A stretch of DNA of 64,000 nt from an uncultured Mycoplasmatota bacterium (lineage in GTDB: Bacteria > Bacillota_I > Bacilli_A > RF39 > UBA660). The first letter of the stretch is position 1, and each line of letters starts with the position of its first letter. A program made the position numbers and the translations under genes. Where the stretch lies: positions 1-64,000 of the forward strand of contig CAOJEH010000003.1 in the NCBI GenBank assembly GCA_948434005.1. The letters run 5' to 3'. Under the pieces are notes generated by a model. That model was not told where the DNA came from and did no database searches. It was given only the letters and a program-made list of their open reading frames with translations. Positions 1 through 64,000 of this stretch are shown here, piece after piece.

Positions 1-707
1 TTTTCGGCAATTTCTTCATCTGTTGGTTCTCTATTTAATTCTTGTGTTAATTGTCTTTGAACACGAGCTAGTTTATTTATTGTTTCAACCATATGAACGG
101 GAACACGAATTGTTCTAGCTTGATCTGCAATAGCACGAGTTATAGCTTGTCTAATCCACCAAGTTGCATATGTTGAAAACTTATAACCTTTTGTTGGATC
201 AAATTTATCTACTGCTTTCATTAGACCAATATTACCTTCTTGAATTAAGTCTAAAAATAACATTCCACGACCAACATATCTTTTGGCAATTGAGACAACT
301 AAACGAAGATTTGATTCTGCTAACATCTTTTTAGCTTCTTCATCACCTTCAACTGCTCTTTGAGCATACTCAAATTCTTCATCTGATGTAAGTAAGTTAA
401 TACGACCAATTTCTTTTAAGTACATTCTAACTGGATCATTTATTTTAATATCTTTAGTATTAGTTAAATCCTCAACTTTAATATCATTAGTAATCTCCTC
501 ACCACTTGCATCATCTGAGCCGTCTTCTGAGACAATATCAATATCTTCTTCAGTTAAAGCATTATATAATTCATCTAATGAATCACTATCTATTTCTAAT
601 CCTTTAAGTTCATTTGCTAGTTGTTCATATGTAATATAACCTTGTTCTTTTCCTAATTTAATTAGTTTTTGTTTTCTTTCTTCTAATGTTTTTATTTCCC
701 CAACCAT
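1..707 (-). CDS. rpoD: Primary sigma factor RpoD (sigma-70/sigma-A), 3'-truncated by window edge
   Basis: Reading the minus strand from the ATG at 707-705 gives about 235 residues of a housekeeping sigma factor. An acidic N-terminal part is followed by region 1.2 ([13 protein letters not shown]), region 2 with the core-binding and -10-melting stretch ([49 protein letters not shown]) and the start of region 3. Regions 3-4, with the -35-binding helix-turn-helix, lie beyond the left edge. It directs RNA polymerase to housekeeping promoters. A Shine-Dalgarno AGGAGA lies 7 bases before the ATG. Only 2 bases separate it from the dnaG stop, the usual dnaG-rpoD macromolecular-synthesis operon. Identity is certain; the ending is not visible. 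Confidence 0.97.
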
Positions 708-709
708 GT

Positions 710-2443
710 CTATTCTCCTAACTTCAACTTCCTAATTTGTTCACTAATACGTGCTTGTTCCATTATATCGGGTTCTTCTTTTATCTTTTTTTCGAGTCTT
801 TTAATTTGCTCGTTCACACTATATTCCCTAATCACTTTGAAATAAGCAAATATCTCATCTTTAGAAATTGTTTCTTTATAGTCATTTGCAACAATTTCAT
901 TTAATAGATTTAACAAATCAGGTTTATCTTCTAAATAAGTATAAAAATCGGCAATAGTTATTTTACCGTGTTTCTTGTAATAATAAATAACCTCACTAGT
1001 TAGTAGTCTCTCTTCATTATTTGGAAATATTATATTTTCATTTTCCACTTGCTCTACTACCCAATCATTGTTTAACATATAGTAAATTAATTGTTCTACT
1101 GCTAAAATATACTTATTCTTTCTAGACTTCTTCTTTTTTTGTGCTTTAATTTCAATCTTTGGTGCTGGTTTATCTTTTTTTAACTCTTTAAACCTTTTTT
1201 CCAGTGTATTATACCCTATATTATAATCTTTTGCAAGTTTTTTTAAAATTATCTCTACTCTTATATCGTCATTTATTTTGGATGTTTCTAATAAAACACT
1301 ATTTATATAGTTAGCAAGAGATTCTTCACTATCAAAATTTACATTCTTTTTTAAGCTTTCTATTTTATAGTCACTAAAATTAACAGCAGACTCTATTAAT
1401 CCTAAAAATCTATCTTTTCCATTAGATAAAATAAATGTATCTGGATCATCATCATTTGGAAGTGCTACTACTTTTACATCAAAATCTTCACCTAATAATA
1501 CTTCACCTATTTTTAAAGTAGCATTAACACCTGGAGAGTCTCCATCTAGACATAGTATTATGTTTTTAGATAATCTTTTTATAAGTGAGATTTGTTCTTT
1601 TGTTAAAGCTGTACCCATTAGAGCAACAGTATTTTTTATTCCTATGGTACTAGCTCTTATAACATCCATAAAGCCTTCCATTATAATCACATTTTTAGAT
1701 ACTCTACAGGCATCTATAGCAATATGATAATTATATAGACATTCACCTTTTTTAAATATTTTAGTCTCTCTAGTATTTATATATTTACTTTGACCTTTAT
1801 TCCCATCTCCATAAATTCTACCTGAAAAACCTACTATTTTGCCATATGGGTCATATAATGGAAACATAATTCTATCTGTATATATATCTCTATCATCAAT
1901 AGATAGTCCTATTTCATTAAGGGTTTTAAAATCATATTTTTTATTTATTAAAAGTGTTGTTAAATCTTTTTTATCATCTAGTGATAGTCCTATTTCAAAC
2001 TTTTTTATAATATCTTCTGTAATACCTCTTTTACTTAGATATTCTCTTGCTTCTCTTCCTACTTGTGAAGCTAGGTTATTTTGAAAATATTTTGTAGAAA
2101 ATTTATAGGCTTCATATAAATCATCATACTTAGTACTTACTTTATCTATTTTTATATTAGAAGTATTAATGCCTACTCTATCTCCTAAATCTTTTAATAC
2201 TTCTTTAAATTCTTTATGCTCATAATTCATTAGGAAAGAGAAAACATTACCACTTGCACCACAAGAAAAACATCTATAAATTTGTTTTTCCCTAGAAACA
2301 CTCATAGATGGATTAGTATCATCATGAAAAGGACATACACCAAAAAAATTTTTACCTTTACTTACTAGGGGTATTCTTTCGCCTATGATATCAACTATAT
2401 CTACTTTACTTCTTATTTCATTAGTTAAATCATAATTATTCAT
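710..2443 (-). CDS. dnaG: DNA primase DnaG
   Basis: Synthesises RNA primers for the replication fork. The 577-residue product has the CHC2 zinc finger at the N-terminus (C37, H40, C58, C61), then the TOPRIM catalytic core with the acidic motif EGFMD (E256) and the DGDS motif (D300, D302) that bind Mg2+, and a C-terminal helical region expected to contact the DnaB/DnaC helicase. Length is typical for Firmicutes. The start ATG is preceded by TTAGGAGAAAT. A good sigma-A-type promoter lies 33-61 bases upstream, so dnaG is the first gene of a dnaG-rpoD operon here; rpsU, often found upstream, is absent and is replaced by a divergent membrane-protein gene. Confidence 0.97.
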
Positions 2444-2475
2444 ATATTTCTCCTAACGATATATAACTATCTCTT

Positions 2476-2504
2476 CTTATACCACAAATACACATTTTTT
2501 TCAA
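2476..2504 (-). promoter_or_regulatory. Sigma-A-type promoter of dnaG-rpoD
   Basis: On the minus strand, -35 TTGAAA (2504-2499), a 17-base spacer and -10 TATAAG (2481-2476), ending 32 bases before the dnaG start codon. Read by eye against the sigma-A consensus. Confidence 0.7.
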
Positions 2505-2550
2505 GGAATAAAGATGTTTTATAAAGATTATACTATTAATAGGTGATACT

Positions 2551-3075
2551 ATGAATAAACTAAATTTTAAAAATATTATTATTAATACAATACTTATATT
2601 TATAGTTTGTAGTATATTTCATTTTGTATATGATTTAGTACCAAACTTTGTTACATCTATATTTTTCCCAGTTAATGAAAGTATATGGGAACATTTAAAA
2701 CTAATTTTTACATCTTCTATAGTCTATACTCTTATATCTAATTTATATTACAAAGATAATAATCAATTTCTTATAGGTTATTTAAGAGGTATGTTTACGA
2801 TTATAATATTACTAATCATCTATCTACCTATTAGAAAATTATTTGGAGAAGTAATGATAGTAACTTTAATTATATTATTTATATCTATTTTACTTAGTGA
2901 AACTATAGTTAATAAAATAATTAAAAAACACTATAATAAACTAAATATTATAAGTGTTTTCTTAATCATTATAAATTTTATTATCTTTACTTATTTAACA
3001 TATAATCCAATAAAAAGCTATTTATTTTATGATACTGAAAGTAATAAATATGGAATTGATATTTTAAATAAGTGA
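2551..3075 (+). CDS. DUF6512-like integral membrane protein
   Basis: A 174-residue, very hydrophobic protein with about five predicted membrane helices (roughly residues 8-28, 47-66, 78-96, 99-117 and 132-152). The motif FFPVNESIWEHLKLIF after the first helix is characteristic of the DUF6512 family of small Gram-positive membrane proteins, whose function is not known. The ATG is preceded by AGGTGAT. It is one of only four plus-strand genes in the window and converges with yqeH; the last 12 bases of the two genes overlap. The stop is TGA, evidence for the standard genetic code. I cannot assign a function beyond membrane location. Confidence 0.8.
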   Translation: MNKLNFKNIIINTILIFIVCSIFHFVYDLVPNFVTSIFFPVNESIWEHLKLIFTSSIVYTLISNLYYKDNNQFLIGYLRGMFTIIILLIIYLPIRKLFGEVMIVTLIILFISILLSETIVNKIIKKHYNKLNIISVFLIIINFIIFTYLTYNPIKSYLFYDTESNKYGIDILNK

Positions 3076-4071
3076 TTTTCTCATAAATGTTTTTATAGTT
3101 TTATCTATATATATATTAACTTTTCCTTTATTAATTATCTTAATAAAACCTAGTCCATTTATAACTAAATCAGAGTCATATTTTACATCATAATCTACTT
3201 TATTTAAATTCTTTAAATCATCTCTTTTAGAATTAATTCTTTTTACATTAATATCATTAGATATAAATAAAGTAAAACTATTTCTCTCTCCTTCTATATA
3301 ATCTAATCTGAATATATCTTCTATAATAAGGCTACTGCCTTTTTTTAGTTGATATGTTCTTGGTTTTATCTCTTTTTTAGGACATAATTTCTTTAACATT
3401 TTTCCATCAACATAGTTAATAATTGAACCCATATCTACAAGACCTGGTGTATCTATTAAGGTTAAATAGTCATTAATCTCTATTTTTACTGTATTTAATG
3501 TAGTTGATGGTAGTGGTGACATAGTTAATTCTTGATTATTATCTGAGTAGTTTTTAATTAATTTATTTATTAAAGTAGATTTACCAGCATTAGTATGCCC
3601 TACTACATAGACGTTTTTAGTTGTTTGAAAAAATTTAATTCTTTTTAGAAGATAATCTATATTTATATTTTTCTCAACACTAATTACAATAATTTCTTCA
3701 AAGAATACATTATTTTCTTCAAAATATTTTAATAGTTTTTCTTCTTTAACACTTTTTGGTAATATATCTTTTTTATTTAAAACCAAAATCATTTTATTTT
3801 TAATATACTCTCTTATTTTTAATATATCTTCTTCTAAATTCAATAAATCAGTAACATATAAAACTAAATCTTTAGTTTTACCTACACCTTTTAATATTTC
3901 TAAATACTCTTCATTTGATTTAGTTACTACTTGATATTCACCATAATTCTTCATTCTAAAACATCTTTGACAGATATCATTTTCTAGTGATGTAGTATAT
4001 CCTTCTATGAGGACATTCTCATCTTGTAGCTCTACTCCACAACCACTACATATTTTTTTTTCATTATTCAT
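3064..4071 (-). CDS. yqeH: Ribosome-biogenesis GTPase YqeH (circularly permuted)
   Basis: 335 residues. An N-terminal zinc-finger-like part (CSGCG near residues 8-12 and CQRC near 34-37) is followed by GTPase motifs in permuted order: G4 NKKD first, then G1 GHTNAGKST (P-loop), then G3 DTPG. This G4-G5-G1-G2-G3 order, the Zn ribbon and a C-terminal tail define YqeH, which in Bacillus subtilis is needed for 30S subunit assembly and 16S rRNA stability. It starts inside the end of yqeG (8-base overlap), so the two are translationally coupled. The start has GAGGTAAAT upstream. Its 3' end overlaps the convergent gene by 12 bases, and no terminator is visible. Confidence 0.95.
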   Translation of the reverse strand: MNNEKKICSGCGVELQDENVLIEGYTTSLENDICQRCFRMKNYGEYQVVTKSNEEYLEILKGVGKTKDLVLYVTDLLNLEEDILKIREYIKNKMILVLNKKDILPKSVKEEKLLKYFEENNVFFEEIIVISVEKNINIDYLLKRIKFFQTTKNVYVVGHTNAGKSTLINKLIKNYSDNNQELTMSPLPSTTLNTVKIEINDYLTLIDTPGLVDMGSIINYVDGKMLKKLCPKKEIKPRTYQLKKGSSLIIEDIFRLDYIEGERNSFTLFISNDINVKRINSKRDDLKNLNKVDYDVKYDSDLVINGLGFIKIINKGKVNIYIDKTIKTFMRKSLI

Positions 4072-4582
4072 AATATTTACCTCTTTCGAAGATACCCCTT
4101 TTCCTATATCTATTGATGATATAGGCCTCTATCTTTCTATTTAAATTTGTTATTTTTAAATCTTTTACTCCTAATGGATCTACTAGTATCGTTTTAATCC
4201 TAAAGTTCTTTCCTGATATAACATCAGTTACTATTTGATCTCCTATCATAACCATTTCTTTTTTCTTTAATTTATGTATTCTTTTTATTCTTCTTAAACC
4301 TCTAGTTAGTGGTTTCATAGCAAGTCCTACTGCATCTACTCCTAAAGCATCCATATATGGTTTTATTCTTTTTCTTGTATTATTTGAAATTATAAAAACA
4401 ATAAAATCTTTTTGAAGTTTACTTATAAGCTTATAAGTTTTAGCGGGACAGTCTTTTTCTTCTATTAAAGCTAGAGTATTGTCAAGATCAAATACTAGAC
4501 ATTTAATACCTTCTTCTTTTAGTTTTTCATAATTGATAGAAAAAATATCTTTATAATATCTCGTTGGTTTAAAACCTTTCAT
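4064..4582 (-). CDS. yqeG: YqeG-family HAD-IIIA phosphatase
   Basis: 172-residue HAD-superfamily hydrolase with motif I DLDNTL (nucleophile Asp near residue 31), motif II FIISNN, a conserved MKP lysine (motif III) and motif IV GDQIVTD. This matches the YqeG family (HAD-IIIA, related to phosphatidylglycerophosphate phosphatase GEP4 of mitochondria). The physiological substrate in Firmicutes is not firmly established. The gene overlaps yqeH by 8 bases, a pairing conserved across Firmicutes. The start is preceded by AAAGGTGGT, an unambiguous ribosome-binding site. A TATAAT-like element lies about 24 bases upstream but lacks a clear -35. Confidence 0.92.
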   Translation of the reverse strand: MKGFKPTRYYKDIFSINYEKLKEEGIKCLVFDLDNTLALIEEKDCPAKTYKLISKLQKDFIVFIISNNTRKRIKPYMDALGVDAVGLAMKPLTRGLRRIKRIHKLKKKEMVMIGDQIVTDVISGKNFRIKTILVDPLGVKDLKITNLNRKIEAYIINRYRKRGIFERGKYYE

Positions 4583-4626
4583 AAATTACCACCTTTTTAT
4601 ATTATACAATAAATAGTATTTTTTTT

Positions 4627-6018
4627 CTAGTTATTGACTCTTTGAACGATCATCTCACTACTATCTTCTATCTTATCAAAGATAAATCCATTTTCTTTAC
4701 CATATTTAATTATGTCTCTTAAAGCATCTTTTGTATATGATTTAATATCATGCATTAAAACTACATTTACTCTGTCTTTAGATAGTTTTTCAGTAACCAT
4801 TTGATAAACAACTCTACTATCAGTTGTCTCTCCTGCATCACCACTTAAAATATTCCAATCGTAATATCTATAACCTCTTTTAACAACTTCTTTTGTTAAC
4901 TCACTCATTATCCCAACTTTATATCTTCTACTTATAGTATTACTACTTCCACCTGGGAATCTAATGATTTTTGATTTATTACCAGTTATTTTATAAACTC
5001 TATCTTGTACTGATTCTAAATCATTAAAATAGTTATCTATAGAACTATAAATATACGAATAGTTATGGCTTGCTGTATGAAGACCTACTGTATGACCTTC
5101 ATTATATTCTCTTTTTATTAAATCATCTGGTCCAGAATTAGTTACAAAGAAAGTAGCCTTTATATGTTCTTCTTTTAAGATGTCAAGTATTTGGTCGGTA
5201 GTGCCTTCTCTTGGCCCATCATCAAAAGTTAAATAAACTGTACCTTTGGCTCCTTTTACAAATACATCTACTTTTTTCTTTTTTACTGTTTTATTACCAT
5301 ATTTATCAACAGCTTTATATTTTACTATATACTCACCTGGTGTTTTTACATCGACTTTACCTGTAACTTCTACATTTAGATTATCTTTATCACAATTATC
5401 AACAACTGTATAATCATCATTATATTTACTATTTAACGCAAGTGAAATCTTATCACTAGTTTTAAAACTTATAGTAGGACCTTCAACATCTTTATAATGA
5501 ATCTTTTTATTAATTACAGTTTCATTTCCTGATGAGTCTTTTACTGAATAACTAATTGATGCTCCTTTTCTTATTACTTTCACTTTATCTGTTATATCTT
5601 TATCAAGATTATCATAGGCTTTATATTTGCTTGGTACGAATTCTTCATCTGGACATACATAAATATCATTATTATCATATAACTGTATCGTTGGTTTTTC
5701 TAAATCTTTTACGTATACTTTTCTAGTTACTTCTTTTATTTTAGAACCTTCTATAACACTATAATTAATATTATATACTCCTAGTTTCTTAGTATTAACA
5801 CTTCCTTCTACAAATACATTGTTAGTTATATCCTCATCTTTATATGTTGCCTTATAACCTGGTTCTTTATACTTTGAATTGAGATTAATTACTATATCTC
5901 CTTTTTTTAAAGTTATTTTTGGATAATATATATAATCTATTATTGCATATAAAGAAATTAATACTATAAATATTAATAGTAATAATAAAATAAATTTTGA
6001 ACCACCCAATTTTTTCAT
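4627..6018 (-). CDS. Membrane-anchored polysaccharide deacetylase with three Ig-like domains
   Basis: 463 residues. One N-terminal membrane helix (about 9-28) anchors an extracellular region containing three immunoglobulin-like beta domains of the DUF5011/HYR kind (about 36-104, 105-176, 177-254), each ending in a V-x-V-K-D or D-V-F-V-like strand. A NodB polysaccharide-deacetylase domain follows (258-455) with its metal and catalytic motifs: TFDDGP (264-269), HTASH (314-318), RFPGG (353-357), DWN (387-389) and LMHD (421-424). All NodB key residues are present, so it is probably active, most likely on peptidoglycan GlcNAc or another wall glycan (inference; PgdA-like). It is transcribed alone from a good promoter (6041-6069) between sigK and yqeG. 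Confidence 0.9.
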   Translation of the reverse strand: MKKLGGSKFILLLLLIFIVLISLYAIIDYIYYPKITLKKGDIVINLNSKYKEPGYKATYKDEDITNNVFVEGSVNTKKLGVYNINYSVIEGSKIKEVTRKVYVKDLEKPTIQLYDNNDIYVCPDEEFVPSKYKAYDNLDKDITDKVKVIRKGASISYSVKDSSGNETVINKKIHYKDVEGPTISFKTSDKISLALNSKYNDDYTVVDNCDKDNLNVEVTGKVDVKTPGEYIVKYKAVDKYGNKTVKKKKVDVFVKGAKGTVYLTFDDGPREGTTDQILDILKEEHIKATFFVTNSGPDDLIKREYNEGHTVGLHTASHNYSYIYSSIDNYFNDLESVQDRVYKITGNKSKIIRFPGGSSNTISRRYKVGIMSELTKEVVKRGYRYYDWNILSGDAGETTDSRVVYQMVTEKLSKDRVNVVLMHDIKSYTKDALRDIIKYGKENGFIFDKIEDSSEMIVQRVNN

Positions 6019-6040
6019 AATATCATCACTCTCAGTTCTT

Positions 6041-6069
6041 ATTATACTTATATTTTTCCTGAGTGTCTA
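6041..6069 (-). promoter_or_regulatory. Sigma-A-type promoter of the polysaccharide deacetylase gene
   Basis: -35 TAGACA (6069-6064), 17-base spacer, -10 TATAAT (6046-6041), ending 22 bases before the start codon. Confidence 0.65.
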
Positions 6070-6074
6070 GGATA

Positions 6075-6767
6075 TTATTCATAATTATTATTTTTTATAA
6101 ATTCTCTTAAAATTTTAGTTAAAGCCCTTTTTTCAATACGTGAAACATAACTTCTTGATATTTTTAATTCTTTTGCAATAACTTTTTGTGTTTGTTCCTC
6201 ATGATTATTTAGACCATATCTTCTAATTAGAATTTCTTTTTCTCTAGGAGTTAAAATATTCATATAATCGTTTAATAATTTAATATTATCTTTTAGGCTT
6301 ATATCTTCTATAAAATCTGGTTTTGGTGCTTTTAAAACATCCATAATAGAAATTTCATTTCCATCTTTATCATAACCAATTGATTCATTTATAGAAATAT
6401 TTTTTGTTGTTTTATTGTTAGCTCTAAAATGCATTAAAATTTCGTTTTCCACACAACGAGCACAGTAAGTTGTAATTCTTACTCCTTTATCATTTGAAAA
6501 TGTATCTACCCCTTTTATTAATCCTATTGTTCCTATACTTATTAAATCATCTTGGTCTACGTATTTACTATCAAATTTCTTAACTATATGAGCAACTAAT
6601 CGGAGATTATGTTCTATAAGTTTATTTCTAGCTTCCTTATCACCTAACTTAGCTTTTTTTATACAGATATCTTCTTCCTCTTTAGTGAGTGGTTCTGGAA
6701 ATACTTGATTAGAATAAGAGCCTGTTAAAAATATATCTTTTAAAAAATTAAAGATTGCAAAAAACAT
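6075..6767 (-). CDS. sigK: Sporulation sigma factor, pro-sigma-K
   Basis: 230 residues from the ATG at 6767, chosen because AGGTGAT lies 5 bases upstream; an in-frame upstream ATG at 6794 has no such site. Regions 2 (NLRLVAHIVKKF, DLISIGTIGLIKGVDTF), 3 and 4 (SRSYVSRIEKRAL helix-turn-helix) are complete. The sequence around VAHIVKKF and the IGYDKDGNEIS block match sigma-K rather than sigma-E. It keeps a hydrophobic pro-sequence (residues 1-17), and GSYSNQVFPEPL aligns with the Bacillus pro-sigma-K region around the S20-Y21 cleavage site, so processing by SpoIVFB near S17-Y18 is predicted. It would direct late mother-cell transcription. The gene is intact and not interrupted by a skin-like element. 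Confidence 0.9.
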   Translation of the reverse strand: MFFAIFNFLKDIFLTGSYSNQVFPEPLTKEEEDICIKKAKLGDKEARNKLIEHNLRLVAHIVKKFDSKYVDQDDLISIGTIGLIKGVDTFSNDKGVRITTYCARCVENEILMHFRANNKTTKNISINESIGYDKDGNEISIMDVLKAPKPDFIEDISLKDNIKLLNDYMNILTPREKEILIRRYGLNNHEEQTQKVIAKELKISRSYVSRIEKRALTKILREFIKNNNYE

Positions 6768-6819
6768 AAAATCACCTAATAAATAATATGACAAAACTAG
6801 ACAAATTATTTATTAAATC

Positions 6820-6856
6820 AAAAAAACCATACTTTATATAAAGCACGGTTTTTTAT
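6820..6856 (-). terminator. Intrinsic terminator of pyk
   Basis: On the minus strand a long stem (AAAAAACCGTGCTTTA paired with TAAAGTATGGTTTTTT, two G-U wobbles) ends in a T run, 12 bases after the pyk stop. It separates the polA-mutM-pyk transcript from sigK. Confidence 0.75.
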
Positions 6857-6867
6857 ATATAAATAAG

Positions 6868-8280
6868 TTACTTAATTTCTTCTATTTTCATAAAGTTTGT
6901 TGTTTTTTCTCCACTGTTAGGGAAACCACCTGTAATAATAACTTTATCACCTTTCTTCAATTCCATAAACTTTCTAGCTTCTTCAACTCCACTTTTTACT
7001 AACTCATCAGTTGATTTATATTCAGGAGTTACTACAGGATACACACCCCAATTCAAAGATAATTTACGAGCAATTCTTTCATTTGGTACAGGTGCTAAAA
7101 TATAGGCATCTGGTTTTAAATTACTAATTTTCTTAGCAGTAAATCCACTCATTGTAGCAGCAACTATTACTTTAACTTCTAAATCTTCAGCAGCTTTTAC
7201 AACACTTCTAGCTATTAAGTCATGCATCTCAGGCTCACCTTTAATTGTATATTTTGTAGCATATTCATCATAATGTGCTTCTGCTACTTCGCTAATTTCT
7301 CCAAGATATTGACTCGCTAAATCAGGATGAGCACCAATTGTTGTTTCATCACTTAACCATACTGCATCTGAACCGTCAAATACAGCAGTAGCTATATCTG
7401 TAAGTTCTGCTTTTGTTGGGCGAGAGTTTTTACACATACTCTTTAACATTTCTGTTGCCATAATACATATCTTACCTTTTTCACGACATTTTCTTAAAAT
7501 CATTTTTTGTAATATAGGTACATCAACAAATGGAACTTCAACACTTAAATCTCCTCTTGCAACAATGATTCCGTCTGTTTCATCTATTATTTCATCAATA
7601 TTTTCAATTGCTTTAGCAGTTTCTATTTTTGATAAGATTAACATATCAGGTCTGCCATACTTTGTTAATAGATTTCTTGCAGCTTTAACATCATCTGCAC
7701 TAGAAACAAATGAGATACCAAGATAATCTCCATCATGTTCACATGCATATTTTATATCTGCTTCATCATCTTCAGATACAAATGGAATATTTAAAGCAAC
7801 TCCTGGAATATTAACTCCACGCTTGCTTTTTAAAGTTGCATCATCTAATATTTTACATGTTACCCCATCATCTTCTACTGAAACAACTTCTAATCTAACA
7901 AATCCATCGTTAAGAAGAATAGTTGTTCCAACTTCTATATTATCTATTACTTGTGGATAATTAAAACTAATTCTTTCTTTATTACCTATAACAGATTCTT
8001 TAACAATTCTAATTGTATTTCCAGCAATAAAATCAATTTCATTATTTTCAAAATCACAAGTTCTTAAATCAGGTCCTTTTGTATCAAAAAGAATTGCAAC
8101 ATTAATGCCTAATTCTTTACGTGCTCTAAGTGCTAATTCCTCATCTATTCTTCTTTCTTCCATAGTTGCATGAGAGAAATTAACTCTTATAACATTCATT
8201 CCATTTAATACTAATTTTTTAAATACTTCCCAGTCTTGTGTAGCTGGTCCTATTCCACAAATCATTTTTGTTTTTTTCAT
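6868..8280 (-). CDS. pyk: Pyruvate kinase (divergent)
   Basis: Converts phosphoenolpyruvate and ADP to pyruvate and ATP in glycolysis. The start at 8280 is chosen because GGAGGT lies 7 bases upstream; an upstream ATG at 8304 overlaps that site. The product has 470 residues with recognisable pyruvate-kinase motifs: RVNFSHA near residue 32, DTKGPDLRT, ILSKIET with the catalytic Lys, IIVARGDL and MATEML with the catalytic Thr. Several usually invariant positions differ: GDLS instead of GDLG, ATE instead of ATQ, and LSDETTIG instead of LSGETA. The catalytic Arg, Lys, Asp and Thr remain, so I expect an active but divergent enzyme. There is no C-terminal PEP-utilising domain. It lies downstream of mutM and is followed by a strong terminator. 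Confidence 0.92.
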   Translation of the reverse strand: MKKTKMICGIGPATQDWEVFKKLVLNGMNVIRVNFSHATMEERRIDEELALRARKELGINVAILFDTKGPDLRTCDFENNEIDFIAGNTIRIVKESVIGNKERISFNYPQVIDNIEVGTTILLNDGFVRLEVVSVEDDGVTCKILDDATLKSKRGVNIPGVALNIPFVSEDDEADIKYACEHDGDYLGISFVSSADDVKAARNLLTKYGRPDMLILSKIETAKAIENIDEIIDETDGIIVARGDLSVEVPFVDVPILQKMILRKCREKGKICIMATEMLKSMCKNSRPTKAELTDIATAVFDGSDAVWLSDETTIGAHPDLASQYLGEISEVAEAHYDEYATKYTIKGEPEMHDLIARSVVKAAEDLEVKVIVAATMSGFTAKKISNLKPDAYILAPVPNERIARKLSLNWGVYPVVTPEYKSTDELVKSGVEEARKFMELKKGDKVIITGGFPNSGEKTTNFMKIEEIK

Positions 8281-8345
8281 TTTCTTACCTCCAAAAATAT
8301 CCATTTAATATTATCACAATAATTTATAAAAATCAATATATATTA

Positions 8346-9167
8346 TTATTTTTGACATTTATCGCAATAATATGTTCCTCTACCATTAATTTTAATATTT
8401 TTTAATAATTCTCCACATTCAGGACATACTCCATTTTTTTTACCATGAACTAATAATTCATTTTGAAATAGACCATGTACACCCTCGCTAGAAGTAAAAC
8501 TTTTTATAGTAGTTCCACCTAATTTTATGGCTTTATTTAATACTATATTTGTATTATCTATTATTTTTTTACATTCTTTTAAAGTTATAGTATTTGATTT
8601 TCTCTTAGGATTTATTTTACTTAAGAAAAGTATTTCATCATCATAAATATTACCTATACCTGTTATAATACTTTGGTCTAATAAACTAGTCTTTATGGGT
8701 ATAGTCTTTGTTTGTAATTTATTATATAGATAGTTTTTTGTTAAATTTTTATCATCAAATTCATAACCCATATCTTTAAGTGGTAGTTCATTTAAATAAT
8801 TATCTTTATCTAATAAATGCATTTTACCAAATTTTCTAACATCATGAAACCTCATTTCTATACCATCAGTAAACTTAAATACTACGTGTTCATGTTTGTT
8901 TCTTTCATCATCTTTAGTTCTAAAGAAAAATTTACCTTCCATTCTTAAATGAATTAATAAGACACTTTTATCTAAGTGAATTATAATCCATTTCCCTCTT
9001 GTTGTTATATTAATTATTTTTTGATTTTTTAGTCTATTTTTAAAATCTTTAACACTAGGATTTACAATTATATTATCCCAGTATACTTCTACTTTTTCTA
9101 TAGTTTTTCCTAATATTTTAGTTTTTAATGAATTAACTACAGTTATTACTTCTGGTTTTTCTGGCAT
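8346..9167 (-). CDS. mutM: Formamidopyrimidine-DNA glycosylase MutM (Fpg)
   Basis: Removes 8-oxoguanine and formamidopyrimidines and nicks abasic sites. 273 residues, normal length. Begins MPEKPEV: the catalytic Pro2 and Glu3 are present, with Lys where Leu is usual. The H2TH domain is present (LLDQSIITGIGNIYDDEILF), and the C-terminal zinc finger is intact (CPEC and CDKC) with GRGTYYC. AGGTGATA precedes the start. It follows polA by 8 bases, as in many Firmicutes, where polA-mutM form a repair pair. Given the SOS promoter upstream of polA it might be partly damage-inducible (inference). Confidence 0.95.
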   Translation of the reverse strand: MPEKPEVITVVNSLKTKILGKTIEKVEVYWDNIIVNPSVKDFKNRLKNQKIINITTRGKWIIIHLDKSVLLIHLRMEGKFFFRTKDDERNKHEHVVFKFTDGIEMRFHDVRKFGKMHLLDKDNYLNELPLKDMGYEFDDKNLTKNYLYNKLQTKTIPIKTSLLDQSIITGIGNIYDDEILFLSKINPKRKSNTITLKECKKIIDNTNIVLNKAIKLGGTTIKSFTSSEGVHGLFQNELLVHGKKNGVCPECGELLKNIKINGRGTYYCDKCQK

Positions 9168-9175
9168 ATTATCAC

Positions 9176-11794
9176 CTACTTTGCTTCATACCAATCATTA
9201 CCAAGTTCTATATCAACTTTAAGTGGTACTTCTAATTTATATGTATTTTCCATTATATCTTTTACTATTTCTTTTACTTTATCTAACTCATCTTTATAGA
9301 CATTGAATACCAATTCATCGTGTACTTGAATAAGCATTTTACTTTTTAGACCTAATTCCATAAACTTATCATGTATTTCTATCATTGCTTTTTTTAATAT
9401 ATCTGCTGAACTCCCCTGAACAGGAGTATTAAGCGCAATTCTCTCACCCATACTTCGAACCATATAATTCTTACTTTTTAATTCTTCAATAACTCTTGTT
9501 CTATTCATTAATGTTTTTACATATCCATTTTTATAAGCTTCTTGTTTTTCTTGTTCCATATATTCTCTTATACCAGGATATGTTTCTAAATAATTATCAA
9601 TAAAACTTTTAGCAGTTTTAATATCAATTCCTAAATCCTCTGATAAACCAAAACTACTTATACCATATATAATTCCAAAGTTAACAGCTTTTGCAGTTCT
9701 CCTCATTTCTTTATCCACTTGATCTAAACTAACATGATAAATATCACTAGCAGTTTGAGTATGAATATCTATTCCTTTTTTAAATGCTTCTATTAAGTTA
9801 GTAGCATTTGCCATAGCTGCAAATATACGCAATTCTACTTGTGAATAATCACTAGATAAAATAACAGAATCCTCATCAGGTATAAAAGCTTTTCTTATCA
9901 ATCTAGAGTATTCATCTCTTACAGGTATATTTTGAAGATTTGGACTAACACTTGAAAGCCTTCCTGTTCTTGTTAAAGTTTGGGTAAATATGGTATGTAT
10001 GCGTCCATCTTTTCTTATTTCATTTTTTAAACCAACAGCATAATTTGTATATAGTTTTGATATAGTTCTATAATCTAATATCATATTAACTATAGGATGT
10101 AGGTCAATGATTTTGTCTAATATCTCTTTACTAGTTGAATATTTATTATCTTTAACTTTTTTTGGATATTTAATTTCTAGCTTTTCAAATAGTACTTCAC
10201 CTAATTGTTTTGGAGACATGATATTAAATTCACAACCAGCCGAAGTATAAATTTCTTGTTCCTTTTCTTTCAGCTTAATAGCTAAATTATTACTAATTTC
10301 ATCTAAATAATCACCATTTACTTTTATACCTTCCATTTCCATATCAGCTAAAACATAGGATAGAGGCATTTCTATATCTTCGAATAGGTTTAATTCATCC
10401 TCTTTTTCTAAACTTTTTAAGATATCATCTTTTACTTCATAAATAAATTTTGCTCTTTCTACTATCTCCTTTTTTAATATTTCAAATTCTGGCACTTTTG
10501 GTTTTTTTAATGTTCCAAATAAATCTTCATAACTAGTGAAATCATACGATAAAAACTTTGCTAAATAACTAATATCATCTTTAACAGTATAATTTAATAA
10601 ATATGCTGCTATCATAAGATCAAAGGTAGTGTTTTTAATTTTTAATCCTAAATTATTTAGAGATACAATATTCTTTTTATTATCATAAGTACACTTATTA
10701 TTGATTGATAAAAATATATCCTTATTCTTTATAATATCTTCTTTTGGTATAAAGTATCCATAACTTCCATCATATAATCCTATCCCAATAATTTCACCTT
10801 TACTATAATTATCCCCTACTATTTCAATATATATTGAATACTCTTTATTAATATCAAACTCTTCTATATCTTTTATTATTAATTCTTTTTTCTCTTTCTT
10901 TTCTTCCACTTCTTCTTTTATTTCTTCTACTTCAAAATCTAATTTTCTAAGCAATGAATTAAACTCTAACTCTTTTAATATTTTTATATATTCTTCTCTA
11001 TTACATCCAGTATATTTTAAATCTTCTAAAGTGAAATCTAATTTTACATCCCTATAAATAGTTGCTAAATCATAGCTCATATAGGCATTTTCCTTATCTT
11101 GTTCTAATTTTTCTTTAGTTTTACCTGTAATATTATCAATATTTTTATATAAGTTATCTAGGCTTTCATATTTAGAAAGTAAATTGATAGCAGTTTTTTC
11201 TCCAATTCCTCTAACCCCAGGTATAGCATCACTAGGATCTCCCATAAGTGCTTTTAGATCTATCATTCTAATAGGCTCAACTTTATAAGTATTATAAAAT
11301 TCATCTCTATCCATTCTAATAAATCCACTTTGTTTTAGAAGTTTAACATCAACTTCATCACTTATTAATTGAAGTAAGTCTTTATCACTACTTACAATTG
11401 TTGCAATAAACTCATCTTCATTATCAACTACTTTACTAACTGTACCAATAATATCATCAGCCTCGTAGTTATCTATCTCATAATGTCTAATACCCATTGC
11501 ATCTAACACTTCTTTAGCTTTAGGAAATTGCAATCTAAGTTCATCAGGCATTTCTTTTCTACCAGCCTTGTAGGAATCGTATTTATCATGTCTAAAGGTT
11601 TTTCCTTTATCAAATGCAACCAATATATAGCTCGGATTTTCTTCTTTCATAATTTTATTAATCATATTAATAAAACCGTATAAAGCATTAGTAGGGAAAC
11701 CCTTAGAATTTCTCATAATAACGCCCTGATATGCTGTTGCAAAATAACTTCTAAATAATAAATTATTTCCATCAACTAGTATTACTTTTTTCAT
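9176..11794 (-). CDS. polA: DNA polymerase I
   Basis: 872 residues from the ATG at 11794; an in-frame GTG at 11803 overlaps the ribosome-binding site AGGTGA and is less likely. The 5'-3' exonuclease domain (about 1-290) has VDGNNLLFRSY, the EADD metal-binding cluster and a helix-hairpin-helix. The middle 3'-5' exonuclease-like domain lacks the D-x-E proofreading motif (IYIEIVGDN occupies that place), as in Bacillus enzymes, so proofreading is predicted to be lost. The polymerase domain is complete: motif A DYSQVELR, motif B RRTAKAVNFGIIYG and motif C QVHDELV. It functions in Okazaki-fragment maturation and repair. It is preceded, in the same direction and without a visible terminator, by an SOS-type small gene. 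Confidence 0.97.
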   Translation of the reverse strand: MKKVILVDGNNLLFRSYFATAYQGVIMRNSKGFPTNALYGFINMINKIMKEENPSYILVAFDKGKTFRHDKYDSYKAGRKEMPDELRLQFPKAKEVLDAMGIRHYEIDNYEADDIIGTVSKVVDNEDEFIATIVSSDKDLLQLISDEVDVKLLKQSGFIRMDRDEFYNTYKVEPIRMIDLKALMGDPSDAIPGVRGIGEKTAINLLSKYESLDNLYKNIDNITGKTKEKLEQDKENAYMSYDLATIYRDVKLDFTLEDLKYTGCNREEYIKILKELEFNSLLRKLDFEVEEIKEEVEEKKEKKELIIKDIEEFDINKEYSIYIEIVGDNYSKGEIIGIGLYDGSYGYFIPKEDIIKNKDIFLSINNKCTYDNKKNIVSLNNLGLKIKNTTFDLMIAAYLLNYTVKDDISYLAKFLSYDFTSYEDLFGTLKKPKVPEFEILKKEIVERAKFIYEVKDDILKSLEKEDELNLFEDIEMPLSYVLADMEMEGIKVNGDYLDEISNNLAIKLKEKEQEIYTSAGCEFNIMSPKQLGEVLFEKLEIKYPKKVKDNKYSTSKEILDKIIDLHPIVNMILDYRTISKLYTNYAVGLKNEIRKDGRIHTIFTQTLTRTGRLSSVSPNLQNIPVRDEYSRLIRKAFIPDEDSVILSSDYSQVELRIFAAMANATNLIEAFKKGIDIHTQTASDIYHVSLDQVDKEMRRTAKAVNFGIIYGISSFGLSEDLGIDIKTAKSFIDNYLETYPGIREYMEQEKQEAYKNGYVKTLMNRTRVIEELKSKNYMVRSMGERIALNTPVQGSSADILKKAMIEIHDKFMELGLKSKMLIQVHDELVFNVYKDELDKVKEIVKDIMENTYKLEVPLKVDIELGNDWYEAK

Positions 11795-11812
11795 ATTAAT
11801 CACCTAGTAACT

Positions 11813-11818
11813 ATTATA
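11813..11818 (-). promoter_or_regulatory. Possible extended -10 promoter of polA
   Basis: TGTTATAAT on the minus strand, 18 bases before the polA ATG, without a convincing -35. It may let polA be transcribed independently of the upstream LexA-type promoter. Confidence 0.4.
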
Positions 11819-11835
11819 ACATAAACTTAGAAATT

Positions 11836-11991
11836 TTACTTTGCTAAATTAATAGATAATGATGTATTTGTATTTCTAAAGTCATTAGAGCTTTCTAATT
11901 CTTTAACTCTATTAGTTACCATAAATGTACACATAACTGCTACTGTATATATTGTTAGAACGACTAACCCCTTTCTTATTATCTTTTTCAT
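11836..11991 (-). CDS. Small single-pass membrane protein, predicted SOS-induced (YneA/SosA-position analogue)
   Basis: 51 residues from the ATG at 11991, chosen because AAAGGAG lies 9 bases upstream and because an upstream ATG at 12033 would precede the predicted transcription start. The protein has a basic N-terminus (MKKIIRKG), one hydrophobic helix (about 8-26), then a short polar tail of about 25 residues rich in Asn and Ser, presumably outside the cell. It is transcribed divergently from lexA from a promoter whose spacer contains a LexA-type operator. YneA (Bacillus) and SosA (Staphylococcus) occupy the same position and block division during the SOS response. YneA carries a LysM domain, which this protein lacks. 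I infer a damage-induced division inhibitor or membrane peptide; sequence homology is not evident. Confidence 0.72.
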   Translation of the reverse strand: MKKIIRKGLVVLTIYTVAVMCTFMVTNRVKELESSNDFRNTNTSLSINLAK

Positions 11992-12017
11992 AACACATCT
12001 CTCCTTTCTGTAATTTA

Positions 12018-12046
12018 ACTTTACTACAAACACTAGTTCGAGTCAA
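12018..12046 (-). promoter_or_regulatory. SOS promoter of the small membrane-protein gene
   Basis: -35 TTGACT (12046-12041), exactly 17-base spacer, -10 TAAAGT (12023-12018). The LexA-type operator at 12027-12040 occupies the spacer, the expected arrangement for tight LexA repression. Confidence 0.75.
12027..12040. promoter_or_regulatory. LexA operator 1 (SOS box)
   Basis: 14-base inverted repeat, CGAACTAGTGTTTG on the minus strand, which fits the Gram-positive LexA pattern CGAAC-4-GTTYG. It is placed between the -35 and -10 of the small membrane-protein gene. Confidence 0.8.
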
Positions 12047-12055
12047 TATCTTTTT

Positions 12056-12069
12056 GAAACATTTGTTTG
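12056..12069. promoter_or_regulatory. LexA operator 2 (weaker SOS box) at the lexA promoter
   Basis: GAAACATTTGTTTG keeps the AAC-4-GTT core and the GTTTG half site, with a degenerate left half. It overlaps the lexA -35 box, consistent with autorepression. Confidence 0.55.
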
Positions 12070-12095
12070 ACATTTTACATATGTAGTGTTAAACT
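12067..12095 (+). promoter_or_regulatory. lexA promoter
   Basis: -35 TTGACA (12067-12072), 17-base spacer containing the palindrome TACATATGTA, -10 TAAACT (12090-12095). Transcription would start near 12102, so the ATG at 12098 cannot be the start and the one at 12116 is favoured. Confidence 0.7.
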
Positions 12096-12115
12096 AGATG
12101 TATAAGGAGGGAATT

Positions 12116-12733
12116 ATGGAGAAATTAACAAATAGACAAGCTACAATTTTAGATGTTTTAAAAAAGTTAATAGCCAAGAAAGGATATCCACCTACTGTTA
12201 GAGAAATTGGTAAAGAAGCTGGTCTTAGTTCTACTGCTACTACTCAGTTTCATTTAACTAAGTTAGAAGAAAAAGGATATATAAAAAAAGATAATAGTAA
12301 AAATAGGACTATTGAGATTTTAGTACCTAATGAATATATAGAAACAAAAGAAAATATAGTTCAAGTTCCTCTTCTTGGGAAAGTAACAGCAGGTACCCCT
12401 ATTGAAGCTATTGAAATGCCCAATGAATATTTTTCACTACCAACTGAACTAATAAGCAGTAAAAATGATATATTCACTTTAAAAGTAAGTGGTGAATCAA
12501 TGATTAATGTAGGAATATATGATGGTGATATCTTGATTGTTGAAAGATGTAATACTGCTAAAAATGGTGATACAGTAGTAGCTATGAATGCTGATAACGA
12601 AGCTACAGTTAAAACATTTTATAAAGAAAATGGATATTTTAGATTACAACCTGAAAATGATACTATGGAGCCTATTATTTTAGATCAAGTTACTATTCTT
12701 GGTAAAGCTATTGGATTATATAGAAAATTTTAA
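12116..12733 (+). CDS. lexA: SOS repressor LexA
   Basis: 205 residues from ATG 12116, which has AAGGAGGG 5 bases upstream. An N-terminal winged helix-turn-helix (about 1-65; PTVREIG, SSTATTQFHLTKLEEKGYI) binds operator DNA. The C-terminal S24 domain has the self-cleavage site A92-G93 (VTAGTP), catalytic Ser128 (SGESM) and Lys166 (ATVKTF), all intact. It represses damage-response genes until RecA filaments trigger its cleavage. It is divergent from a 51-residue membrane-protein gene, and two operator-like sites lie between them. A bidirectional terminator separates it from convergent murI. Confidence 0.97.
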   Translation: MEKLTNRQATILDVLKKLIAKKGYPPTVREIGKEAGLSSTATTQFHLTKLEEKGYIKKDNSKNRTIEILVPNEYIETKENIVQVPLLGKVTAGTPIEAIEMPNEYFSLPTELISSKNDIFTLKVSGESMINVGIYDGDILIVERCNTAKNGDTVVAMNADNEATVKTFYKENGYFRLQPENDTMEPIILDQVTILGKAIGLYRKF

Positions 12734-12738
12734 AAAAT

Positions 12739-12790
12739 AAAAAGAAGGATTAAGATGCTTATAAAGATTAATTACTTAATTCTTCTTTTT
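12739..12790. terminator. Bidirectional terminator between lexA and murI
   Basis: Sixteen-base-pair stem (AAAAAGAAGGATTAAG with CTTAATTCTTCTTTTT, one G-U pair) with a 20-base loop. A and T runs on both flanks make it able to act in both directions between the convergent genes. Confidence 0.75.
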
Positions 12791-12794
12791 TTAT

Positions 12795-13541
12795 TTAATT
12801 ATTTAAAATATCATAACTTCTATCTATCAAATCTTTAGATTTATTATTTTCTATTACTATTTTTCCTTTACTTTCTGATTTATTTAATAAATTATTATTT
12901 ACTAATTGATTTTTGACTTCTTTTGCTACACCAATACAGCCATCTAATAATACTGTATTTGGTAAAACTTTTTGTATCTCATTTTTTATTAATGAATAAT
13001 GAGTACATCCTAATATTAAAGAATCCGCGTTTTGATATGGTGATAAAATCTCTAATAATAAATCATTTATTTTTTTATTATCACCTTCATCAATAAGATT
13101 AGCTAGATTTTTACCAGATGCTAAAGTAATTTTTTGACTATGATTATTATAAGTATTAATTAACTCTGAAACTCTTTTTGAATTGATTGTATAATTAGTT
13201 GCTAAAACAAGTGTATCTTTATAATCATTGTCATATGCTATTTTAATAGCAGGAACTGTTCCTACAAAAATTGTATTTTTATATTTTTCTTTTAATTTTT
13301 TCATACATGAAGTAGTTGCAGTATTACAAGCAATTACGATTATTTTACAATTATTTTTTAATAAGTATTCAACAATATTAGAAGTAATTTCAAAAAGTTC
13401 ATCATCGCTTTTTTCTCCATATGGATTATTAATACTATCCTCATAAAATAAATAATCTTCATTAGGTAGTATAGAAAGTAATTCCTTTAATATTGATAAA
13501 CCGCCTAGTCCAGAATCAAATATACCTATTTTATCATTCAT
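12795..13541 (-). CDS. murI: Glutamate racemase
   Basis: Makes D-glutamate for peptidoglycan stem peptides. 248 residues, slightly short for the family. FDSGLGG at residues 8-14, catalytic Cys72 in ACNTAT, second catalytic Cys179 with His181 in LGCTHY, and PYGEKS for substrate binding. The TAAGGAGAAGG ribosome-binding site is strong. It lies 18 bases after murE in the same direction, so the two wall-precursor genes form a small operon, separate from the rest of the mur genes in this window. Confidence 0.96.
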   Translation of the reverse strand: MNDKIGIFDSGLGGLSILKELLSILPNEDYLFYEDSINNPYGEKSDDELFEITSNIVEYLLKNNCKIIVIACNTATTSCMKKLKEKYKNTIFVGTVPAIKIAYDNDYKDTLVLATNYTINSKRVSELINTYNNHSQKITLASGKNLANLIDEGDNKKINDLLLEILSPYQNADSLILGCTHYSLIKNEIQKVLPNTVLLDGCIGVAKEVKNQLVNNNLLNKSESKGKIVIENNKSKDLIDRSYDILNN

Positions 13542-13559
13542 ATAGACCTTCTCCTTATT

Positions 13560-15011
13560 TTAATTTGTTTGTTCAACTTTGTCTTCTCTTAACTTAACTG
13601 CTCTATATGCTTCTTCTATATCATTAAAATATATTGTTTCATTCTTTAATTTTTGATATGTTTCGTTACCTTTACCAAGTATTAATACCATATCTTTTTC
13701 TTTTGCTATATTAATTGCTTTTTCTATAGCAGCTCTTCTATCAATAACTATTTCATAGTTATCATGATCTGCTTTTAATTCTTTTATAATATCTTCGCAT
13801 ATATCTTTAGGATCCTCACTTCTAGGATCTTCATATGTAAATATAGCATAACTAGCATTATTAACAACAGTATTACCTACTTTTGGTCTTTTTAAATAAT
13901 CTCTTTCTCCGGCTTGACCAATTACTACTATTGAACGATTTATATCTAAAGTATGAACAAAGTTAAGTAAATTAGTAATACCATTAGGAGTATGTGCATA
14001 ATCAACCATAACATAATATGGAGTATCAGTATCTAAAATATCAAGTCTACCACTTATATTTATATTAGGAATATTTTTAATTAGATAATCCATAAGAAAT
14101 CCTAGTTTTAAACAAGCAAGTAAGCCTGCTGTCAGATTATATACATTAAAGTCACCTAATAGTGGGCTTTCTATTTCGTAAGTTGCATTATCATATTTAA
14201 ATGTTATATTAGTTTTATTTGGAAATATAGAAAAATCTATAATTTGAAGAGTATTATCAGTATTTTTACCGTATGTATAAATATTACCATTACAAACTTT
14301 TTTAATTTCTTCATAATATTTATCATCACTATTTAAAATACATATACCATCCGTTTTAGTTCTTTTAAAAACCTCTTTTTTACATTCAAGATAATTTTCA
14401 AATGAACCATGAATATTTAAATGCTCACTTGTAATATTAGTATATATACTTACATCATATTCTAAATTTTCTAATCTTTTTCTAAAATAAGCTTCACTAC
14501 TGGCTTCAATTACTGCATAATCACAATTATCATCCCTAAAATCTCTTAAAAATTTATATAACAAAGTTTCATCAGGTGTAGTATTTGGATTATCATCTTC
14601 TATTTTATCGCACCAACTTCTACCATTAGTTCCAATATATCCGCAATCATTTTTTCCTATTAAAGTTTGAATTATTGTAGCAGTTGAAGTTTTTCCATCT
14701 GTACCAGTTACTCCTATCATTTTTAATTCACTTTCTGGATAATCATAAAACTTCTGACATATTTTTGATAATTCTTGATTAGTATTTTCTACCTTTATTA
14801 CAGGAACCTTTTTTTCTCCTACATCACGACTAACAACTATAGCACTAGCACCTTTTTCTATAGCTTCATCTATAAAATCATGTCTATCTGCAACAACTCC
14901 CATTGTACACATAAATAAATCACCAGGTATAATTTCTTTAGAATTGATTTTAATACCTTTAATTTCTACATTACTATCTATATCATATAATTCATTTAAT
15001 TTTTTTATCAT
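13560..15011 (-). CDS. murE: UDP-MurNAc-tripeptide synthetase MurE
   Basis: Adds the third amino acid of the peptidoglycan stem peptide. The start at ATG 15011 is preferred over the in-frame GTG at 15020, because GGGTGA lies 6 bases before the ATG. 483 residues: an N-terminal UDP-binding domain, a central ATPase domain with the P-loop GVTGTDGKTST, the carbamylated-Lys region and TNITSEHLNIHGS, and a C-terminal ligase domain. The specificity loop reads EDPRSEDP, close to the DNPR motif of meso-diaminopimelate-adding enzymes and unlike the DNPA of Lys-adding ones. GKGNE replaces the usual GKGHE. I infer meso-DAP but with moderate certainty. Confidence 0.93.
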   Translation of the reverse strand: MIKKLNELYDIDSNVEIKGIKINSKEIIPGDLFMCTMGVVADRHDFIDEAIEKGASAIVVSRDVGEKKVPVIKVENTNQELSKICQKFYDYPESELKMIGVTGTDGKTSTATIIQTLIGKNDCGYIGTNGRSWCDKIEDDNPNTTPDETLLYKFLRDFRDDNCDYAVIEASSEAYFRKRLENLEYDVSIYTNITSEHLNIHGSFENYLECKKEVFKRTKTDGICILNSDDKYYEEIKKVCNGNIYTYGKNTDNTLQIIDFSIFPNKTNITFKYDNATYEIESPLLGDFNVYNLTAGLLACLKLGFLMDYLIKNIPNINISGRLDILDTDTPYYVMVDYAHTPNGITNLLNFVHTLDINRSIVVIGQAGERDYLKRPKVGNTVVNNASYAIFTYEDPRSEDPKDICEDIIKELKADHDNYEIVIDRRAAIEKAINIAKEKDMVLILGKGNETYQKLKNETIYFNDIEEAYRAVKLREDKVEQTN

Positions 15012-15066
15012 ATACTTCACCCATATAAATTATATCGTAAACATCTTCATAATTAAAGGTTTTTTA

Positions 15067-15095
15067 TTGAAAAGTATCATTTTTTTAGTTATAAT
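15067..15095 (+). promoter_or_regulatory. Promoter of the arginase gene
   Basis: -35 TTGAAA (15067-15072), 17-base spacer, perfect -10 TATAAT (15090-15095), 18 bases before the start codon. Confidence 0.75.
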
Positions 15096-15112
15096 TATAT
15101 AGGTGATATAAT

Positions 15113-16024
15113 ATGAAAAGTGTAATAATAGGAGCAGGTTCTGATTTAGGTGTCCATATAGATGGTGCTCATCTTGGTCCTACTCAACTTATAAATGATG
15201 TAAAAGGATTTTATAAAGGGGAAATATTAGAATTTATACAGGATGAATCTATTATAAAAAGTAGAAGTATGTCCGATAGAAGTAAAAATAGATATGAAGT
15301 TAATATGCTTAATGAAAAGATGTATAAAGCAATACTTGATAAGATGCATAGAGGTTATTTTCCAATTACTTTGGGAGGAGACCATTCTGTTGTTATTGCA
15401 AGTGCTTTAGCTAATGCTAAGCAAAATGAAGAAATTGGAATGATTTGGTTTGATGCACATTCCGATTATAATACATTTGAAACTACTATAACTGGTAATA
15501 TTCATGGCTTACCTCTTGCGGCTATAAACGGATATAAATGTAATGAGTTAAGAGCATTTCATAAAGGTGAGGTTATCCAACAAGCAAAAACTGTTATTGT
15601 AGGTGCTAGAAGTATTGATGATGCTGAAAGAGAAATATTAAAATATTCTAATGTTACTGTCTTTACAACTGAAGATATAAAACGTGAAGGCGCTAAAGCT
15701 ATAACAGAAAAGGCTTTTTCCATTGCTGGTTATAAAACTAAAGGTATTCATATAAGCTATGATTTAGACTTAATTGATCCTGATGTTGCACCAGGAGTTT
15801 CTATTCCAGAGTTTGATGGTATTAATGAAGAAGAAGCTATGGAAATATGTGATACAATATTAGAGCATTTTAATGAAGTTACAGCATTTGATTTAGTTGA
15901 ATTTAATCCACTTCGTGATGTAGGCCGTAAAACAGAACAAATTGCTGTAAATATATTAGCTAAAACAATTAAAAAAATTGAAGAACTTCCTGAAAAAGAA
16001 GTTGAGGATGAATATCTAGTTTAA
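15113..16024 (+). CDS. rocF: Arginase (ureohydrolase family)
   Basis: 303 residues with all the binuclear manganese motifs of the ureohydrolase fold: GGDHS, DAHSDYNT and SYDLDLIDPDVAPG. The TGNIHGLPLA stretch with DAHxDxNT matches arginases (guanidino and alpha-amino recognition) better than agmatinases or formiminoglutamases, so hydrolysis of arginine to ornithine and urea is the likely reaction. AGGTGATA precedes the start and a near-consensus promoter lies just upstream. It is monocistronic, ended by a bidirectional terminator, and divergent from murE. No arginine-catabolism partners are nearby. Confidence 0.9.
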   Translation: MKSVIIGAGSDLGVHIDGAHLGPTQLINDVKGFYKGEILEFIQDESIIKSRSMSDRSKNRYEVNMLNEKMYKAILDKMHRGYFPITLGGDHSVVIASALANAKQNEEIGMIWFDAHSDYNTFETTITGNIHGLPLAAINGYKCNELRAFHKGEVIQQAKTVIVGARSIDDAEREILKYSNVTVFTTEDIKREGAKAITEKAFSIAGYKTKGIHISYDLDLIDPDVAPGVSIPEFDGINEEEAMEICDTILEHFNEVTAFDLVEFNPLRDVGRKTEQIAVNILAKTIKKIEELPEKEVEDEYLV

Positions 16025-16026
16025 TC

Positions 16027-16056
16027 AAAAAAACTATTATCTTCAATAGTTTTTTT
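16027..16056. terminator. Terminator after the arginase gene (bidirectional)
   Basis: Perfect 12-base-pair stem AAAAAAACTATT/AATAGTTTTTTT with a 6-base loop, 3 bases after the arginase stop. It could also end the convergent minus-strand gene. Confidence 0.85.
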
Positions 16057-16086
16057 ATTTTACAATTTATACAAAGAAAAAAGAGA

Positions 16087-16863
16087 TTAACTCTCTTCCG
16101 CTTTATCAAAAACATAATGATAGTTTTCTTTATCAAATTTAAAATAGTAAGTTACTGTAGTTGATTCATTTTTTTCTTCATCAAGCATATCAGTAATAAT
16201 CTTTATTTTATCACCTGTTTTAGTAGCTTTCTTAATTGTTTGTTTAACTCCTCCGCCACAAGTACCGCCACCTTCACAACTATATTTTGCATATAAATCT
16301 TTTTCTTTATCATAATGCATTAAATAACATGATGGTTCTACATCATTACCTATACCAAAATCTTCATCTTTAACTTTAAAATCACTACCAAATAATTCCC
16401 TTACTTTTCTTCTTAAAATATTTGCATCTAATGAAGTAGTATAATTATTTTTTGTTGCTTCATTAAATTTATTCATATCACCAGTACCATATGCTTCTGA
16501 CATTTCACCATTCATTCCTCCACAGTATGATGCTTTTCCAACTACTGCACCAACTTCAGAGCATGAAACGGTAGAAAAATTAGATTCTCCTAAATTATTA
16601 TATGCTAATCTTAATTTTAATAGGTTATTATTATTTAAATCATTTACAGACATATAGCAGGCCTGATCTAATCTAAATATACCAAAGAATTCCTGAACTA
16701 AATCATTATTAATATCTAATTCTTCTACTTTTTCTGTTCTTGTTACTTCTTTAGTATCTTTTTTTACCATTAGCTTATCGTATACTATATAACCACCTGA
16801 ACCCAATAACAATATTATTAATATAACTATTGTTACTATTAAACCTTTATTTGTTTTTTTCAT
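16087..16863 (-). CDS. Secreted, membrane-anchored protein of unknown function
   Basis: 258 residues from ATG 16863, chosen for the AGGTGAAT ribosome-binding site; an upstream in-frame ATG at 16908 lacks one. One N-terminal membrane helix (about 9-31) is followed by an extracellular domain of about 225 residues with eight cysteines (for example in DQACYM, VSCSEV, SYCGG, PSCYLM, KYSCEGGGTCGGG), suggesting disulphide bonds. I recognise no family. It stands alone between arginase and ileS, with terminators on both sides. A possible promoter with -10 TATAAT lies about 25 bases upstream but lacks a good -35. Confidence 0.7.
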   Translation of the reverse strand: MKKTNKGLIVTIVILIILLLGSGGYIVYDKLMVKKDTKEVTRTEKVEELDINNDLVQEFFGIFRLDQACYMSVNDLNNNNLLKLRLAYNNLGESNFSTVSCSEVGAVVGKASYCGGMNGEMSEAYGTGDMNKFNEATKNNYTTSLDANILRRKVRELFGSDFKVKDEDFGIGNDVEPSCYLMHYDKEKDLYAKYSCEGGGTCGGGVKQTIKKATKTGDKIKIITDMLDEEKNESTTVTYYFKFDKENYHYVFDKAEES

Positions 16864-16962
16864 AAATTCACCTCTTTTATTATTTAATTTCATTATATAT
16901 AACTTCATACGTAAAATAAAGTAAATTTACATAACATTTTGTATAATTTACGTTTTATGTAC

Positions 16963-16997
16963 AAAAAAACTATTAAGCTTAAGCTAATAGTTTTTTT
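16963..16997 (-). terminator. Terminator of ileS, fused to its stop codon
   Basis: Thirteen-base-pair stem (AAAAAAACTATTA with TAATAGTTTTTTT, 9-base loop). The TAA stop of ileS (16998-16996) forms the beginning of the stem. Confidence 0.85.
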
Positions 16998-19900
16998 ATA
17001 TTCTTTCTACATCAATATATGCTTCTACATCGTTTAACATATATTTATTTTCTACTTCTTTCTTTTCAATTTTTTCTGCTAAAGTTTCTTGCATAATATA
17101 ATCTTTATACATATTTATCATTTTATCTAATACTTCATTACCATTATAATATACATTGATATGGTCAGTTATAATAAAGTCTTTTTCTTTTCTTAAACTT
17201 TGAATAGTTCTTACCATTTCACGAGCAAGTCCTTCTAATATTAAATCTTCTGTTAAATTTGTATTTAGAATTACACAAGTATTATTATCGTTACTAGCAG
17301 CATAACCCTCTTTTACATTTATAGATAATAATGTATTAGCACTATCTAGTGTAAAGTCTTCTCCTTCTAGTTTTATAGTTAATGGTTCATTTGTAACTTT
17401 ATAACAATCTTCACTAGACATATTTTTTAATACTTCTTGTAATGGTTTAATTTTTGGTCCTAATTCTTTTCCTAAAACTTTGAAATTAGGTTTTAGAGAA
17501 TAAGTTAAATATTTAGTCATATCAGTCTTATATGTAATAGTTTTTACATTTAATTCTTCTTTAATTATTTCATCTAAATTTCCTATTATATCTTTAACAC
17601 TTGAATCTAGAATAACTTCACTAATTGGTTGACGGACTTTTATATTAACTTCTTCTCTAGCATCTCTTCCTAATCTACAAATATCTCTTACTAAATCCAT
17701 TTTCTCTTCTATATTTTCGTTTATTAAACTTTCACATACATCTGGAAAATCAGAAAGATGAACACTTTCTTCGCCTGTAAGTTTAGTATATATTTCGTCT
17801 GAGATAAATGGCGTTACTGGAGCTGTTATCTTAGCTAGAGTTACTAATACTTCGTATGTAGTTAGATATACACTTCTTTTACTTAATGTTAATTCACTAT
17901 CCCAGAATCTTCTTCTATTACTTCTAATATACCAATTTGATAAATCATCATTTAAAAACGGTATAATTGCTTTAACTACTTTGTTTAAATCATATTCTTC
18001 ATAACCTTCTGTTACTGTCTTTACCAATCTATTACATTTAGATAATAACCATTTATCAATTAGTTCTCTATCTTCTACTGAAACATCATATTCTCTTGGA
18101 TCAATATTATCTGCATTAGCATACATTTCAAAGAAAGAATATGCATTTTTTAGAGTTGAAATATATTTAGAATAAATTTCTTTAAGTCCTTCTGAATCAA
18201 ATCTAAGTGGGGTCCATACTGGAGATACATATGGTAAATAAAATCTTACTGTATCTGCTCCATACTCTTTAATTGTAGTAAATGGCTCTACTATATTACC
18301 TTTAGATTTAGACATTTTCTTTCCATGCTTATCTAATAATAAATCATTTACTAATACATTTTTATATGGGGCTTTTCCAGTTATAAATACTGAAATTACT
18401 AAAAGTGTATAAAACCATCCACGAGTTTGGTCTATTCCTTCTGCAATAAAGTCTGCTGGAAATTGTTCTTCCCATAATTCTTTATTTTCAAATGGATAAT
18501 GATATTGACTAAATGGCATTGAACCAGAATCAAACCAACAATCTATTACATCAGTTACACGGCTCATTTTTTCGCCACATTTAGGACAAGTTATATGAAC
18601 ATCATCAACATATGGTCTATGTAAGTCAATTGTTCCATCAATATCTTCAATAGCTTTTTCTACTAATTCCTTACGAGAACCAATCATTTCATCATGTCCA
18701 CAACTACATCTCCATAATGGCAGTGGTGTTCCCCAATAACGATTTCTAGAAATTGCCCAATCTTTCATATTTTCTAACCAATTTCCAAATCTTTTTTCTC
18801 CTACAAATGAAGGATGCCAATTAATAGTTTTATTAGCTTCTATTATTTTATCTTTTAATTTGGTTGTTTCTATATAAAAACTTGGTTTAGAATAATAAAT
18901 TAAAGGTGTATGACATCTCCAACAATGAGGATATTGATGTGATATTTTTTGTTTTTTAAATAACTTGTCATTTTCTTTTAAATATTTAATTACTTCTATA
19001 TCAGCATCAAATACTAACATTCCTTTCCATAAACCATCCGAGTATTTTCCATCTTCTCCTACAGGATTTAAATATGGTAAATTGTATTCTTTTCCAACTA
19101 GCGCATCATCTTCACCAAAAGCAGGTGCAATATGAACAATACCTGTACCATCTGACATAGTTACATAATCTGCACATGTGACAAAGAAGGCTTTTTTATT
19201 AACTTCAAAGTCTGGTATTAATTGTTCATACTCTAAATATTCTAAATCCTTACCTTTATATTCTTCTAATATTTTTACTTCATCTCCTAAAACTTTGGAA
19301 ACTAAAGTTTTACCAAGAATAAATTTATTGCCTTGAGATTCTACTTTTACATAATCTTCATCTTTATTAACACATAATGCAACATTAGAAGATAGAGTCC
19401 AAGGTGTTGTTGTCCAAACTAAGAAATAGCAATCTTCATCTTTCTTTTTAAATGGTACTATTACGGTATTAGCAGTACTTTCTTCATATCCTTGGGCTAC
19501 TTCATGAGAGGCTAGTCCTGTACCACATCTTGGACAGTATGGAAGTATTTTACTTCCTTCATAAAATAGTCCTTCTTCAAAGAATTTTTGAAGTATCCAC
19601 CATTCTGTTTCTATATAGTTATTGTCATATGTAACATATGGATTTTTTAAGTCAATAAATTGTCCCATTTCTTCAGTAAGTCTTGTAAATGATTCCTCAT
19701 TTTCCCAAACAATTTTACGGCATTCTTTATTAAATTTCTCAATACCATATTTTTCTATATCTTTTTTACCTGAAAAACCAAGTTGTTTTTCTACTTGTAA
19801 CTCAACAGGTAGACCATGTGTATCCCAACCTACTTTACGTATGACTTTATGTCCTCTCATAGTTTGATATTTACAAAATGAATCTTTTAAGAATTTAGCC

Positions 19901-20082
19901 ATCATATGATGAAGACCAGGATGACCATTTGCAGTAGCAGGTCCATCATAAAATACAAATTTTTCACTATCTATTCTATTATCTATAGACCTATTTAGGA
20001 TGTTATAAATTCCACCCCATTTTTCTAATATATCTTTTTCTACTTCATTAGTTTTTTTATTTATTAGTTTTTCAAATTTCAT
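16996..20082 (-). CDS. ileS: Isoleucyl-tRNA synthetase, type 2
   Basis: 1028 residues, class I synthetase charging tRNA-Ile. The HIGH-equivalent is HPGLHH in PATANGHPGLHHM, KMSKS is intact (GKKMSKSKGN), and editing-domain motifs are present (LVWTTTPWTLSSN, GTGIVHIAPAFGEDD). Zinc-type CxxC pairs occur in the insertion regions (YCPRCG, CWRC, CPKCG). The active-site context and the C-terminus (LNDVEAYIDVER), which lacks the terminal zinc ribbon of the usual bacterial enzyme, place it in the type-2 (eukaryote-like) class, known for intrinsic mupirocin resistance. It lies 16 bases after an antiporter gene and has a clear AAGGAGT site. Both are under an isoleucine T-box leader. Confidence 0.97.
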   Translation of the reverse strand: MKFEKLINKKTNEVEKDILEKWGGIYNILNRSIDNRIDSEKFVFYDGPATANGHPGLHHMMAKFLKDSFCKYQTMRGHKVIRKVGWDTHGLPVELQVEKQLGFSGKKDIEKYGIEKFNKECRKIVWENEESFTRLTEEMGQFIDLKNPYVTYDNNYIETEWWILQKFFEEGLFYEGSKILPYCPRCGTGLASHEVAQGYEESTANTVIVPFKKKDEDCYFLVWTTTPWTLSSNVALCVNKDEDYVKVESQGNKFILGKTLVSKVLGDEVKILEEYKGKDLEYLEYEQLIPDFEVNKKAFFVTCADYVTMSDGTGIVHIAPAFGEDDALVGKEYNLPYLNPVGEDGKYSDGLWKGMLVFDADIEVIKYLKENDKLFKKQKISHQYPHCWRCHTPLIYYSKPSFYIETTKLKDKIIEANKTINWHPSFVGEKRFGNWLENMKDWAISRNRYWGTPLPLWRCSCGHDEMIGSRKELVEKAIEDIDGTIDLHRPYVDDVHITCPKCGEKMSRVTDVIDCWFDSGSMPFSQYHYPFENKELWEEQFPADFIAEGIDQTRGWFYTLLVISVFITGKAPYKNVLVNDLLLDKHGKKMSKSKGNIVEPFTTIKEYGADTVRFYLPYVSPVWTPLRFDSEGLKEIYSKYISTLKNAYSFFEMYANADNIDPREYDVSVEDRELIDKWLLSKCNRLVKTVTEGYEEYDLNKVVKAIIPFLNDDLSNWYIRSNRRRFWDSELTLSKRSVYLTTYEVLVTLAKITAPVTPFISDEIYTKLTGEESVHLSDFPDVCESLINENIEEKMDLVRDICRLGRDAREEVNIKVRQPISEVILDSSVKDIIGNLDEIIKEELNVKTITYKTDMTKYLTYSLKPNFKVLGKELGPKIKPLQEVLKNMSSEDCYKVTNEPLTIKLEGEDFTLDSANTLLSINVKEGYAASNDNNTCVILNTNLTEDLILEGLAREMVRTIQSLRKEKDFIITDHINVYYNGNEVLDKMINMYKDYIMQETLAEKIEKKEVENKYMLNDVEAYIDVERI

Positions 20083-20098
20083 ATTAATTACTCCTTCC

Positions 20099-21055
20099 TT
20101 ATCCCATAATTACATAACTGTAATATATAACAAATATTATTAAAAATATTATTCCTTCTTTTTTGCTTATTTTATAATCTTTAAAACTAAATAAGAATAA
20201 TAGGACTGCTGATAAAAGCATTGCAAATAAATCAATATAACTAAATGAAATATGTGAAATATTTCCAAATATAGCAACAGGCATTCCAATTACTATACCA
20301 ATATTGAAAATGTTACTTCCTACTACATTACCTATAGCTATGTCATATTCACCTTTTTTAGTTGCCACTACACTAGTTACTAGTTCTGGAAGTGATGTTC
20401 CTAAAGCAATAATTGTTAGTGATATTAATCTCTCACTTACTCCTAATATTTTAGCAATACTACTGGCGGAATCTACTACAGCATTACTTCCTAGCACTAA
20501 ACAAACTATACCTACTATAGTAAATAGTACTGATTTAATTAATCCATATTTTGGTTTTTCATCTGTAGATTCTTCTTCAACTTTATTTTTCATAACTGTA
20601 AATAAATAGTATATAAATATTAAGAAAAATAATAGTATAACTATTCCATCTGATCTTGATAAAATATTACTTTTTGCACCAGATAATAATTTATCATTAA
20701 TTAATACTATAAATAAAGTTGTAATTAGAATAGTAATTGGTAATTCTTTTTTTACAGTTGCATTCTTTACTTTTAAAAAGTGAATTGATCCTGCTATTCC
20801 TAATATTAATAATATATTTAAAATATTACTTCCTATTACATTTCCAAGGACTATATCTCCACTACCACTTACCATTGATTTAATTGATACAGCAAATTCT
20901 GGAGCACTTGTACCAAAAGCAACTATTGTTAGCGCTATTAACATCTTTGATAAGTGAAAATTCTCTGCAAGTGATGATGCAGCATCTACAAATAAATCTG
21001 CTCCTTTTACTAAGACAACAAATCCTATTACTAAAAGTATAATACTAACTAACAT
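20099..21055 (-). CDS. Calcium/sodium antiporter (CaCA family, YrbG-like)
   Basis: 318 residues from ATG 21055, which has GGAG 8 bases upstream; the ATG at 21061 is too close to it. About ten membrane helices in two inverted halves. Each half carries the alpha-repeat signature of Ca2+/cation exchangers: AFGTSAPEFAVSI with LGNVIGSNILN, and ALGTSLPELVTSV with IGNVVGSNIFN. The acidic residues of both GTS-PE motifs are intact, so ion exchange is expected; the exact ions cannot be read from sequence. A short acidic cytoplasmic loop (VEEESTDEKPK) separates the halves. It is the first gene after the isoleucine T-box and lies directly upstream of ileS. Confidence 0.93.
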   Translation of the reverse strand: MLVSIILLVIGFVVLVKGADLFVDAASSLAENFHLSKMLIALTIVAFGTSAPEFAVSIKSMVSGSGDIVLGNVIGSNILNILLILGIAGSIHFLKVKNATVKKELPITILITTLFIVLINDKLLSGAKSNILSRSDGIVILLFFLIFIYYLFTVMKNKVEEESTDEKPKYGLIKSVLFTIVGIVCLVLGSNAVVDSASSIAKILGVSERLISLTIIALGTSLPELVTSVVATKKGEYDIAIGNVVGSNIFNIGIVIGMPVAIFGNISHISFSYIDLFAMLLSAVLLFLFSFKDYKISKKEGIIFLIIFVIYYSYVIMG

Positions 21056-21089
21056 TTTCATCTCTCCTTATATAAAATTATATGTAAAT

Positions 21090-21302
21090 AAAAAACTATT
21101 CTTCCAAATAAGGACGAATAGTTCGCGGTACCACCTTAATTTATGGATAATTTATCCATACACTTAATTCACTTAACGCGTGTTAACGGTTTTAGCTTAT
21201 CCCTAAAACGCACTTGAAAGTGATCTAAATATTACAACTTAACTTCTTTCCACCAACCAGAAGCTCTCTAAATAAGTTTTATAATATTCCGTCTTTCGCT
21301 CT
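21090..21302 (-). promoter_or_regulatory. T-box riboswitch leader (tRNA-Ile, specifier AUC)
   Basis: Minus-strand leader of about 210 bases. The conserved T-box AGGTGGTACCGCG lies at 21136-21124. Stem I shows a basal helix GAAAG/CTTTC, an upper helix AATATTAT/GTAATATT, and the AGAGAG and GGTTGGTG elements. The specifier loop between the helices reads TAGATCA, with codon ATC (Ile) at 21224-21222. A terminator hairpin (AACTATTC..GAATAGTT plus T run, 21122-21091) overlaps the T-box bulge pairing region. Uncharged tRNA-Ile would allow read-through into the antiporter gene and ileS. Confidence 0.92.
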
Positions 21303-21316
21303 TGCTTTACCTCAAT

Positions 21317-21346
21317 AATATAACATATCACAAAAGAAAAAGTCAA
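21317..21346 (-). promoter_or_regulatory. Promoter of the T-box leader
   Basis: -35 TTGACT (21346-21341), 18-base spacer, -10 TATATT (21322-21317). The -35 box is the distal part of the 3' arm of the ftsZ terminator hairpin. Confidence 0.65.
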
Positions 21347-21358
21347 TTATAATTGACT
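21336..21358 (-). terminator. Terminator of ftsZ
   Basis: Perfect 18-base palindrome AGTCAATTATAATTGACT followed by TTTTTCTTTT, 7 bases after the ftsZ stop. Confidence 0.75.
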
Positions 21359-21364
21359 CTTATT

Positions 21365-22522
21365 TTAATAATTCCTATCCTTTAAGAATGGAGGTAAATC
21401 AAATTCACTATCATCATTTGGTGCTTGATCTACTTCATCTTCTATATTATTAGGTAAAGTTTCCTCACGTGGTTGATATTGTCTTTCGGTCTCTATTCTA
21501 GTATTTCTCTTTGGTTGTGCTGCAACATTACTATATACAGGTCTATTCATATCATCTAATTCTTTTGCTTTGTTTTTGTCAAAACCAGTTGCAATAACTG
21601 TTACAATTACTTCATCAGACAAGTTCTCATTAATTACAGATCCGAATATCGTATTTATATCTGTATTTGCTGCTGCTCTTACAACTTCTGCTGCTTGTTC
21701 TGCTTCAAATAAAGTTAAGTTTACGCCACCTGTAATATTAATAATTGCATCTGTTGCGCCATCTATTGATGTTTCTAATAGTGGTGATGATACTGCTTGT
21801 TTAGCTGCTTCTATAGCTCTATCTTCACCCATACCAATACCAATTCCTATAATAGCGTGACCAGACTGTTGCATTACAGCTCTAACATCAGCAAAGTCTA
21901 AGTTAACAAGTCCTACTACAGCAATTAAATCTGATATTGATTGAACACCACGACGTAAGACGTTATCAACTTCTTTAAATGCTTCTAACATTGGAGTGGA
22001 TTTATCAATAATCTCTCTTAATCTATCATTAGGTATAACAATTAAAGTATCTACATGTTTTCTTAATTCTTCAATTCCTTCTAAAGCATTTTGCATTCTC
22101 TTTTTACCTTCAAATGAGAATGGTTTAGTTACAATTGCAACTGTAAGTGCACCTAATGCTTGCGCAATTTCAGCAACTACAGGGGCTGCTCCAGTACCAG
22201 TTCCTCCACCCATTCCGCAAGTAACAAATACCATATCTGCTCCTGCTAAGGCATCTTCTATTTCTTTTTTAGATTCTACTGCAGCTTCTTTACCAATATC
22301 AGGTCTAGCTCCTGCTCCTAAACCATCTGTAAGATTAGCTCCTATTTGGATTTTTACATCTGCTTTAGAACTATTTAATACTTGTAGGTCAGTATTTGCA
22401 GCAATAAATTCTACTCCTTTAACACCAGACTCTACCATTCTATTAATAGCGTTACCGCCTCCACCACCAAGACCGATAACCTTTATTTTCGCCAATTGAT
22501 CCATTTCTAATCCGCCTATCAT
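21365..22522 (-). CDS. ftsZ: Cell division protein FtsZ
   Basis: Tubulin-like GTPase that forms the Z-ring. The start at 22522 is preferred (AGGAGG 9 bases upstream, and the N-terminus [17 protein letters not shown] aligns with other FtsZ proteins); a longer frame from 22546 would overlap ftsA. 385 residues: GTP-binding signature GGGTGTG, T7-loop NLDFADVR, then a short Gln/Asn/Glu-rich linker and the C-terminal peptide [11 protein letters not shown], which recruits FtsA and other partners. It lies 13 bases after ftsA. Its terminator overlaps the promoter of the following T-box unit. Confidence 0.98.
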
Positions 22523-22535
22523 ATACCTTATCCTC

Positions 22536-23774
22536 CTAATTCTCAAAAAATCGACCGAACACTCTATTTATAATATTTCCATTATTATTAGTATTTTCAT
22601 TTACTGATATTAATGTATTAATATCTTCTTCACTTAACATATTAATACTTTTATCTCGTAAGCTCAACTTACTATCTATATATTTAATAAGTCCTAATGC
22701 ACTACTATATTTATTATGTCTAATTCCCATAGTAGTAATATTAGATACTCTAGCTTTAATACCTAGTATATTCTCAACTAAATATTGAAATCCTGCTAGT
22801 TCGCTTACTCCTCCTGTTATAATTATATAACTAATTTCTCTTTTTGTTAAGTTTTTTATCTCTTTTTTTGATATTTTTAAAATTTGATCACATCTAGATT
22901 CTACTACTTTTGAAATATCTAACTGATTAATTTCCTTTTTTTCACCTGCTATTGTAGTAATTTCACATACTTCATTAGTATCCGCATACTCTGATGCTGC
23001 AACAACAAAATTTTCTTTTAACTCTCTTGATAATTTACTATCTATCTTATATATATATGATAAATCACTATCTATATTTTTACTTCCAACATTAATTGTT
23101 TTACTTTTAATTATAATTCCTTTATTAAATATTGAAATATTAGTACTATCTTCTCCAATGTTTATAACTGCTCCTACTTCTTTATCAAGATTTTTATTTC
23201 TCGCCTCATAATAATCTCCAATCGATGTATAAGCTATATCTATAACTTCTAAACCACTTAATTTTAATACTTCTAAAATCCTATATATTATATCTTTTGG
23301 AGATGTTGAGATAAGTACTTTAGCACCTAATTCAGATCCCATCATTCCTTTAGGATTTTTTATATTATCATTATCATCAACTCTAAAACTAATAGGTATT
23401 GCGGTTATAAGCTCTTCATTTGGATCGATACGTCCTTTCACAGAATCTGTTATTACTCTTGATATTTCATGACCAGTTATTCTAGTCTCATCATCAAAAC
23501 CAATTGACCCTACTGTTATATCCATTTTGCATGCAGTAGTAGGAACACATGCTATAACTTTATTAATTTTAATACTTAATTTATCATTAATACTTTTTAT
23601 AGCCTTTTTAGTAGCATTAATAGCTTGTCTAACATCAACTATATTTCCTCTTTTAATTCCTTCTGATGGAGAATCTATACTTGCTATAACATTATAACTA
23701 TTTCCTATTTTATTACATACTAATATCTTAATACTATTAGTACCTAATTCTATACTAGTATAATAATCATTCAT
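22536..23774 (-). CDS. ftsA: Cell division protein FtsA
   Basis: Actin-like ATPase that tethers FtsZ to the membrane. 412 residues from ATG 23774 (GGAG 9 bases upstream; the upstream in-frame ATG is unsupported). Actin-fold motifs include [13 protein letters not shown] (phosphate 1), [17 protein letters not shown] (phosphate 2) and [13 protein letters not shown] (adenosine motif), plus the family-specific 1C domain. The C-terminal end [15 protein letters not shown] fits the amphipathic membrane-targeting helix. It is more diverged than FtsZ. It heads the ftsA-ftsZ unit behind its own probable promoter (-10 TATAAT at 23805-23800). Confidence 0.95.
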
Positions 23775-23799
23775 ACTATCATTCTCCAATCTTAATATT

Positions 23800-23828
23800 A
23801 TTATACTATAAAGTTTAAAAAACACCAA
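23800..23828 (-). promoter_or_regulatory. Probable promoter of ftsA-ftsZ
   Basis: -10 TATAAT (23805-23800) with a 17-base spacer to a poor -35 TTGGTG (23828-23823). A short hairpin AAAAAC..GTTTTT just upstream could be a weak terminator of the preceding gene. Confidence 0.45.
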
Positions 23829-23845
23829 GAGTTTTTATAATTCTA

Positions 23846-25186
23846 TTATTCTTTATAATAAACTTCATAACCATATTTAGAATCTATTTTTTGATAATTC
23901 TCCATAATATATTTAGCAACTTCTTTAAAAAATTGTGAATCTTTTTTTCTTTCATTATACTCATTTGTAGATACTATAAATATTTTGTCATTATAACTAT
24001 CAACTTTTTCTATCATTTTATTAATACCATTATAACCAAAATTGCCATATAAAGGAACTGAAAAATAATCAATTTCATAATCATTTATAACATTATATAA
24101 TATATTACTATACCCTATAATTAATGGGTTATCAAATTTAGAAAAGTATTTATATATAGTTTCAGCTTCATTATAATCATCATTAAATACAATTGTATAC
24201 TTAAAGTGTTTTTCTTTAGATATAGTTATTACCTTTAATAAATCTATACTAACAATAAAAAGTATTAAAATTGACGATATTATAGATATGTTTTTTATTA
24301 GTTTATCATTAATTTTAATATAAGGAATTATCATTGCCAAAATACAATTAAAATACATCATAGAGTGAGAAAAATCAAATAGTGGGACTGCAAAAAGTAC
24401 TCCTAAAAACAAATAGTAATTACTAATTTCTTTTTTATTTTTTATTATAATAAAAATACTAATTGTAAATAAAAATATAGATAATATAAAAAATGGGGTA
24501 TTAATTTTTCCTGCTCCTACTCCATTTCTTTTGGAAAAATCAAATAATCCTAATATACATAAATCTATAAAACTATATAAAGACTTAGTAAGTATTAAGT
24601 ATATTAAAAATATACTTATTGGTATTATAATACCAATAAAACGTCTTACTATTTTTTTAGGTTCTTTCATATAAAAGATTACACTTGGTATTATAAAGAA
24701 TGCTCCTACTGTATGTTTTGAAAGAATTGCTAGAGAAATACATATTCCTATTAAGTAATCTTTATCACTATAATTCTTTTCTAAATATATGATTATTATC
24801 ATCATAAAAAAGCACATATAATTATAAGTTCCTATTATATTTGCTGTTATAGTAACACATGTAATTAATAAATATAAATATACCTTTTTTCCATATAATT
24901 TATAAAGTAGAGAAAAGGTAATTGTAACTAATAAGGCTTGTCCTAATAAAAACATATTAAAATTATCCCAAATCAATAATCCTACTGATTGATAAAAAAG
25001 ATATAGTGGTGTTGATATAGTATTAAAATCTAAATATGGTATTTCTCCTTTTATAAAAGCATGACTGAAGCAATAATTTGATGAAGGATCATTATAATTA
25101 TTATATATACCAAAAAACCATAATAATATAAATGAAACTATAAAAGTAATAACATATTTATAATTATTTTTAATAAAATTCTTCAT
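23846..25186 (-). CDS. GT-C-like polytopic membrane protein, paralogue B
   Basis: 446 residues from ATG 25186 (AGAGGT upstream); the longer frame would overlap the preceding gene by 38 bases. About ten to eleven membrane helices and a soluble C-terminal domain of about 110 residues. It is clearly paralogous to the upstream gene: GEIPYLDFNTISTPLYLF versus GLIPYKDFN...TPLYPF, SKHTVG versus TKQSVG, LCILGLFDF versus LCVYGLYDF, and both have FGYNG in the C-terminal domain. This topology and an acidic first outer loop are typical of lipid-linked GT-C glycosyltransferases. Here the loop reads DPSS where its paralogue has DE, so activity may differ. Substrate unknown. Confidence 0.65.
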   Translation of the reverse strand: MKNFIKNNYKYVITFIVSFILLWFFGIYNNYNDPSSNYCFSHAFIKGEIPYLDFNTISTPLYLFYQSVGLLIWDNFNMFLLGQALLVTITFSLLYKLYGKKVYLYLLITCVTITANIIGTYNYMCFFMMIIIIYLEKNYSDKDYLIGICISLAILSKHTVGAFFIIPSVIFYMKEPKKIVRRFIGIIIPISIFLIYLILTKSLYSFIDLCILGLFDFSKRNGVGAGKINTPFFILSIFLFTISIFIIIKNKKEISNYYLFLGVLFAVPLFDFSHSMMYFNCILAMIIPYIKINDKLIKNISIISSILILFIVSIDLLKVITISKEKHFKYTIVFNDDYNEAETIYKYFSKFDNPLIIGYSNILYNVINDYEIDYFSVPLYGNFGYNGINKMIEKVDSYNDKIFIVSTNEYNERKKDSQFFKEVAKYIMENYQKIDSKYGYEVYYKE

Positions 25187-25193
25187 AATACCT

Positions 25194-26507
25194 CTACTTT
25201 CTAATATACAACTTAAAGTCTTTAAACTCATCTATTTTTTTACATTTTTTACTTATATATATCAATGCATTAATATCAGTCTGATCATCTTTTGTAAATG
25301 TAGTTTGAACAACATATAATGCATTTTTTTGTTTATCTAATTCTTTATAAAGTTTATCTTCACCATTATATCCAAAATTACCTCTACTAATCAAATCTAA
25401 ATAAGTAATCTTTTTATCTGACATTAGTTTATATAAATATGAGCTACGACTTAAAAAAACAATATTATATTCATTATATTTATTATATATTTCTTTTATC
25501 TTATTTAACTCTTTTTCATGTTTATTAGAAATATATTTATATTCAAAATGATTAACTTTATTTGGATAATGAAAAGCTTGTCTACCTACAGTATTAAATA
25601 TAATAAGAGTATTTAATACTATCATTATTGCTATAGAAAGAATATTATAATTAATTCTTTTTATATTTATTCTTGGTACAATAATAAACATAGTAAATGC
25701 TATAATAAAATAGTTAAAATGATTTATATCAAACATAGGAACATCTATTGATAAAAAACCTAAGATATACCAATATATATAACTATCTCTTTTTTTGATT
25801 ATTAAATAAATCATTACAATTAAAGAAACTAAAAATAATATATAAATAAAATTAAAATCTAATCTATTATACTTACCAAAATCATATAATCCATATACAC
25901 ATAAATCTAAAAATTCTTTATAACTATTGCTTAATAATAAATATATAATAAATATAGTAAGTGGAAGGAATACTCCTATTAATCTTTTTGGTATCTTGTC
26001 TATTTTTTTATTAATACATAGATATATTATAGATGAAGCTAAAATACAAATACCTACAGACTGTTTCGTAAGAATCATTAATCCTAGTATAAACCCTATT
26101 ATATAATCACTTCTTTTTAATGATTCTAAATAACATAGTATGATTAATAAAAATAATAAAAACGAATTATATGAAGGATATATACAATTAAAAAAACAGA
26201 AGAATAAAATTAATAATATGTTTGCTTTATCTTTATACATTTTTTCACATAAATAAGACGATACTAATATTAATATAGCTTGTAATATTTGTACTATAAT
26301 TAGATTTGATTTTATAATTAAAAAAATTGAACATAAAAAAGGATAAAGCGGTGTTATAACCATATTAAAATCTTTATATGGGATTAATCCAGTTGCAATA
26401 TTATGGGCAAAGCCATAATTCCAAATTTCATCTAAATCTAGTGGTATAAATATTTGAAATATTAAAATTAGTATAAATAAAACAACGTATTTTATAATTT
26501 TTTTCAT
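25194..26507 (-). CDS. GT-C-like polytopic membrane protein, paralogue A
   Basis: 437 residues, about ten to eleven membrane helices, then a soluble C-terminal domain. The first outer loop contains DLDEIWNYGFAH (Asp26-Glu27) and GLIPYKDFN (Asp47), the acidic-loop pattern of GT-C glycosyltransferases (PMT/ArnT-like) that use polyprenyl-phosphate sugars at the outer membrane face; this assignment is by pattern only. GGAGTAAG precedes the start, which follows the divIB stop by 3 bases. The gene and its downstream copy appear to be a tandem duplication inside the murG-murB-divIB...ftsA block, so a role in surface glycosylation linked to division genes is possible but unproven. Confidence 0.65.
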   Translation of the reverse strand: MKKIIKYVVLFILILIFQIFIPLDLDEIWNYGFAHNIATGLIPYKDFNMVITPLYPFLCSIFLIIKSNLIIVQILQAILILVSSYLCEKMYKDKANILLILFFCFFNCIYPSYNSFLLFLLIILCYLESLKRSDYIIGFILGLMILTKQSVGICILASSIIYLCINKKIDKIPKRLIGVFLPLTIFIIYLLLSNSYKEFLDLCVYGLYDFGKYNRLDFNFIYILFLVSLIVMIYLIIKKRDSYIYWYILGFLSIDVPMFDINHFNYFIIAFTMFIIVPRINIKRINYNILSIAIMIVLNTLIIFNTVGRQAFHYPNKVNHFEYKYISNKHEKELNKIKEIYNKYNEYNIVFLSRSSYLYKLMSDKKITYLDLISRGNFGYNGEDKLYKELDKQKNALYVVQTTFTKDDQTDINALIYISKKCKKIDEFKDFKLYIRK

Positions 26508-26510
26508 ATC

Positions 26511-27200
26511 TTACTCCATTACTTTAAAATGATTACCACTATCTAAATATAATACTCCTTTTTTACCACTTAACTGAGTTAGTACCTTATTATAATAGTT
26601 AATCATATTAAGTTTAGTTAATGTTATATATACACTATTACCATCATCCATATATAATAAAAATCTATCTTTATCATAATCTGTTGGTAAATATGTTATT
26701 TCAGATATTTTACCTAATATATCTTTATCTACTTTTAAGATTCCTTTTATAAGAGTTTCATATTTCTTATCTGGTACATAGTTCATAAGACGTGGAACTC
26801 TTTTTATATTAACTAATTCATCTTTAGCTATTTCTTTTTTATTTTCTAGTATAAATTTATCATTAGCGGCATAATCAAATAAAATTCTATTTTCCTCTAC
26901 ATTGATAGTTATAATATGACCTATACTTTTCTTTACTTCTACTTCTTTAATATATGGACTAGACTTTAATCTCTTTTTTATTCCATGACTAGTTGTATAA
27001 TAAAAACTAGGATAATCATCTATTTTGGCAAGTTCAATTATATAATCATCATTTAAGTATGTAGTTCCCTTAATAACAATATTTTTAATACTTGTATCTA
27101 AATATAAATAAATGGCAAAAACAATAACTCCTAGTATTAAAATAACTAGAAGTAATCTAAAAATTCTTAATTTTTTTCTTTTTACCAGTTTCTTTGCCAT
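26511..27200 (-). CDS. divIB: Cell division protein DivIB/FtsQ
   Basis: 229 residues from ATG 27200 (AGGGGAAA upstream). A basic cytoplasmic N-terminus (KKLVKRKKLR), one membrane helix (about 15-35), an extracellular POTRA domain beginning IKNIVIKGTTYLND, then the FtsQ/DivIB beta domain ending near LYLDSGNHF. It is part of the FtsL-DivIC-DivIB divisome complex. Its place after murB is the standard murG-murB-divIB order of Firmicutes, and its start follows the murB stop by 11 bases. Confidence 0.9.
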   Translation of the reverse strand: MAKKLVKRKKLRIFRLLLVILILGVIVFAIYLYLDTSIKNIVIKGTTYLNDDYIIELAKIDDYPSFYYTTSHGIKKRLKSSPYIKEVEVKKSIGHIITINVEENRILFDYAANDKFILENKKEIAKDELVNIKRVPRLMNYVPDKKYETLIKGILKVDKDILGKISEITYLPTDYDKDRFLLYMDDGNSVYITLTKLNMINYYNKVLTQLSGKKGVLYLDSGNHFKVME

Positions 27201-27211
27201 ATTTTCCCCTA

Positions 27212-28114
27212 TTACCAATTTACAAATTCTTGTTCTACAATCATTTCTACATTATATTTTTCTTTTACTTTTTCTTTTGCATAATCAATTAGATATTTTA
27301 TATCTTCACTCTTAGCATTTTCACTATTTACTATAAAGTTTGCATGTTTATCACTAATCATTGCTCCACCATGTTTCATTCCTTTTAAACCTAGATTTTC
27401 TATTAATTCACCTGCAAACATATTAGGAGGATTTCTAAAAACACTTCCTGCACTAGGATAGTTTAGTGGCTGTGACTCTAGTCTTCTTTTAAGTCTATTT
27501 TTCATAAGATTTTCTATTGCTTGTTTATTACCATGTTCAAGTTTTATAATAGCTTCTAGACATATATATTTAGGATGTGTTTTTAAAAATGATGTTCTAT
27601 AGTGAAAGTTAAGTTCTTTATTTTCAAGTTCAATAATTCTATAATCAGGTGTAAGTACTTTAATACTTCTAACAATATAACCCATATCACTTTTATAGGC
27701 ACCTGCATTCATAAATACTGCACCACCTACAGTACCAGGTATTCCTGCAGCAAATTCTAAGCCAGTAAGTGAATTTTTCATAGCCATTCTCGATAATTTC
27801 ATTAATGAATATCCTGCACCTACTTTTATACGATTACCATTTATTTCAATACTATTTATATCAGATAGTTTTACTAAGACTCCTCTAAAATCTTTATCAC
27901 TAAATAAAAGGTTTGAACCATTTCCTAAAATTTTATAATTAATATTATTTTGATTAAGTATTCTTATTAATAGAACTAATTTTTCTACTGTTTTTGGATA
28001 TACAACTAAGTCTGCTCTGCCACCAACTTTATATGTTGTATATTTTTTTAAGGAAACATTCTCTTCTATTTTACCTATATTTTCTTTTCTTATTTTCTGT
28101 ATTAATTCCTTCAT
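27212..28114 (-). CDS. murB: UDP-N-acetylenolpyruvoylglucosamine reductase MurB
   Basis: FAD enzyme reducing UDP-GlcNAc-enolpyruvate to UDP-MurNAc. 300 residues: FAD-binding N-terminal domain (TTYKVGGRAD, LGNGSNLL), GIPGTVGGAVFMNAGAYK, the proton-donor Ser in YPSAGSVFRNP, and the C-terminal catalytic Glu in EQEFV. The length and the absence of the extra tyrosine loop suggest the type II form usual in Firmicutes. It is translationally coupled to murG through a TAATG stop-start overlap. Confidence 0.97.
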   Translation of the reverse strand: MKELIQKIRKENIGKIEENVSLKKYTTYKVGGRADLVVYPKTVEKLVLLIRILNQNNINYKILGNGSNLLFSDKDFRGVLVKLSDINSIEINGNRIKVGAGYSLMKLSRMAMKNSLTGLEFAAGIPGTVGGAVFMNAGAYKSDMGYIVRSIKVLTPDYRIIELENKELNFHYRTSFLKTHPKYICLEAIIKLEHGNKQAIENLMKNRLKRRLESQPLNYPSAGSVFRNPPNMFAGELIENLGLKGMKHGGAMISDKHANFIVNSENAKSEDIKYLIDYAKEKVKEKYNVEMIVEQEFVNW

Positions 28115-29199
28115 TATTTATCTTCCTTAATAACCTTTTTAATTTCTTCATAAAATTTTGTTGCAGAGTTAGGAACACCTAATTTTTTTGAACATTGTCT
28201 CATTTTATCATAATTAGTATTATCATTAATTATATTATCTATAGCAGGTAATAATGTTTTTATAGAAAACGCTTCTTCTGTTATTAATTTACATGCTCCC
28301 ATATCTTCTAATTCTTTAGCATTTATATATTGATGGTTATTAGTTACATATGGAGATGGCACTAAAACGGATGGTAAGCCTATAGCAGTTATTTCTGCAA
28401 TAACTGATGCTCCTGCTCTAGAGATAATTAAATCAGTACTTTTTAATAGATTAATAAAGTTATCTAAATATGGTACTAAAGCTACATTTTTTGGGCAATT
28501 AAGAGTTTTATAACTTTCATAATATTCTTTACCTGTTACTATTATTACTTGATAATCTTTCATATTAAATGCTGGAATAATTGCTTTTATCTTTTTAGTC
28601 ATTGTTGTAGAACCTAATGATCCCATAACTATAACAACTAATTTCTTCTCATTACTTAGTCCATAGTCTTTTTTATCAGCAGGTTTAACTGAAATAATTT
28701 CTTCACTTCTAGGATTACCTGTATACACTACTTTATTTGAATCAAAATACTTTTTAGTATTAGGAAGAGATATACAGATTCTATTAGCATATTTTGATAT
28801 AAGCTTATTAGAAACACCTGGTATAGAATTTTGTTCATGAATAATTATTTTACACTTTAGTTTGTGAGCAGCAATTATGACAGGTGCGGTAATATAACCA
28901 CCAACACCGATTACTATATCTGGATTAAATTCTTTAATTATTTCTTTTGCCTTTTTTATAGCTTTTTTATATTTAAAAAAAACATTTATATTCTTAAAGA
29001 TATTTTTTCTATCTATACCTTCCATTTCAATACCAATAAACTTTATGCCTAATTTTGGTACTAAATCTTTTTCCATTCTATCTGTTGTACCTATATATAA
29101 TATTTCACTTAATGATTCTTTTTCTTTTATTTTGTTTATTATTGCTAAGGCAGGATATATATGGCCACCTGTTCCTCCAGCACATACAATTGCTTTCAC
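28114..29199 (-). CDS. murG: UDP-GlcNAc:lipid I transferase MurG
   Basis: Converts lipid I to lipid II at the inner membrane face. 361 residues, GT-B fold with GGTGGHIYPA at residues 8-17, GVGGYITAP, HEQNSIPG and the donor-binding SRAGASVIAEI. The start is GTG (29199-29197) with AAGGATGTGAT upstream; no ATG fits. It overlaps murB by one base (TAATG). It lies downstream of two beta-sandwich membrane-protein genes rather than after the usual murD/ftsW. Confidence 0.97.
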   Translation of the reverse strand: MKAIVCAGGTGGHIYPALAIINKIKEKESLSEILYIGTTDRMEKDLVPKLGIKFIGIEMEGIDRKNIFKNINVFFKYKKAIKKAKEIIKEFNPDIVIGVGGYITAPVIIAAHKLKCKIIIHEQNSIPGVSNKLISKYANRICISLPNTKKYFDSNKVVYTGNPRSEEIISVKPADKKDYGLSNEKKLVVIVMGSLGSTTMTKKIKAIIPAFNMKDYQVIIVTGKEYYESYKTLNCPKNVALVPYLDNFINLLKSTDLIISRAGASVIAEITAIGLPSVLVPSPYVTNNHQYINAKELEDMGACKLITEEAFSIKTLLPAIDNIINDNTNYDKMRQCSKKLGVPNSATKFYEEIKKVIKEDK

Positions 29200-29268
29200 G
29201 AAATCACATCCTTGTTATTCTATCATAATTTTATGCCTGTAAAATTAAAAAAAGACGCTCTTATGAAC

Positions 29269-29877
29269 TTAATCATTAAAGTTTTGATCACTTTGGATAG
29301 CTTCTATTTTTACTTTACCATGGAAGTGTGTTCCCATAATATCACTTTTTGCATCACTCTTTATCCATAACTTTAGTGAAAATGATTTCGACTCACCAAC
29401 ATCTAAAGTGCCTTCATCTAACAAACCATTAGTTGCACTTAATATATTAGTATTATATGAATTATTATCTATATTTTTAGATAAGTATTTTATATTTGAT
29501 AAATTCATCTTATTTTTTTCACAATTATCCTTTTTATATGAATTAGAATCCTCTACTAAATAAAGTCTATAGTTGGCAGCTATTTTTCCTACATTCTTAA
29601 CTTCAAATGTATATGGTTCTATTAACTTACCTTGTTCATCAGTTACAGGTAGACTATTTTTTAATGAAATCTTATTTTCTTCATTTTGAAATTTTATACT
29701 TAAATTTGCTGTAGTAATTTGATTTATCTTCTTACCACCTATAAATTGTGTCCAAGCTGCATAACTTATACTTATTATACATATTAAAATACTAAAGCAT
29801 AGTATAATTAAACCTAATCTATTTTCCTTTTTTATCTCTTTTGTACTATCCTGTTTATTATGTATATCTTTTTTCAT
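29269..29877 (-). CDS. Membrane-anchored beta-sandwich protein, TasA/camelysin-like organisation (copy 1)
   Basis: 202 residues: a charged cytoplasmic tail (1-20), one membrane helix (about 21-42) ending in SYAAWTQF, then an extracellular beta-rich domain. It starts with ITTANLSIKF, contains LPVTDEQGKLIEPYTFEVKN and ends KLWIKS...GTHFHGKVKIEA. The A-W-x-x-F after the helix and the FxxKN...K...YxL pattern resemble SipW-dependent TasA/camelysin-type surface proteins; this is a weak resemblance, not a firm family call. The next gene upstream is a clear paralogue. It has its own promoter (29904-29932) and lies upstream of murG. Confidence 0.65.
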   Translation of the reverse strand: MKKDIHNKQDSTKEIKKENRLGLIILCFSILICIISISYAAWTQFIGGKKINQITTANLSIKFQNEENKISLKNSLPVTDEQGKLIEPYTFEVKNVGKIAANYRLYLVEDSNSYKKDNCEKNKMNLSNIKYLSKNIDNNSYNTNILSATNGLLDEGTLDVGESKSFSLKLWIKSDAKSDIMGTHFHGKVKIEAIQSDQNFND

Positions 29878-29903
29878 GATTACACTTCCCTTATATATCT
29901 TAA

Positions 29904-29932
29904 ATTATATATAAAATTATCTGTTTTGTAAA
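29904..29932 (-). promoter_or_regulatory. Promoter of beta-sandwich gene copy 1 (and perhaps murG)
   Basis: -35 TTTACA (29932-29927), 17-base spacer, -10 TATAAT (29909-29904), directly after the terminator of the preceding gene. Confidence 0.65.
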
Positions 29933-29936
29933 TAAA

Positions 29937-29965
29937 AACAACAACTAATTTATTTAATTGTTGTT
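29937..29965 (-). terminator. Terminator of beta-sandwich gene copy 2
   Basis: Stem AACAACAATTAA with TTAGTTGTTGTT (one wobble) and a T-rich tail. It begins inside the last codons of the gene, with the TAA stop in the loop. Confidence 0.7.
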
Positions 29966-30528
29966 GCTACCAAAGCACCCTCATCTTCTACTTTTATAAT
30001 GCCATGATAATGCATTTTAGTACCTGTATTTTGAGTAGATTTATTACTAATCCAAAATCTAACTGTATAATTTTCTTCTCTATTCGCTTTAATTATTCTA
30101 TTTATAACATTTCCATTTATTAAATCACTTAGGTTATAAATATTATTTTTTTCTCTATCATTATGAATAGATAATTTTATTATATTTTTAGGAATCTTAT
30201 ATTTATTACATTTATCACTTTTATATAATTCATCATTATCATTTATATTTATGGAATATTTTATACTTTTATTAGTATTATTTTTTATTGTAAAAGTATA
30301 AGCCTTTGAAGATAAACCTACTGAGTCGGTTACAGGAGTATGTCTCGTAATATTAATTTGATCTCCATTTTTTTCGTGAAAGGTAACATCTAGAGTATCT
30401 GTATTATAATCAGTACTCTCCTTATCACTAAATTTATAATATATATTATAAGTTGCCACTAAAGCAAATGTTAATATTATAACAATTATTAGAATTTCTT
30501 TTTTTCTATATTTAATACTATTTAACAT
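29950..30528 (-). CDS. Membrane-anchored beta-sandwich protein (copy 2)
   Basis: 192 residues from ATG 30528 (AGAGGTG upstream; the ATG at 30552 is unsupported). One membrane helix (about 9-28), then an extracellular domain paralogous to the adjacent copy 1: TPVTDSVGLSSKAYTFTIKN versus LPVTDEQG...YTFEVKN, a shared YKSDKCNKYKIP/YKKDNCEKNKM segment, RFWISN versus KLWIKS, and the terminal GTKMHYHGIIKVED versus GTHFHGKVKIEA. Function unknown. The helix is followed by TYNIYYKF rather than the A-W pattern of copy 1. Tandem duplication is evident. It could be a structural surface protein or a sensor. Confidence 0.62.
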   Translation of the reverse strand: MLNSIKYRKKEILIIVIILTFALVATYNIYYKFSDKESTDYNTDTLDVTFHEKNGDQINITRHTPVTDSVGLSSKAYTFTIKNNTNKSIKYSININDNDELYKSDKCNKYKIPKNIIKLSIHNDREKNNIYNLSDLINGNVINRIIKANREENYTVRFWISNKSTQNTGTKMHYHGIIKVEDEGALVATTIK

Positions 30529-30608
30529 AATTACACCTCTTCTATATAACACCAGTTATAAACTAATATATAGTTAGTATATCATATATTCAGGGAAAAA
30601 TGATAAAT

Positions 30609-30640
30609 AAAAAAGAAAAGCTTTCTAGCTTTACTTTTTT
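30609..30640 (-). terminator. Terminator of the lysozyme-like gene, overlapping its stop codon
   Basis: Stem AAAAAAGTAAAGCT with AGCTTTTCTTTTTT (one mismatch), 4-base loop, T-rich tail. The TAA stop (30641-30639) lies at the edge of the stem. Confidence 0.7.
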
Positions 30641-31919
30641 ATTTACTATTTTGATATAGACTATTTGATTTAAATTTCTTTAAGACTTTAATATTTTTCT
30701 TTTTCTTTTCTCTAGCTTTATTTACTGAATCAATGCTATGATACTTTGTAAATTTCCCATAATATGAGTTTTCAAATCTTACTACATAGGCTCTTGATAT
30801 TTTCTTTGTTCTCCATAAAGCACCACCATTATAACATCCTGCATATTCTATAGGATCGAAACTATCTTGACGACTAGAAAGTTCTTTATATTCAAGACAA
30901 CAACTTACAACATTAATATAATCATTATCTCTCATTAATTTATATATCATGTTATATTCATCACTATCATTACAGTCTACTCCATACCTTTCGCAAAATA
31001 TTAATAGTGCGCTGTTAGTATTTTGTTGAGTAAGGCCTAAATCATAACTGTCTTTACTAGTATCTCCATTATAACTAGGATTATATGATTCTAAACCACT
31101 TGAATTGAATTCACCCATTGTTTCAGTATCAATAGTTGAAAATAGTAAGTCAGCTGGAAAACCACTAACAGTTGCTTGTTCATATATAAACCATTGTAGT
31201 GGTGCAGATAATTTACAATCCTTATACAATTTATCTTCTTCCGTTAAGCCTAGTTTTTCTAACTCTTTTTGTCTTTTTAAAATATCATTAATAGTTTTAC
31301 GCTTTTTAAAATCATATAAAACTTTTTTCTTTTCTGCACTCTCAATTTTTTTCATTCTAGCTTTTTGTATTTTTATAATTCTTTTATGTTCCTTTTTTAT
31401 TTGCTTTTGTAAATCATTTGTAATATTAATAAGACTCATATAATGATTAGAAACAATTCTTGAAATAGTATTAGTATTTACATAATCTAAATTGATATTA
31501 TTTTTATTATCCGATATACATTTAGTTTCTTCTTCTTTGGAGGTATTTTTATAACTACTGGTAGTTATAACAGCTACTAATAAAGTAGCTGTTGCAAATA
31601 AAAACCTTTTAAAAGCTTTGCTACTTATCTTTATTTTTCTACTTTCTTTAGAATCTTTTACTATCATATTATTTGCAACTATAAGTGGGATTAATTCTAT
31701 TTTTCTAGAATCATTAATCTCATTTTTTCGTATATCTTCTAAAATTATATTACTAGTATATTCACTTAATTTTTCTACACCAATTTCTGCTAATTTATTT
31801 GGAAGATTTCCAATATCTTTTTTACTAATTAAATTCTTTATTAATTCAATGGTATCTTCTTTTGTATGAACTATACTATATTCTTTTAAATAAGCTTTAA
31901 TTAAATCATTATTATCCAT
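30639..31919 (-). CDS. Type II membrane protein with lysozyme/SLT-like domain
   Basis: 426 residues. A cytoplasmic N-terminal region of about 100 residues rich in helices, one membrane helix (105-121), a basic coiled-coil (about 160-225), then a domain with the signature of soluble lytic transglycosylases: GFPADLLFSTIDTETMGEF (catalytic Glu266 or Glu270), DLGLTQ (293-298) and AGCYNGGALWR (360-370). These match the E-S, GLMQ and AYNAG motifs of the family, though divergently. It probably cleaves peptidoglycan glycan strands outside the membrane. The long cytoplasmic head suggests control from inside the cell. It is expressed from the best consensus promoter in the window, with an AGGGGG ribosome-binding site. 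Confidence 0.72.
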   Translation of the reverse strand: MDNNDLIKAYLKEYSIVHTKEDTIELIKNLISKKDIGNLPNKLAEIGVEKLSEYTSNIILEDIRKNEINDSRKIELIPLIVANNMIVKDSKESRKIKISSKAFKRFLFATATLLVAVITTSSYKNTSKEEETKCISDNKNNINLDYVNTNTISRIVSNHYMSLINITNDLQKQIKKEHKRIIKIQKARMKKIESAEKKKVLYDFKKRKTINDILKRQKELEKLGLTEEDKLYKDCKLSAPLQWFIYEQATVSGFPADLLFSTIDTETMGEFNSSGLESYNPSYNGDTSKDSYDLGLTQQNTNSALLIFCERYGVDCNDSDEYNMIYKLMRDNDYINVVSCCLEYKELSSRQDSFDPIEYAGCYNGGALWRTKKISRAYVVRFENSYYGKFTKYHSIDSVNKAREKKKKNIKVLKKFKSNSLYQNSK

Positions 31920-31947
31920 TAATAAATCCCCCTTTTAATACCGCTAC

Positions 31948-31976
31948 ATTATAGCATAAAATTACTATTTTGTCAA
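31948..31976 (-). promoter_or_regulatory. Consensus promoter of the lysozyme-like gene
   Basis: Perfect -35 TTGACA (31976-31971), 17-base spacer ending TGC (extended -10), perfect -10 TATAAT (31953-31948). Confidence 0.88.
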
Positions 31977-32103
31977 TTAAATAAAGATTTCAGCTATAAA
32001 AGGTTCAGATTTATATATAAGTTTAAAAGTAATACAAAATCATATATTAAATAGTTTGTTTTATAATCGATAATTATAATAAAATATATTAATTAAAATA
32101 CAT

Positions 32104-33189
32104 TTACAAATTTCTACTAATATTTAAAATTATTCCTATACTACACATTGTTATTAATAAACTAGATCCTCCATAACTTAAAAATGGAAGAGTTACTCCC
32201 GTTACTGGTATCATTCCAATAACTACCATTAAATTCATTAAAGTTTGAAAAGCTAGTTGAAACATCATACCAAAAGCTAAGTACTTAGAAAAATGATCTT
32301 TTGCTTTTAATGCTATTCTTAATCCTCTATATATAGCAATTGAAAATAATCCTACTACTATAATTACACCCATTATTCCAAATTCTTCTGATATTATTGA
32401 AAATATAAAATCTGTTTGTGGTTCTGGTAAATAAAAATGTTTTTGAATAGAATTTTGAAATCCCATACCTAATAATCCACCTGGACCTATTGCATATAAG
32501 CTTTGAATTATTTGAAATCCCGTACCTAAAGGATCATTCCATGGATTTATAAATGAAGTTATTCTATCCATTCTATATGGGGCGATTAGTATTAGTATCA
32601 CTATACCTAGTATTCCTATAATTCCTCCACCTATAAAGAATTTCATATTAACACCTGCGATAAATAAAAGTGAAATTATAGAAACTACTAAAATTACTCC
32701 TGTACCTAAGTCTGGCTGTAACATAATAAGACCGAAAAAAATAAATAGTATAAAAAGAATTGGAAAAACTCCTTGTTTATAACTTTTTATAAATTTATTA
32801 CTATTAGCTAAATATTTACTGGTAAATATTATCATTCCTAGTTTAGCGGCTTCACTTGGTTGAATTCCAAATGAACCTATTCCAAACCAACTACGGCTAC
32901 CATTTCTAATACTACCTATTCCAGGTATTGCTACTAAAACTAGTAATATAAAACATATTAAGAGAATTTTATTAGCTTTTTTATAGTATAAATTATAATC
33001 TATTTTTGATATAAATATCATTAAGAAGACTCCTATTACTGCAAAAATAAGCTGTCTTTTTATATAATAAAAACTATCATTAAATTTATATTCTGCCCAA
33101 ATTGATGATGCTGAATATATCATAATTATTCCAAATACTATTAGTAAAATAACTGCACTAAAAAGGAAAATATCTACTTTCTTTTTCAT
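32104..33189 (-). CDS. ftsW: Lipid II polymerase FtsW (SEDS family)
   Basis: 361 residues with about ten membrane helices. SEDS hallmarks: GIQPSEAAKLGMI, LQPDLGTG, the extracellular loop HFYLPEPQTDFIFSIISEEFG containing the catalytic Asp, and VTLPFLSYGGSSL near the C-terminus. The HFYLPEPQTDF form and PFLSYGGSS favour FtsW/SpoVE over RodA. It polymerises glycan strands together with a class B PBP. AGGTGAT precedes the start. It stands apart from murG and mraY, flanked by the lysozyme-like gene and a divergent ZIP transporter. Confidence 0.92.
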   Translation of the reverse strand: MKKKVDIFLFSAVILLIVFGIIMIYSASSIWAEYKFNDSFYYIKRQLIFAVIGVFLMIFISKIDYNLYYKKANKILLICFILLVLVAIPGIGSIRNGSRSWFGIGSFGIQPSEAAKLGMIIFTSKYLANSNKFIKSYKQGVFPILFILFIFFGLIMLQPDLGTGVILVVSIISLLFIAGVNMKFFIGGGIIGILGIVILILIAPYRMDRITSFINPWNDPLGTGFQIIQSLYAIGPGGLLGMGFQNSIQKHFYLPEPQTDFIFSIISEEFGIMGVIIVVGLFSIAIYRGLRIALKAKDHFSKYLAFGMMFQLAFQTLMNLMVVIGMIPVTGVTLPFLSYGGSSLLITMCSIGIILNISRNL

Positions 33190-33310
33190 GATATCACCTA
33201 ATATATTTTATTATAAATAATATAAAAAAGAACTCCTTGTAGTTATTTTATATATATACATCACATTTATTACAATAAAACATAAAATACTTTAGGACTT
33301 GGAGGTTTTT

Positions 33311-34111
33311 ATGTTAGATTGGTTTAGCAATTTAAATTATCCTATACAAGCCTTACTTGCTACTACATTTACTTGGTTTGTTACTGCATTAGGAGCAGCT
33401 ATTGTCTTCTTATTTAAAAAAATTAATAAGAATGTAATGGATGCAATGTTAGGTTTTGCAGCAGGTGTTATGATTGCAGCATCTTTCTTTTCTTTATTAT
33501 CGCCGGCTATAGAAATGGCAAATAATTTAAAACTATGTGCCTGGATTGTATGTGCTGTCGGAGTAATATTTGGTGGTATATTATTATTTGTTGGAGATAA
33601 ATCATTTGACTTTATCGAAAAAAGAAAAGTTTTAAAAAATAGTTCTAGTTTTAAAAGATGTTTAATGTTAATAACATCTATAACTCTTCATAATATTCCG
33701 GAAGGTCTTGCTGTTGGTGTTGCTTTTGGGTCATTATTTTATGGGTTAGATGGAGCTAATACTGCTTCTGCTTGTATGTTAGCATTAGGTATTGGGCTAC
33801 AAAACTTTCCTGAAGGAATGGCTGTAAGTGTTCCATTAAGAAGAGAGGGATATTCTAGGAAAAAGGCATTTTTTTATGGGCAATTAAGTGGTATTGTAGA
33901 ACCGATATCTGGTGTTATAGGTGCAATATTAGTTATTAAGATGAGGAGCTTATTACCATATTTACTTGCTTTTGCTGCAGGAGCAATGATTTATGTAGTA
34001 GTTGAAGAACTAATACCAGAAAGTCAAACTAATAAGAGAAAAGAAGTTATGGCATTTTTTACACTTATTGGTTTTTCACTTATGATGGTATTAGATATAG
34101 CTTTGGGATAA
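33311..34111 (+). CDS. ZIP-family divalent metal transporter
   Basis: 266 residues from ATG 33311 (GGAGG six bases upstream; the in-frame TTG further up overlaps it). Eight membrane helices with the ZIP binuclear metal site: HNIPEG in helix 4 and QNFPEG in helix 5, plus VEELIPE at the end of a later helix. It resembles the ZupT/GufA branch, which takes up zinc and other divalent metals. It lacks a His-rich loop between helices 3 and 4. Monocistronic on the plus strand, it ends at a bidirectional terminator shared with gpmI. Confidence 0.93.
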   Translation: MLDWFSNLNYPIQALLATTFTWFVTALGAAIVFLFKKINKNVMDAMLGFAAGVMIAASFFSLLSPAIEMANNLKLCAWIVCAVGVIFGGILLFVGDKSFDFIEKRKVLKNSSSFKRCLMLITSITLHNIPEGLAVGVAFGSLFYGLDGANTASACMLALGIGLQNFPEGMAVSVPLRREGYSRKKAFFYGQLSGIVEPISGVIGAILVIKMRSLLPYLLAFAAGAMIYVVVEELIPESQTNKRKEVMAFFTLIGFSLMMVLDIALG

Positions 34112-34139
34112 AAAAATAAGAGTTAACGCTCTTATTTTT
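34112..34139. terminator. Bidirectional terminator between the ZIP gene and gpmI
   Basis: Perfect 11-base-pair stem AAAAATAAGAG/CTCTTATTTTT with a 6-base loop. It overlaps the gpmI stop codon (34134-34132). Confidence 0.85.
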
Positions 34140-35706
34140 CTATTATTGATTCTAACCAATTAGGATTAGGTTCTATATCAAATAATTTAGCTACTGTTGC
34201 TGCAACATTAGCGAGTCCAAAATCTCCATCTTTTATTTTTATATTATTTAGATCTTTTCCAAATATTATAAATGGAACTTTATTTGTAGTATGAGAGGTT
34301 TTTGGTGTTTTTTCTCTATCATTTAACTGATACATTTCTTCTACATTTCCATGATCTGCCATAACAATTAGAATTGAGCCATCCTCTTCTACTGCTTTCA
34401 TTATCCTTCCTAAATTATAATCAACTGCTTCTACAGCTTCAATTGCTGCATTATAATTATCAGTATGCCCTACCATATCTCCATTTGGAAAATTACATCT
34501 TAGAAAGTCATATTTATTAGATTTAATTGCATCTATTAGTTTATCTGTTATTTCATATGACTTCATTTTTGGTTTCTTATCAAATTCTATTTTATCACTA
34601 GGTATTTCTTCATATGTTTCTAATTCTTCATTTATTTTTTCTTTTCTATTTCCATTCCAATAGTACGTAACATGTCCGTATTTTTGGGTTTCACTAACAG
34701 CATATTCTCTAATGCCATATTTAGATAATTCTTCAGTTAGAGTAAACTCTATTGTTGGTGGTTCTACTAGATAGTGCTTTGGTATTTTAAAATCAGGATC
34801 ATATTGTACCATACCTACATACATTACCTTTGGTACTCTAATACGATTAAATTTATTAAATTTTTCATCTGCCTCAAAAGCTTTTGATATCTCTATTGCT
34901 CTATCTTTTCTATAATTATAAAATATAACACTATCTCCATCTATTATTTCTCCTACTGGATTATTATTATCATCTACTACGACAAAAGAATCTAGATATT
35001 GATCTGTTACATTTTCTTCTTTTCTATATGTTTCTATAGCTTCTTTAGCACTAGTAAACTTTCTAGCATCCCCTAAAACATGAGCTTTCCATCCTTTTTC
35101 AACTATTTTCCAGTTAGCATCATATCTATCCATAGTAACAGTCATTCTGCCACCACCACTTGCAATCATACTATCAAAGTTATCATCATTTAGACTATGT
35201 AACTTTTCTTCTAACATATCTACGTATTTTAAAGCACTTGTCTCTTCTACATCTCTACCATCTAATAAAATATGGACTCTTACTCTTTTAATACCTTCCG
35301 CTTTAGCTTCATCTAACATAGTAAATAAATGATTTATATGAGAATGAACGTTACCATCCGATAATAGTCCTATAAAGTGTAGAGTGTTATTTTCTTTACA
35401 ATAATTTATTAATTTTTTCCAAGTAGATCCTTCAAATATTTTCTTTGTGGAAATAGCTTCTTCTGCTAATTTTGATCCTTGTGGATATATTTGACCACAT
35501 CCAATAGCATTGTGTCCTACTTCACTATTTCCCATATCTTTATCACTAGGTAATCCTACATAAGTACCATGTGCCTTTATTAACGTATTAGGATACTCTT
35601 TCATTAATAAATCCAAATTCTTAGTATCAGCAGCTTTAACGGCATTTCCATATTCTTCTTTTGTTATTCCTACTCCATCCATTACTACTAATGTTACCTT
35701 GTTCAT
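34132..35706 (-). CDS. gpmI: 2,3-bisphosphoglycerate-independent phosphoglycerate mutase
   Basis: Interconverts 3- and 2-phosphoglycerate in glycolysis with Mn2+. 524 residues. Alkaline-phosphatase-fold motifs: VVMDGVG near the N-terminus, catalytic Ser in MGNSEVGHNAIG (about residue 62), LLSDGNVHSH, LLDGRDV, NFPNGDMVGHTD and MADHGNVEEM, so all metal ligands are present. TTAGGAGG precedes the start. It follows mraY but is separated by a terminator and has no clear promoter of its own, so its transcription is uncertain. Confidence 0.96.
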   Translation of the reverse strand: MNKVTLVVMDGVGITKEEYGNAVKAADTKNLDLLMKEYPNTLIKAHGTYVGLPSDKDMGNSEVGHNAIGCGQIYPQGSKLAEEAISTKKIFEGSTWKKLINYCKENNTLHFIGLLSDGNVHSHINHLFTMLDEAKAEGIKRVRVHILLDGRDVEETSALKYVDMLEEKLHSLNDDNFDSMIASGGGRMTVTMDRYDANWKIVEKGWKAHVLGDARKFTSAKEAIETYRKEENVTDQYLDSFVVVDDNNNPVGEIIDGDSVIFYNYRKDRAIEISKAFEADEKFNKFNRIRVPKVMYVGMVQYDPDFKIPKHYLVEPPTIEFTLTEELSKYGIREYAVSETQKYGHVTYYWNGNRKEKINEELETYEEIPSDKIEFDKKPKMKSYEITDKLIDAIKSNKYDFLRCNFPNGDMVGHTDNYNAAIEAVEAVDYNLGRIMKAVEEDGSILIVMADHGNVEEMYQLNDREKTPKTSHTTNKVPFIIFGKDLNNIKIKDGDFGLANVAATVAKLFDIEPNPNWLESIIEK

Positions 35707-35726
35707 ATTTTTCCTCCTAAGGGCGT

Positions 35727-35753
35727 AAAAAAGTAATTATTAAATTACTTTTT
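35727..35753 (-). terminator. Terminator of mraY
   Basis: Perfect 11-base-pair palindromic stem AAAAAGTAATT/AATTACTTTTT with a 4-base loop and a T tail, including the first base pairs of the mraY stop codon. Confidence 0.75.
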
Positions 35754-36732
35754 ATAACCATACTCCAAATATTATTCCAGACATTGCAAGTATTAATCCA
35801 AATACCCAAAATAGTTTTACAATGTCTGTTTCTTGCCATCCTAATTTTTCAAAATGATGATGCAGTGGTGTCATTAAAAATAGTTTTCTATGTAACACTT
35901 GTACCCAAAATACTTGGATAATTACACTTAATGTTTCTATTACAAAGATTCCTGCAACTACTAATAAAGTAAGTTCTCTATGAGTAAGTATTGCAATTGT
36001 TCCCATAACTCCACCTAAAGCCAGTGAACCTGTATCTCCCATAAATATTTTTGCTGGATGAGTATTAAAAATCAAAAATCCTATAATACTACCAACTAAT
36101 ATTAAGGAAAATATTCCTATATCTTCAAATCCTACCATTAATGATATTAGACTAAAAGCTATAAAAGCTATTGCAGAAAGTCCTCCAGCTAAACCATCAA
36201 GACCATCCGATAGATTAACTGCATTAGAAGACCCTACTAATATAAATAATATGAATAGTCCATATAACCAACCCATTTCAATATCTATATGAAGTGTTCC
36301 TACAACCCAAGATGTTTGTCCACCATTTTTCATATAAATATAGAAAAATCCTACTGCTATTAAAACTTGTAAAAATAGTTTTTTATATGTTGATAATCCC
36401 TCATTATTTTTCTTTTTTATTGATAGAAAATCATCTAAAAATCCAATTATAGCATAACCAATAAATACTAATAGTACTATTCCTAGGTTTGATGTATATG
36501 ATATTTTATTTGTTATAATTAATCCTAAGGATACTAATACCGTTGGAATAATAAATATTAATCCCCCCATAGTAGGTGTTCCTTCTTTTTTTCTATGACT
36601 TTCACCAACAAATACACTTATTTTTTGTCCTATATGCATTTTTTTAAGTAATGGTACTAAAATAAGCCCTAATATTGATGATGATAAAAATCCAATCATA
36701 ATCGCAAAGATTGCTTTAGTGAGTAATAACAT
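35752..36732 (-). CDS. mraY: Phospho-MurNAc-pentapeptide translocase MraY
   Basis: Forms lipid I on undecaprenyl phosphate. 326 residues from ATG 36732 (GGAGTGG upstream; two earlier in-frame Met codons lack a site). Ten membrane helices with the family motifs: TPTMGG, IGFLDDFLSIKKK (Asp-Asp), NLSDGLDGLAGG, NTHPAKIFMGDTGSLALGG and MTPLHHHFEKLGW. It is not followed by murD here, as it would be in an intact dcw cluster, but by gpmI. A -10 TATACT preceded by TG lies about 15 bases upstream. Confidence 0.96.
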   Translation of the reverse strand: MLLLTKAIFAIMIGFLSSSILGLILVPLLKKMHIGQKISVFVGESHRKKEGTPTMGGLIFIIPTVLVSLGLIITNKISYTSNLGIVLLVFIGYAIIGFLDDFLSIKKKNNEGLSTYKKLFLQVLIAVGFFYIYMKNGGQTSWVVGTLHIDIEMGWLYGLFILFILVGSSNAVNLSDGLDGLAGGLSAIAFIAFSLISLMVGFEDIGIFSLILVGSIIGFLIFNTHPAKIFMGDTGSLALGGVMGTIAILTHRELTLLVVAGIFVIETLSVIIQVFWVQVLHRKLFLMTPLHHHFEKLGWQETDIVKLFWVFGLILAMSGIIFGVWL

Positions 36733-36824
36733 TGAATTCCACTCCATTTCTCTGCAATAGTATATCACAAATTATTAAATAATAGTCCAAAATACTCAAA
36801 GTTAGACAAAACTTTACAAAAAAA

Positions 36825-37553
36825 CTATACAGCTTTTTTGCCTGTATAATTTGCTTCTTGATTTGCTAATATCTTCTCTTTAAATAGTGGACAAGTCTCT
36901 TTAGCAACTCTTATAGGATCATCATCTAATATAGTCATAGTATCTATATCATTAATACTTATTTGTAGATTTAGGCTTCCAAATACATTTTCAGCAATCT
37001 TTTTTTCATCTTCTATATCGTATTGTTTATTCATATCACTTTCGATTTCTTCCAATGAAGTTTCTCTTTTAAATCTTTCAGCTGATTTTCTATCATCCTT
37101 TTTTAACATGGAAATATATGCATTTTCATTTTGAAATAAGATTCTCTTTTGTCTAATTTCTTTTATTTGGCTATTATAATAATTTGCAACTTCTTCACCT
37201 ATTATACCCTCTAATTCTTTTAGAGAATCTACATATTCATATTTATCATGTGTTTTATAATATATGCAATTTAGATATGTAGTTATTCTCCTACTATATA
37301 ATTCCTGTCCTTTTATTTCATTTTCTTTTTTTAAAATCTGATTATTGTATTGTTCCAGTAACAAATTTTTTTTATACTCTAAGCCATAATTATACATTAT
37401 ATCTTTATATTGATCTAAATCTCTTATCTTTGATGATTTTAAAGTTTCCATAACTTTTTTAGCAACTGTCATTTTATTTCCACATACTTTTAGAGAATTA
37501 ATTACTTTTTGTTTTAAATTTATATATTCTAAAGTACCTTGTACGTTTTCCAT
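36825..37553 (-). CDS. Soluble helical protein of unknown function
   Basis: 242 residues, no membrane helix or signal peptide, rich in Lys, Glu and Asn and predicted mostly helical with possible coiled-coil stretches (about 60-90 and 115-150). I recognise no family or catalytic motif. It has its own promoter (37577-37605), ribosome-binding site AGGATAGTGAT, and ends 92 bases before the mraY start. A weak hairpin after its stop (AAAAAA..TTTTTT) may terminate it. It could be lineage-specific. Confidence 0.6.
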   Translation of the reverse strand: MENVQGTLEYINLKQKVINSLKVCGNKMTVAKKVMETLKSSKIRDLDQYKDIMYNYGLEYKKNLLLEQYNNQILKKENEIKGQELYSRRITTYLNCIYYKTHDKYEYVDSLKELEGIIGEEVANYYNSQIKEIRQKRILFQNENAYISMLKKDDRKSAERFKRETSLEEIESDMNKQYDIEDEKKIAENVFGSLNLQISINDIDTMTILDDDPIRVAKETCPLFKEKILANQEANYTGKKAV

Positions 37554-37576
37554 ATAATCACTATCCTATATTTTTT

Positions 37577-37605
37577 ATTTTAGCATATACATTTTTTATT
37601 ATCAA
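37577..37605 (-). promoter_or_regulatory. Promoter of the unknown gene upstream of mraY
   Basis: -35 TTGATA (37605-37600), 17-base spacer ending TGC (extended -10), -10 TAAAAT (37582-37577). Confidence 0.6.
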
Positions 37606-37637
37606 TAATATTGTAAAGTACTATACAAAAATATTAA

Positions 37638-37661
37638 AAAAATATCAATTAAGATATTTTT
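37638..37661 (-). terminator. Terminator overlapping the end of the next unknown gene
   Basis: Stem AAAAATATC/GATATTTTT with a 6-base loop and following T run. It spans the last codons and stop of the gene ending at 37645. Confidence 0.65.
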
Positions 37662-38340
37662 CTATTTCACTTGCGATGTATGCACCTAATTCTAATACAT
37701 AATTATTAAAAGTATTTTTGAATATTTTTATATTTTTACTATGTGAGTTAGTTCTATATTCATAACTACCATCTGATACTAAATTAAGATATTCTTCTAC
37801 AGTAACATCAAAATAATTAAATTTATTTAGGATTTCTAATACTTTTGCTTTATCTTCTTCATTTAGACTTTGAGCAAACTTATCGCTATTTAACTCTTGT
37901 CTACTATAATTTTCATTTAATATATCTCTTTCTTCATCAGTTAGACCTTTAAACATTTCTTCTTTTTCTTTACTAGTTAAATATAAAGGTAACTCTGGAT
38001 TTTCTATGATTACTAATCTTTGATTAAGCCAATCTTTTTGATTTAGACCTTCTGATAATTCATCAATAATATCATTCTTTAAAAAGATAAGTGAATTGTC
38101 TTCAATATTAATTCTTAAATACTTATTTTTAAAGCTTTTTAGGTTTATATCTTCTAATAAATCATTATCTAATACATCTTTTATTTCTCTAGCAATTGTT
38201 TTATAAAAAGATTTAGTTTTTTCTTTCCAAACCATACCATTAGCTAAAGAAACAGAGATAGATATTGTCTTATAAATATCTTCTAACATATCTTTTTTAT
38301 TCTGATTAGTATATATTTCTCTTATATCATTCTTTATCAT
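37645..38340 (-). CDS. Soluble protein of unknown function
   Basis: 231 residues from ATG 38340 (AGGG 6 bases upstream; the ATG at 38346 abuts the site). No membrane helix or signal. It is acidic and lysine-rich, probably all-helical, with LTSKEKEEMFKGLTDEERDILNENYS in the middle. No family recognised. It is separately transcribed from a plausible promoter (38381-38409) and ended by a terminator that overlaps its stop. It lies between the cps kinase module and another unknown gene; neither neighbour suggests a role. Confidence 0.6.
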   Translation of the reverse strand: MIKNDIREIYTNQNKKDMLEDIYKTISISVSLANGMVWKEKTKSFYKTIAREIKDVLDNDLLEDINLKSFKNKYLRINIEDNSLIFLKNDIIDELSEGLNQKDWLNQRLVIIENPELPLYLTSKEKEEMFKGLTDEERDILNENYSRQELNSDKFAQSLNEEDKAKVLEILNKFNYFDVTVEEYLNLVSDGSYEYRTNSHSKNIKIFKNTFNNYVLELGAYIASEIEKYLN

Positions 38341-38380
38341 AATCATCCCTACTTTTTACTCTTTTATTATTCTTTATATT

Positions 38381-38409
38381 AGTATAACACATTTAAATAT
38401 AATTTTAAA
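38381..38409 (-). promoter_or_regulatory. Probable promoter of the unknown gene at 37645-38340
   Basis: -35 TTTAAA (38409-38404), 17-base spacer, -10 TATACT (38386-38381). Confidence 0.5.
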
Positions 38410-38440
38410 GAAAAAACATTTGATATTTTATCAAATGTTT
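38408..38440 (-). terminator. Terminator of the cpsC-cpsD-cpsB operon
   Basis: Perfect 11-base-pair stem AACATTTGATA/TATCAAATGTT, short loop, followed by TTTTTTC, 14 bases after the cpsB stop. Confidence 0.85.
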
Positions 38441-38453
38441 CAATTTATATTAA

Positions 38454-39170
38454 TTAAGTTATACTTACTTCATCATTATTAATTACTTTTAAAATATTAT
38501 TATCTAACAAATCATTTACTATTTTCTCATCTTTTAAAATCTTTAATAATTTTTTATATACTAATTCAGTATGATCAGAATGATTTTCTCTATGTATATC
38601 ACTACCTAAAAAGGAAATATATTTTTTCTTGAGTAGTTTTTTTAGAGTTTTTTCACTATTCTTACCAAATTTTCCAAATAGACTTTCATAATTTCCTTGA
38701 AGTAATGCACCCATATCTATAAATTTATCTAGATAAGTTATATCTTTTTGTATATAAGCATATCTTTCTGGATGAGCAATTATAGGAACTATACCATTTT
38801 TCATTAAATCATAAATTATACTATCTAAATCTTTTATTTCACTACTCATTGGTAATTCTACTAGAAGATACTTAGAATTATTTAGGGTTGCTACCTCGCC
38901 TTTTTTTAATAATTCTACTAAATCACTATCTATATATACTTCATTTCCTAAATATAGATTTATCTTACTATACTTCTTCTTTAACTCTATAAATAAATCA
39001 AATTTTTCTCTATTTGCAACATTATATTTTGTCCCTTTAATATAATGAGGAGTAAGAATGATATCCGTTACTCCTTTTTTATATAACATATCTAATATGT
39101 TTATACTTTCATCAATTGTTCTTGCTCCATCATCTATTCCACATAAAATGTGGGAATGAATATCTCGCAT
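38454..39170 (-). CDS. cpsB: PHP-type protein-tyrosine phosphatase CpsB/YwqE
   Basis: 238 residues of the PHP superfamily with metal-binding motifs DIHSHIL (3-9), TPHY, NEVYID, HPERY and SDIHR. These define the CpsB/CapC/YwqE manganese-dependent phosphatases, which dephosphorylate the cognate BY-kinase and thereby control capsule or exopolysaccharide assembly. Its start overlaps the cpsD stop (TAATG), so kinase and phosphatase are translationally coupled. It is the last gene of the three-gene module. Confidence 0.93.
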   Translation of the reverse strand: MRDIHSHILCGIDDGARTIDESINILDMLYKKGVTDIILTPHYIKGTKYNVANREKFDLFIELKKKYSKINLYLGNEVYIDSDLVELLKKGEVATLNNSKYLLVELPMSSEIKDLDSIIYDLMKNGIVPIIAHPERYAYIQKDITYLDKFIDMGALLQGNYESLFGKFGKNSEKTLKKLLKKKYISFLGSDIHRENHSDHTELVYKKLLKILKDEKIVNDLLDNNILKVINNDEVSIT

Positions 39171-39865
39171 TATGATGATTCTCCATAATATCCATAGTAT
39201 CCATAATATGAATTATCTTCTGCTCTTACTCTATTTAAAATAACTCCATTTATTTTAGAATTAACCATTTCAAAAGATTTTTTTACTTGATTTAGTAATT
39301 CTAATTTTGTTTTTCTTTTAGTAACTACTACTACATTTATATCTGATAATTTTGTCATTACTAGAGTATCATTTAATCCTAAGACAGGAGCACAATCTAG
39401 TATAATAATATCATACATTTTTCTTAGTTTCATCATTAATTCTTCGTTATTTATAGATGCTAAAAGTTCTGAAGAGTTTGGAGGCATAGCACCTGTTGGT
39501 AATAAGTCTAAGTTTTCTATTTCTGTATGTGTTATATAACTATTAATAGTACGTTCATCTTTTGATGATAAGATTAAGTTAGAATATCCTTTACTACGAT
39601 CATTTTTAATATTAAATATTTTATGTTGTCTTCCTTTTCTTAAGTCATTATCAACTAATAATACTTTTTTATTTTCCTGTGCAAAAGCTACTGCTAAATT
39701 TGCAGATACAAAGCTTTTTCCATCACCTGGTTCAGGGCTAGTTAGTAATATTACTTTAACATTACTATTAACTAGTGAAAATTGTAAATTTGTACGAATA
39801 GTCTTAATTGATTCACTAAATGATGACTTTGGATTATGGTTTACTAATAACTCTGTCTTTTCCAT
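39170..39865 (-). CDS. cpsD: Cytoplasmic BY-kinase CpsD/YwqD
   Basis: 231-residue tyrosine autokinase. Walker A SPEPGDGKSFVSANLA, Walker A' LLVDNDLRKG, Walker B IIILDCAPV. The C-terminal tail carries a tyrosine cluster (six Tyr in SYYGYYGYYGESS) that is autophosphorylated. The N-terminal ESIKTIRTNLQFS helix is typical for oligomer contacts. It is activated by the adjacent membrane protein CpsC and reversed by CpsB. It probably controls the exopolysaccharide genes about 8-16 kb upstream. Confidence 0.95.
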   Translation of the reverse strand: MEKTELLVNHNPKSSFSESIKTIRTNLQFSLVNSNVKVILLTSPEPGDGKSFVSANLAVAFAQENKKVLLVDNDLRKGRQHKIFNIKNDRSKGYSNLILSSKDERTINSYITHTEIENLDLLPTGAMPPNSSELLASINNEELMMKLRKMYDIIILDCAPVLGLNDTLVMTKLSDINVVVVTKRKTKLELLNQVKKSFEMVNSKINGVILNRVRAEDNSYYGYYGYYGESS

Positions 39866-39867
39866 AA

Positions 39868-40572
39868 TTATCTCCCCTTATTTTTCTTTCTTTTTTTATT
39901 TTTATCTTCTACATAAGTAACATTACCAATTACTGATAATCCTAATTTCTCTTCTATATCGTTACCCGATTTTATACTTGTATCAAAATAGAATATTAAA
40001 AATATTATAACTGTTCCTATAACAAACCCTATACCTGATGATATAATTAACTGTTTAAATGGTTTTATATTATAAGGTTTTTTCTCTAAATAAGCTTTAT
40101 CAACTATGGATACATTAGTTAGGTTATAAATATTTTGTACTTCATCCATAAATACAGTAGCAGTTGTTTCAGTAATCTTTTTCGCTATCTTATTATCTTT
40201 ATTACTTACTTCTATTTTAATAATTTCAGTATCTTCTACTGATGTAACTGTTATTTTTTTAGATAATTCTTCCACGCTTATATCTAAATCTACTTTATCA
40301 ATAACTTGTTTTAAAACAGTTCTACTTTTAACTATTTCACTATATGTTGTAACTAAATTTTTATTAAGTAATACATCACTTTGAATTATATTAGAACTTT
40401 CATTTTTATTATCACTAACTAATATTAAAGTAGTAGAACTATGATACATAGGTGTTAATATGTAATTAACATATAGAAATCCCCCGATAAAAAATAGAAT
40501 TGTTGTAGATAATACTATACTAATTTTAGATATAAAAAACTTAAATAATTCTTTAAAATTAATCTCTTCCAT
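39868..40572 (-). CDS. cpsC: Chain-length determinant / kinase activator CpsC/YwqC
   Basis: 234 residues, Wzz-type. A first membrane helix (about 15-36), an extracellular domain of about 130 residues, a second helix (about 172-196), and a basic C-terminal tail (KNKKRKKNKGR) that in the family docks on and activates the BY-kinase. The motif KPYNIKPFKQLIISSGIG before helix 2 is the proline-rich signature of Wzz/CpsC. It is the first gene of the cpsC-cpsD-cpsB operon, behind a consensus promoter, with AAAGGGG before its start. Confidence 0.92.
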   Translation of the reverse strand: MEEINFKELFKFFISKISIVLSTTILFFIGGFLYVNYILTPMYHSSTTLILVSDNKNESSNIIQSDVLLNKNLVTTYSEIVKSRTVLKQVIDKVDLDISVEELSKKITVTSVEDTEIIKIEVSNKDNKIAKKITETTATVFMDEVQNIYNLTNVSIVDKAYLEKKPYNIKPFKQLIISSGIGFVIGTVIIFLIFYFDTSIKSGNDIEEKLGLSVIGNVTYVEDKNKKRKKNKGR

Positions 40573-40603
40573 AAATATCCCCTTTTTCTTTTATTTCTCG
40601 CAT

Positions 40604-40632
40604 ATTATACTATATTTTTCTTTATTTGTCAA
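40604..40632 (-). promoter_or_regulatory. Consensus promoter of cpsC-cpsD-cpsB
   Basis: Perfect -35 TTGACA (40632-40627), 17-base spacer, perfect -10 TATAAT (40609-40604). A second TTGACA lies 10 bases further upstream. Confidence 0.85.
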
Positions 40633-40660
40633 TACTGTCAATAATTTTTACTAAAATAGT

Positions 40661-40686
40661 AAAAAGGAATTTCTTTAGAAATTCCC
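40661..40686 (-). terminator. Terminator of the gene at 40687-41169
   Basis: Perfect 8-base-pair stem GGAATTTC/GAAATTCC with a 4-base loop and TTTTT, starting directly after the stop codon. Confidence 0.85.
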
Positions 40687-41169
40687 TTATTTACAAGTAT
40701 ATCCAGCTTTTTCCATATCTTCTTTAACTTGACTATAACTATTCTTATTACTTGATATTGACATTGCCTTTTGGAAACTATTATTAGATGCACTAAATGA
40801 CATCTTTAAACCAGTATCTGTTTCTTCATATTTTGGTTTTATTTCATATTTCTTTTCATAAGTACTATATTGTTTTTTAAATTCTTTTACAAATGTATCT
40901 TTATATGGTATATATCTATCTTTTAATTCAATATTAAATGTTGCATCAACCTTGTCTGCTTTATTCATAGAAAATGATATTTTAGCTTCAGCTTCCATTT
41001 TCATTTGTGATTGATCCATAGTTTGTGTACATGTCAAAGTTTTATTACCAGATACAAAATATACTACCAATGCAATTAAAGCAATTACTATTACTGCTAT
41101 AACTACAATAATCGGTGTTTTACTACTTCCTCCTGTTTTAGTTTTTACTTCTTCTTTGTTATCACTCAT
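40687..41169 (-). CDS. Membrane-anchored extracellular protein of unknown function
   Basis: 160 residues from ATG 41169 (AGGAGTGA upstream). A short charged cytoplasmic tail, one membrane helix (about 19-40, IIVVIAVIVIALIALVVYFV), then a domain of about 115 residues beginning LTCTQTMDQ and ending GYTCK, so its two cysteines probably form a disulphide. The domain pattern (a Cys near the membrane, a repeated beta pattern with FSMNKADKVDATF) loosely resembles DUF1307/YehR-type lipoproteins, but there is no lipobox. Transcribed alone. Confidence 0.65.
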   Translation of the reverse strand: MSDNKEEVKTKTGGSSKTPIIVVIAVIVIALIALVVYFVSGNKTLTCTQTMDQSQMKMEAEAKISFSMNKADKVDATFNIELKDRYIPYKDTFVKEFKKQYSTYEKKYEIKPKYEETDTGLKMSFSASNNSFQKAMSISSNKNSYSQVKEDMEKAGYTCK

Positions 41170-41202
41170 TTTTTCACTCCTCATATATATAATAACAATT
41201 TT

Positions 41203-41231
41203 ATATTATTATTTTTTTTAATTATTGTCAA
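41203..41231 (-). promoter_or_regulatory. Probable promoter of the gene at 40687-41169
   Basis: -35 TTGACA (41231-41226), 17-base spacer, -10 TAATAT (41208-41203). Confidence 0.5.
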
Positions 41232-41240
41232 TAAAAATAT

Positions 41241-42821
41241 CTATTTATTGATATATATTTTAGCAATTTGTTCTGCAATTTTTAATCCATCTACAGCAGA
41301 TGAAGTTATTCCTCCTGAATATCCAGCTCCTTCTCCAGCAGGATAGATTCCTTCTATATTACATAAAAATTCTTCATTTCTTAATATTCTTATAGGTGAT
41401 GATGTTCTTGCCTCAACTGCTGCTATAATAGCATCATCTCTTCCAAAACCCTTTATTTTTGTATCAAAATAATCAATCCCTTCTATTAAAGATTTTATTA
41501 TATCTTTTGGTAAAATATTATTAATTTTTCCAAAAGAATAAGCTCCTTTCATTATTGGTTTTATTTTTCTATATTCGCTTCCTAATTTATTTTCCTTAAA
41601 ATCTTTATATAATTGTATAGGAATTTTTCCCCTACACTCTTTATATGCTAAGGACTCTAGTTTTCTTTGAAATTCTACTCCATCTAATGGATTATAACCA
41701 AAATCATCTGGAGTTACAGTAACTATTACAGCACTATTAGCATTACCACTATCTCTTTTATAATTACTCATTCCATTAACTACTAGATGATTATCTTCAC
41801 TAGAAGAATTTACAACATAACCTCCAGGACACATACAAAAAGTATATACACCTCTATTATTACTTGCTTTGTAAGTTAGTTTATAACTAGCATTTCCTAT
41901 TTCTTTATAATCTTTTCCATATTGCTTTAGATTAATCATATCTTGAGGATGTTGTATCCTAACTCCTATTGCAAATGGTTTAGGTACTATACTAATTTTT
42001 CTATCAAGTAGCATTTTAAATGTATCTCTAGCACTATGTCCTATTGCTAATACTAAAATATCTGTTTTTATTACTTCACTATTATTTATTTCAATTTCTT
42101 TTATTTTATTTTTATCTATTTTTATGTCTGTAAGCTTATTTCTAAATCTAAATTCTCCACCCATAGCTTCTATTTTTTTTCTCATATTTTTTAAAACTGT
42201 TACTAATATATCTGTCCCAATATGGGGATTATTTATATAAAGTATTTCTTTAGGTGCTCCACAATCTAGGAATATTTCAAATATTTTCTTTTGCCTATAT
42301 AATTTATCCTTTGTTAAAGTATTTAGTTTTCCATCAGAGAATGTTCCTGCACCACCTTCTCCAAATTGAACGTTTGAATCTTTATCTAAATTACCATTAC
42401 TCCAAAACTCTTCTACTTTCTTTATACGGGTATCTATACTATCACCACGTTCTATTATAATAGGCTTATATCCTAGACTAGCTAACATATATGCACAAAA
42501 TAATCCGCATGGACCACTTCCTACGATAATAGGTCTATAATTTAGTTTCTTTTTACCTGATACATTTATAAAGTATTCTTCATTAGGAGTTTTAAATATA
42601 TCTTTTGATTTATATATACTTAATATTTTATCTTCATTATCTAATAAGATATCTACTTCATATATATAGCATAAATTACTCTTTTTTCTAGCGTCTAAAG
42701 ACTTTTTATTTATCTTATAATCTTTTATTTTATTAATACTGATATTTAATTTTTTTGCACATTTTTCTAATAATTTATCTTCCTCTTCTATCCCTAACTT
42801 TATTTGTCTTAATCTTATCAT
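41241..42821 (-). CDS. FAD-dependent dehydrogenase, COG2509 family
   Basis: 526 residues. An N-terminal RNA-binding-like extension of about 90 residues (LRQIKLGIEEEDKLLEKCAKKL) precedes a Rossmann FAD-binding site RPIIVGSGPCGLFCAYMLASLGY, then the conserved QFGEGGAGTFSDGKLNT and LAIGHSARDTF motifs of the COG2509 flavoproteins, and a C-terminal AVEARTSSPIRILR...GIYPAGEGAGYSGGI. Members are widespread in anaerobic Firmicutes; substrate unknown. It overlaps the next gene upstream by 4 bases, so the two flavoproteins are co-translated. Confidence 0.9.
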   Translation of the reverse strand: MIRLRQIKLGIEEEDKLLEKCAKKLNISINKIKDYKINKKSLDARKKSNLCYIYEVDILLDNEDKILSIYKSKDIFKTPNEEYFINVSGKKKLNYRPIIVGSGPCGLFCAYMLASLGYKPIIIERGDSIDTRIKKVEEFWSNGNLDKDSNVQFGEGGAGTFSDGKLNTLTKDKLYRQKKIFEIFLDCGAPKEILYINNPHIGTDILVTVLKNMRKKIEAMGGEFRFRNKLTDIKIDKNKIKEIEINNSEVIKTDILVLAIGHSARDTFKMLLDRKISIVPKPFAIGVRIQHPQDMINLKQYGKDYKEIGNASYKLTYKASNNRGVYTFCMCPGGYVVNSSSEDNHLVVNGMSNYKRDSGNANSAVIVTVTPDDFGYNPLDGVEFQRKLESLAYKECRGKIPIQLYKDFKENKLGSEYRKIKPIMKGAYSFGKINNILPKDIIKSLIEGIDYFDTKIKGFGRDDAIIAAVEARTSSPIRILRNEEFLCNIEGIYPAGEGAGYSGGITSSAVDGLKIAEQIAKIYINK

Positions 42822-44035
42822 TTTATACTATTACCTACCTTAATACCTGTTAAAAAGCAAAATCCTAAATTATAACCACCACACTCGCCATCTGCATCTA
42901 ATATTTCTCCAATTATATATAAATTATCTACTATTTTTGATTCCATGGTATCTATATCAACCTCAGATAAAGGTATTCCACCTGATGCAGTTTGAGCATT
43001 ATCAAAAGAGTTAGTACCTACTATATCAAGCTTATGGGATATTATATTTTTTGAAAGACATAACTTTTCTTCTTTATTTAAACTATTCCAATTATTATTT
43101 TCATTTATTTTAGATAGTTTTATTAACACCTTACCTAATTTATAGTTAATAATACCTTCTAATAATTCACTTATAGTTCTATTTTTTAATAACTTATTTC
43201 TGTTTTCCATAAAATCTATAAAATCATTTATATTATCTATTTCATTATAAAAATTAATTTCTATATCTACTTTTTTATATTTATCTAGACTTCTTGCTAC
43301 TAAAGTACTTAAATTCATTGTACAAATACCACTTATACCATAATCTGTTAGTTGTACTTCTCCTACTTCTTCTTTTATAAATTTATCATCTTCATATAGT
43401 TTTAAAGTTGCTTTTGATCTTATTCCTTTCCAATCTTTTAAATACTTTTTATCAGATTTTAATTGAACAAGTGCAGGTAAAGGTTTAACTATATTATGTC
43501 CTAATTTCTTTAATATTTCATAAAAATTACCTTCACTTCCTGTTTTTGGATAAGCATATGAACCTGTACTAATAATAACTTTATCTGATAAATAGCTTTC
43601 TTTATCAGTTATAATTGTAAACTTATTGTTTTCTTTTTTTATATCTTTTACATATCTATTATATACAATCTTAACGTTAGAGTTTTTTGCTTCTACTTCT
43701 AAAGTATTTCTAATACTAGTAGCTTGATTAGAATATGGATAATAATATCCATTATTTATATTTGGTATTATACCTATACTATTAAAAAAGGATAATACTT
43801 CTTTTTTATTATTTTCAGTAATTAGATTTTTCAATAAAGATATATCTCTACTATTAAAGTGTTTTATGTTAAAATCTTCATTAAAATAGTTACATCTACC
43901 ATTACCTGTTATTAATAATTTCTTGCCACAAATATTATTTCTTTCTAAGATAACTACATCATTATTATTACGTGCTAAAACAATAGCAGCACAAAGTCCT
44001 GATGCTCCTCCACCTATTATAGTAACTTTAGACAT
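42818..44035 (-). CDS. HI0933/BaiN-family flavoprotein
   Basis: 405 residues. N-terminal FAD-binding VTIIGGGASGLCAAIVLARNN, the family motif GKKLLITGNGRCNYFN, a middle insertion domain, GSYAYPKTGSEG, QTASGGIPLSEVD, and the C-terminal flavin motif IIGEILDADGECGGYNLGFCF. These mark the HI0933 family (TIGR00275, relatives YtfP and BaiN), a flavoprotein of unsettled function; some members reduce unsaturated bile-acid intermediates, but nothing here points to that substrate. Coupled to the COG2509 flavoprotein by a 4-base overlap. Confidence 0.92.
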   Translation of the reverse strand: MSKVTIIGGGASGLCAAIVLARNNNDVVILERNNICGKKLLITGNGRCNYFNEDFNIKHFNSRDISLLKNLITENNKKEVLSFFNSIGIIPNINNGYYYPYSNQATSIRNTLEVEAKNSNVKIVYNRYVKDIKKENNKFTIITDKESYLSDKVIISTGSYAYPKTGSEGNFYEILKKLGHNIVKPLPALVQLKSDKKYLKDWKGIRSKATLKLYEDDKFIKEEVGEVQLTDYGISGICTMNLSTLVARSLDKYKKVDIEINFYNEIDNINDFIDFMENRNKLLKNRTISELLEGIINYKLGKVLIKLSKINENNNWNSLNKEEKLCLSKNIISHKLDIVGTNSFDNAQTASGGIPLSEVDIDTMESKIVDNLYIIGEILDADGECGGYNLGFCFLTGIKVGNSIK

Positions 44036-44109
44036 AGTATCAACTCCCTTAAATAGTAAACATAATATTATAATATCATAATCTTTTAATATTTGGTATT
44101 TTCTTATAA

Positions 44110-44141
44110 AATAAAAAGAATAAATAATTCTTTATCCTTTT
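44110..44141 (-). terminator. Terminator of spoVD
   Basis: Stem AAAAGGATAAA with TTTATTCTTTT (one G-U), 6-base loop, ending in a T-rich tract, 11 bases after the stop. Confidence 0.7.
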
Positions 44142-44151
44142 AAAATATACT

Positions 44152-46062
44152 TTATTTATTTCCTAGCATTAATCTTATGGTTCCTTGGTCTTCTAGTTTT
44201 TCTTTAGCTTTAGGAGATTGGGATACTATGTAATCACCTACTCCTGAATATTCTATATTAAAGTTTACTAACAACTTTTTAGCGTCATCTCTTTTCATGC
44301 CTACTACATTTGGAACCTCATACATAATTTTATCTGTCCACTCTAAATCTTTTTCCATTCCACCAGATTGTTTTTTTATTTTTAAAATATCAATTATATC
44401 AAGAAGAATTCTTCTTGCAATAGGTGTTGTTGTATAACTAGATAAGAGAGCAGTGTTTTTGGGATTATCAATAGCAAGATATAATACTGCTTCTGGGTCA
44501 TTAGCTGGTACTACCGCAACAAATGACATAATATAATTATTCACTAAATATTTTCCATCTTTAGCTTTTTGGGCTGTACCTGTTTTTCCACCAATTCTAT
44601 AGCCTTCAATATATGCGGCTTTACCTCCACCTTTAGCTACTACACTTTCTAGGCCCATTCTCATAGTAGCAGAGGTTTCTTTACTAATAGTTCTTCTAAC
44701 TAAATGTTTATATTTTTCCTCTATAACATTATTTGTAACAGCATCATTTATTGATTTTAAAATATATGGTCTATATAAATATCCACCATTAACAATTGAT
44801 GATATTGCAGTCACTTGTTGAATTGGCGTTACACTAACACCTTGACCAAAAGCCGTAGTTGCAAGTTCAACATTACCTACTTGATTTAAATCAAAGATTA
44901 TACCTTTTCCTTCCCCTGTTAAATCAATTTTAGTTTTTTCTCCAAAACCAAATTTATCAATATATGAAAACAATTTTTCTTTACCTAATAATTGACCTAA
45001 TTTTACAAACCCTGGGTTGCATGAGTTTTGTAATACTTGTAAGAAGGTTTGATCTCCATGACCTCCTGCTTTCCAACATTTTAAAATAGAACCATCAACA
45101 TTAACAGATCCTGAATCATGGAAATGATCTTTTTCTAAATCAACTACCTTTTCTTCTACAGCAGTTGCAGTTGTCATTATCTTAAAAGTACTTCCTGGTT
45201 CATATGATGCAAAAATTGGTAGATTTTGACTTAGGCTTTCTAATGAATAATCTTTATAGTTATTAGGATCATACGAAGGTCTTGAACCCATCGCTAAAAC
45301 TTCACCTGTCTTTGGATTCATTACTAAAGCTAGAGCCATATCAGGTGAAAACATATCTACAATATTATCGAGTTCTCTTTCAACTGACTTTTGAATATTA
45401 AGATCAATAGTTAACTGAATATTCATACCACTTACTGGTTCTACATAAACATCTGATAAATTTAGTTGATTTCCTTTAGCATCAGAAAAGTATTTTATAG
45501 CACCACTTGTTCCTGATAATATATCATCATATTGAAGTTCTAATCCGGAAAGACCTTGGTTATCTATTCCAACATATCCTAGTGAATTTGCTAGCAAGTT
45601 ACCATTAGGATAATATCTTTTAGATTCTTTAACTAAATATACACCTTTAAAACCTAAACTATTTATCTTATCTGCTATCTCATAGGATAGTCTTCTTCCC
45701 TCAGGGTGAACTCTTTCTATAGAAGTCTTTTTATATACATGTTTATCCATTTCTTTTTCTGTAACATTTAAGATTTTAGATAACTCTTTAGATACTTCTT
45801 TTTTATTTTTTATTTGATTAGGTACTAATACCAAACTAGTAGTTGTAACATTATCTGCTAAAACTTCACCATTCCTATCTAGTATTTTTCCTCTATCCGC
45901 TGCTACTTCTAAATCTCTACTCCATAAATCATTAGCTAAATCTTTTAATTTGTTATAATCAAAAACTTGAATTTTAAATACTCTAAGAACAATCATTATA
46001 AATAATATAAGTATTATAATTAAAACTATTTTTATTCTTTTATCTATACTTTTAAAAAACAT
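44152..46062 (-). CDS. spoVD: Class B penicillin-binding protein, SpoVD-like, one PASTA domain
   Basis: 636 residues. N-terminal membrane helix (about 11-30), the dimerisation domain with RGKILDRNGEVLA, and a transpeptidase domain with SxxK (Ser291-Lys294), SxN (Ser347-Asn349) and KTG (493-495). A single C-terminal PASTA domain (about 574-634; YEVPNVVGMKRDDAKKLL). One PASTA matches sporulation-specific SpoVD, which makes cortex peptidoglycan with SpoVE, whereas the vegetative PbpB has two; the second class B PBP in this window has two. AGGAGGTATAT precedes the start. Division and sporulation PBPs are tandem in Bacillus but lie more than 10 kb apart here. Confidence 0.88.
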   Translation of the reverse strand: MFFKSIDKRIKIVLIIILILFIMIVLRVFKIQVFDYNKLKDLANDLWSRDLEVAADRGKILDRNGEVLADNVTTTSLVLVPNQIKNKKEVSKELSKILNVTEKEMDKHVYKKTSIERVHPEGRRLSYEIADKINSLGFKGVYLVKESKRYYPNGNLLANSLGYVGIDNQGLSGLELQYDDILSGTSGAIKYFSDAKGNQLNLSDVYVEPVSGMNIQLTIDLNIQKSVERELDNIVDMFSPDMALALVMNPKTGEVLAMGSRPSYDPNNYKDYSLESLSQNLPIFASYEPGSTFKIMTTATAVEEKVVDLEKDHFHDSGSVNVDGSILKCWKAGGHGDQTFLQVLQNSCNPGFVKLGQLLGKEKLFSYIDKFGFGEKTKIDLTGEGKGIIFDLNQVGNVELATTAFGQGVSVTPIQQVTAISSIVNGGYLYRPYILKSINDAVTNNVIEEKYKHLVRRTISKETSATMRMGLESVVAKGGGKAAYIEGYRIGGKTGTAQKAKDGKYLVNNYIMSFVAVVPANDPEAVLYLAIDNPKNTALLSSYTTTPIARRILLDIIDILKIKKQSGGMEKDLEWTDKIMYEVPNVVGMKRDDAKKLLVNFNIEYSGVGDYIVSQSPKAKEKLEDQGTIRLMLGNK

Positions 46063-46095
46063 ATATACCTCCTATTCTTATTTTATTTATAATGC

Positions 46096-46130
46096 AAAAA
46101 AAAAGAACTAATATAATTATTAGCTTCTTA
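46096..46130 (-). terminator. Terminator after the unknown gene at 46128-46670
   Basis: Stem AAGAAGCTAATA with TATTAGTTCTT (one bulged G) followed by nine T. The gene's TAA stop sits at the base of the stem. Confidence 0.75.
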
Positions 46131-46670
46131 TGCATGAGCAACCATACTTATAGGTCTTCTGCTTTTCTCTTTTACTTTGTTAGTTTCTGATATTTTCTTA
46201 TAAGACTCTTTTTTCGCTATTTCAGCCAATTGCTTTGCCTGTTCATAAACAGTTAGTAATCTATCTGTAATTTCGCTTTCTTCCTTATAAAAATATTCAG
46301 CTATACCTTTTAATCCCATTAAGCAACTTGAATCCATATTAGTAAATATGTCCCATTTTACTCCGCCAACCTCATTTTTTTGAGACATAATATCAAAATC
46401 TTCTCTAGTTATTTCTACTTTACTGGTTTTAGTATCTTCATCAACTACTTTTCTAATACATTTTTTACTAACTATAACCTTTTTTTGTGTTCTAGCTTCT
46501 CTAAAACCTATAATATTACCAGTAGCTTCGTCTGTAATTGGCATTACTAAAATTATTCCTAATGGATCAGATATAGATAATTTTTTCCTATTATTTTTTA
46601 TTATTGCTCTAGCATATGCAACATATAAAGTTTCTTGTTGAATACTACTTTGTATATAATCTTTTTTCAT
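46128..46670 (-). CDS. Soluble protein of unknown function
   Basis: 180 residues, no membrane segment. The N-terminal half looks alpha/beta (ISDPLGIILVMPITDEATGNIIGFREARTQKKVIV), with a basic central part (KKCIRKVV) and a Lys/Glu-rich helical C-terminus. I recognise no family. AAAGGGGAA precedes the start. The promoter (46770-46798) implies an untranslated leader of about 90 bases, unusually long for this window, and a terminator follows immediately. It sits between spoVD and a Nudix gene; neither suggests a role. Confidence 0.6.
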   Translation of the reverse strand: MKKDYIQSSIQQETLYVAYARAIIKNNRKKLSISDPLGIILVMPITDEATGNIIGFREARTQKKVIVSKKCIRKVVDEDTKTSKVEITREDFDIMSQKNEVGGVKWDIFTNMDSSCLMGLKGIAEYFYKEESEITDRLLTVYEQAKQLAEIAKKESYKKISETNKVKEKSRRPISMVAHA

Positions 46671-46769
46671 AATAATTTCCCCTTTGCAATGTAGTCCCTA
46701 GTAAGATATGCATTAATATTTATATTTATTACTTTTTTACTAATAAACTATTTAATAGCAACGGGTCTT

Positions 46770-46798
46770 ATTGTAACATAGATTATTTATTTTTGCAA
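46770..46798 (-). promoter_or_regulatory. Promoter of the unknown gene, inside the end of the Nudix gene
   Basis: -35 TTGCAA (46798-46793), 17-base spacer ending TGT (extended -10), -10 TACAAT (46775-46770). Confidence 0.6.
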
Positions 46799-47304
46799 GT
46801 ATTTTTGTAAATATTATAAGCTAGAATCATTTCATCTCCTACTATTTTTGCATCTTTATACTTATTATAATTAGTAGTAATAACATTTACTAAATCTTCT
46901 AATTTTACATATTCAAATCTAAAATCGTTATCTAATTCTTCTTTTGTACGATTAGTTTTTTCTATATTAGGTTTTAAATCTGTTTTTACTACATAATAGT
47001 AGTGCTTACAATTCCTATTTTCTTTTGTTATAGGATGATCATTACAATAGTGTTCTAAAAGTAGGAATGGTTTGATATCTGCTATATTTAGATCAATACC
47101 AACTTCTTCTAATACTTCTCTATTTAGACATTTTATTAAGTCTTCTTTATCTTCTATATGACCACCAATAAACTGATAACAATTTCTACTATAACCTAAT
47201 AATATCTCATCATTACTATTAATTAATAATACTTTTATCCTAGTTACTTCACTAGTCAGTTCATCTTTAGTTATACCTAAATCATTTTTTATAATGTGTT
47301 GCAT
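46783..47304 (-). CDS. Nudix hydrolase
   Basis: 173 residues with a complete Nudix box: GHIEDKEDLIKCLNREVLEEVGI fits G-x5-E-x7-REUxEExGU, giving the Mg2+-binding glutamates. The preceding strand VLLINSNDEILLGYSR and a GGH motif support the fold. Substrate cannot be read; it hydrolyses a nucleoside diphosphate linked to some moiety. Ribosome-binding site GGGAAGGTG. It lies after the terminator of the LCP gene, with a TATAAT element 18 bases upstream of its start. Confidence 0.9.
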   Translation of the reverse strand: MQHIIKNDLGITKDELTSEVTRIKVLLINSNDEILLGYSRNCYQFIGGHIEDKEDLIKCLNREVLEEVGIDLNIADIKPFLLLEHYCNDHPITKENRNCKHYYYVVKTDLKPNIEKTNRTKEELDNDFRFEYVKLEDLVNVITTNYNKYKDAKIVGDEMILAYNIYKNTCKNK

Positions 47305-47332
47305 TTTTACACCTTCCCTAGATTATAGTATC

Positions 47333-47364
47333 AAAAAAAGAATATGATAGCAAGTAACATATCC
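47333..47364 (-). terminator. Terminator of the LCP gene
   Basis: Stem GGATATG with CATATTC (one wobble), 11-base loop, followed by seven T. Confidence 0.65.
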
Positions 47365-47414
47365 TTTATTAGTTTATCTATGTTTTATATGATTATTCAT
47401 ATCATACAATGCAA

Positions 47415-48818
47415 TTATTTTTCTTCTAAATATTCATCTAATTTTTCTTTTGCAGTATTTATAGTCGCCTCATCTGGTATCATAACATATAAATTTCTAT
47501 TACCCATACTATAAGTTGGTTGCATAGAACCTGTTCCATCTAAACTAATTGATTCTATTTGCCAATCTGTTCTTTTACTTATTTGCATTTTAAATATATC
47601 TGTCATTTCTTCATATGTCATACTAGTTTCAAAGGTTCCTTCAAGTGAAGTTAAAATATCTTTATATTTAGTAATATATTCTACACTAGACATTTTCTTT
47701 ATCATTGCAGTTATAATGGCTTGTTGATTTTCTCCTCTATGACGGTCTCCTGTTGCATATGATTTTCTTTCTCTGGCAAAAGCTAGTGCAGTCTCTCCAT
47801 CCATATGATTAATTCCTTGATTAATTCTAATTCTTCCTAGTTGTAAAGCTTTATCTGAATATACATCTACTCCATCTAATAAATCAATTGTTTTAGTAAG
47901 AGTTGAGAAGTTAATTCTAACAAAGTAATCAATTTTAGTATCTAATAAATTATTAATAGTTTTCATACTAGTATCTATTCCATAAATACCTGAATGAGTT
48001 AATTTATCTTTTACTCCCTTAGTATTATAAAGTTGTACATAGTAATCTCTAGGTATAGATAGTAATAGTATTTTTCCTGTATTTGGATTAACTGCTGCTA
48101 GGATATTAACATCACTTCTAGATACACTAGAAATTTGTCCATATGTATCTATACCACTTATATAAATTAAGAATGGTTCTGTAGATGTAGATTTAATCTT
48201 CTTTTTATTTCCTTTTTTAACAATTATTTTATATTGTTTAATTATCTTTGTATTTAGGGCTAAATCTGCATTTTCTTCCTTTAATAAACTATAGTAACTA
48301 TCTTCTATTATAGCGCCTGTAATATTACCCATAGTAATATCTTCCGTAAACTTATCTACTTCTTTATACTTTTTTTCTTTATAATTAACATCTTGTTTTA
48401 TTTTAAACTTAACTAAACTATAGTTTTTATCTGATTTTAAATAACCAACGTCTTTATTATACAAGTCTCCCATATGGCTCATACTACCATTTGAATTTAC
48501 TACTACATCATATGTTACTTCTTCAAAGTTTTTAGCAACTAGGCTATTCATAAAATCATGAGTAGCATTAATATAAGTCATTAAATATATTTGTCCTATA
48601 ATAAAGATAATAGATAATATATTAAATAGTAATCTACTAATAAATCCAGTCTTTTTTCTTATTAATTTAAATACAAATAATAATACAAATAAGAGTAAGA
48701 CTATACCTATTATTAAGAAATATCTAAATGGTATTAAATTTAGATTATATATCATATACATAAGGATTAAAAATACTATAGTTAGTATAAATCCATTTAT
48801 TTTAGAAATTGTTTTCAT
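47415..48818 (-). CDS. LytR-CpsA-Psr (LCP) family glycopolymer ligase, CpsA-like topology
   Basis: 467 residues. Three predicted N-terminal membrane helices (about 7-26, 31-50 and 60-81), an accessory extracellular domain of about 130 residues, then the LCP catalytic domain: SRSDVNILAAVNPNTGKILLLSIPRDYYV, the conserved ALAFARERKSY, and DRHRGENQQ with the basic residues that bind polyprenyl pyrophosphate. LCP enzymes attach wall teichoic acid or capsule to peptidoglycan. The multi-helix N-terminus plus accessory domain match streptococcal CpsA. It lies just downstream of the exopolysaccharide operon, with its own promoter. Confidence 0.93.
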   Translation of the reverse strand: MKTISKINGFILTIVFLILMYMIYNLNLIPFRYFLIIGIVLLLFVLLFVFKLIRKKTGFISRLLFNILSIIFIIGQIYLMTYINATHDFMNSLVAKNFEEVTYDVVVNSNGSMSHMGDLYNKDVGYLKSDKNYSLVKFKIKQDVNYKEKKYKEVDKFTEDITMGNITGAIIEDSYYSLLKEENADLALNTKIIKQYKIIVKKGNKKKIKSTSTEPFLIYISGIDTYGQISSVSRSDVNILAAVNPNTGKILLLSIPRDYYVQLYNTKGVKDKLTHSGIYGIDTSMKTINNLLDTKIDYFVRINFSTLTKTIDLLDGVDVYSDKALQLGRIRINQGINHMDGETALAFARERKSYATGDRHRGENQQAIITAMIKKMSSVEYITKYKDILTSLEGTFETSMTYEEMTDIFKMQISKRTDWQIESISLDGTGSMQPTYSMGNRNLYVMIPDEATINTAKEKLDEYLEEK

Positions 48819-48845
48819 TATATCACTTCCTTAAAAGTAGTAATT

Positions 48846-48874
48846 ATTATAATTACTATTTTATAATTATTCAA
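48846..48874 (-). promoter_or_regulatory. Promoter of the LCP gene
   Basis: -35 TTGAAT (48874-48869), 17-base spacer, -10 TATAAT (48851-48846). Confidence 0.65.
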
Positions 48875-48953
48875 TGTATTATTAAGTAAAATATGTAAAT
48901 ATATGTAAACCATAGAATACAATTTTACTTTTCATAATATTAATATTTATTTA

Positions 48954-50459
48954 CTATTTTCTTTTAATAAGGTTAATGCAATACTTAAAATTATTGTTAT
49001 TTTTAAAGATCATTATTATAATTATATTTGGTATTAAGATACTTATAATAGTATTAAATATTAAACTTATAAAGTTATTATTAAAATTAACTATACTTGA
49101 TATAAAATAACTTACAGAGATTATTGTTATAAAAAGAAATAAATATAGTATTGTTTCTTTTATATAAGATTTATATTTTCTATCAAATAATTTTTTATAA
49201 ACAAATTTAGGATAACTATAGCACCATATTATTAAACTACTAATTATTGTTCCTATAAATACGCCTGCTAATCCAAAATTTTTTACTAATATAACTGATG
49301 CTACTATATTTGTAGTTGCTTCAATTATTGGAACATATCTATCTTCATAATAAATACCTGCCGCCTCTTTAAAAATACTATATGAATATCTCATCATTTT
49401 TTGAAAGTAATTAATAACCAAGACTAATAAAACATATATTGGCAGTAAATATTCTTTTCCAATCCATATTTTAATAAAATCACTCATCATCAATAATAGT
49501 GCTGTTGATGTAAATGTACAAAGCCAAAAATTTAGAAATCTTATTTTTTTAAATATATCAAATGCCTTTTCTTTACTATCTTTTACTATCATATTTCCTA
49601 TACTAGGTGTTAATGATGTCATAACTTGTCCAAACAAAACATTTATTGCATTAATAATTAAATAGTAATTAGAATACAATCCAACTGATATAACTCCTAA
49701 AAATCTGGATATTACTATATTATCAGTTCCTAATACTACAAATGCTGCTATTTTATGGAAAAATAATGCCTTAATTTTTTTAAATATGTCTTTTTCTATT
49801 TTTTTATCTAGTTTTTGTATATTTTTTTCTTTTAAATATTTATATTTTTTATTTACAATAATAGTAATAAATATATTTTCAAGTATTCTAAATATAATTT
49901 TAACTACTAAATATAAATAATAATTTTTAGTTATATACAATGCTATTAATTGTGTAGTATTTAATAATATTAAATATATCATATGTACTATATTAACAAT
50001 ATAGTTTTTTTGATCTGCATATAATAGACTTCTTTTATATGAAAATATATAAGAAAATACTATATCAATAATAAATAATATATATATTAATTCTATGTTA
50101 ACAGCTATAGTAACTTTTCCTGTAAAGTAACCTAAAAAAGGTGTTATAGATATACCAATTAATAATACAATTATAGCTATAATATTATAGGCTTTTTTAT
50201 AAAAATTCATTAATGAATTTATAGTATCATAATCTTTATTTACAATAGGTTTATATAGATTATATATAATAGCAGAGCCTATACCTAATTCAACTATACC
50301 AAGCATTGAAATTATATTAGTAAATAGACCATTTATACCTAAATATTCAGCCCCTAGTGTTTTAATAAAAACAGACTGAGCAATCAACCCCACAAATATA
50401 GCTACAATATTAGAAGCTAGTGCTGCTATTGTATTTCTTATTGAATTTTTTGTTCTCAC
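48954..50459 (-). CDS. Polysaccharide flippase (Wzx/MOP superfamily)
   Basis: 501 residues with about 14 membrane helices, no soluble domain. N-terminal SIRNTIAALASNIVAIFVGLIAQSVFIKTLGAEYLGINGLFTNIISML is typical for Gram-positive oligosaccharide-repeat flippases, and a central GTDNIVISRFLGVISVGLYSNYYLI matches the same group. It would move undecaprenyl-PP-linked repeat units across the membrane. It is the last gene of the six-gene exopolysaccharide operon and follows the GT4 gene by 24 bases. Confidence 0.9.
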   Translation of the reverse strand: MRTKNSIRNTIAALASNIVAIFVGLIAQSVFIKTLGAEYLGINGLFTNIISMLGIVELGIGSAIIYNLYKPIVNKDYDTINSLMNFYKKAYNIIAIIVLLIGISITPFLGYFTGKVTIAVNIELIYILFIIDIVFSYIFSYKRSLLYADQKNYIVNIVHMIYLILLNTTQLIALYITKNYYLYLVVKIIFRILENIFITIIVNKKYKYLKEKNIQKLDKKIEKDIFKKIKALFFHKIAAFVVLGTDNIVISRFLGVISVGLYSNYYLIINAINVLFGQVMTSLTPSIGNMIVKDSKEKAFDIFKKIRFLNFWLCTFTSTALLLMMSDFIKIWIGKEYLLPIYVLLVLVINYFQKMMRYSYSIFKEAAGIYYEDRYVPIIEATTNIVASVILVKNFGLAGVFIGTIISSLIIWCYSYPKFVYKKLFDRKYKSYIKETILYLFLFITIISVSYFISSIVNFNNNFISLIFNTIISILIPNIIIIMIFKNNNNFKYCINLIKRK

Positions 50460-50483
50460 TATATCACCTCATATTTAGTATAA

Positions 50484-51566
50484 CTAATCATTATATACTT
50501 CAAATAATTTTTTTATAGTTGTATCAATTGAGTATATACCATTTTTTAATTGTTTTTGTGTATCTATTCTATTCATATCTGTTTCATTTATCTTTACTGC
50601 CCAGTCCTTTGAAGTTTTTTTAAGTGAATAAAATTCTATACATTCTGTTAATTTTATCTCTTTAGTTATCACATCACTAATAATTGCTTGTAAACCATTT
50701 GCTTGCACCTCAACTAATGATACTGGAAAGCCTTCATATATAGATGGAAATATAATGATGTCAAACATATTTAAAATTTTATTAACATCATTCCTACTTC
50801 CTAACATCTTAACATTATTTTCTAATTTTTTTCTTTTAATATCATTACTTATTTCATTATATAAAGGACCATCTCCAATTAAAACTAATTTGCTATTTTT
50901 ATTTATTTTCAAATACTCATTATATATTTCTAATAGAAATTTATGGTTTTTGGGGGTATCTATTCTACCAATATGTCCTATTACTACTTCATTATCCTTT
51001 ATATTATATTGTTTTCTATATTTATTTCTTTCTTTAATATTAAATTTGTAATTTGAAATATCTATACCATTAGGAATTATATCAAATTTATATTTTCCAT
51101 ATAATGCTGTTCCTGCCTCATTACTACAAGCTAAAAGATTAGTAGAAAATAATTTCATTATAGTTCTTGAAATAAACCATTTTATTTTTTTTAAAATACG
51201 CTTTTCTAAAAGTGCATAAGATGAATGTGAATGGCATATTCTTTTTCCTATATGTGAAAAGTATGATGCAATCATAACGTAAGCACAATTAAAATGAGTA
51301 TGTGCATGAACTACATCAGGTTTTTCTTTTTTTATTACTTCATATAATTGCTTTATATGTTTAAAAGTTGATACACTATTTGGATTAGAAATCCTTATAA
51401 TTCTTCCACCCATACTAATTATTTCCTTTTCATAATCAAATTCTTCATCAGTATAAGTTAAAAATACTATTTCGTTTGTTTCTTTATCAATATTCCTATA
51501 TATATTCATTAAAAAAGATTCAATACCACCTATATTCATAGTGCTATTTACATGAATTATTTTCAT
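50484..51566 (-). CDS. GT4-family glycosyltransferase (EpsF-like)
   Basis: 360 residues, GT-B fold. N-terminal acceptor domain with NIGGIESFLMNIYRNI and DVVHAHTHFN. C-terminal donor domain with IGHIGRIDTPKNH, LIGDGPL and the retaining-enzyme E-x7-E signature in PSIYEGFPVSLVEVQANGL. Cytoplasmic; it adds a sugar to the growing lipid-linked repeat. The most similar pattern I know is EpsF of exopolysaccharide clusters. It starts 3 bases after the EpsG-like gene. Confidence 0.92.
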   Translation of the reverse strand: MKIIHVNSTMNIGGIESFLMNIYRNIDKETNEIVFLTYTDEEFDYEKEIISMGGRIIRISNPNSVSTFKHIKQLYEVIKKEKPDVVHAHTHFNCAYVMIASYFSHIGKRICHSHSSYALLEKRILKKIKWFISRTIMKLFSTNLLACSNEAGTALYGKYKFDIIPNGIDISNYKFNIKERNKYRKQYNIKDNEVVIGHIGRIDTPKNHKFLLEIYNEYLKINKNSKLVLIGDGPLYNEISNDIKRKKLENNVKMLGSRNDVNKILNMFDIIIFPSIYEGFPVSLVEVQANGLQAIISDVITKEIKLTECIEFYSLKKTSKDWAVKINETDMNRIDTQKQLKNGIYSIDTTIKKLFEVYND

Positions 51567-51569
51567 TAT

Positions 51570-52733
51570 TTATCCCCCTTTTATTAAACTAAATATATTT
51601 TTGAATAAACTTAGTCCTTCAAAATTTTCATTTCTAAATACTTTATAAAAGTATGTAATATATAAAACTCCTAATATGAAAGTAATTATATATAATGATA
51701 GTTTAACTAAATTGATTTTTCCCTTAGAAAAATAATTCATAAGTGGTACTATACCTATTAATTGAATTCCCATAATAAACCTTATCATTACAATTGATTT
51801 TGGCATCATTAAAATAGTACTAATTGCTAATAGTATTATAAAACTATTTTCCTTAACCGATTTTTTTCGATTTTTATTTAATACTATTGATAATATTATT
51901 ACAATTAATTTTGTAATTTCTATAAAGAATATCATACCTCTATAAAGTTTATGCATCCTATAATTTTCTTTTATATAGACATTATACATATTTAATATTG
52001 TAGCAAATATTTCTGATGAAAATATATTATTTATAAAATTTATTACATAATATGAAAATATGAAAATTAATAAACAAGTTGCTATTGATTTAAAACTTAA
52101 CTTATTTTTAAATAATTTAAATATAAATAGTATTGCTACTATAAAAAACATTGAATTATGAATAAATAATGTTAAGAAATAAATAATATATGATAATAAC
52201 TTATTACCACCTTTCGTATATTCATTATAAAAGGCAAAAGCAAACAAAATTATTGCTATATAATAGTATAATCCACTAATAAAATAAAGAGCATTAAAAC
52301 CAAATATATTAAAAACTACAACTATTATGAAAGCTGGATTTGATATATTAACTTTCTTTCTATAATCATACATCATATAAAACATTAATGTATAACCTAA
52401 TGATACTACAAAAAATTGCAATAAATTATAGTTAGAAGTTAATGAGATTATATAACTATATATTAAGGGTATAATCTCTAAATCGATAGTTTTGGCTTTT
52501 ATTAAAAATTGTGCAAAATTTAAATTTTCGACTTGTTTTAATATTAATTGATGTCTAAATAAATCATAATTACTTGGAGGTATAAAATAATAAATAATTA
52601 TTCCTAATGTAACACCTATTAATAATGAATAAATTATGCCTTTTTTCTTTGAATCAAATAAGTAAAAAAATAAAAATACTGGTAATCCTATAATTGGAAA
52701 CAGGAAAAATAATAATAAACAGACAATTAACAT
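51570..52733 (-). CDS. EpsG-like polysaccharide polymerase
   Basis: 387 residues, about ten membrane helices. The outer-loop motif PPSNYDLFRHQLILKQVENL with the D-x-x-R-H core is characteristic of the EpsG family, whose members replace Wzy as repeat-unit polymerases in Gram-positive clusters. The position between glycosyltransferase genes and a flippase supports this. Sequence variation in the family is high, so the exact linkage cannot be inferred. Confidence 0.85.
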   Translation of the reverse strand: MLIVCLLLFFLFPIIGLPVFLFFYLFDSKKKGIIYSLLIGVTLGIIIYYFIPPSNYDLFRHQLILKQVENLNFAQFLIKAKTIDLEIIPLIYSYIISLTSNYNLLQFFVVSLGYTLMFYMMYDYRKKVNISNPAFIIVVVFNIFGFNALYFISGLYYYIAIILFAFAFYNEYTKGGNKLLSYIIYFLTLFIHNSMFFIVAILFIFKLFKNKLSFKSIATCLLIFIFSYYVINFINNIFSSEIFATILNMYNVYIKENYRMHKLYRGMIFFIEITKLIVIILSIVLNKNRKKSVKENSFIILLAISTILMMPKSIVMIRFIMGIQLIGIVPLMNYFSKGKINLVKLSLYIITFILGVLYITYFYKVFRNENFEGLSLFKNIFSLIKGG

Positions 52734-52754
52734 TTTTAATCAACCCTTTCTATT

Positions 52755-53954
52755 TTATAATTTACTTATTTCATCAAAAACCCTTTTACAATTATTAGTA
52801 TCATTAATTTCAAAAAAGTCATCAATTCTATTAATATATTTACTATTTAATTTATAATCATTTTTTATTATACTTATTATCTCTTCAACTAAACAATCTT
52901 CGTTATATATTACTTTACCGAAGCCATCATCTTCATAAGAAAAGAAGCCTTCTTGTAATTGTTTTTCTCTATATTCTTCTATATCAAATTGATAATATAA
53001 AAGAGGTTTTTTCATATAAGCAAAATCCATAGCAACACTAGAATAATCAGTTATTAATAAAGCCGATTCTATAAGCAGTTTTTGTATATCAATATCTTGA
53101 TTATCAACAATTTTTACATTATTTGATTTTGTTTTAAATTTGTTTACAAATTTTTGCATATTTCTATGTGGAAAAAAGTATACAGTAATGCCATGTTTTT
53201 CTATATAATCAACTAGTTTTTTATTATTAAGTAGATTGTTATATCGTTTATAATATTCGGTAGTAATAAAACTTTCATTTTTGTTTAATGCATTAGTATC
53301 ACGACCTAGCCAATTTCTCCATGTAGGCATAATTACAACTTGTTTTTTATTAATACTATTTCTATTTAAATTATCAAATCTAGGGAATCCCAAATATTTA
53401 ACATTATCATTTGGATAACCAAATTTAGATTTTATATACTCATACTCTGGTTTTGCTGCACAAATGATTGTAGAAAATTTTGTATTTTTATAATATAACC
53501 ACGGAGAATCATTATGTGTAATACCATGTTGTAAAAAAACTCTATTATTAAATAAATTTAATACTACATGTAGTATATAAAATAATGGAGGGTTTGGATT
53601 ACCATATTTATGAGTACTAATATTTTTATATGCTGCAAGATAATAAATCCAATGTTTTAAACTTCCAAATGATATTACATTTCCTAAATCCTTAATTTTT
53701 AAATAATCTTTACTCTTCTTGTTGATTGCATAGTAAACATAATCTTGTTTATAATTAGTCCTTATGTATTTAAATAAATGATATCCATTATCTCTAGCTT
53801 CATTCTCTGCCTCACATATTAAATATAATTTTCTATTTCTTATTTTTAAATATAATTTATAAATTAAACTAGGAAGTAATAAAACTAAAAATATAAAAAC
53901 AGATAAAATATCTTTTAATTTTATATATTTTATACTGTCACTAAATTTCTTCAT
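52755..53954 (-). CDS. CDP-glycerol glycerophosphotransferase family protein (TagB/TagF-like)
   Basis: 399 residues from ATG 53954 (GGGAGTGAT upstream; the in-frame TTG at 53969 is unlikely). N-terminal hydrophobic segment (about 20-36) for membrane association, then a GT-B-like domain with the family motifs FLQHGITHND, MPTWRNWLG and LITDYSSVAMDFAYMKKPLLYYQFD. These proteins transfer glycerol phosphate (or ribitol phosphate) from CDP-alditol to teichoic acid or to a sugar. In this operon it may decorate the repeat unit. No CDP-glycerol synthase (tagD) is visible in the window. Confidence 0.9.
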   Translation of the reverse strand: MKKFSDSIKYIKLKDILSVFIFLVLLLPSLIYKLYLKIRNRKLYLICEAENEARDNGYHLFKYIRTNYKQDYVYYAINKKSKDYLKIKDLGNVISFGSLKHWIYYLAAYKNISTHKYGNPNPPLFYILHVVLNLFNNRVFLQHGITHNDSPWLYYKNTKFSTIICAAKPEYEYIKSKFGYPNDNVKYLGFPRFDNLNRNSINKKQVVIMPTWRNWLGRDTNALNKNESFITTEYYKRYNNLLNNKKLVDYIEKHGITVYFFPHRNMQKFVNKFKTKSNNVKIVDNQDIDIQKLLIESALLITDYSSVAMDFAYMKKPLLYYQFDIEEYREKQLQEGFFSYEDDGFGKVIYNEDCLVEEIISIIKNDYKLNSKYINRIDDFFEINDTNNCKRVFDEISKL

Positions 53955-54007
53955 TATTATCACTCCCAATTTATACTTTATATTATTTTAATTATCAATA
54001 ACATCTT

Positions 54008-54769
54008 TTATATTCTCTTTTTAACTGTATTAATTGCATAAAATATAAAACAATAAATACTTTTAAATATATTTAAATGTTCTACATTTCTATATAAATT
54101 CCATATTCTTTTTATAGCTTCTATTTTATTAGAAGATAATGATCCTTCTGTTCTTCTATAATAGGATAATGCTTCATTTAAGCCATATGCAGTATAACCA
54201 TTTTTTAATATTTTCCACCAAGTGGCAGTATCTTCACTCTTTACATTTGGCATATATATTAAATCTTTAGTAATTTTAGTCATATCAAACATAACAGTAG
54301 TTGTCCAAATAATAGTATTTTTTAATGATTTATTATAATCTAATTTACTTGGGACTTTTGCTACTTTACCTAATGGTTTTAAATTCTTATCTGCAAATTC
54401 ATATCCAGTAAAAGAAAATGCACAATTGTTTTGCCTCATAAATTTAATTTGTTTTTCTAGTTTATCTTCAATCCAAATATCATCCGCATCTAGAAATGCA
54501 ATATACTTTCCTTTTGCTTCTTCTATTCCTCTATTTCTAGCACCTGCTGCCATACCCTTTTTTTTAAGTTTTATTAATCTAATATTTTTATTAGGGTGAT
54601 TTTTCTTATATTCATCTATAATTTCTACACTATTATCTGTAGACATATCATCTACTAAAATTAACTCCCAATTAGTATAGGTTTGATTTATCACACTATT
54701 AAGAGTATCAATTATAAATTTTTTAGCATTATAAACTGGAACTATTATACTTACAAGTTCTTTATTCAT
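54008..54769 (-). CDS. GT2-family glycosyltransferase
   Basis: 253 residues from ATG 54769 (GGGGTGG upstream). GT-A fold with VSIIVPVYNAKKFI at the N-terminus, ELILVDDMSTDNS (nucleotide binding), AGARNRGIEEAKGKYIAFLDADD (DxD-type metal site) and TWWKILKNGY in place of the usual ED/W acceptor region. Cytoplasmic, inverting mechanism expected. It probably adds the second sugar after the phosphoglycosyl transferase. Donor and linkage are not determinable. Confidence 0.93.
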   Translation of the reverse strand: MNKELVSIIVPVYNAKKFIIDTLNSVINQTYTNWELILVDDMSTDNSVEIIDEYKKNHPNKNIRLIKLKKKGMAAGARNRGIEEAKGKYIAFLDADDIWIEDKLEKQIKFMRQNNCAFSFTGYEFADKNLKPLGKVAKVPSKLDYNKSLKNTIIWTTTVMFDMTKITKDLIYMPNVKSEDTATWWKILKNGYTAYGLNEALSYYRRTEGSLSSNKIEAIKRIWNLYRNVEHLNIFKSIYCFIFYAINTVKKRI

Positions 54770-54796
54770 AAATACCACCCCATTATTATTCTTTTA

Positions 54797-55489
54797 TTAT
54801 TCATTTATAACTGTTGTTTTATTATCATATTCATCTTTATTAACTATACATATAGGTGTAGTTACGTGTAAATAGTTAAACTTTAAGTCTTCTATTTCAT
54901 GGTGTATACCACTTTTAGATATTTCAGCACCTTCTTTTGATAATACTGTTTTTATTGTTAAGAATATAACTTTTATATCTTGTATTAGCGAGAAGTTATT
55001 TACATATTCAATGTCATAGTTTATTTTATCAAATATTGATAAATTATTTCTACCTATTGCTTGTGCAAGTCCTGTAATACCTGGTAATACTTTTGCTCTT
55101 CTCTTTTGGTTTTCAGTAAAATTATTATAATATTCTGGTATCCATGGTCTAGGTCCTATAAAAGACATATCACCTTTTATAATATTTAGTATTTGTGGTA
55201 ATTCGTCTAAAGATGTTTTTCTTAAAAAAGTTCCTACCTTTGTTCTTTTATTCTCTTCAGTAAAATTTAATACATCATTAGTTACATGCATACTTCTAAA
55301 TTTATATAGTTCAAATATTTTACCATTTTTTCCAGTTCTTTTTTGCTTAAATAGTACTGGCCCTCCATCTTCCATTTTAATAGCAAGTATTATAAATAAT
55401 ACTGGAACTATAAATATAATTAAAAACATAATAGCCATTAAAATATCTAAGCTCCTTTTTATTCCTGCATAAAAAACACTATTTCTCAT
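54797..55489 (-). CDS. Undecaprenyl-phosphate sugar phosphotransferase (PglC/EpsL-like)
   Basis: 230 residues from ATG 55489 (AAGGGGG upstream). A single N-terminal membrane segment (about 13-37) and the monotopic phosphoglycosyl-transferase core: KMEDGGPVLFKQKRTGKNGKIFELYKFRSMH, KTSLDELPQILNIIKGDMSFIGPRP and LPGITGLAQAIGRN. The Asp-Glu dyad lies in SLDELPQ. It initiates repeat-unit synthesis on undecaprenyl phosphate and is the first gene of the exopolysaccharide operon. The C-terminus extends about 40 residues beyond the catalytic core. Confidence 0.93.
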   Translation of the reverse strand: MRNSVFYAGIKRSLDILMAIMFLIIFIVPVLFIILAIKMEDGGPVLFKQKRTGKNGKIFELYKFRSMHVTNDVLNFTEENKRTKVGTFLRKTSLDELPQILNIIKGDMSFIGPRPWIPEYYNNFTENQKRRAKVLPGITGLAQAIGRNNLSIFDKINYDIEYVNNFSLIQDIKVIFLTIKTVLSKEGAEISKSGIHHEIEDLKFNYLHVTTPICIVNKDEYDNKTTVINE

Positions 55490-55522
55490 AATAACCAAGT
55501 CCCCCTTAATTAATTGTCCTAT

Positions 55523-55551
55523 ATTATACCATATAAACACAATTTTGTAAA
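55523..55551 (-). promoter_or_regulatory. Promoter of the exopolysaccharide operon
   Basis: -35 TTTACA (55551-55546), 17-base spacer ending TGG (extended -10), perfect -10 TATAAT (55528-55523), 34 bases before the first gene. Confidence 0.78.
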
Positions 55552-55577
55552 GACATTATTATAGAAATAGTGCTTAT

Positions 55578-55682
55578 CTACTGATTAAAATTATCATTAT
55601 CTGTTTGTTGTGCCAATTTTAGTGAACATAGTAAAAATAATACTGCAATAGTTAAAAATGTTATTAATAATACTGCTATCAT
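55578..55682 (-). CDS. 34-residue single-pass membrane peptide
   Basis: A complete short frame (ATG 55682-55680, TAG 55580-55578) with AGGTGAGG 5 bases upstream and an extended -10 TGATATACT about 25 bases upstream. The product is a hydrophobic helix (about residues 2-20, with one Cys) followed by a polar tail rich in Asn, Asp and Gln. I recognise no family. It lies between the RsgI-like gene and the exopolysaccharide operon. The good ribosome-binding site and promoter make it more likely real than a chance frame. Confidence 0.5.
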   Translation of the reverse strand: MIAVLLITFLTIAVLFLLCSLKLAQQTDNDNFNQ

Positions 55683-55705
55683 ATACCTCACCTATCTTTA
55701 TAACA

Positions 55706-55714
55706 AGTATATCA
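55706..55714 (-). promoter_or_regulatory. Possible extended -10 promoter of the 34-residue peptide
   Basis: TGATATACT on the minus strand, 24 bases before the start codon; no good -35. Confidence 0.4.
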
Positions 55715-55759
55715 TATATATTAATAAATACAAATAATTTTATTAAAAAATAACTATTC

Positions 55760-56620
55760 TTAACAAGTTCCTTCAGTAAAATTATTATCTCCTTTATAAC
55801 AATATTCATATATCTTATCATTATAATTAAATTTCATATATGAAAAAACTTTACCACTTTCAATATAATACCAACTATCTTTTGATGCATATAGTTCGTT
55901 TTGATAGTCACCTGATGCATTAATTGTTGTTATATCAAGACCATCTTTACTATATTTTTCTTGAGTTGTTATTTCCTTTGCATAATTAGTTAATTTATTA
56001 TAAATATTATTAGCATATACACTAAAATCTTTATCTAACTCTTTTTTTTCATAAAATGATTTATTTTCTCTATATTGACTTATTAAATCAATAGAAATAT
56101 TATATAATTTTTTAATATTTTCTATATCTTTATCAGATGAATCATAGTTAAGACTAATTAGTTTCTCTCTTAGAGTTGTACTACCGTCTGTTATATTTTT
56201 ATCTACTCCGTATACTACTAGTTGTTTGTTAAATTCCATTTTAATTTCATTATAAATACTTATATTACCATAATCTATTAATTGAATATCGTCTGTATCA
56301 TTAAAGTCATTACTATTTTTTAATTTATCAACTATTAATTCTATAGCATCTTCTATATTTTTTCCCTCTATATTCTTTTTATATAATGAATCAATACTAT
56401 AACCATTTAAAAATATGATATTTGATACTTTTTTCTTTTTATTAATAAAAAGTATAAAATTAGATTTAGATTTTACTTCAACTGATGTTAAATATTGATC
56501 TGGTTTTAATCCTACATTTCCTGTTAAATCATTTAATACTACATGATAAAGTATATATATTCCTATAGCGACTACTGCAATAAATGTTATTATTGCTATT
56601 ATAATTATTTTTTTCTTCAT
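55760..56620 (-). CDS. Membrane protein with RsgI-like extracellular domain
   Basis: 286 residues. One N-terminal membrane helix (about 3-26), then an extracellular region. Residues about 45-130 (VEVKSKSNFILFINKKKKVSNIIFLN...KNIEGKNIEDAIELIVDKL) resemble the middle domain of RsgI-type anti-sigma factors, which typically reads VNPSIEL...N..GKV......N..G......LxGKxLxEAxExIVxxA. The cytoplasmic anti-sigma-I domain itself is missing. The rest is Lys/Asp-rich, with two cysteines near the C-terminus (YEYCYKG, EGTC) that could pair. It follows pbpB by 9 bases and is thus part of the mraZ-rsmH-ftsL-pbpB operon. Confidence 0.6.
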   Translation of the reverse strand: MKKKIIIIAIITFIAVVAIGIYILYHVVLNDLTGNVGLKPDQYLTSVEVKSKSNFILFINKKKKVSNIIFLNGYSIDSLYKKNIEGKNIEDAIELIVDKLKNSNDFNDTDDIQLIDYGNISIYNEIKMEFNKQLVVYGVDKNITDGSTTLREKLISLNYDSSDKDIENIKKLYNISIDLISQYRENKSFYEKKELDKDFSVYANNIYNKLTNYAKEITTQEKYSKDGLDITTINASGDYQNELYASKDSWYYIESGKVFSYMKFNYNDKIYEYCYKGDNNFTEGTC

Positions 56621-56629
56621 AATAATCTC

Positions 56630-58768
56630 CTAACTATTAAATTTTGGACTTAATGTAAGTGTTATTTCCATACCATTTGCTATTTCGGTGTTTTCTCCGA
56701 TATTTTGACTATTTACATAACCACTACCTTCTAATTTTACTTTTAATCCTAACATTTCCAAAATAGTTTTAGCCTCTTTACTAGATAGACCTACTACGTT
56801 TGGAACTGTATATTTAGTTGCATTAGTTATCAAATATACGGTATCCTTATTAGTTACTTTTACATTCTTTTCAGGATATTGTTTAATTATTTTATTCCCA
56901 TCACCATATATTTTATAATTCATTGAATTATTTGTAAGAGTTGTTTTTACTTTATCTATATCCTTATTTATAAATGAGGGTAATTTATATTCTATAATAT
57001 TATCTGTTATAGTTGTTTTCTCTGTTCCTAAGTATTTTCCCACATTAACAACAACTTCTTTTACAGCATTTGATATTGGTTTTTGACTTCCTCCTGCAGG
57101 TCTTTTTACTGATGCATATACAATTATTTGTGGATTACTTTTTGGGTATATTCCTGCGAATGAAGATATTATATCTGCTTTACCAGTTAGATATCCACCA
57201 CTTTTTTCATTTGCAATTTGAGCAGTACCTGTCTTACCTATAAGTTCATGACTATCAATTCTATAACCACTACCAGTATATCCTACCTCATTAACTGTAG
57301 TATCCATAAGTGATATCATTTTTTCTACTGTAGCAGTACTTGCAACTCTTTCTATTTTTTCTTTTTTTCCTTTATAGACTACTTCTTTTGTTGCAGGATT
57401 TACCATTCGGTCTATTAGATAAGGCTTTAGTAACATACCATCATTTGTTAGAGGTGTTAAAGCTTGAATATTTTGAATAGCAGTTGTTGTTATACCCTGA
57501 CCAAATCCAGCATTATAAATTTCTGTTTCATATTTAAAATTTAGAAGACCACTCATTTCATTTGGAAGAGGTATTCCTGTTTTATGCCCAAAACCTAATT
57601 TTCTAAAATATTGTCTTAGCATAGCTGAATTCATATGTCTATTTATTAAATTTATGACTCCAACATTACTCGAATATGCATATCCTCTATCATATGAAAT
57701 AACACCCCAACCATTTCTATTCCAATCACCTATTTCAGTACCATCTGATGCACTATATACTCCTGATTTATATGTTTCATTACCATCATAAACTCCATTT
57801 TCTAATGCTGCCATATAGGTAAATGTTTTCATAGTACTACCAGGTTCGTATCCAGTTATTGTATGATCTATATAATCTTTTATTTCTCTTTTATTAGGAT
57901 CAAATGATGGAGAATTTGCCATACCCAAAATAGCTCCTGTTTTGGCATCTGCTACTACCATAGTAAACCAATCATATCCATATTCATTTAAAGATTTATT
58001 CATTGATTGTTCTATAAAAAATTGAACATTACTATCAATAGTTAGATAAATATCTTTTCCTTCAACTGCATCTTCTTTTACTTCTGGAGTATCTACGATT
58101 TTATATCCTCTTAAGTCCTTTTGATAAGTAATAGAACCATCCTTACCTCTTAGGATTTTATCATAGTATTTTTCTATCCCCATCTCACCTACTATATTAT
58201 CTTCTTCATCTTCACTATTTTTAGCATAACCTAATGTATATGATAAAAATTGACCTTTTGGATAATATCTCTTATAACTTTCAATAAAATCGATTCCTGG
58301 AAGATTTAGTGACTCTATTTTATTTTTAACTAGTTCTGATAGGCCTTTTCCTTTACTACCAAATTCTGTTTGATAGGAGTCCTTATTTAACCTTTTCAAA
58401 ATATCTTCTTCACTTATTCCTAAAATGGGTGATAATTCTTTTGCTGTTTTTTCTTTATCAACTACATGTTGAGGATTGTCTTTTTTATCAGTTCTTGCCT
58501 CAGATAAATAAGCAATTATTTTATATGATGCAACATTTATGGCTAATTGTTCATTATCTTTTGAATAAATTGTACCTCTTTTAGCTTCAATAATTTCTTT
58601 TTTTGTAGTTCTTTTACTAGCAAGTTCTTGTAAATTAGTTCCATCTATCTTTTTAGATGTTGATAATTCTAGTACTCTTAGAATCATTATAACAAACAAA
58701 AAAAGAGAAAGTAAAATAACAATCTTGCTATACCTTATTTTATTTCGGGTCTTTTTCTTTCTCTTCAT
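56630..58768 (-). CDS. pbpB: Division-specific class B penicillin-binding protein with two PASTA domains
   Basis: 712 residues from ATG 58768; an in-frame GTG at 58777 overlaps the AGGACGTGA site. One membrane helix (about 14-32), a dimerisation domain (EAKRGTIYSKDNEQLAINV), and a transpeptidase domain with SxxK in EPGSTMKTF (Ser311), SSN in YAYSSNVGV and KTG in IGKTGTAQ. Two C-terminal PASTA domains, the first degenerate (KLPSFINKDIDKV), the second typical (YTVPNVVGLSSKEAKTIL). It cross-links septal peptidoglycan with FtsW. The mraZ-rsmH-ftsL-pbpB order is the conserved start of the dcw cluster. Confidence 0.95.
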   Translation of the reverse strand: MKRKKKTRNKIRYSKIVILLSLFLFVIMILRVLELSTSKKIDGTNLQELASKRTTKKEIIEAKRGTIYSKDNEQLAINVASYKIIAYLSEARTDKKDNPQHVVDKEKTAKELSPILGISEEDILKRLNKDSYQTEFGSKGKGLSELVKNKIESLNLPGIDFIESYKRYYPKGQFLSYTLGYAKNSEDEEDNIVGEMGIEKYYDKILRGKDGSITYQKDLRGYKIVDTPEVKEDAVEGKDIYLTIDSNVQFFIEQSMNKSLNEYGYDWFTMVVADAKTGAILGMANSPSFDPNKREIKDYIDHTITGYEPGSTMKTFTYMAALENGVYDGNETYKSGVYSASDGTEIGDWNRNGWGVISYDRGYAYSSNVGVINLINRHMNSAMLRQYFRKLGFGHKTGIPLPNEMSGLLNFKYETEIYNAGFGQGITTTAIQNIQALTPLTNDGMLLKPYLIDRMVNPATKEVVYKGKKEKIERVASTATVEKMISLMDTTVNEVGYTGSGYRIDSHELIGKTGTAQIANEKSGGYLTGKADIISSFAGIYPKSNPQIIVYASVKRPAGGSQKPISNAVKEVVVNVGKYLGTEKTTITDNIIEYKLPSFINKDIDKVKTTLTNNSMNYKIYGDGNKIIKQYPEKNVKVTNKDTVYLITNATKYTVPNVVGLSSKEAKTILEMLGLKVKLEGSGYVNSQNIGENTEIANGMEITLTLSPKFNS

Positions 58769-58780
58769 TTTTATCACGTC

Positions 58781-59086
58781 CTATTTTTTATCAGAAATTA
58801 TCTTAATGTTATTATTATTATAACTTAATCCCTGCTCTTGTGCAACTTCTTGAACTTTTGTTAATGACGCTAATTCGTCAATTGTCATTGACAACCCTTC
58901 ATTTGTCTTTTCTTGTTCTTCTATTTGCCTTTTTTCTTGTTCTACCTCAAAGTTAACCTTAGCTAATGTAGCTTTAGAAAAAACTATAGATATTGGAGAT
59001 ACTAACAATAGAAAAATTGCGAAAGTGTATATAAACTTTTCAAATTTAGTCATCTTCAATTGTTTTTTTGCCTTCTTTTTTCTCAT
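58781..59086 (-). CDS. ftsL: Cell division protein FtsL
   Basis: 101 residues. A basic cytoplasmic N-terminus (MRKKKAKKQLK), one membrane helix (about 17-37), and an extracellular coiled coil (about 45-85) with heptads of Glu/Gln/Leu. Sequence conservation is low, as usual for FtsL; the assignment rests on size, topology and place between rsmH and pbpB. It pairs with DivIC and DivIB in the divisome. TAGGAGTGAT precedes the start. Confidence 0.88.
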   Translation of the reverse strand: MRKKKAKKQLKMTKFEKFIYTFAIFLLLVSPISIVFSKATLAKVNFEVEQEKRQIEEQEKTNEGLSMTIDELASLTKVQEVAQEQGLSYNNNNIKIISDKK

Positions 59087-59096
59087 ATTATCACTC

Positions 59097-60020
59097 CTAT
59101 TTTATCCTTTCTATGACACGAAGTTTAGCACTTCTTGCTCTATTATTATTTTTTAGTTCATCCGCACTTGGTTTAATTGCTTTGTTAATTACTAATCTAA
59201 AGTCAGGTAAAAACTCATCAGGTATATTAGGAAGACCTTTTACTTTAGAATCAATTTCACATTTTTCTTTAAAATATCTCTTAACTATCCTATCTTCTAA
59301 TGAATGAAATGTAATTACTGATACCCTACCACCTACATTTAATAACGATAACGCATCTTCTAATGCAGGTTCTATTACACCTAATTCATTATTTACTTCT
59401 ATTCTTATAGCTTGAAATATTACTTTTGCAGGATGTTTATCTATTCTAAACTTCATTGGAACTGCTGATTTTATTATCTCTACTAGTTCTAATGTAGTTT
59501 CTATCTTTTTATTTTCTCTATATTCAACTATTTTCTTTGCTATATTTCTAGCAAATTTACTTTCTCCATACTTATTAAATATAGTTGTTAGTTTACCTAT
59601 ATCATATTCATTTACAACGTTATATGCAGAGAAATCTTTTTCTTTATCCATTCTCATATCAAGCTTGGCATCTTTATGATAGCTAAAGCCTCGCTCATCT
59701 GTATCAAGTTGTCCGGATGAAACTCCCAAATCGAATAAAACCCCATCTACTTTAGTAATTTTTAATTCATTTAACTTTTCTTTCATATTAACAAAATTAC
59801 TTTTAATGATAGTGAAGTTGGTACCAATCGCATTTAAACGATTGGTACTGTAAGGTATAACTTCACCATCTTGGTCAAAGGCGAATAAGTGCCCTCTTTT
59901 TATTCTCTCCAAGATTTTACTACTATGTCCCCCATAACCTAGAGTAGCATCTACTATAATACTATCTTCATCTAAAGCAAGAGAATTTACAGCTTCTTCA
60001 AGTAAAACACTGATATGCAT
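59097..60020 (-). CDS. rsmH: 16S rRNA m4C1402 methyltransferase RsmH (MraW)
   Basis: 307 residues. SAM-binding motif VDATLGYGGHS (about 24-34), LFAFDQDGEV, DGVLFDLGVSSGQLD, the family signature ERGFSYHKDAKLDMRMD, FHSLEDRIVKRYFK and the C-terminal NNRARSAKLRVIERI. All are typical. It methylates C1402 N4 in the ribosomal P site. Its start overlaps the mraZ stop (TAATG). Confidence 0.97.
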   Translation of the reverse strand: MHISVLLEEAVNSLALDEDSIIVDATLGYGGHSSKILERIKRGHLFAFDQDGEVIPYSTNRLNAIGTNFTIIKSNFVNMKEKLNELKITKVDGVLFDLGVSSGQLDTDERGFSYHKDAKLDMRMDKEKDFSAYNVVNEYDIGKLTTIFNKYGESKFARNIAKKIVEYRENKKIETTLELVEIIKSAVPMKFRIDKHPAKVIFQAIRIEVNNELGVIEPALEDALSLLNVGGRVSVITFHSLEDRIVKRYFKEKCEIDSKVKGLPNIPDEFLPDFRLVINKAIKPSADELKNNNRARSAKLRVIERIK

Positions 60021-60457
60021 TATAATGATACATCTCCATCAAATAGATTTTCAGCTATATCGGACATGTTGTCTTTAGCAGAATTGAAGAAGTTATTCCA
60101 ATCTTCTAAGGACCATATTTCTAACCTGTCTCCTACACCAATGATGACACATTCTTTTTTTATGTTGGCATAAGAAACTAATGGGGAGGTAATATTAATA
60201 CGTCCTTGTTTATCAATTTCTGCATTAGTAGCGCCTGATAGAAAGAAACGATTAAAACTTCTAGCGTCTCTTTTAGTAAAAGGTAGAGATTCAAGTTTTT
60301 CAACTATCTTATTCCAATCCTTTTCAGAATAAGCAAAAAGACAGTTTTCTATACCACGAGTAACGATAAACTCATCGCCTAATTCCTCACGAAACTTGGC
60401 TGGAATAATAAGTCTACCCTTATCATCAATATTATGATGATATTCACCCATAAACAT
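60020..60457 (-). CDS. mraZ: Transcriptional regulator MraZ
   Basis: 145 residues from ATG 60457 (GGGGGG upstream; N-terminus [15 protein letters not shown] aligns with other MraZ proteins). Two SpoVT/AbrB-like repeats, each with a DxxxR signature (DDKGR and DKQGR). MraZ forms rings that bind direct repeats upstream of its own gene and regulate the dcw operon. Three such repeats with exact 10-base period precede this gene. The last 8-10 residues (FDGDVSL) overlap the rsmH start. Confidence 0.96.
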
Positions 60458-60466
60458 ATAAATCCC

Positions 60467-60491
60467 CCCACTTTCTACCACAATCAACCAC
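60467..60491 (-). promoter_or_regulatory. MraZ operator: three GTGG repeats with 10-base period
   Basis: On the minus strand GTGGT (60491-60487), GTGGT (60481-60477) and GTGGG (60471-60467), each separated by 5 bases. This matches the TGGG/AAAGTGG direct-repeat operators bound by MraZ; the last copy reads AAAGTGGGG and merges with the ribosome-binding site. Confidence 0.8.
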
Positions 60492-60504
60492 TGCTTACTT
60501 CTAT

Positions 60505-60533
60505 ATTACTATATGGGGTTTTATTTGTAAATA
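60505..60533 (-). promoter_or_regulatory. Probable mraZ promoter
   Basis: -35 TTTACA with a 17-base spacer and a poor -10 TAATAT, about 15 bases upstream of the first MraZ repeat. Approximate position, low certainty. Confidence 0.4.
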
Positions 60534-60541
60534 AAAACAAA

Positions 60542-60569
60542 TAAAAAAAGTAGAAATATTTCTACTTTT
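60542..60569 (-). terminator. Terminator of the TPR gene
   Basis: Perfect 24-base palindrome AAAAGTAGAAAT/ATTTCTACTTTT followed by T residues, about 25 bases after the stop, isolating it from mraZ. Confidence 0.8.
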
Positions 60570-60594
60570 ATAAATATTTACATATATTTTACAT

Positions 60595-62229
60595 TTAGCC
60601 CGAGTATTTTCTATTAAATTCCTCTATACGATTTGATTTTTGCATTACTTTTTTTGTTTCGGTATTACCTTGATAAGTAATTGTTTTATCACACGGATAC
60701 ATTGATAAAATTTCTCCTGTTGGTAATATTGAAACATTAAAATAATTTGTAACTCCATTATTTGTATATCCTATATTTGGATATTCTATTTGATATAATT
60801 CTATAAATAAATTTTTACGAAGTGAAGCATTACCTTGTTTTATTAGCATAGGAATCTCTTCCATTAATTCTTCTAAATTTATATCCTTATTAAACGCCGA
60901 AGTTTCTTCACCTCTTTGATGTAGTCTATCTATAACTTCAAGGGCTTCTTCTTTGTTATAATCAATAATTTGTCTTTTAACATAACTATCTACATATGGA
61001 TTTGCATATTCAACTAAATTCATTTTTTTCCTTAAAAAGATCTTAGCAAAATATGCCTCATTTTTTATATCTCCTATAAAATAGCTTCTATCAATTTTTG
61101 AGCATTTGTTATATGCTTTAGCGTATTTACCTTTTTTAAGTAATATTAACATTTTATAAAATTCCAATGTTTGTTGTTGCTGTTGTTTACTAAACTCAAC
61201 CTTATTAAGATATTCTAATGCCCTATCATAGTTTTTTAATTTATATTCCATTTTACCTATATTATAAGTTCCAACTAATTCTTTACCAGAACATAATTCA
61301 TCTATCTTTAGATAAGTTTCTCTAGCTTTTTCATAATCTTCAAGTTTTTTATATGCATCTCCTATAATTTCAAGAGCATATACATGCTTAGTTATATTCT
61401 CACTACATAATAGTTGTTCACAAATTTCTATAGCATCTATTGGGTAGCCCATTCTTAATCGTATTCTAGCTTCCTCCTCTTTAGCATCCGAATAAATATT
61501 TGTTTTTGTGCCAGCTGAGATTTTATGAATACAACTAAGGGCTTCTTCAAAGTTCTCTTTACTCCTATATAGCATAGCTGATACTAAATTATACTCTCTC
61601 ATAAAGTTATTATCTTTATTCTTATCTACTGTATTATAAAGTTCCTCTGCCTCATCTACCATCTTAAGATTAATAAGCATCCTAATTTTAGTTAACTTTA
61701 AGTACTCAGCATCACTCATTTCGTCATAACTAAAACTATGAAAAATATTAGGTTTAAATTCTCCATTTATTTTTCTATCATAATAACCATCAAGCAATTT
61801 AAAAGCATTATTATAATTTCCTTTTTCATATTCAATATTTGCTAATGCTATTCTAGAATATATTTCTGGATAAGGGCTTTCTTCTATATTTTTTCTAAAT
61901 AGTTCCTCTGCTTTTACCTTATCGCGGTTTGTTCTTGCAATAACACCTTTTTTATATAAAGCACTAAATTTTCCTTCTAAATTATTTTCTATAATAATAT
62001 CCAATGCTTCTTCTGCTTCATCATAATAAGATAGAATCATTAAAATATTAGCTTTTTGAATTAGACCATAAGAATCATTAGGATAATCATCTAAATAATT
62101 ATAAACCTCAGTTAGAGCCTTACTAAGTTTATCTTTAGTAATTAAGTTTTTAATACTAAGTATTCTTTTCTTTTTTATAGTTCTAGATTCTAATTGTTCT
62201 TTTTGATTTTTTCTATAACTTCTACTCAT
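60595..62229 (-). CDS. TPR-repeat protein of unknown function
   Basis: 544 residues from ATG 62229 (GGTGGTGTA upstream). A basic N-terminus (SRSYRKNQKEQ), no membrane helix, then tetratricopeptide repeats over most of its length (for example YDEAEEALDIIIENN, KAEELFRKNIEESPYPEIYSRIALANIEYEKGNYNNAFKLLDGYY, EKARETYLKIDELCSGKELVGTYNIGKMEYKLKNYDRALEYLNKV). The last 100 residues form a separate small domain (FNVSILPTGEILSMYPCD). TPR proteins are interaction scaffolds; the partner is unknown. It lies between thrS and mraZ with its own promoter and terminator. Confidence 0.75.
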   Translation of the reverse strand: MSRSYRKNQKEQLESRTIKKKRILSIKNLITKDKLSKALTEVYNYLDDYPNDSYGLIQKANILMILSYYDEAEEALDIIIENNLEGKFSALYKKGVIARTNRDKVKAEELFRKNIEESPYPEIYSRIALANIEYEKGNYNNAFKLLDGYYDRKINGEFKPNIFHSFSYDEMSDAEYLKLTKIRMLINLKMVDEAEELYNTVDKNKDNNFMREYNLVSAMLYRSKENFEEALSCIHKISAGTKTNIYSDAKEEEARIRLRMGYPIDAIEICEQLLCSENITKHVYALEIIGDAYKKLEDYEKARETYLKIDELCSGKELVGTYNIGKMEYKLKNYDRALEYLNKVEFSKQQQQQTLEFYKMLILLKKGKYAKAYNKCSKIDRSYFIGDIKNEAYFAKIFLRKKMNLVEYANPYVDSYVKRQIIDYNKEEALEVIDRLHQRGEETSAFNKDINLEELMEEIPMLIKQGNASLRKNLFIELYQIEYPNIGYTNNGVTNYFNVSILPTGEILSMYPCDKTITYQGNTETKKVMQKSNRIEEFNRKYSG

Positions 62230-62250
62230 ACTACACCACCGTTGCTTAAT

Positions 62251-62277
62251 ATTATATAAATATTTCATATTTTTCAA
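62251..62277 (-). promoter_or_regulatory. Probable promoter of the TPR gene
   Basis: -35 TTGAAA (62277-62272); -10 TATAAT (62256-62251) at 15 bases, or TAATAT at 17 bases. Confidence 0.5.
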
Positions 62278-62280
62278 TAA

Positions 62281-62304
62281 AAAAAATAAGTTTTTTACTT
62301 ATTT
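62281..62304 (-). terminator. Terminator of thrS, containing its stop codon
   Basis: Stem AAATAAG..CTTATTT followed by eight T; the TAA stop of thrS (62297-62295) lies in the loop region. Confidence 0.7.
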
Positions 62305-64000
62305 CTTCTTTTAGATTTTATTTCTTCAATTAATAGTTCAACAAAATCATTAATCTTTATAGTTATAGTTTCTTTTTCTCCATGTAGTCTATAACTTATT
62401 GTATTACTATCTTTTTCACTGTCGCCTAAAATTACTGTATATGGTATTTTCTTAGTTTGTGCCTCACGTAATCTATAACCTAATTTTTCTTCTCGGCTAT
62501 CTAGATTAACTCTAATATTATTTTCTTCTAATAACTCTTCTATTTTTTTTGCATATTCTAAATGATATTCATTATTAACTGGTATAATTGCAACTTGAAT
62601 TGGTGATAACCATGTAGGAATCAATCCTTTAGTCTCTTCTAATATATATGCCATAAATCTATCAAGGGAACCTAGTATTGCCCTATGAAGAACAACTGGT
62701 GTTTTTTTAGCTCCATCCGAATCTATATATTTTAAATCAAATTTTTGGGGTAAGCAGAAATCTAATTGGCATGTTGATAAAGTATATTCATTTCCAACAG
62801 CAGGCTTTACATTAACATCAAGTTTTGGTCCATAAAATGCTGCTTCACCAATTTCTTCAGTGTAAGGAATATCTAAGCTATTTAGAACTTCTCTTAATTC
62901 ATTTTCTGCTTTATTCCACATTTCATCATCTTGATAATACTTCTCTTTATCTTCAGGATCACGAAGTGATAATATATATTTATAATCAGTAATTCCAAAA
63001 TCATTATATACTTCTTTTATCAAGTCTACTACTGCTTTAAATTCATCTTTAATTTGTTCTCTTGTAACAAACAAGTGAGCATCATTTTGACAAAAATGTC
63101 TTCCTCTTTCAATTCCTTTAACCGCACCACTAGCTTCATATCTAAAATCATGTGCTATTTCGCCAATTCTAATAGGTAAATCCTTATATGAGTGTAGGGA
63201 ATTTTTATATATCATCATATGATGAGGACAATTCATTGGTCTTAACACAAAACTTTCTCCATCTAATTCCATAATTGGAAACATATCTTCTTTGTAATGT
63301 TCTAGATGTCCTGATGTTTTATATAATTCTACATTTCCTACACAAGGAGTCATTACGTGATTATATCCTAGTTTTCTTTCTTTATCTTTTATATATTTCT
63401 CTAATCCTTCAAAAATCATATAGCCATTTGGTAAGTACATATGAAGACCTTTACCTACTAAATCATCTGACATAAATATATCTAAATCTTTACCTATTTT
63501 TCTATGATCTCTTTGTTTTGCTTCTTCTAATTCTTCTAAATGTTTTTCTAAATCTTCTAAAGATTCAAAACATATACCATATATTCTTTGAAGCATTTTA
63601 TTCTTAGCATCACCTTTCCAATAGGCTCCGCTAACTTTTAAAAGTTTAAAATATTTTAATTCTTTTACAGTATCAACATGAGGTCCACGACAAAGATCAG
63701 TAAAATCACCTTGAATATAACAACTAATCACAGTGCTATCTTCATCCATTCTATTGATTAAATCAATTTTATATGGATCATCACTAAATTTCTCTAAAGC
63801 ATCTTTTTTTGATAATTCTTCTCTTACTATTCTTTTGCCATCCTTAGAGATTTTTTTCATTTCTTTTTCTATTTTAGGTAAATCTTCTTCACTTATAACA
63901 TCAACACCTAAATCAATGTCATAATAAAAACCTTCTTCTATTACAGGCCCTACCCAAAACTTTGCATTTGGATATAAATGTTTTACTGCTTGTGCAAGTA
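62295..64000 (-). CDS. thrS: Threonyl-tRNA synthetase, 5'-truncated by window edge
   Basis: The frame stays open to the right edge, so the Met at 63860 is internal. About 567 residues are visible: the start shows AQAVKHLYPNAKFWVGPVIEEGFYYDID, the beginning of the editing domain, which continues with DLCRGPHVD (Cys and His of the post-transfer editing site). The class II catalytic domain has RPMNCPHHMMIYK (zinc Cys), motif 2 FRYEASGAVKGIERGRHF, the third zinc ligand His in VVLHRAILGSLDRFMAYILEE (motif 3), and a C-terminal anticodon-binding domain. The TGS domain and any T-box leader lie outside the window. Confidence 0.97.
   Translation of the reverse strand, partial: LAQAVKHLYPNAKFWVGPVIEEGFYYDIDLGVDVISEEDLPKIEKEMKKISKDGKRIVREELSKKDALEKFSDDPYKIDLINRMDEDSTVISCYIQGDFTDLCRGPHVDTVKELKYFKLLKVSGAYWKGDAKNKMLQRIYGICFESLEDLEKHLEELEEAKQRDHRKIGKDLDIFMSDDLVGKGLHMYLPNGYMIFEGLEKYIKDKERKLGYNHVMTPCVGNVELYKTSGHLEHYKEDMFPIMELDGESFVLRPMNCPHHMMIYKNSLHSYKDLPIRIGEIAHDFRYEASGAVKGIERGRHFCQNDAHLFVTREQIKDEFKAVVDLIKEVYNDFGITDYKYILSLRDPEDKEKYYQDDEMWNKAENELREVLNSLDIPYTEEIGEAAFYGPKLDVNVKPAVGNEYTLSTCQLDFCLPQKFDLKYIDSDGAKKTPVVLHRAILGSLDRFMAYILEETKGLIPTWLSPIQVAIIPVNNEYHLEYAKKIEELLEENNIRVNLDSREEKLGYRLREAQTKKIPYTVILGDSEKDSNTISYRLHGEKETITIKINDFVELLIEEIKSKRRNK

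Follow-up and report, generated by a model that had tools for sequence, protein, structure and literature searches.

A 51-residue membrane protein encoded divergently from lexA, very probably under LexA control, is a candidate division inhibitor in an uncultured gut lineage

Previous studies on Gram-positive bacteria indicate that the slot beside lexA is occupied by an SOS-induced inhibitor of cell division with a single membrane helix (PMC6851548). In Bacillus this is YneA, a protein of ∼103 residues whose membrane helix docks on TM7 of FtsW, blocking septal wall synthesis; the TM helix alone localises without blocking division, and the LysM domain is required (PMC13396833). The staphylococcal SosA (77 residues) has no LysM domain; conserved residues just outside the membrane are needed, and CtpA appears to turn the protein over (PMC6851548). 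DivS of Corynebacterium and ChiZ of Mycobacterium are likewise SOS-controlled, encoded beside lexA and built on one membrane segment, but are actinobacterial, and ChiZ carries LysM (PMC6851548). Models that place SosA, ChiZ and SidA on FtsW are not of high confidence (PMC13396833). How FtsW can be stopped by a protein lacking LysM is a question remaining from the work on SosA and YneA. SidA and DidA of Caulobacter, very small bitopic inhibitors of division whose targets are late divisome proteins, resemble in these respects what is proposed here for the protein beside lexA (partly PMC4211646). They belong to another lineage, to our knowledge neither is encoded beside lexA, and DidA is SOS-independent (PMC4211646).

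The locus lies in a 64,000-nucleotide stretch of DNA that was analysed as a whole (the window). Its small ORF occupies positions 11839–11991 of the minus strand (stop codon 11836–11838) and is oriented divergently from lexA (12116–12733, plus strand; 205 residues; TIGR00498, E 5e-67). It comprises 51 codons from an ATG at 11991, with a ribosome-binding site, AAGGAG (12001–12006, minus strand), 9 nt ahead. The product, MKKIIRKGLVVLTIYTVAVMCTFMVTNRVKELESSNDFRNTNTSLSINLAK, has a basic N-terminus, one hydrophobic helix at approximately residues 9–26, and a polar tail. Given the family alignment, AlphaFold2 models a single helix spanning residues 2–41; mean pLDDT is 87–97 per block up to residue 30 and lower beyond it. 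In this model the helix seems to continue beyond the membrane into a conserved segment. The small frame with one membrane helix and a strong ribosome-binding site, as described in an earlier note on this DNA, is confirmed.

Using LexA as the query and one genome per species, 80 related lexA loci were collected, nearly all from uncultured Bacilli/Tenericutes-type MAGs, Candidatus Onthousia and Scybalousia among them. Conservation of the frame beside lexA, which the earlier note had proposed as a check, is seen at 71 of the 80, each with an intact homologue of 46–62 residues, preceded by a Shine-Dalgarno sequence and divergent from lexA; one extra locus (L075) carries a frameshifted remnant. Pairwise dN/dS ranges from 0.10 to 0.41, and in most pairs the bulk of the differences falls on third codon positions. 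Among 52 divergent members that were aligned, Tyr15, Arg28 and Leu32 are invariant, position 33 is Glu, Asp or Asn in every one, and position 6 is Lys or Arg almost without exception. In the tail, hydrophobic residues predominate at positions 45, 47 and 49 and polar ones alternate with them, a β-strand-like pattern. Conservation within the membrane helix shows no significant helical periodicity (p 0.09–0.32). We conclude that the small ORF is a real gene under selection and not a chance frame.

The gene is absent from ∼10% of the related lexA loci, and a search elsewhere in the genomes of those loci gave no convincing second copy, so that it must be dispensable. Searched with the family profile, 241 genomes of the order yield 80 with a match (E≤0.01), the weakest matches, in long frames, being doubtful. 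This count is probably too low, since among 18 family genomes sampled through lexA alone (the window included) 15 carry a short frame for a one-helix protein at this site, several of these frames being too diverged for the profile. Profile matches outside the family (L147, L149–L153) have no lexA nearby and were taken as chance.

The promoter of the small ORF (12018–12046, minus strand) consists of a −35 element TTGACT (12041–12046), a 17-base spacer and a −10 element TAAAGT (12018–12023) that is weak in the window, several relatives showing TATACT at equal spacing. Within the spacer lies a 14-base LexA-type operator, O2 (CGAACTAGTGTTTG; 12027–12040, minus strand), with one mismatch to CGAAC-N4-GTTCG. 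A second, O1 (GAAACATTTGTTTG; 12056–12069), its centre 29 bp from that of O2, overlaps the −35 element (TTGACA, 12067–12072) of the lexA promoter, TTGACA-17-TAAACT (12067–12095, plus strand). A matrix trained on relatives only ranks O1 (12056) first and O2 (12027) second among all positions of the 64-kb window. An ORF-side operator with at most two mismatches is present at 68 of 72 ORF-bearing loci, against 0.8 expected from dinucleotide shuffles. The promoter and the operator in its spacer are as the earlier note had them; O1 it had overlooked. The best operator match upstream of recA in the same genome, AAAACAATTGTTCG, is 71 nt ahead of the start.

In six loci (L077, L081, L087, L096, L107 and L108) polA abuts lexA; these have neither the small ORF nor a comparable O2, and all six keep an O1-type match. 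Because O2 and the ORF are gained or lost together while O1 is kept, the ORF, its promoter and O2 behave as one module. From these patterns the small ORF is very probably under LexA control.

Outside the window, operators were examined through searches and in short stretches around operator matches. The trained matrix replaced a loose pattern (GAACNNNNGTTY) that was dropped when it gave, genome-wide, 27 matches compared with 38 for its reversed control. A strong LexA-type match in the window's own genome, CAAACATTTGTTCT (17.6 bits; L196, 3647), precedes a short-chain dehydrogenase-like gene by 133 nt. A further LexA-type match, CAAACATAGGTTCG (L195, 1516–1529; G000:C1:285516), sits 70 nt ahead of a SpoVAC-like gene in an apparent spoIIAA/sigF/spoVAC/spoVAD cluster, in a small-genome lineage. 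Matches to the operator pattern recur with identical spacing and in reversed order at G000:C1:271021–294658 and G000:C9:23955–47592, so that a ∼24-kb stretch is seemingly present twice in the assembly.

Comparison with known families sets the small protein apart. No family in Pfam, NCBIfam, PHROG or the PDB covers it; the matches obtained there were weak, involved one to three members each, mostly fell on unrelated membrane segments, and were set aside. LysM is not among the Pfam matches listed, and the members are only 46–62 residues long. None of the 52 family sequences matches the YneA model NF010723 at E≤1, whereas Bacillus YneA, as a positive control, scores 92 bits. Profile alignment with two YneA proteins and comparison with the window's own FtsL revealed no similarity, the phage records held no relative, and the literature searched contains no description of such a family. 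On sequence grounds we regard the protein as a separate, unnamed family, distinct from YneA; SosA was compared by description only. The earlier note's suggestion of a new family in this lineage fits these results. Its minimal analogue without LysM is less special than it seemed, given that SosA and DivS also lack LysM (PMC6851548). The earlier interpretation is partly supported, namely for the conserved frame, the LexA-type operator, the single helix without LysM and the lack of a known family.

With YneA the protein shares the position divergent from lexA, a LexA-type operator, one N-terminal membrane helix and a C-terminus predicted here to lie outside; it differs in lacking both the LysM domain on which YneA function depends and any similarity of sequence. 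With SosA it shares the position beside lexA, the single helix, the absence of LysM and a stretch of conserved residues directly beyond the membrane (PMC6851548), represented here by the invariant Arg28 and Leu32 and by position 33, with the AlphaFold2 model likewise showing one helix that leaves the membrane; it differs in length (46–62 residues compared with 77). These likenesses in gene position, predicted topology and probable regulation could mean that the protein is a true homologue of SosA or YneA that has diverged extremely, lacks or has lost LysM, and is still a division inhibitor. We consider such descent rather unlikely. No homology to YneA is detectable, by profile alignment as by NF010723, which also weighs against the division-inhibitor reading proposed below, and the downstream gene is a recombinase gene for Bacillus yneA but polA here. 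The protein would thus resemble SosA and YneA in every feature that can be checked and yet be filed apart from them, apparently as a clean new family within an expected functional slot, with a proposed mechanism.

The organism possesses the machinery on which such an inhibitor would act. Encoded in the window are FtsZ, FtsL (58781–59086, minus strand), an FtsW/SEDS glycosyltransferase (32104–33189, minus strand), the proposed target, and a PBP2B/FtsI-type transpeptidase (56630–58777, minus strand), the proposed co-target, so that the divisome targets of the YneA type are present here too. FtsA-, DivIB-, MraZ-, MraW- and MraY-like frames were recognised by eye; the genome encodes three SEDS proteins and, elsewhere, a CtpA/Prc protease. 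Two frames for TasA/camelysin-like secreted proteins, also recognised by eye, occupy 29269–30552, where murG and ftsW flank them within the dcw cluster.

Given the SosA-like anatomy, the slot beside lexA, the divisome in the window and CtpA/Prc in the genome, we propose that the small ORF probably encodes the effector of a DNA-damage checkpoint in this lineage, an SOS-induced division inhibitor acting on FtsW/PBP2B. What the sequences show is the gene with its conservation and operators and the set of divisome genes; that LexA binds, that damage induces the protein, how it is oriented, what it targets and that it arrests division we infer, along the following lines. In an undamaged cell LexA would sit on O2 and O1, repressing the small gene and lexA from their divergent promoters. 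On DNA damage, RecA filaments would promote LexA self-cleavage, and the protein of 46–62 residues would be made and inserted into the membrane, leaving its positive N-terminus inside and exposing a short polar tail on the outer face. By its membrane helix it would bind the complex for septal wall synthesis, FtsW/PBP2B, possibly at TM7 of FtsW as YneA does. The juxtamembrane segment, conserved as R-[VI]-x-x-L-[ED], would then keep septal peptidoglycan from being made until proteolysis, plausibly by CtpA/Prc, removes the protein. The reading is weakened by the loci that lack the gene, by the non-significant helical periodicity and by the example of YneA, whose TM helix is insufficient without LysM, so that a protein lacking this domain has to work in another way, which is also presumed of SosA.

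A single hydrophobic helix of similar size under LexA-type control is also what a TisB/DinQ-type peptide, induced by SOS and active on the membrane, would present, and DinQ offers a precedent (PMC3567139); such a peptide would depolarise the membrane and slow growth or induce dormancy, the divisome not being its target. This we judge distinctly improbable. TisB and DinQ of E. coli are SOS-induced small single-helix membrane peptides too, but they are shorter, and these precedents are encoded by type I toxin loci that antisense RNAs regulate (PMC3567139, PMC8309996), whereas no known RNA family in Rfam matches 11300–12900. The ribosome-binding site is strong, strictly invariant aromatic and polar positions lie towards both membrane faces, the outer tail is conserved, and Gram-positive division inhibitors are encoded at this same site beside lexA (PMC6851548).

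Directly downstream of the small ORF is polA, encoding DNA polymerase I (9176–11803, minus strand; N-terminus recognised by eye). In most loci it follows on the same strand within 20–60 bp, and no terminator was found. The small ORF might therefore serve polA, either as a leader peptide or as the gene that opens an SOS-inducible polA operon, its protein aiding repair synthesis or membrane attachment, but we give this very little credence. A −10-like motif of its own precedes polA in 67 of the 72 loci (in the window the extended −10 TGTTATAAT); the ORF is kept where a 1.1-kb gene is interposed (L076, L078, L083) and where polA is absent from the site (L071); and its conservation at the amino-acid level speaks against a mere leader. 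Some SOS transcription may read through into polA, but the small gene can be explained without it. The interposed gene in L078 and L083 encodes a transporter-like membrane protein of ∼400 codons, and that in L076 is Na+/Ca2+ exchanger-like. As for a spurious ORF between two divergent promoters, the frame is indeed short and AT-rich, but the dN/dS values, the invariant residues and the ribosome-binding site conserved over 72 loci already refute it, leaving it a negligible chance.

If the division-inhibitor reading is correct, an uncultured gut lineage gains its DNA-damage checkpoint, and the short list of SOS division inhibitors is extended by an unannotated family. With three invariant residues, it would also be a minimal natural inhibitor for probing LysM-free arrest of the septal synthase FtsW. 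More tentatively, we suggest that SOS division inhibitors of ∼50 residues without a peptidoglycan-binding domain may prevail throughout the lineage, one helix and the motif Y...R-x3-L-[E/D] sufficing to stop the FtsW/PBP2B synthase; the slot beside lexA could then have been filled independently in this Mollicutes-affiliated lineage. In another family of the class (L172, L173 and L176), a different one-helix ORF of 57 residues (for example MFNKICLTIYSYRCLIGIYF...), with no evident similarity to the 51-residue family, is divergent from lexA and represents a second candidate small SOS protein.
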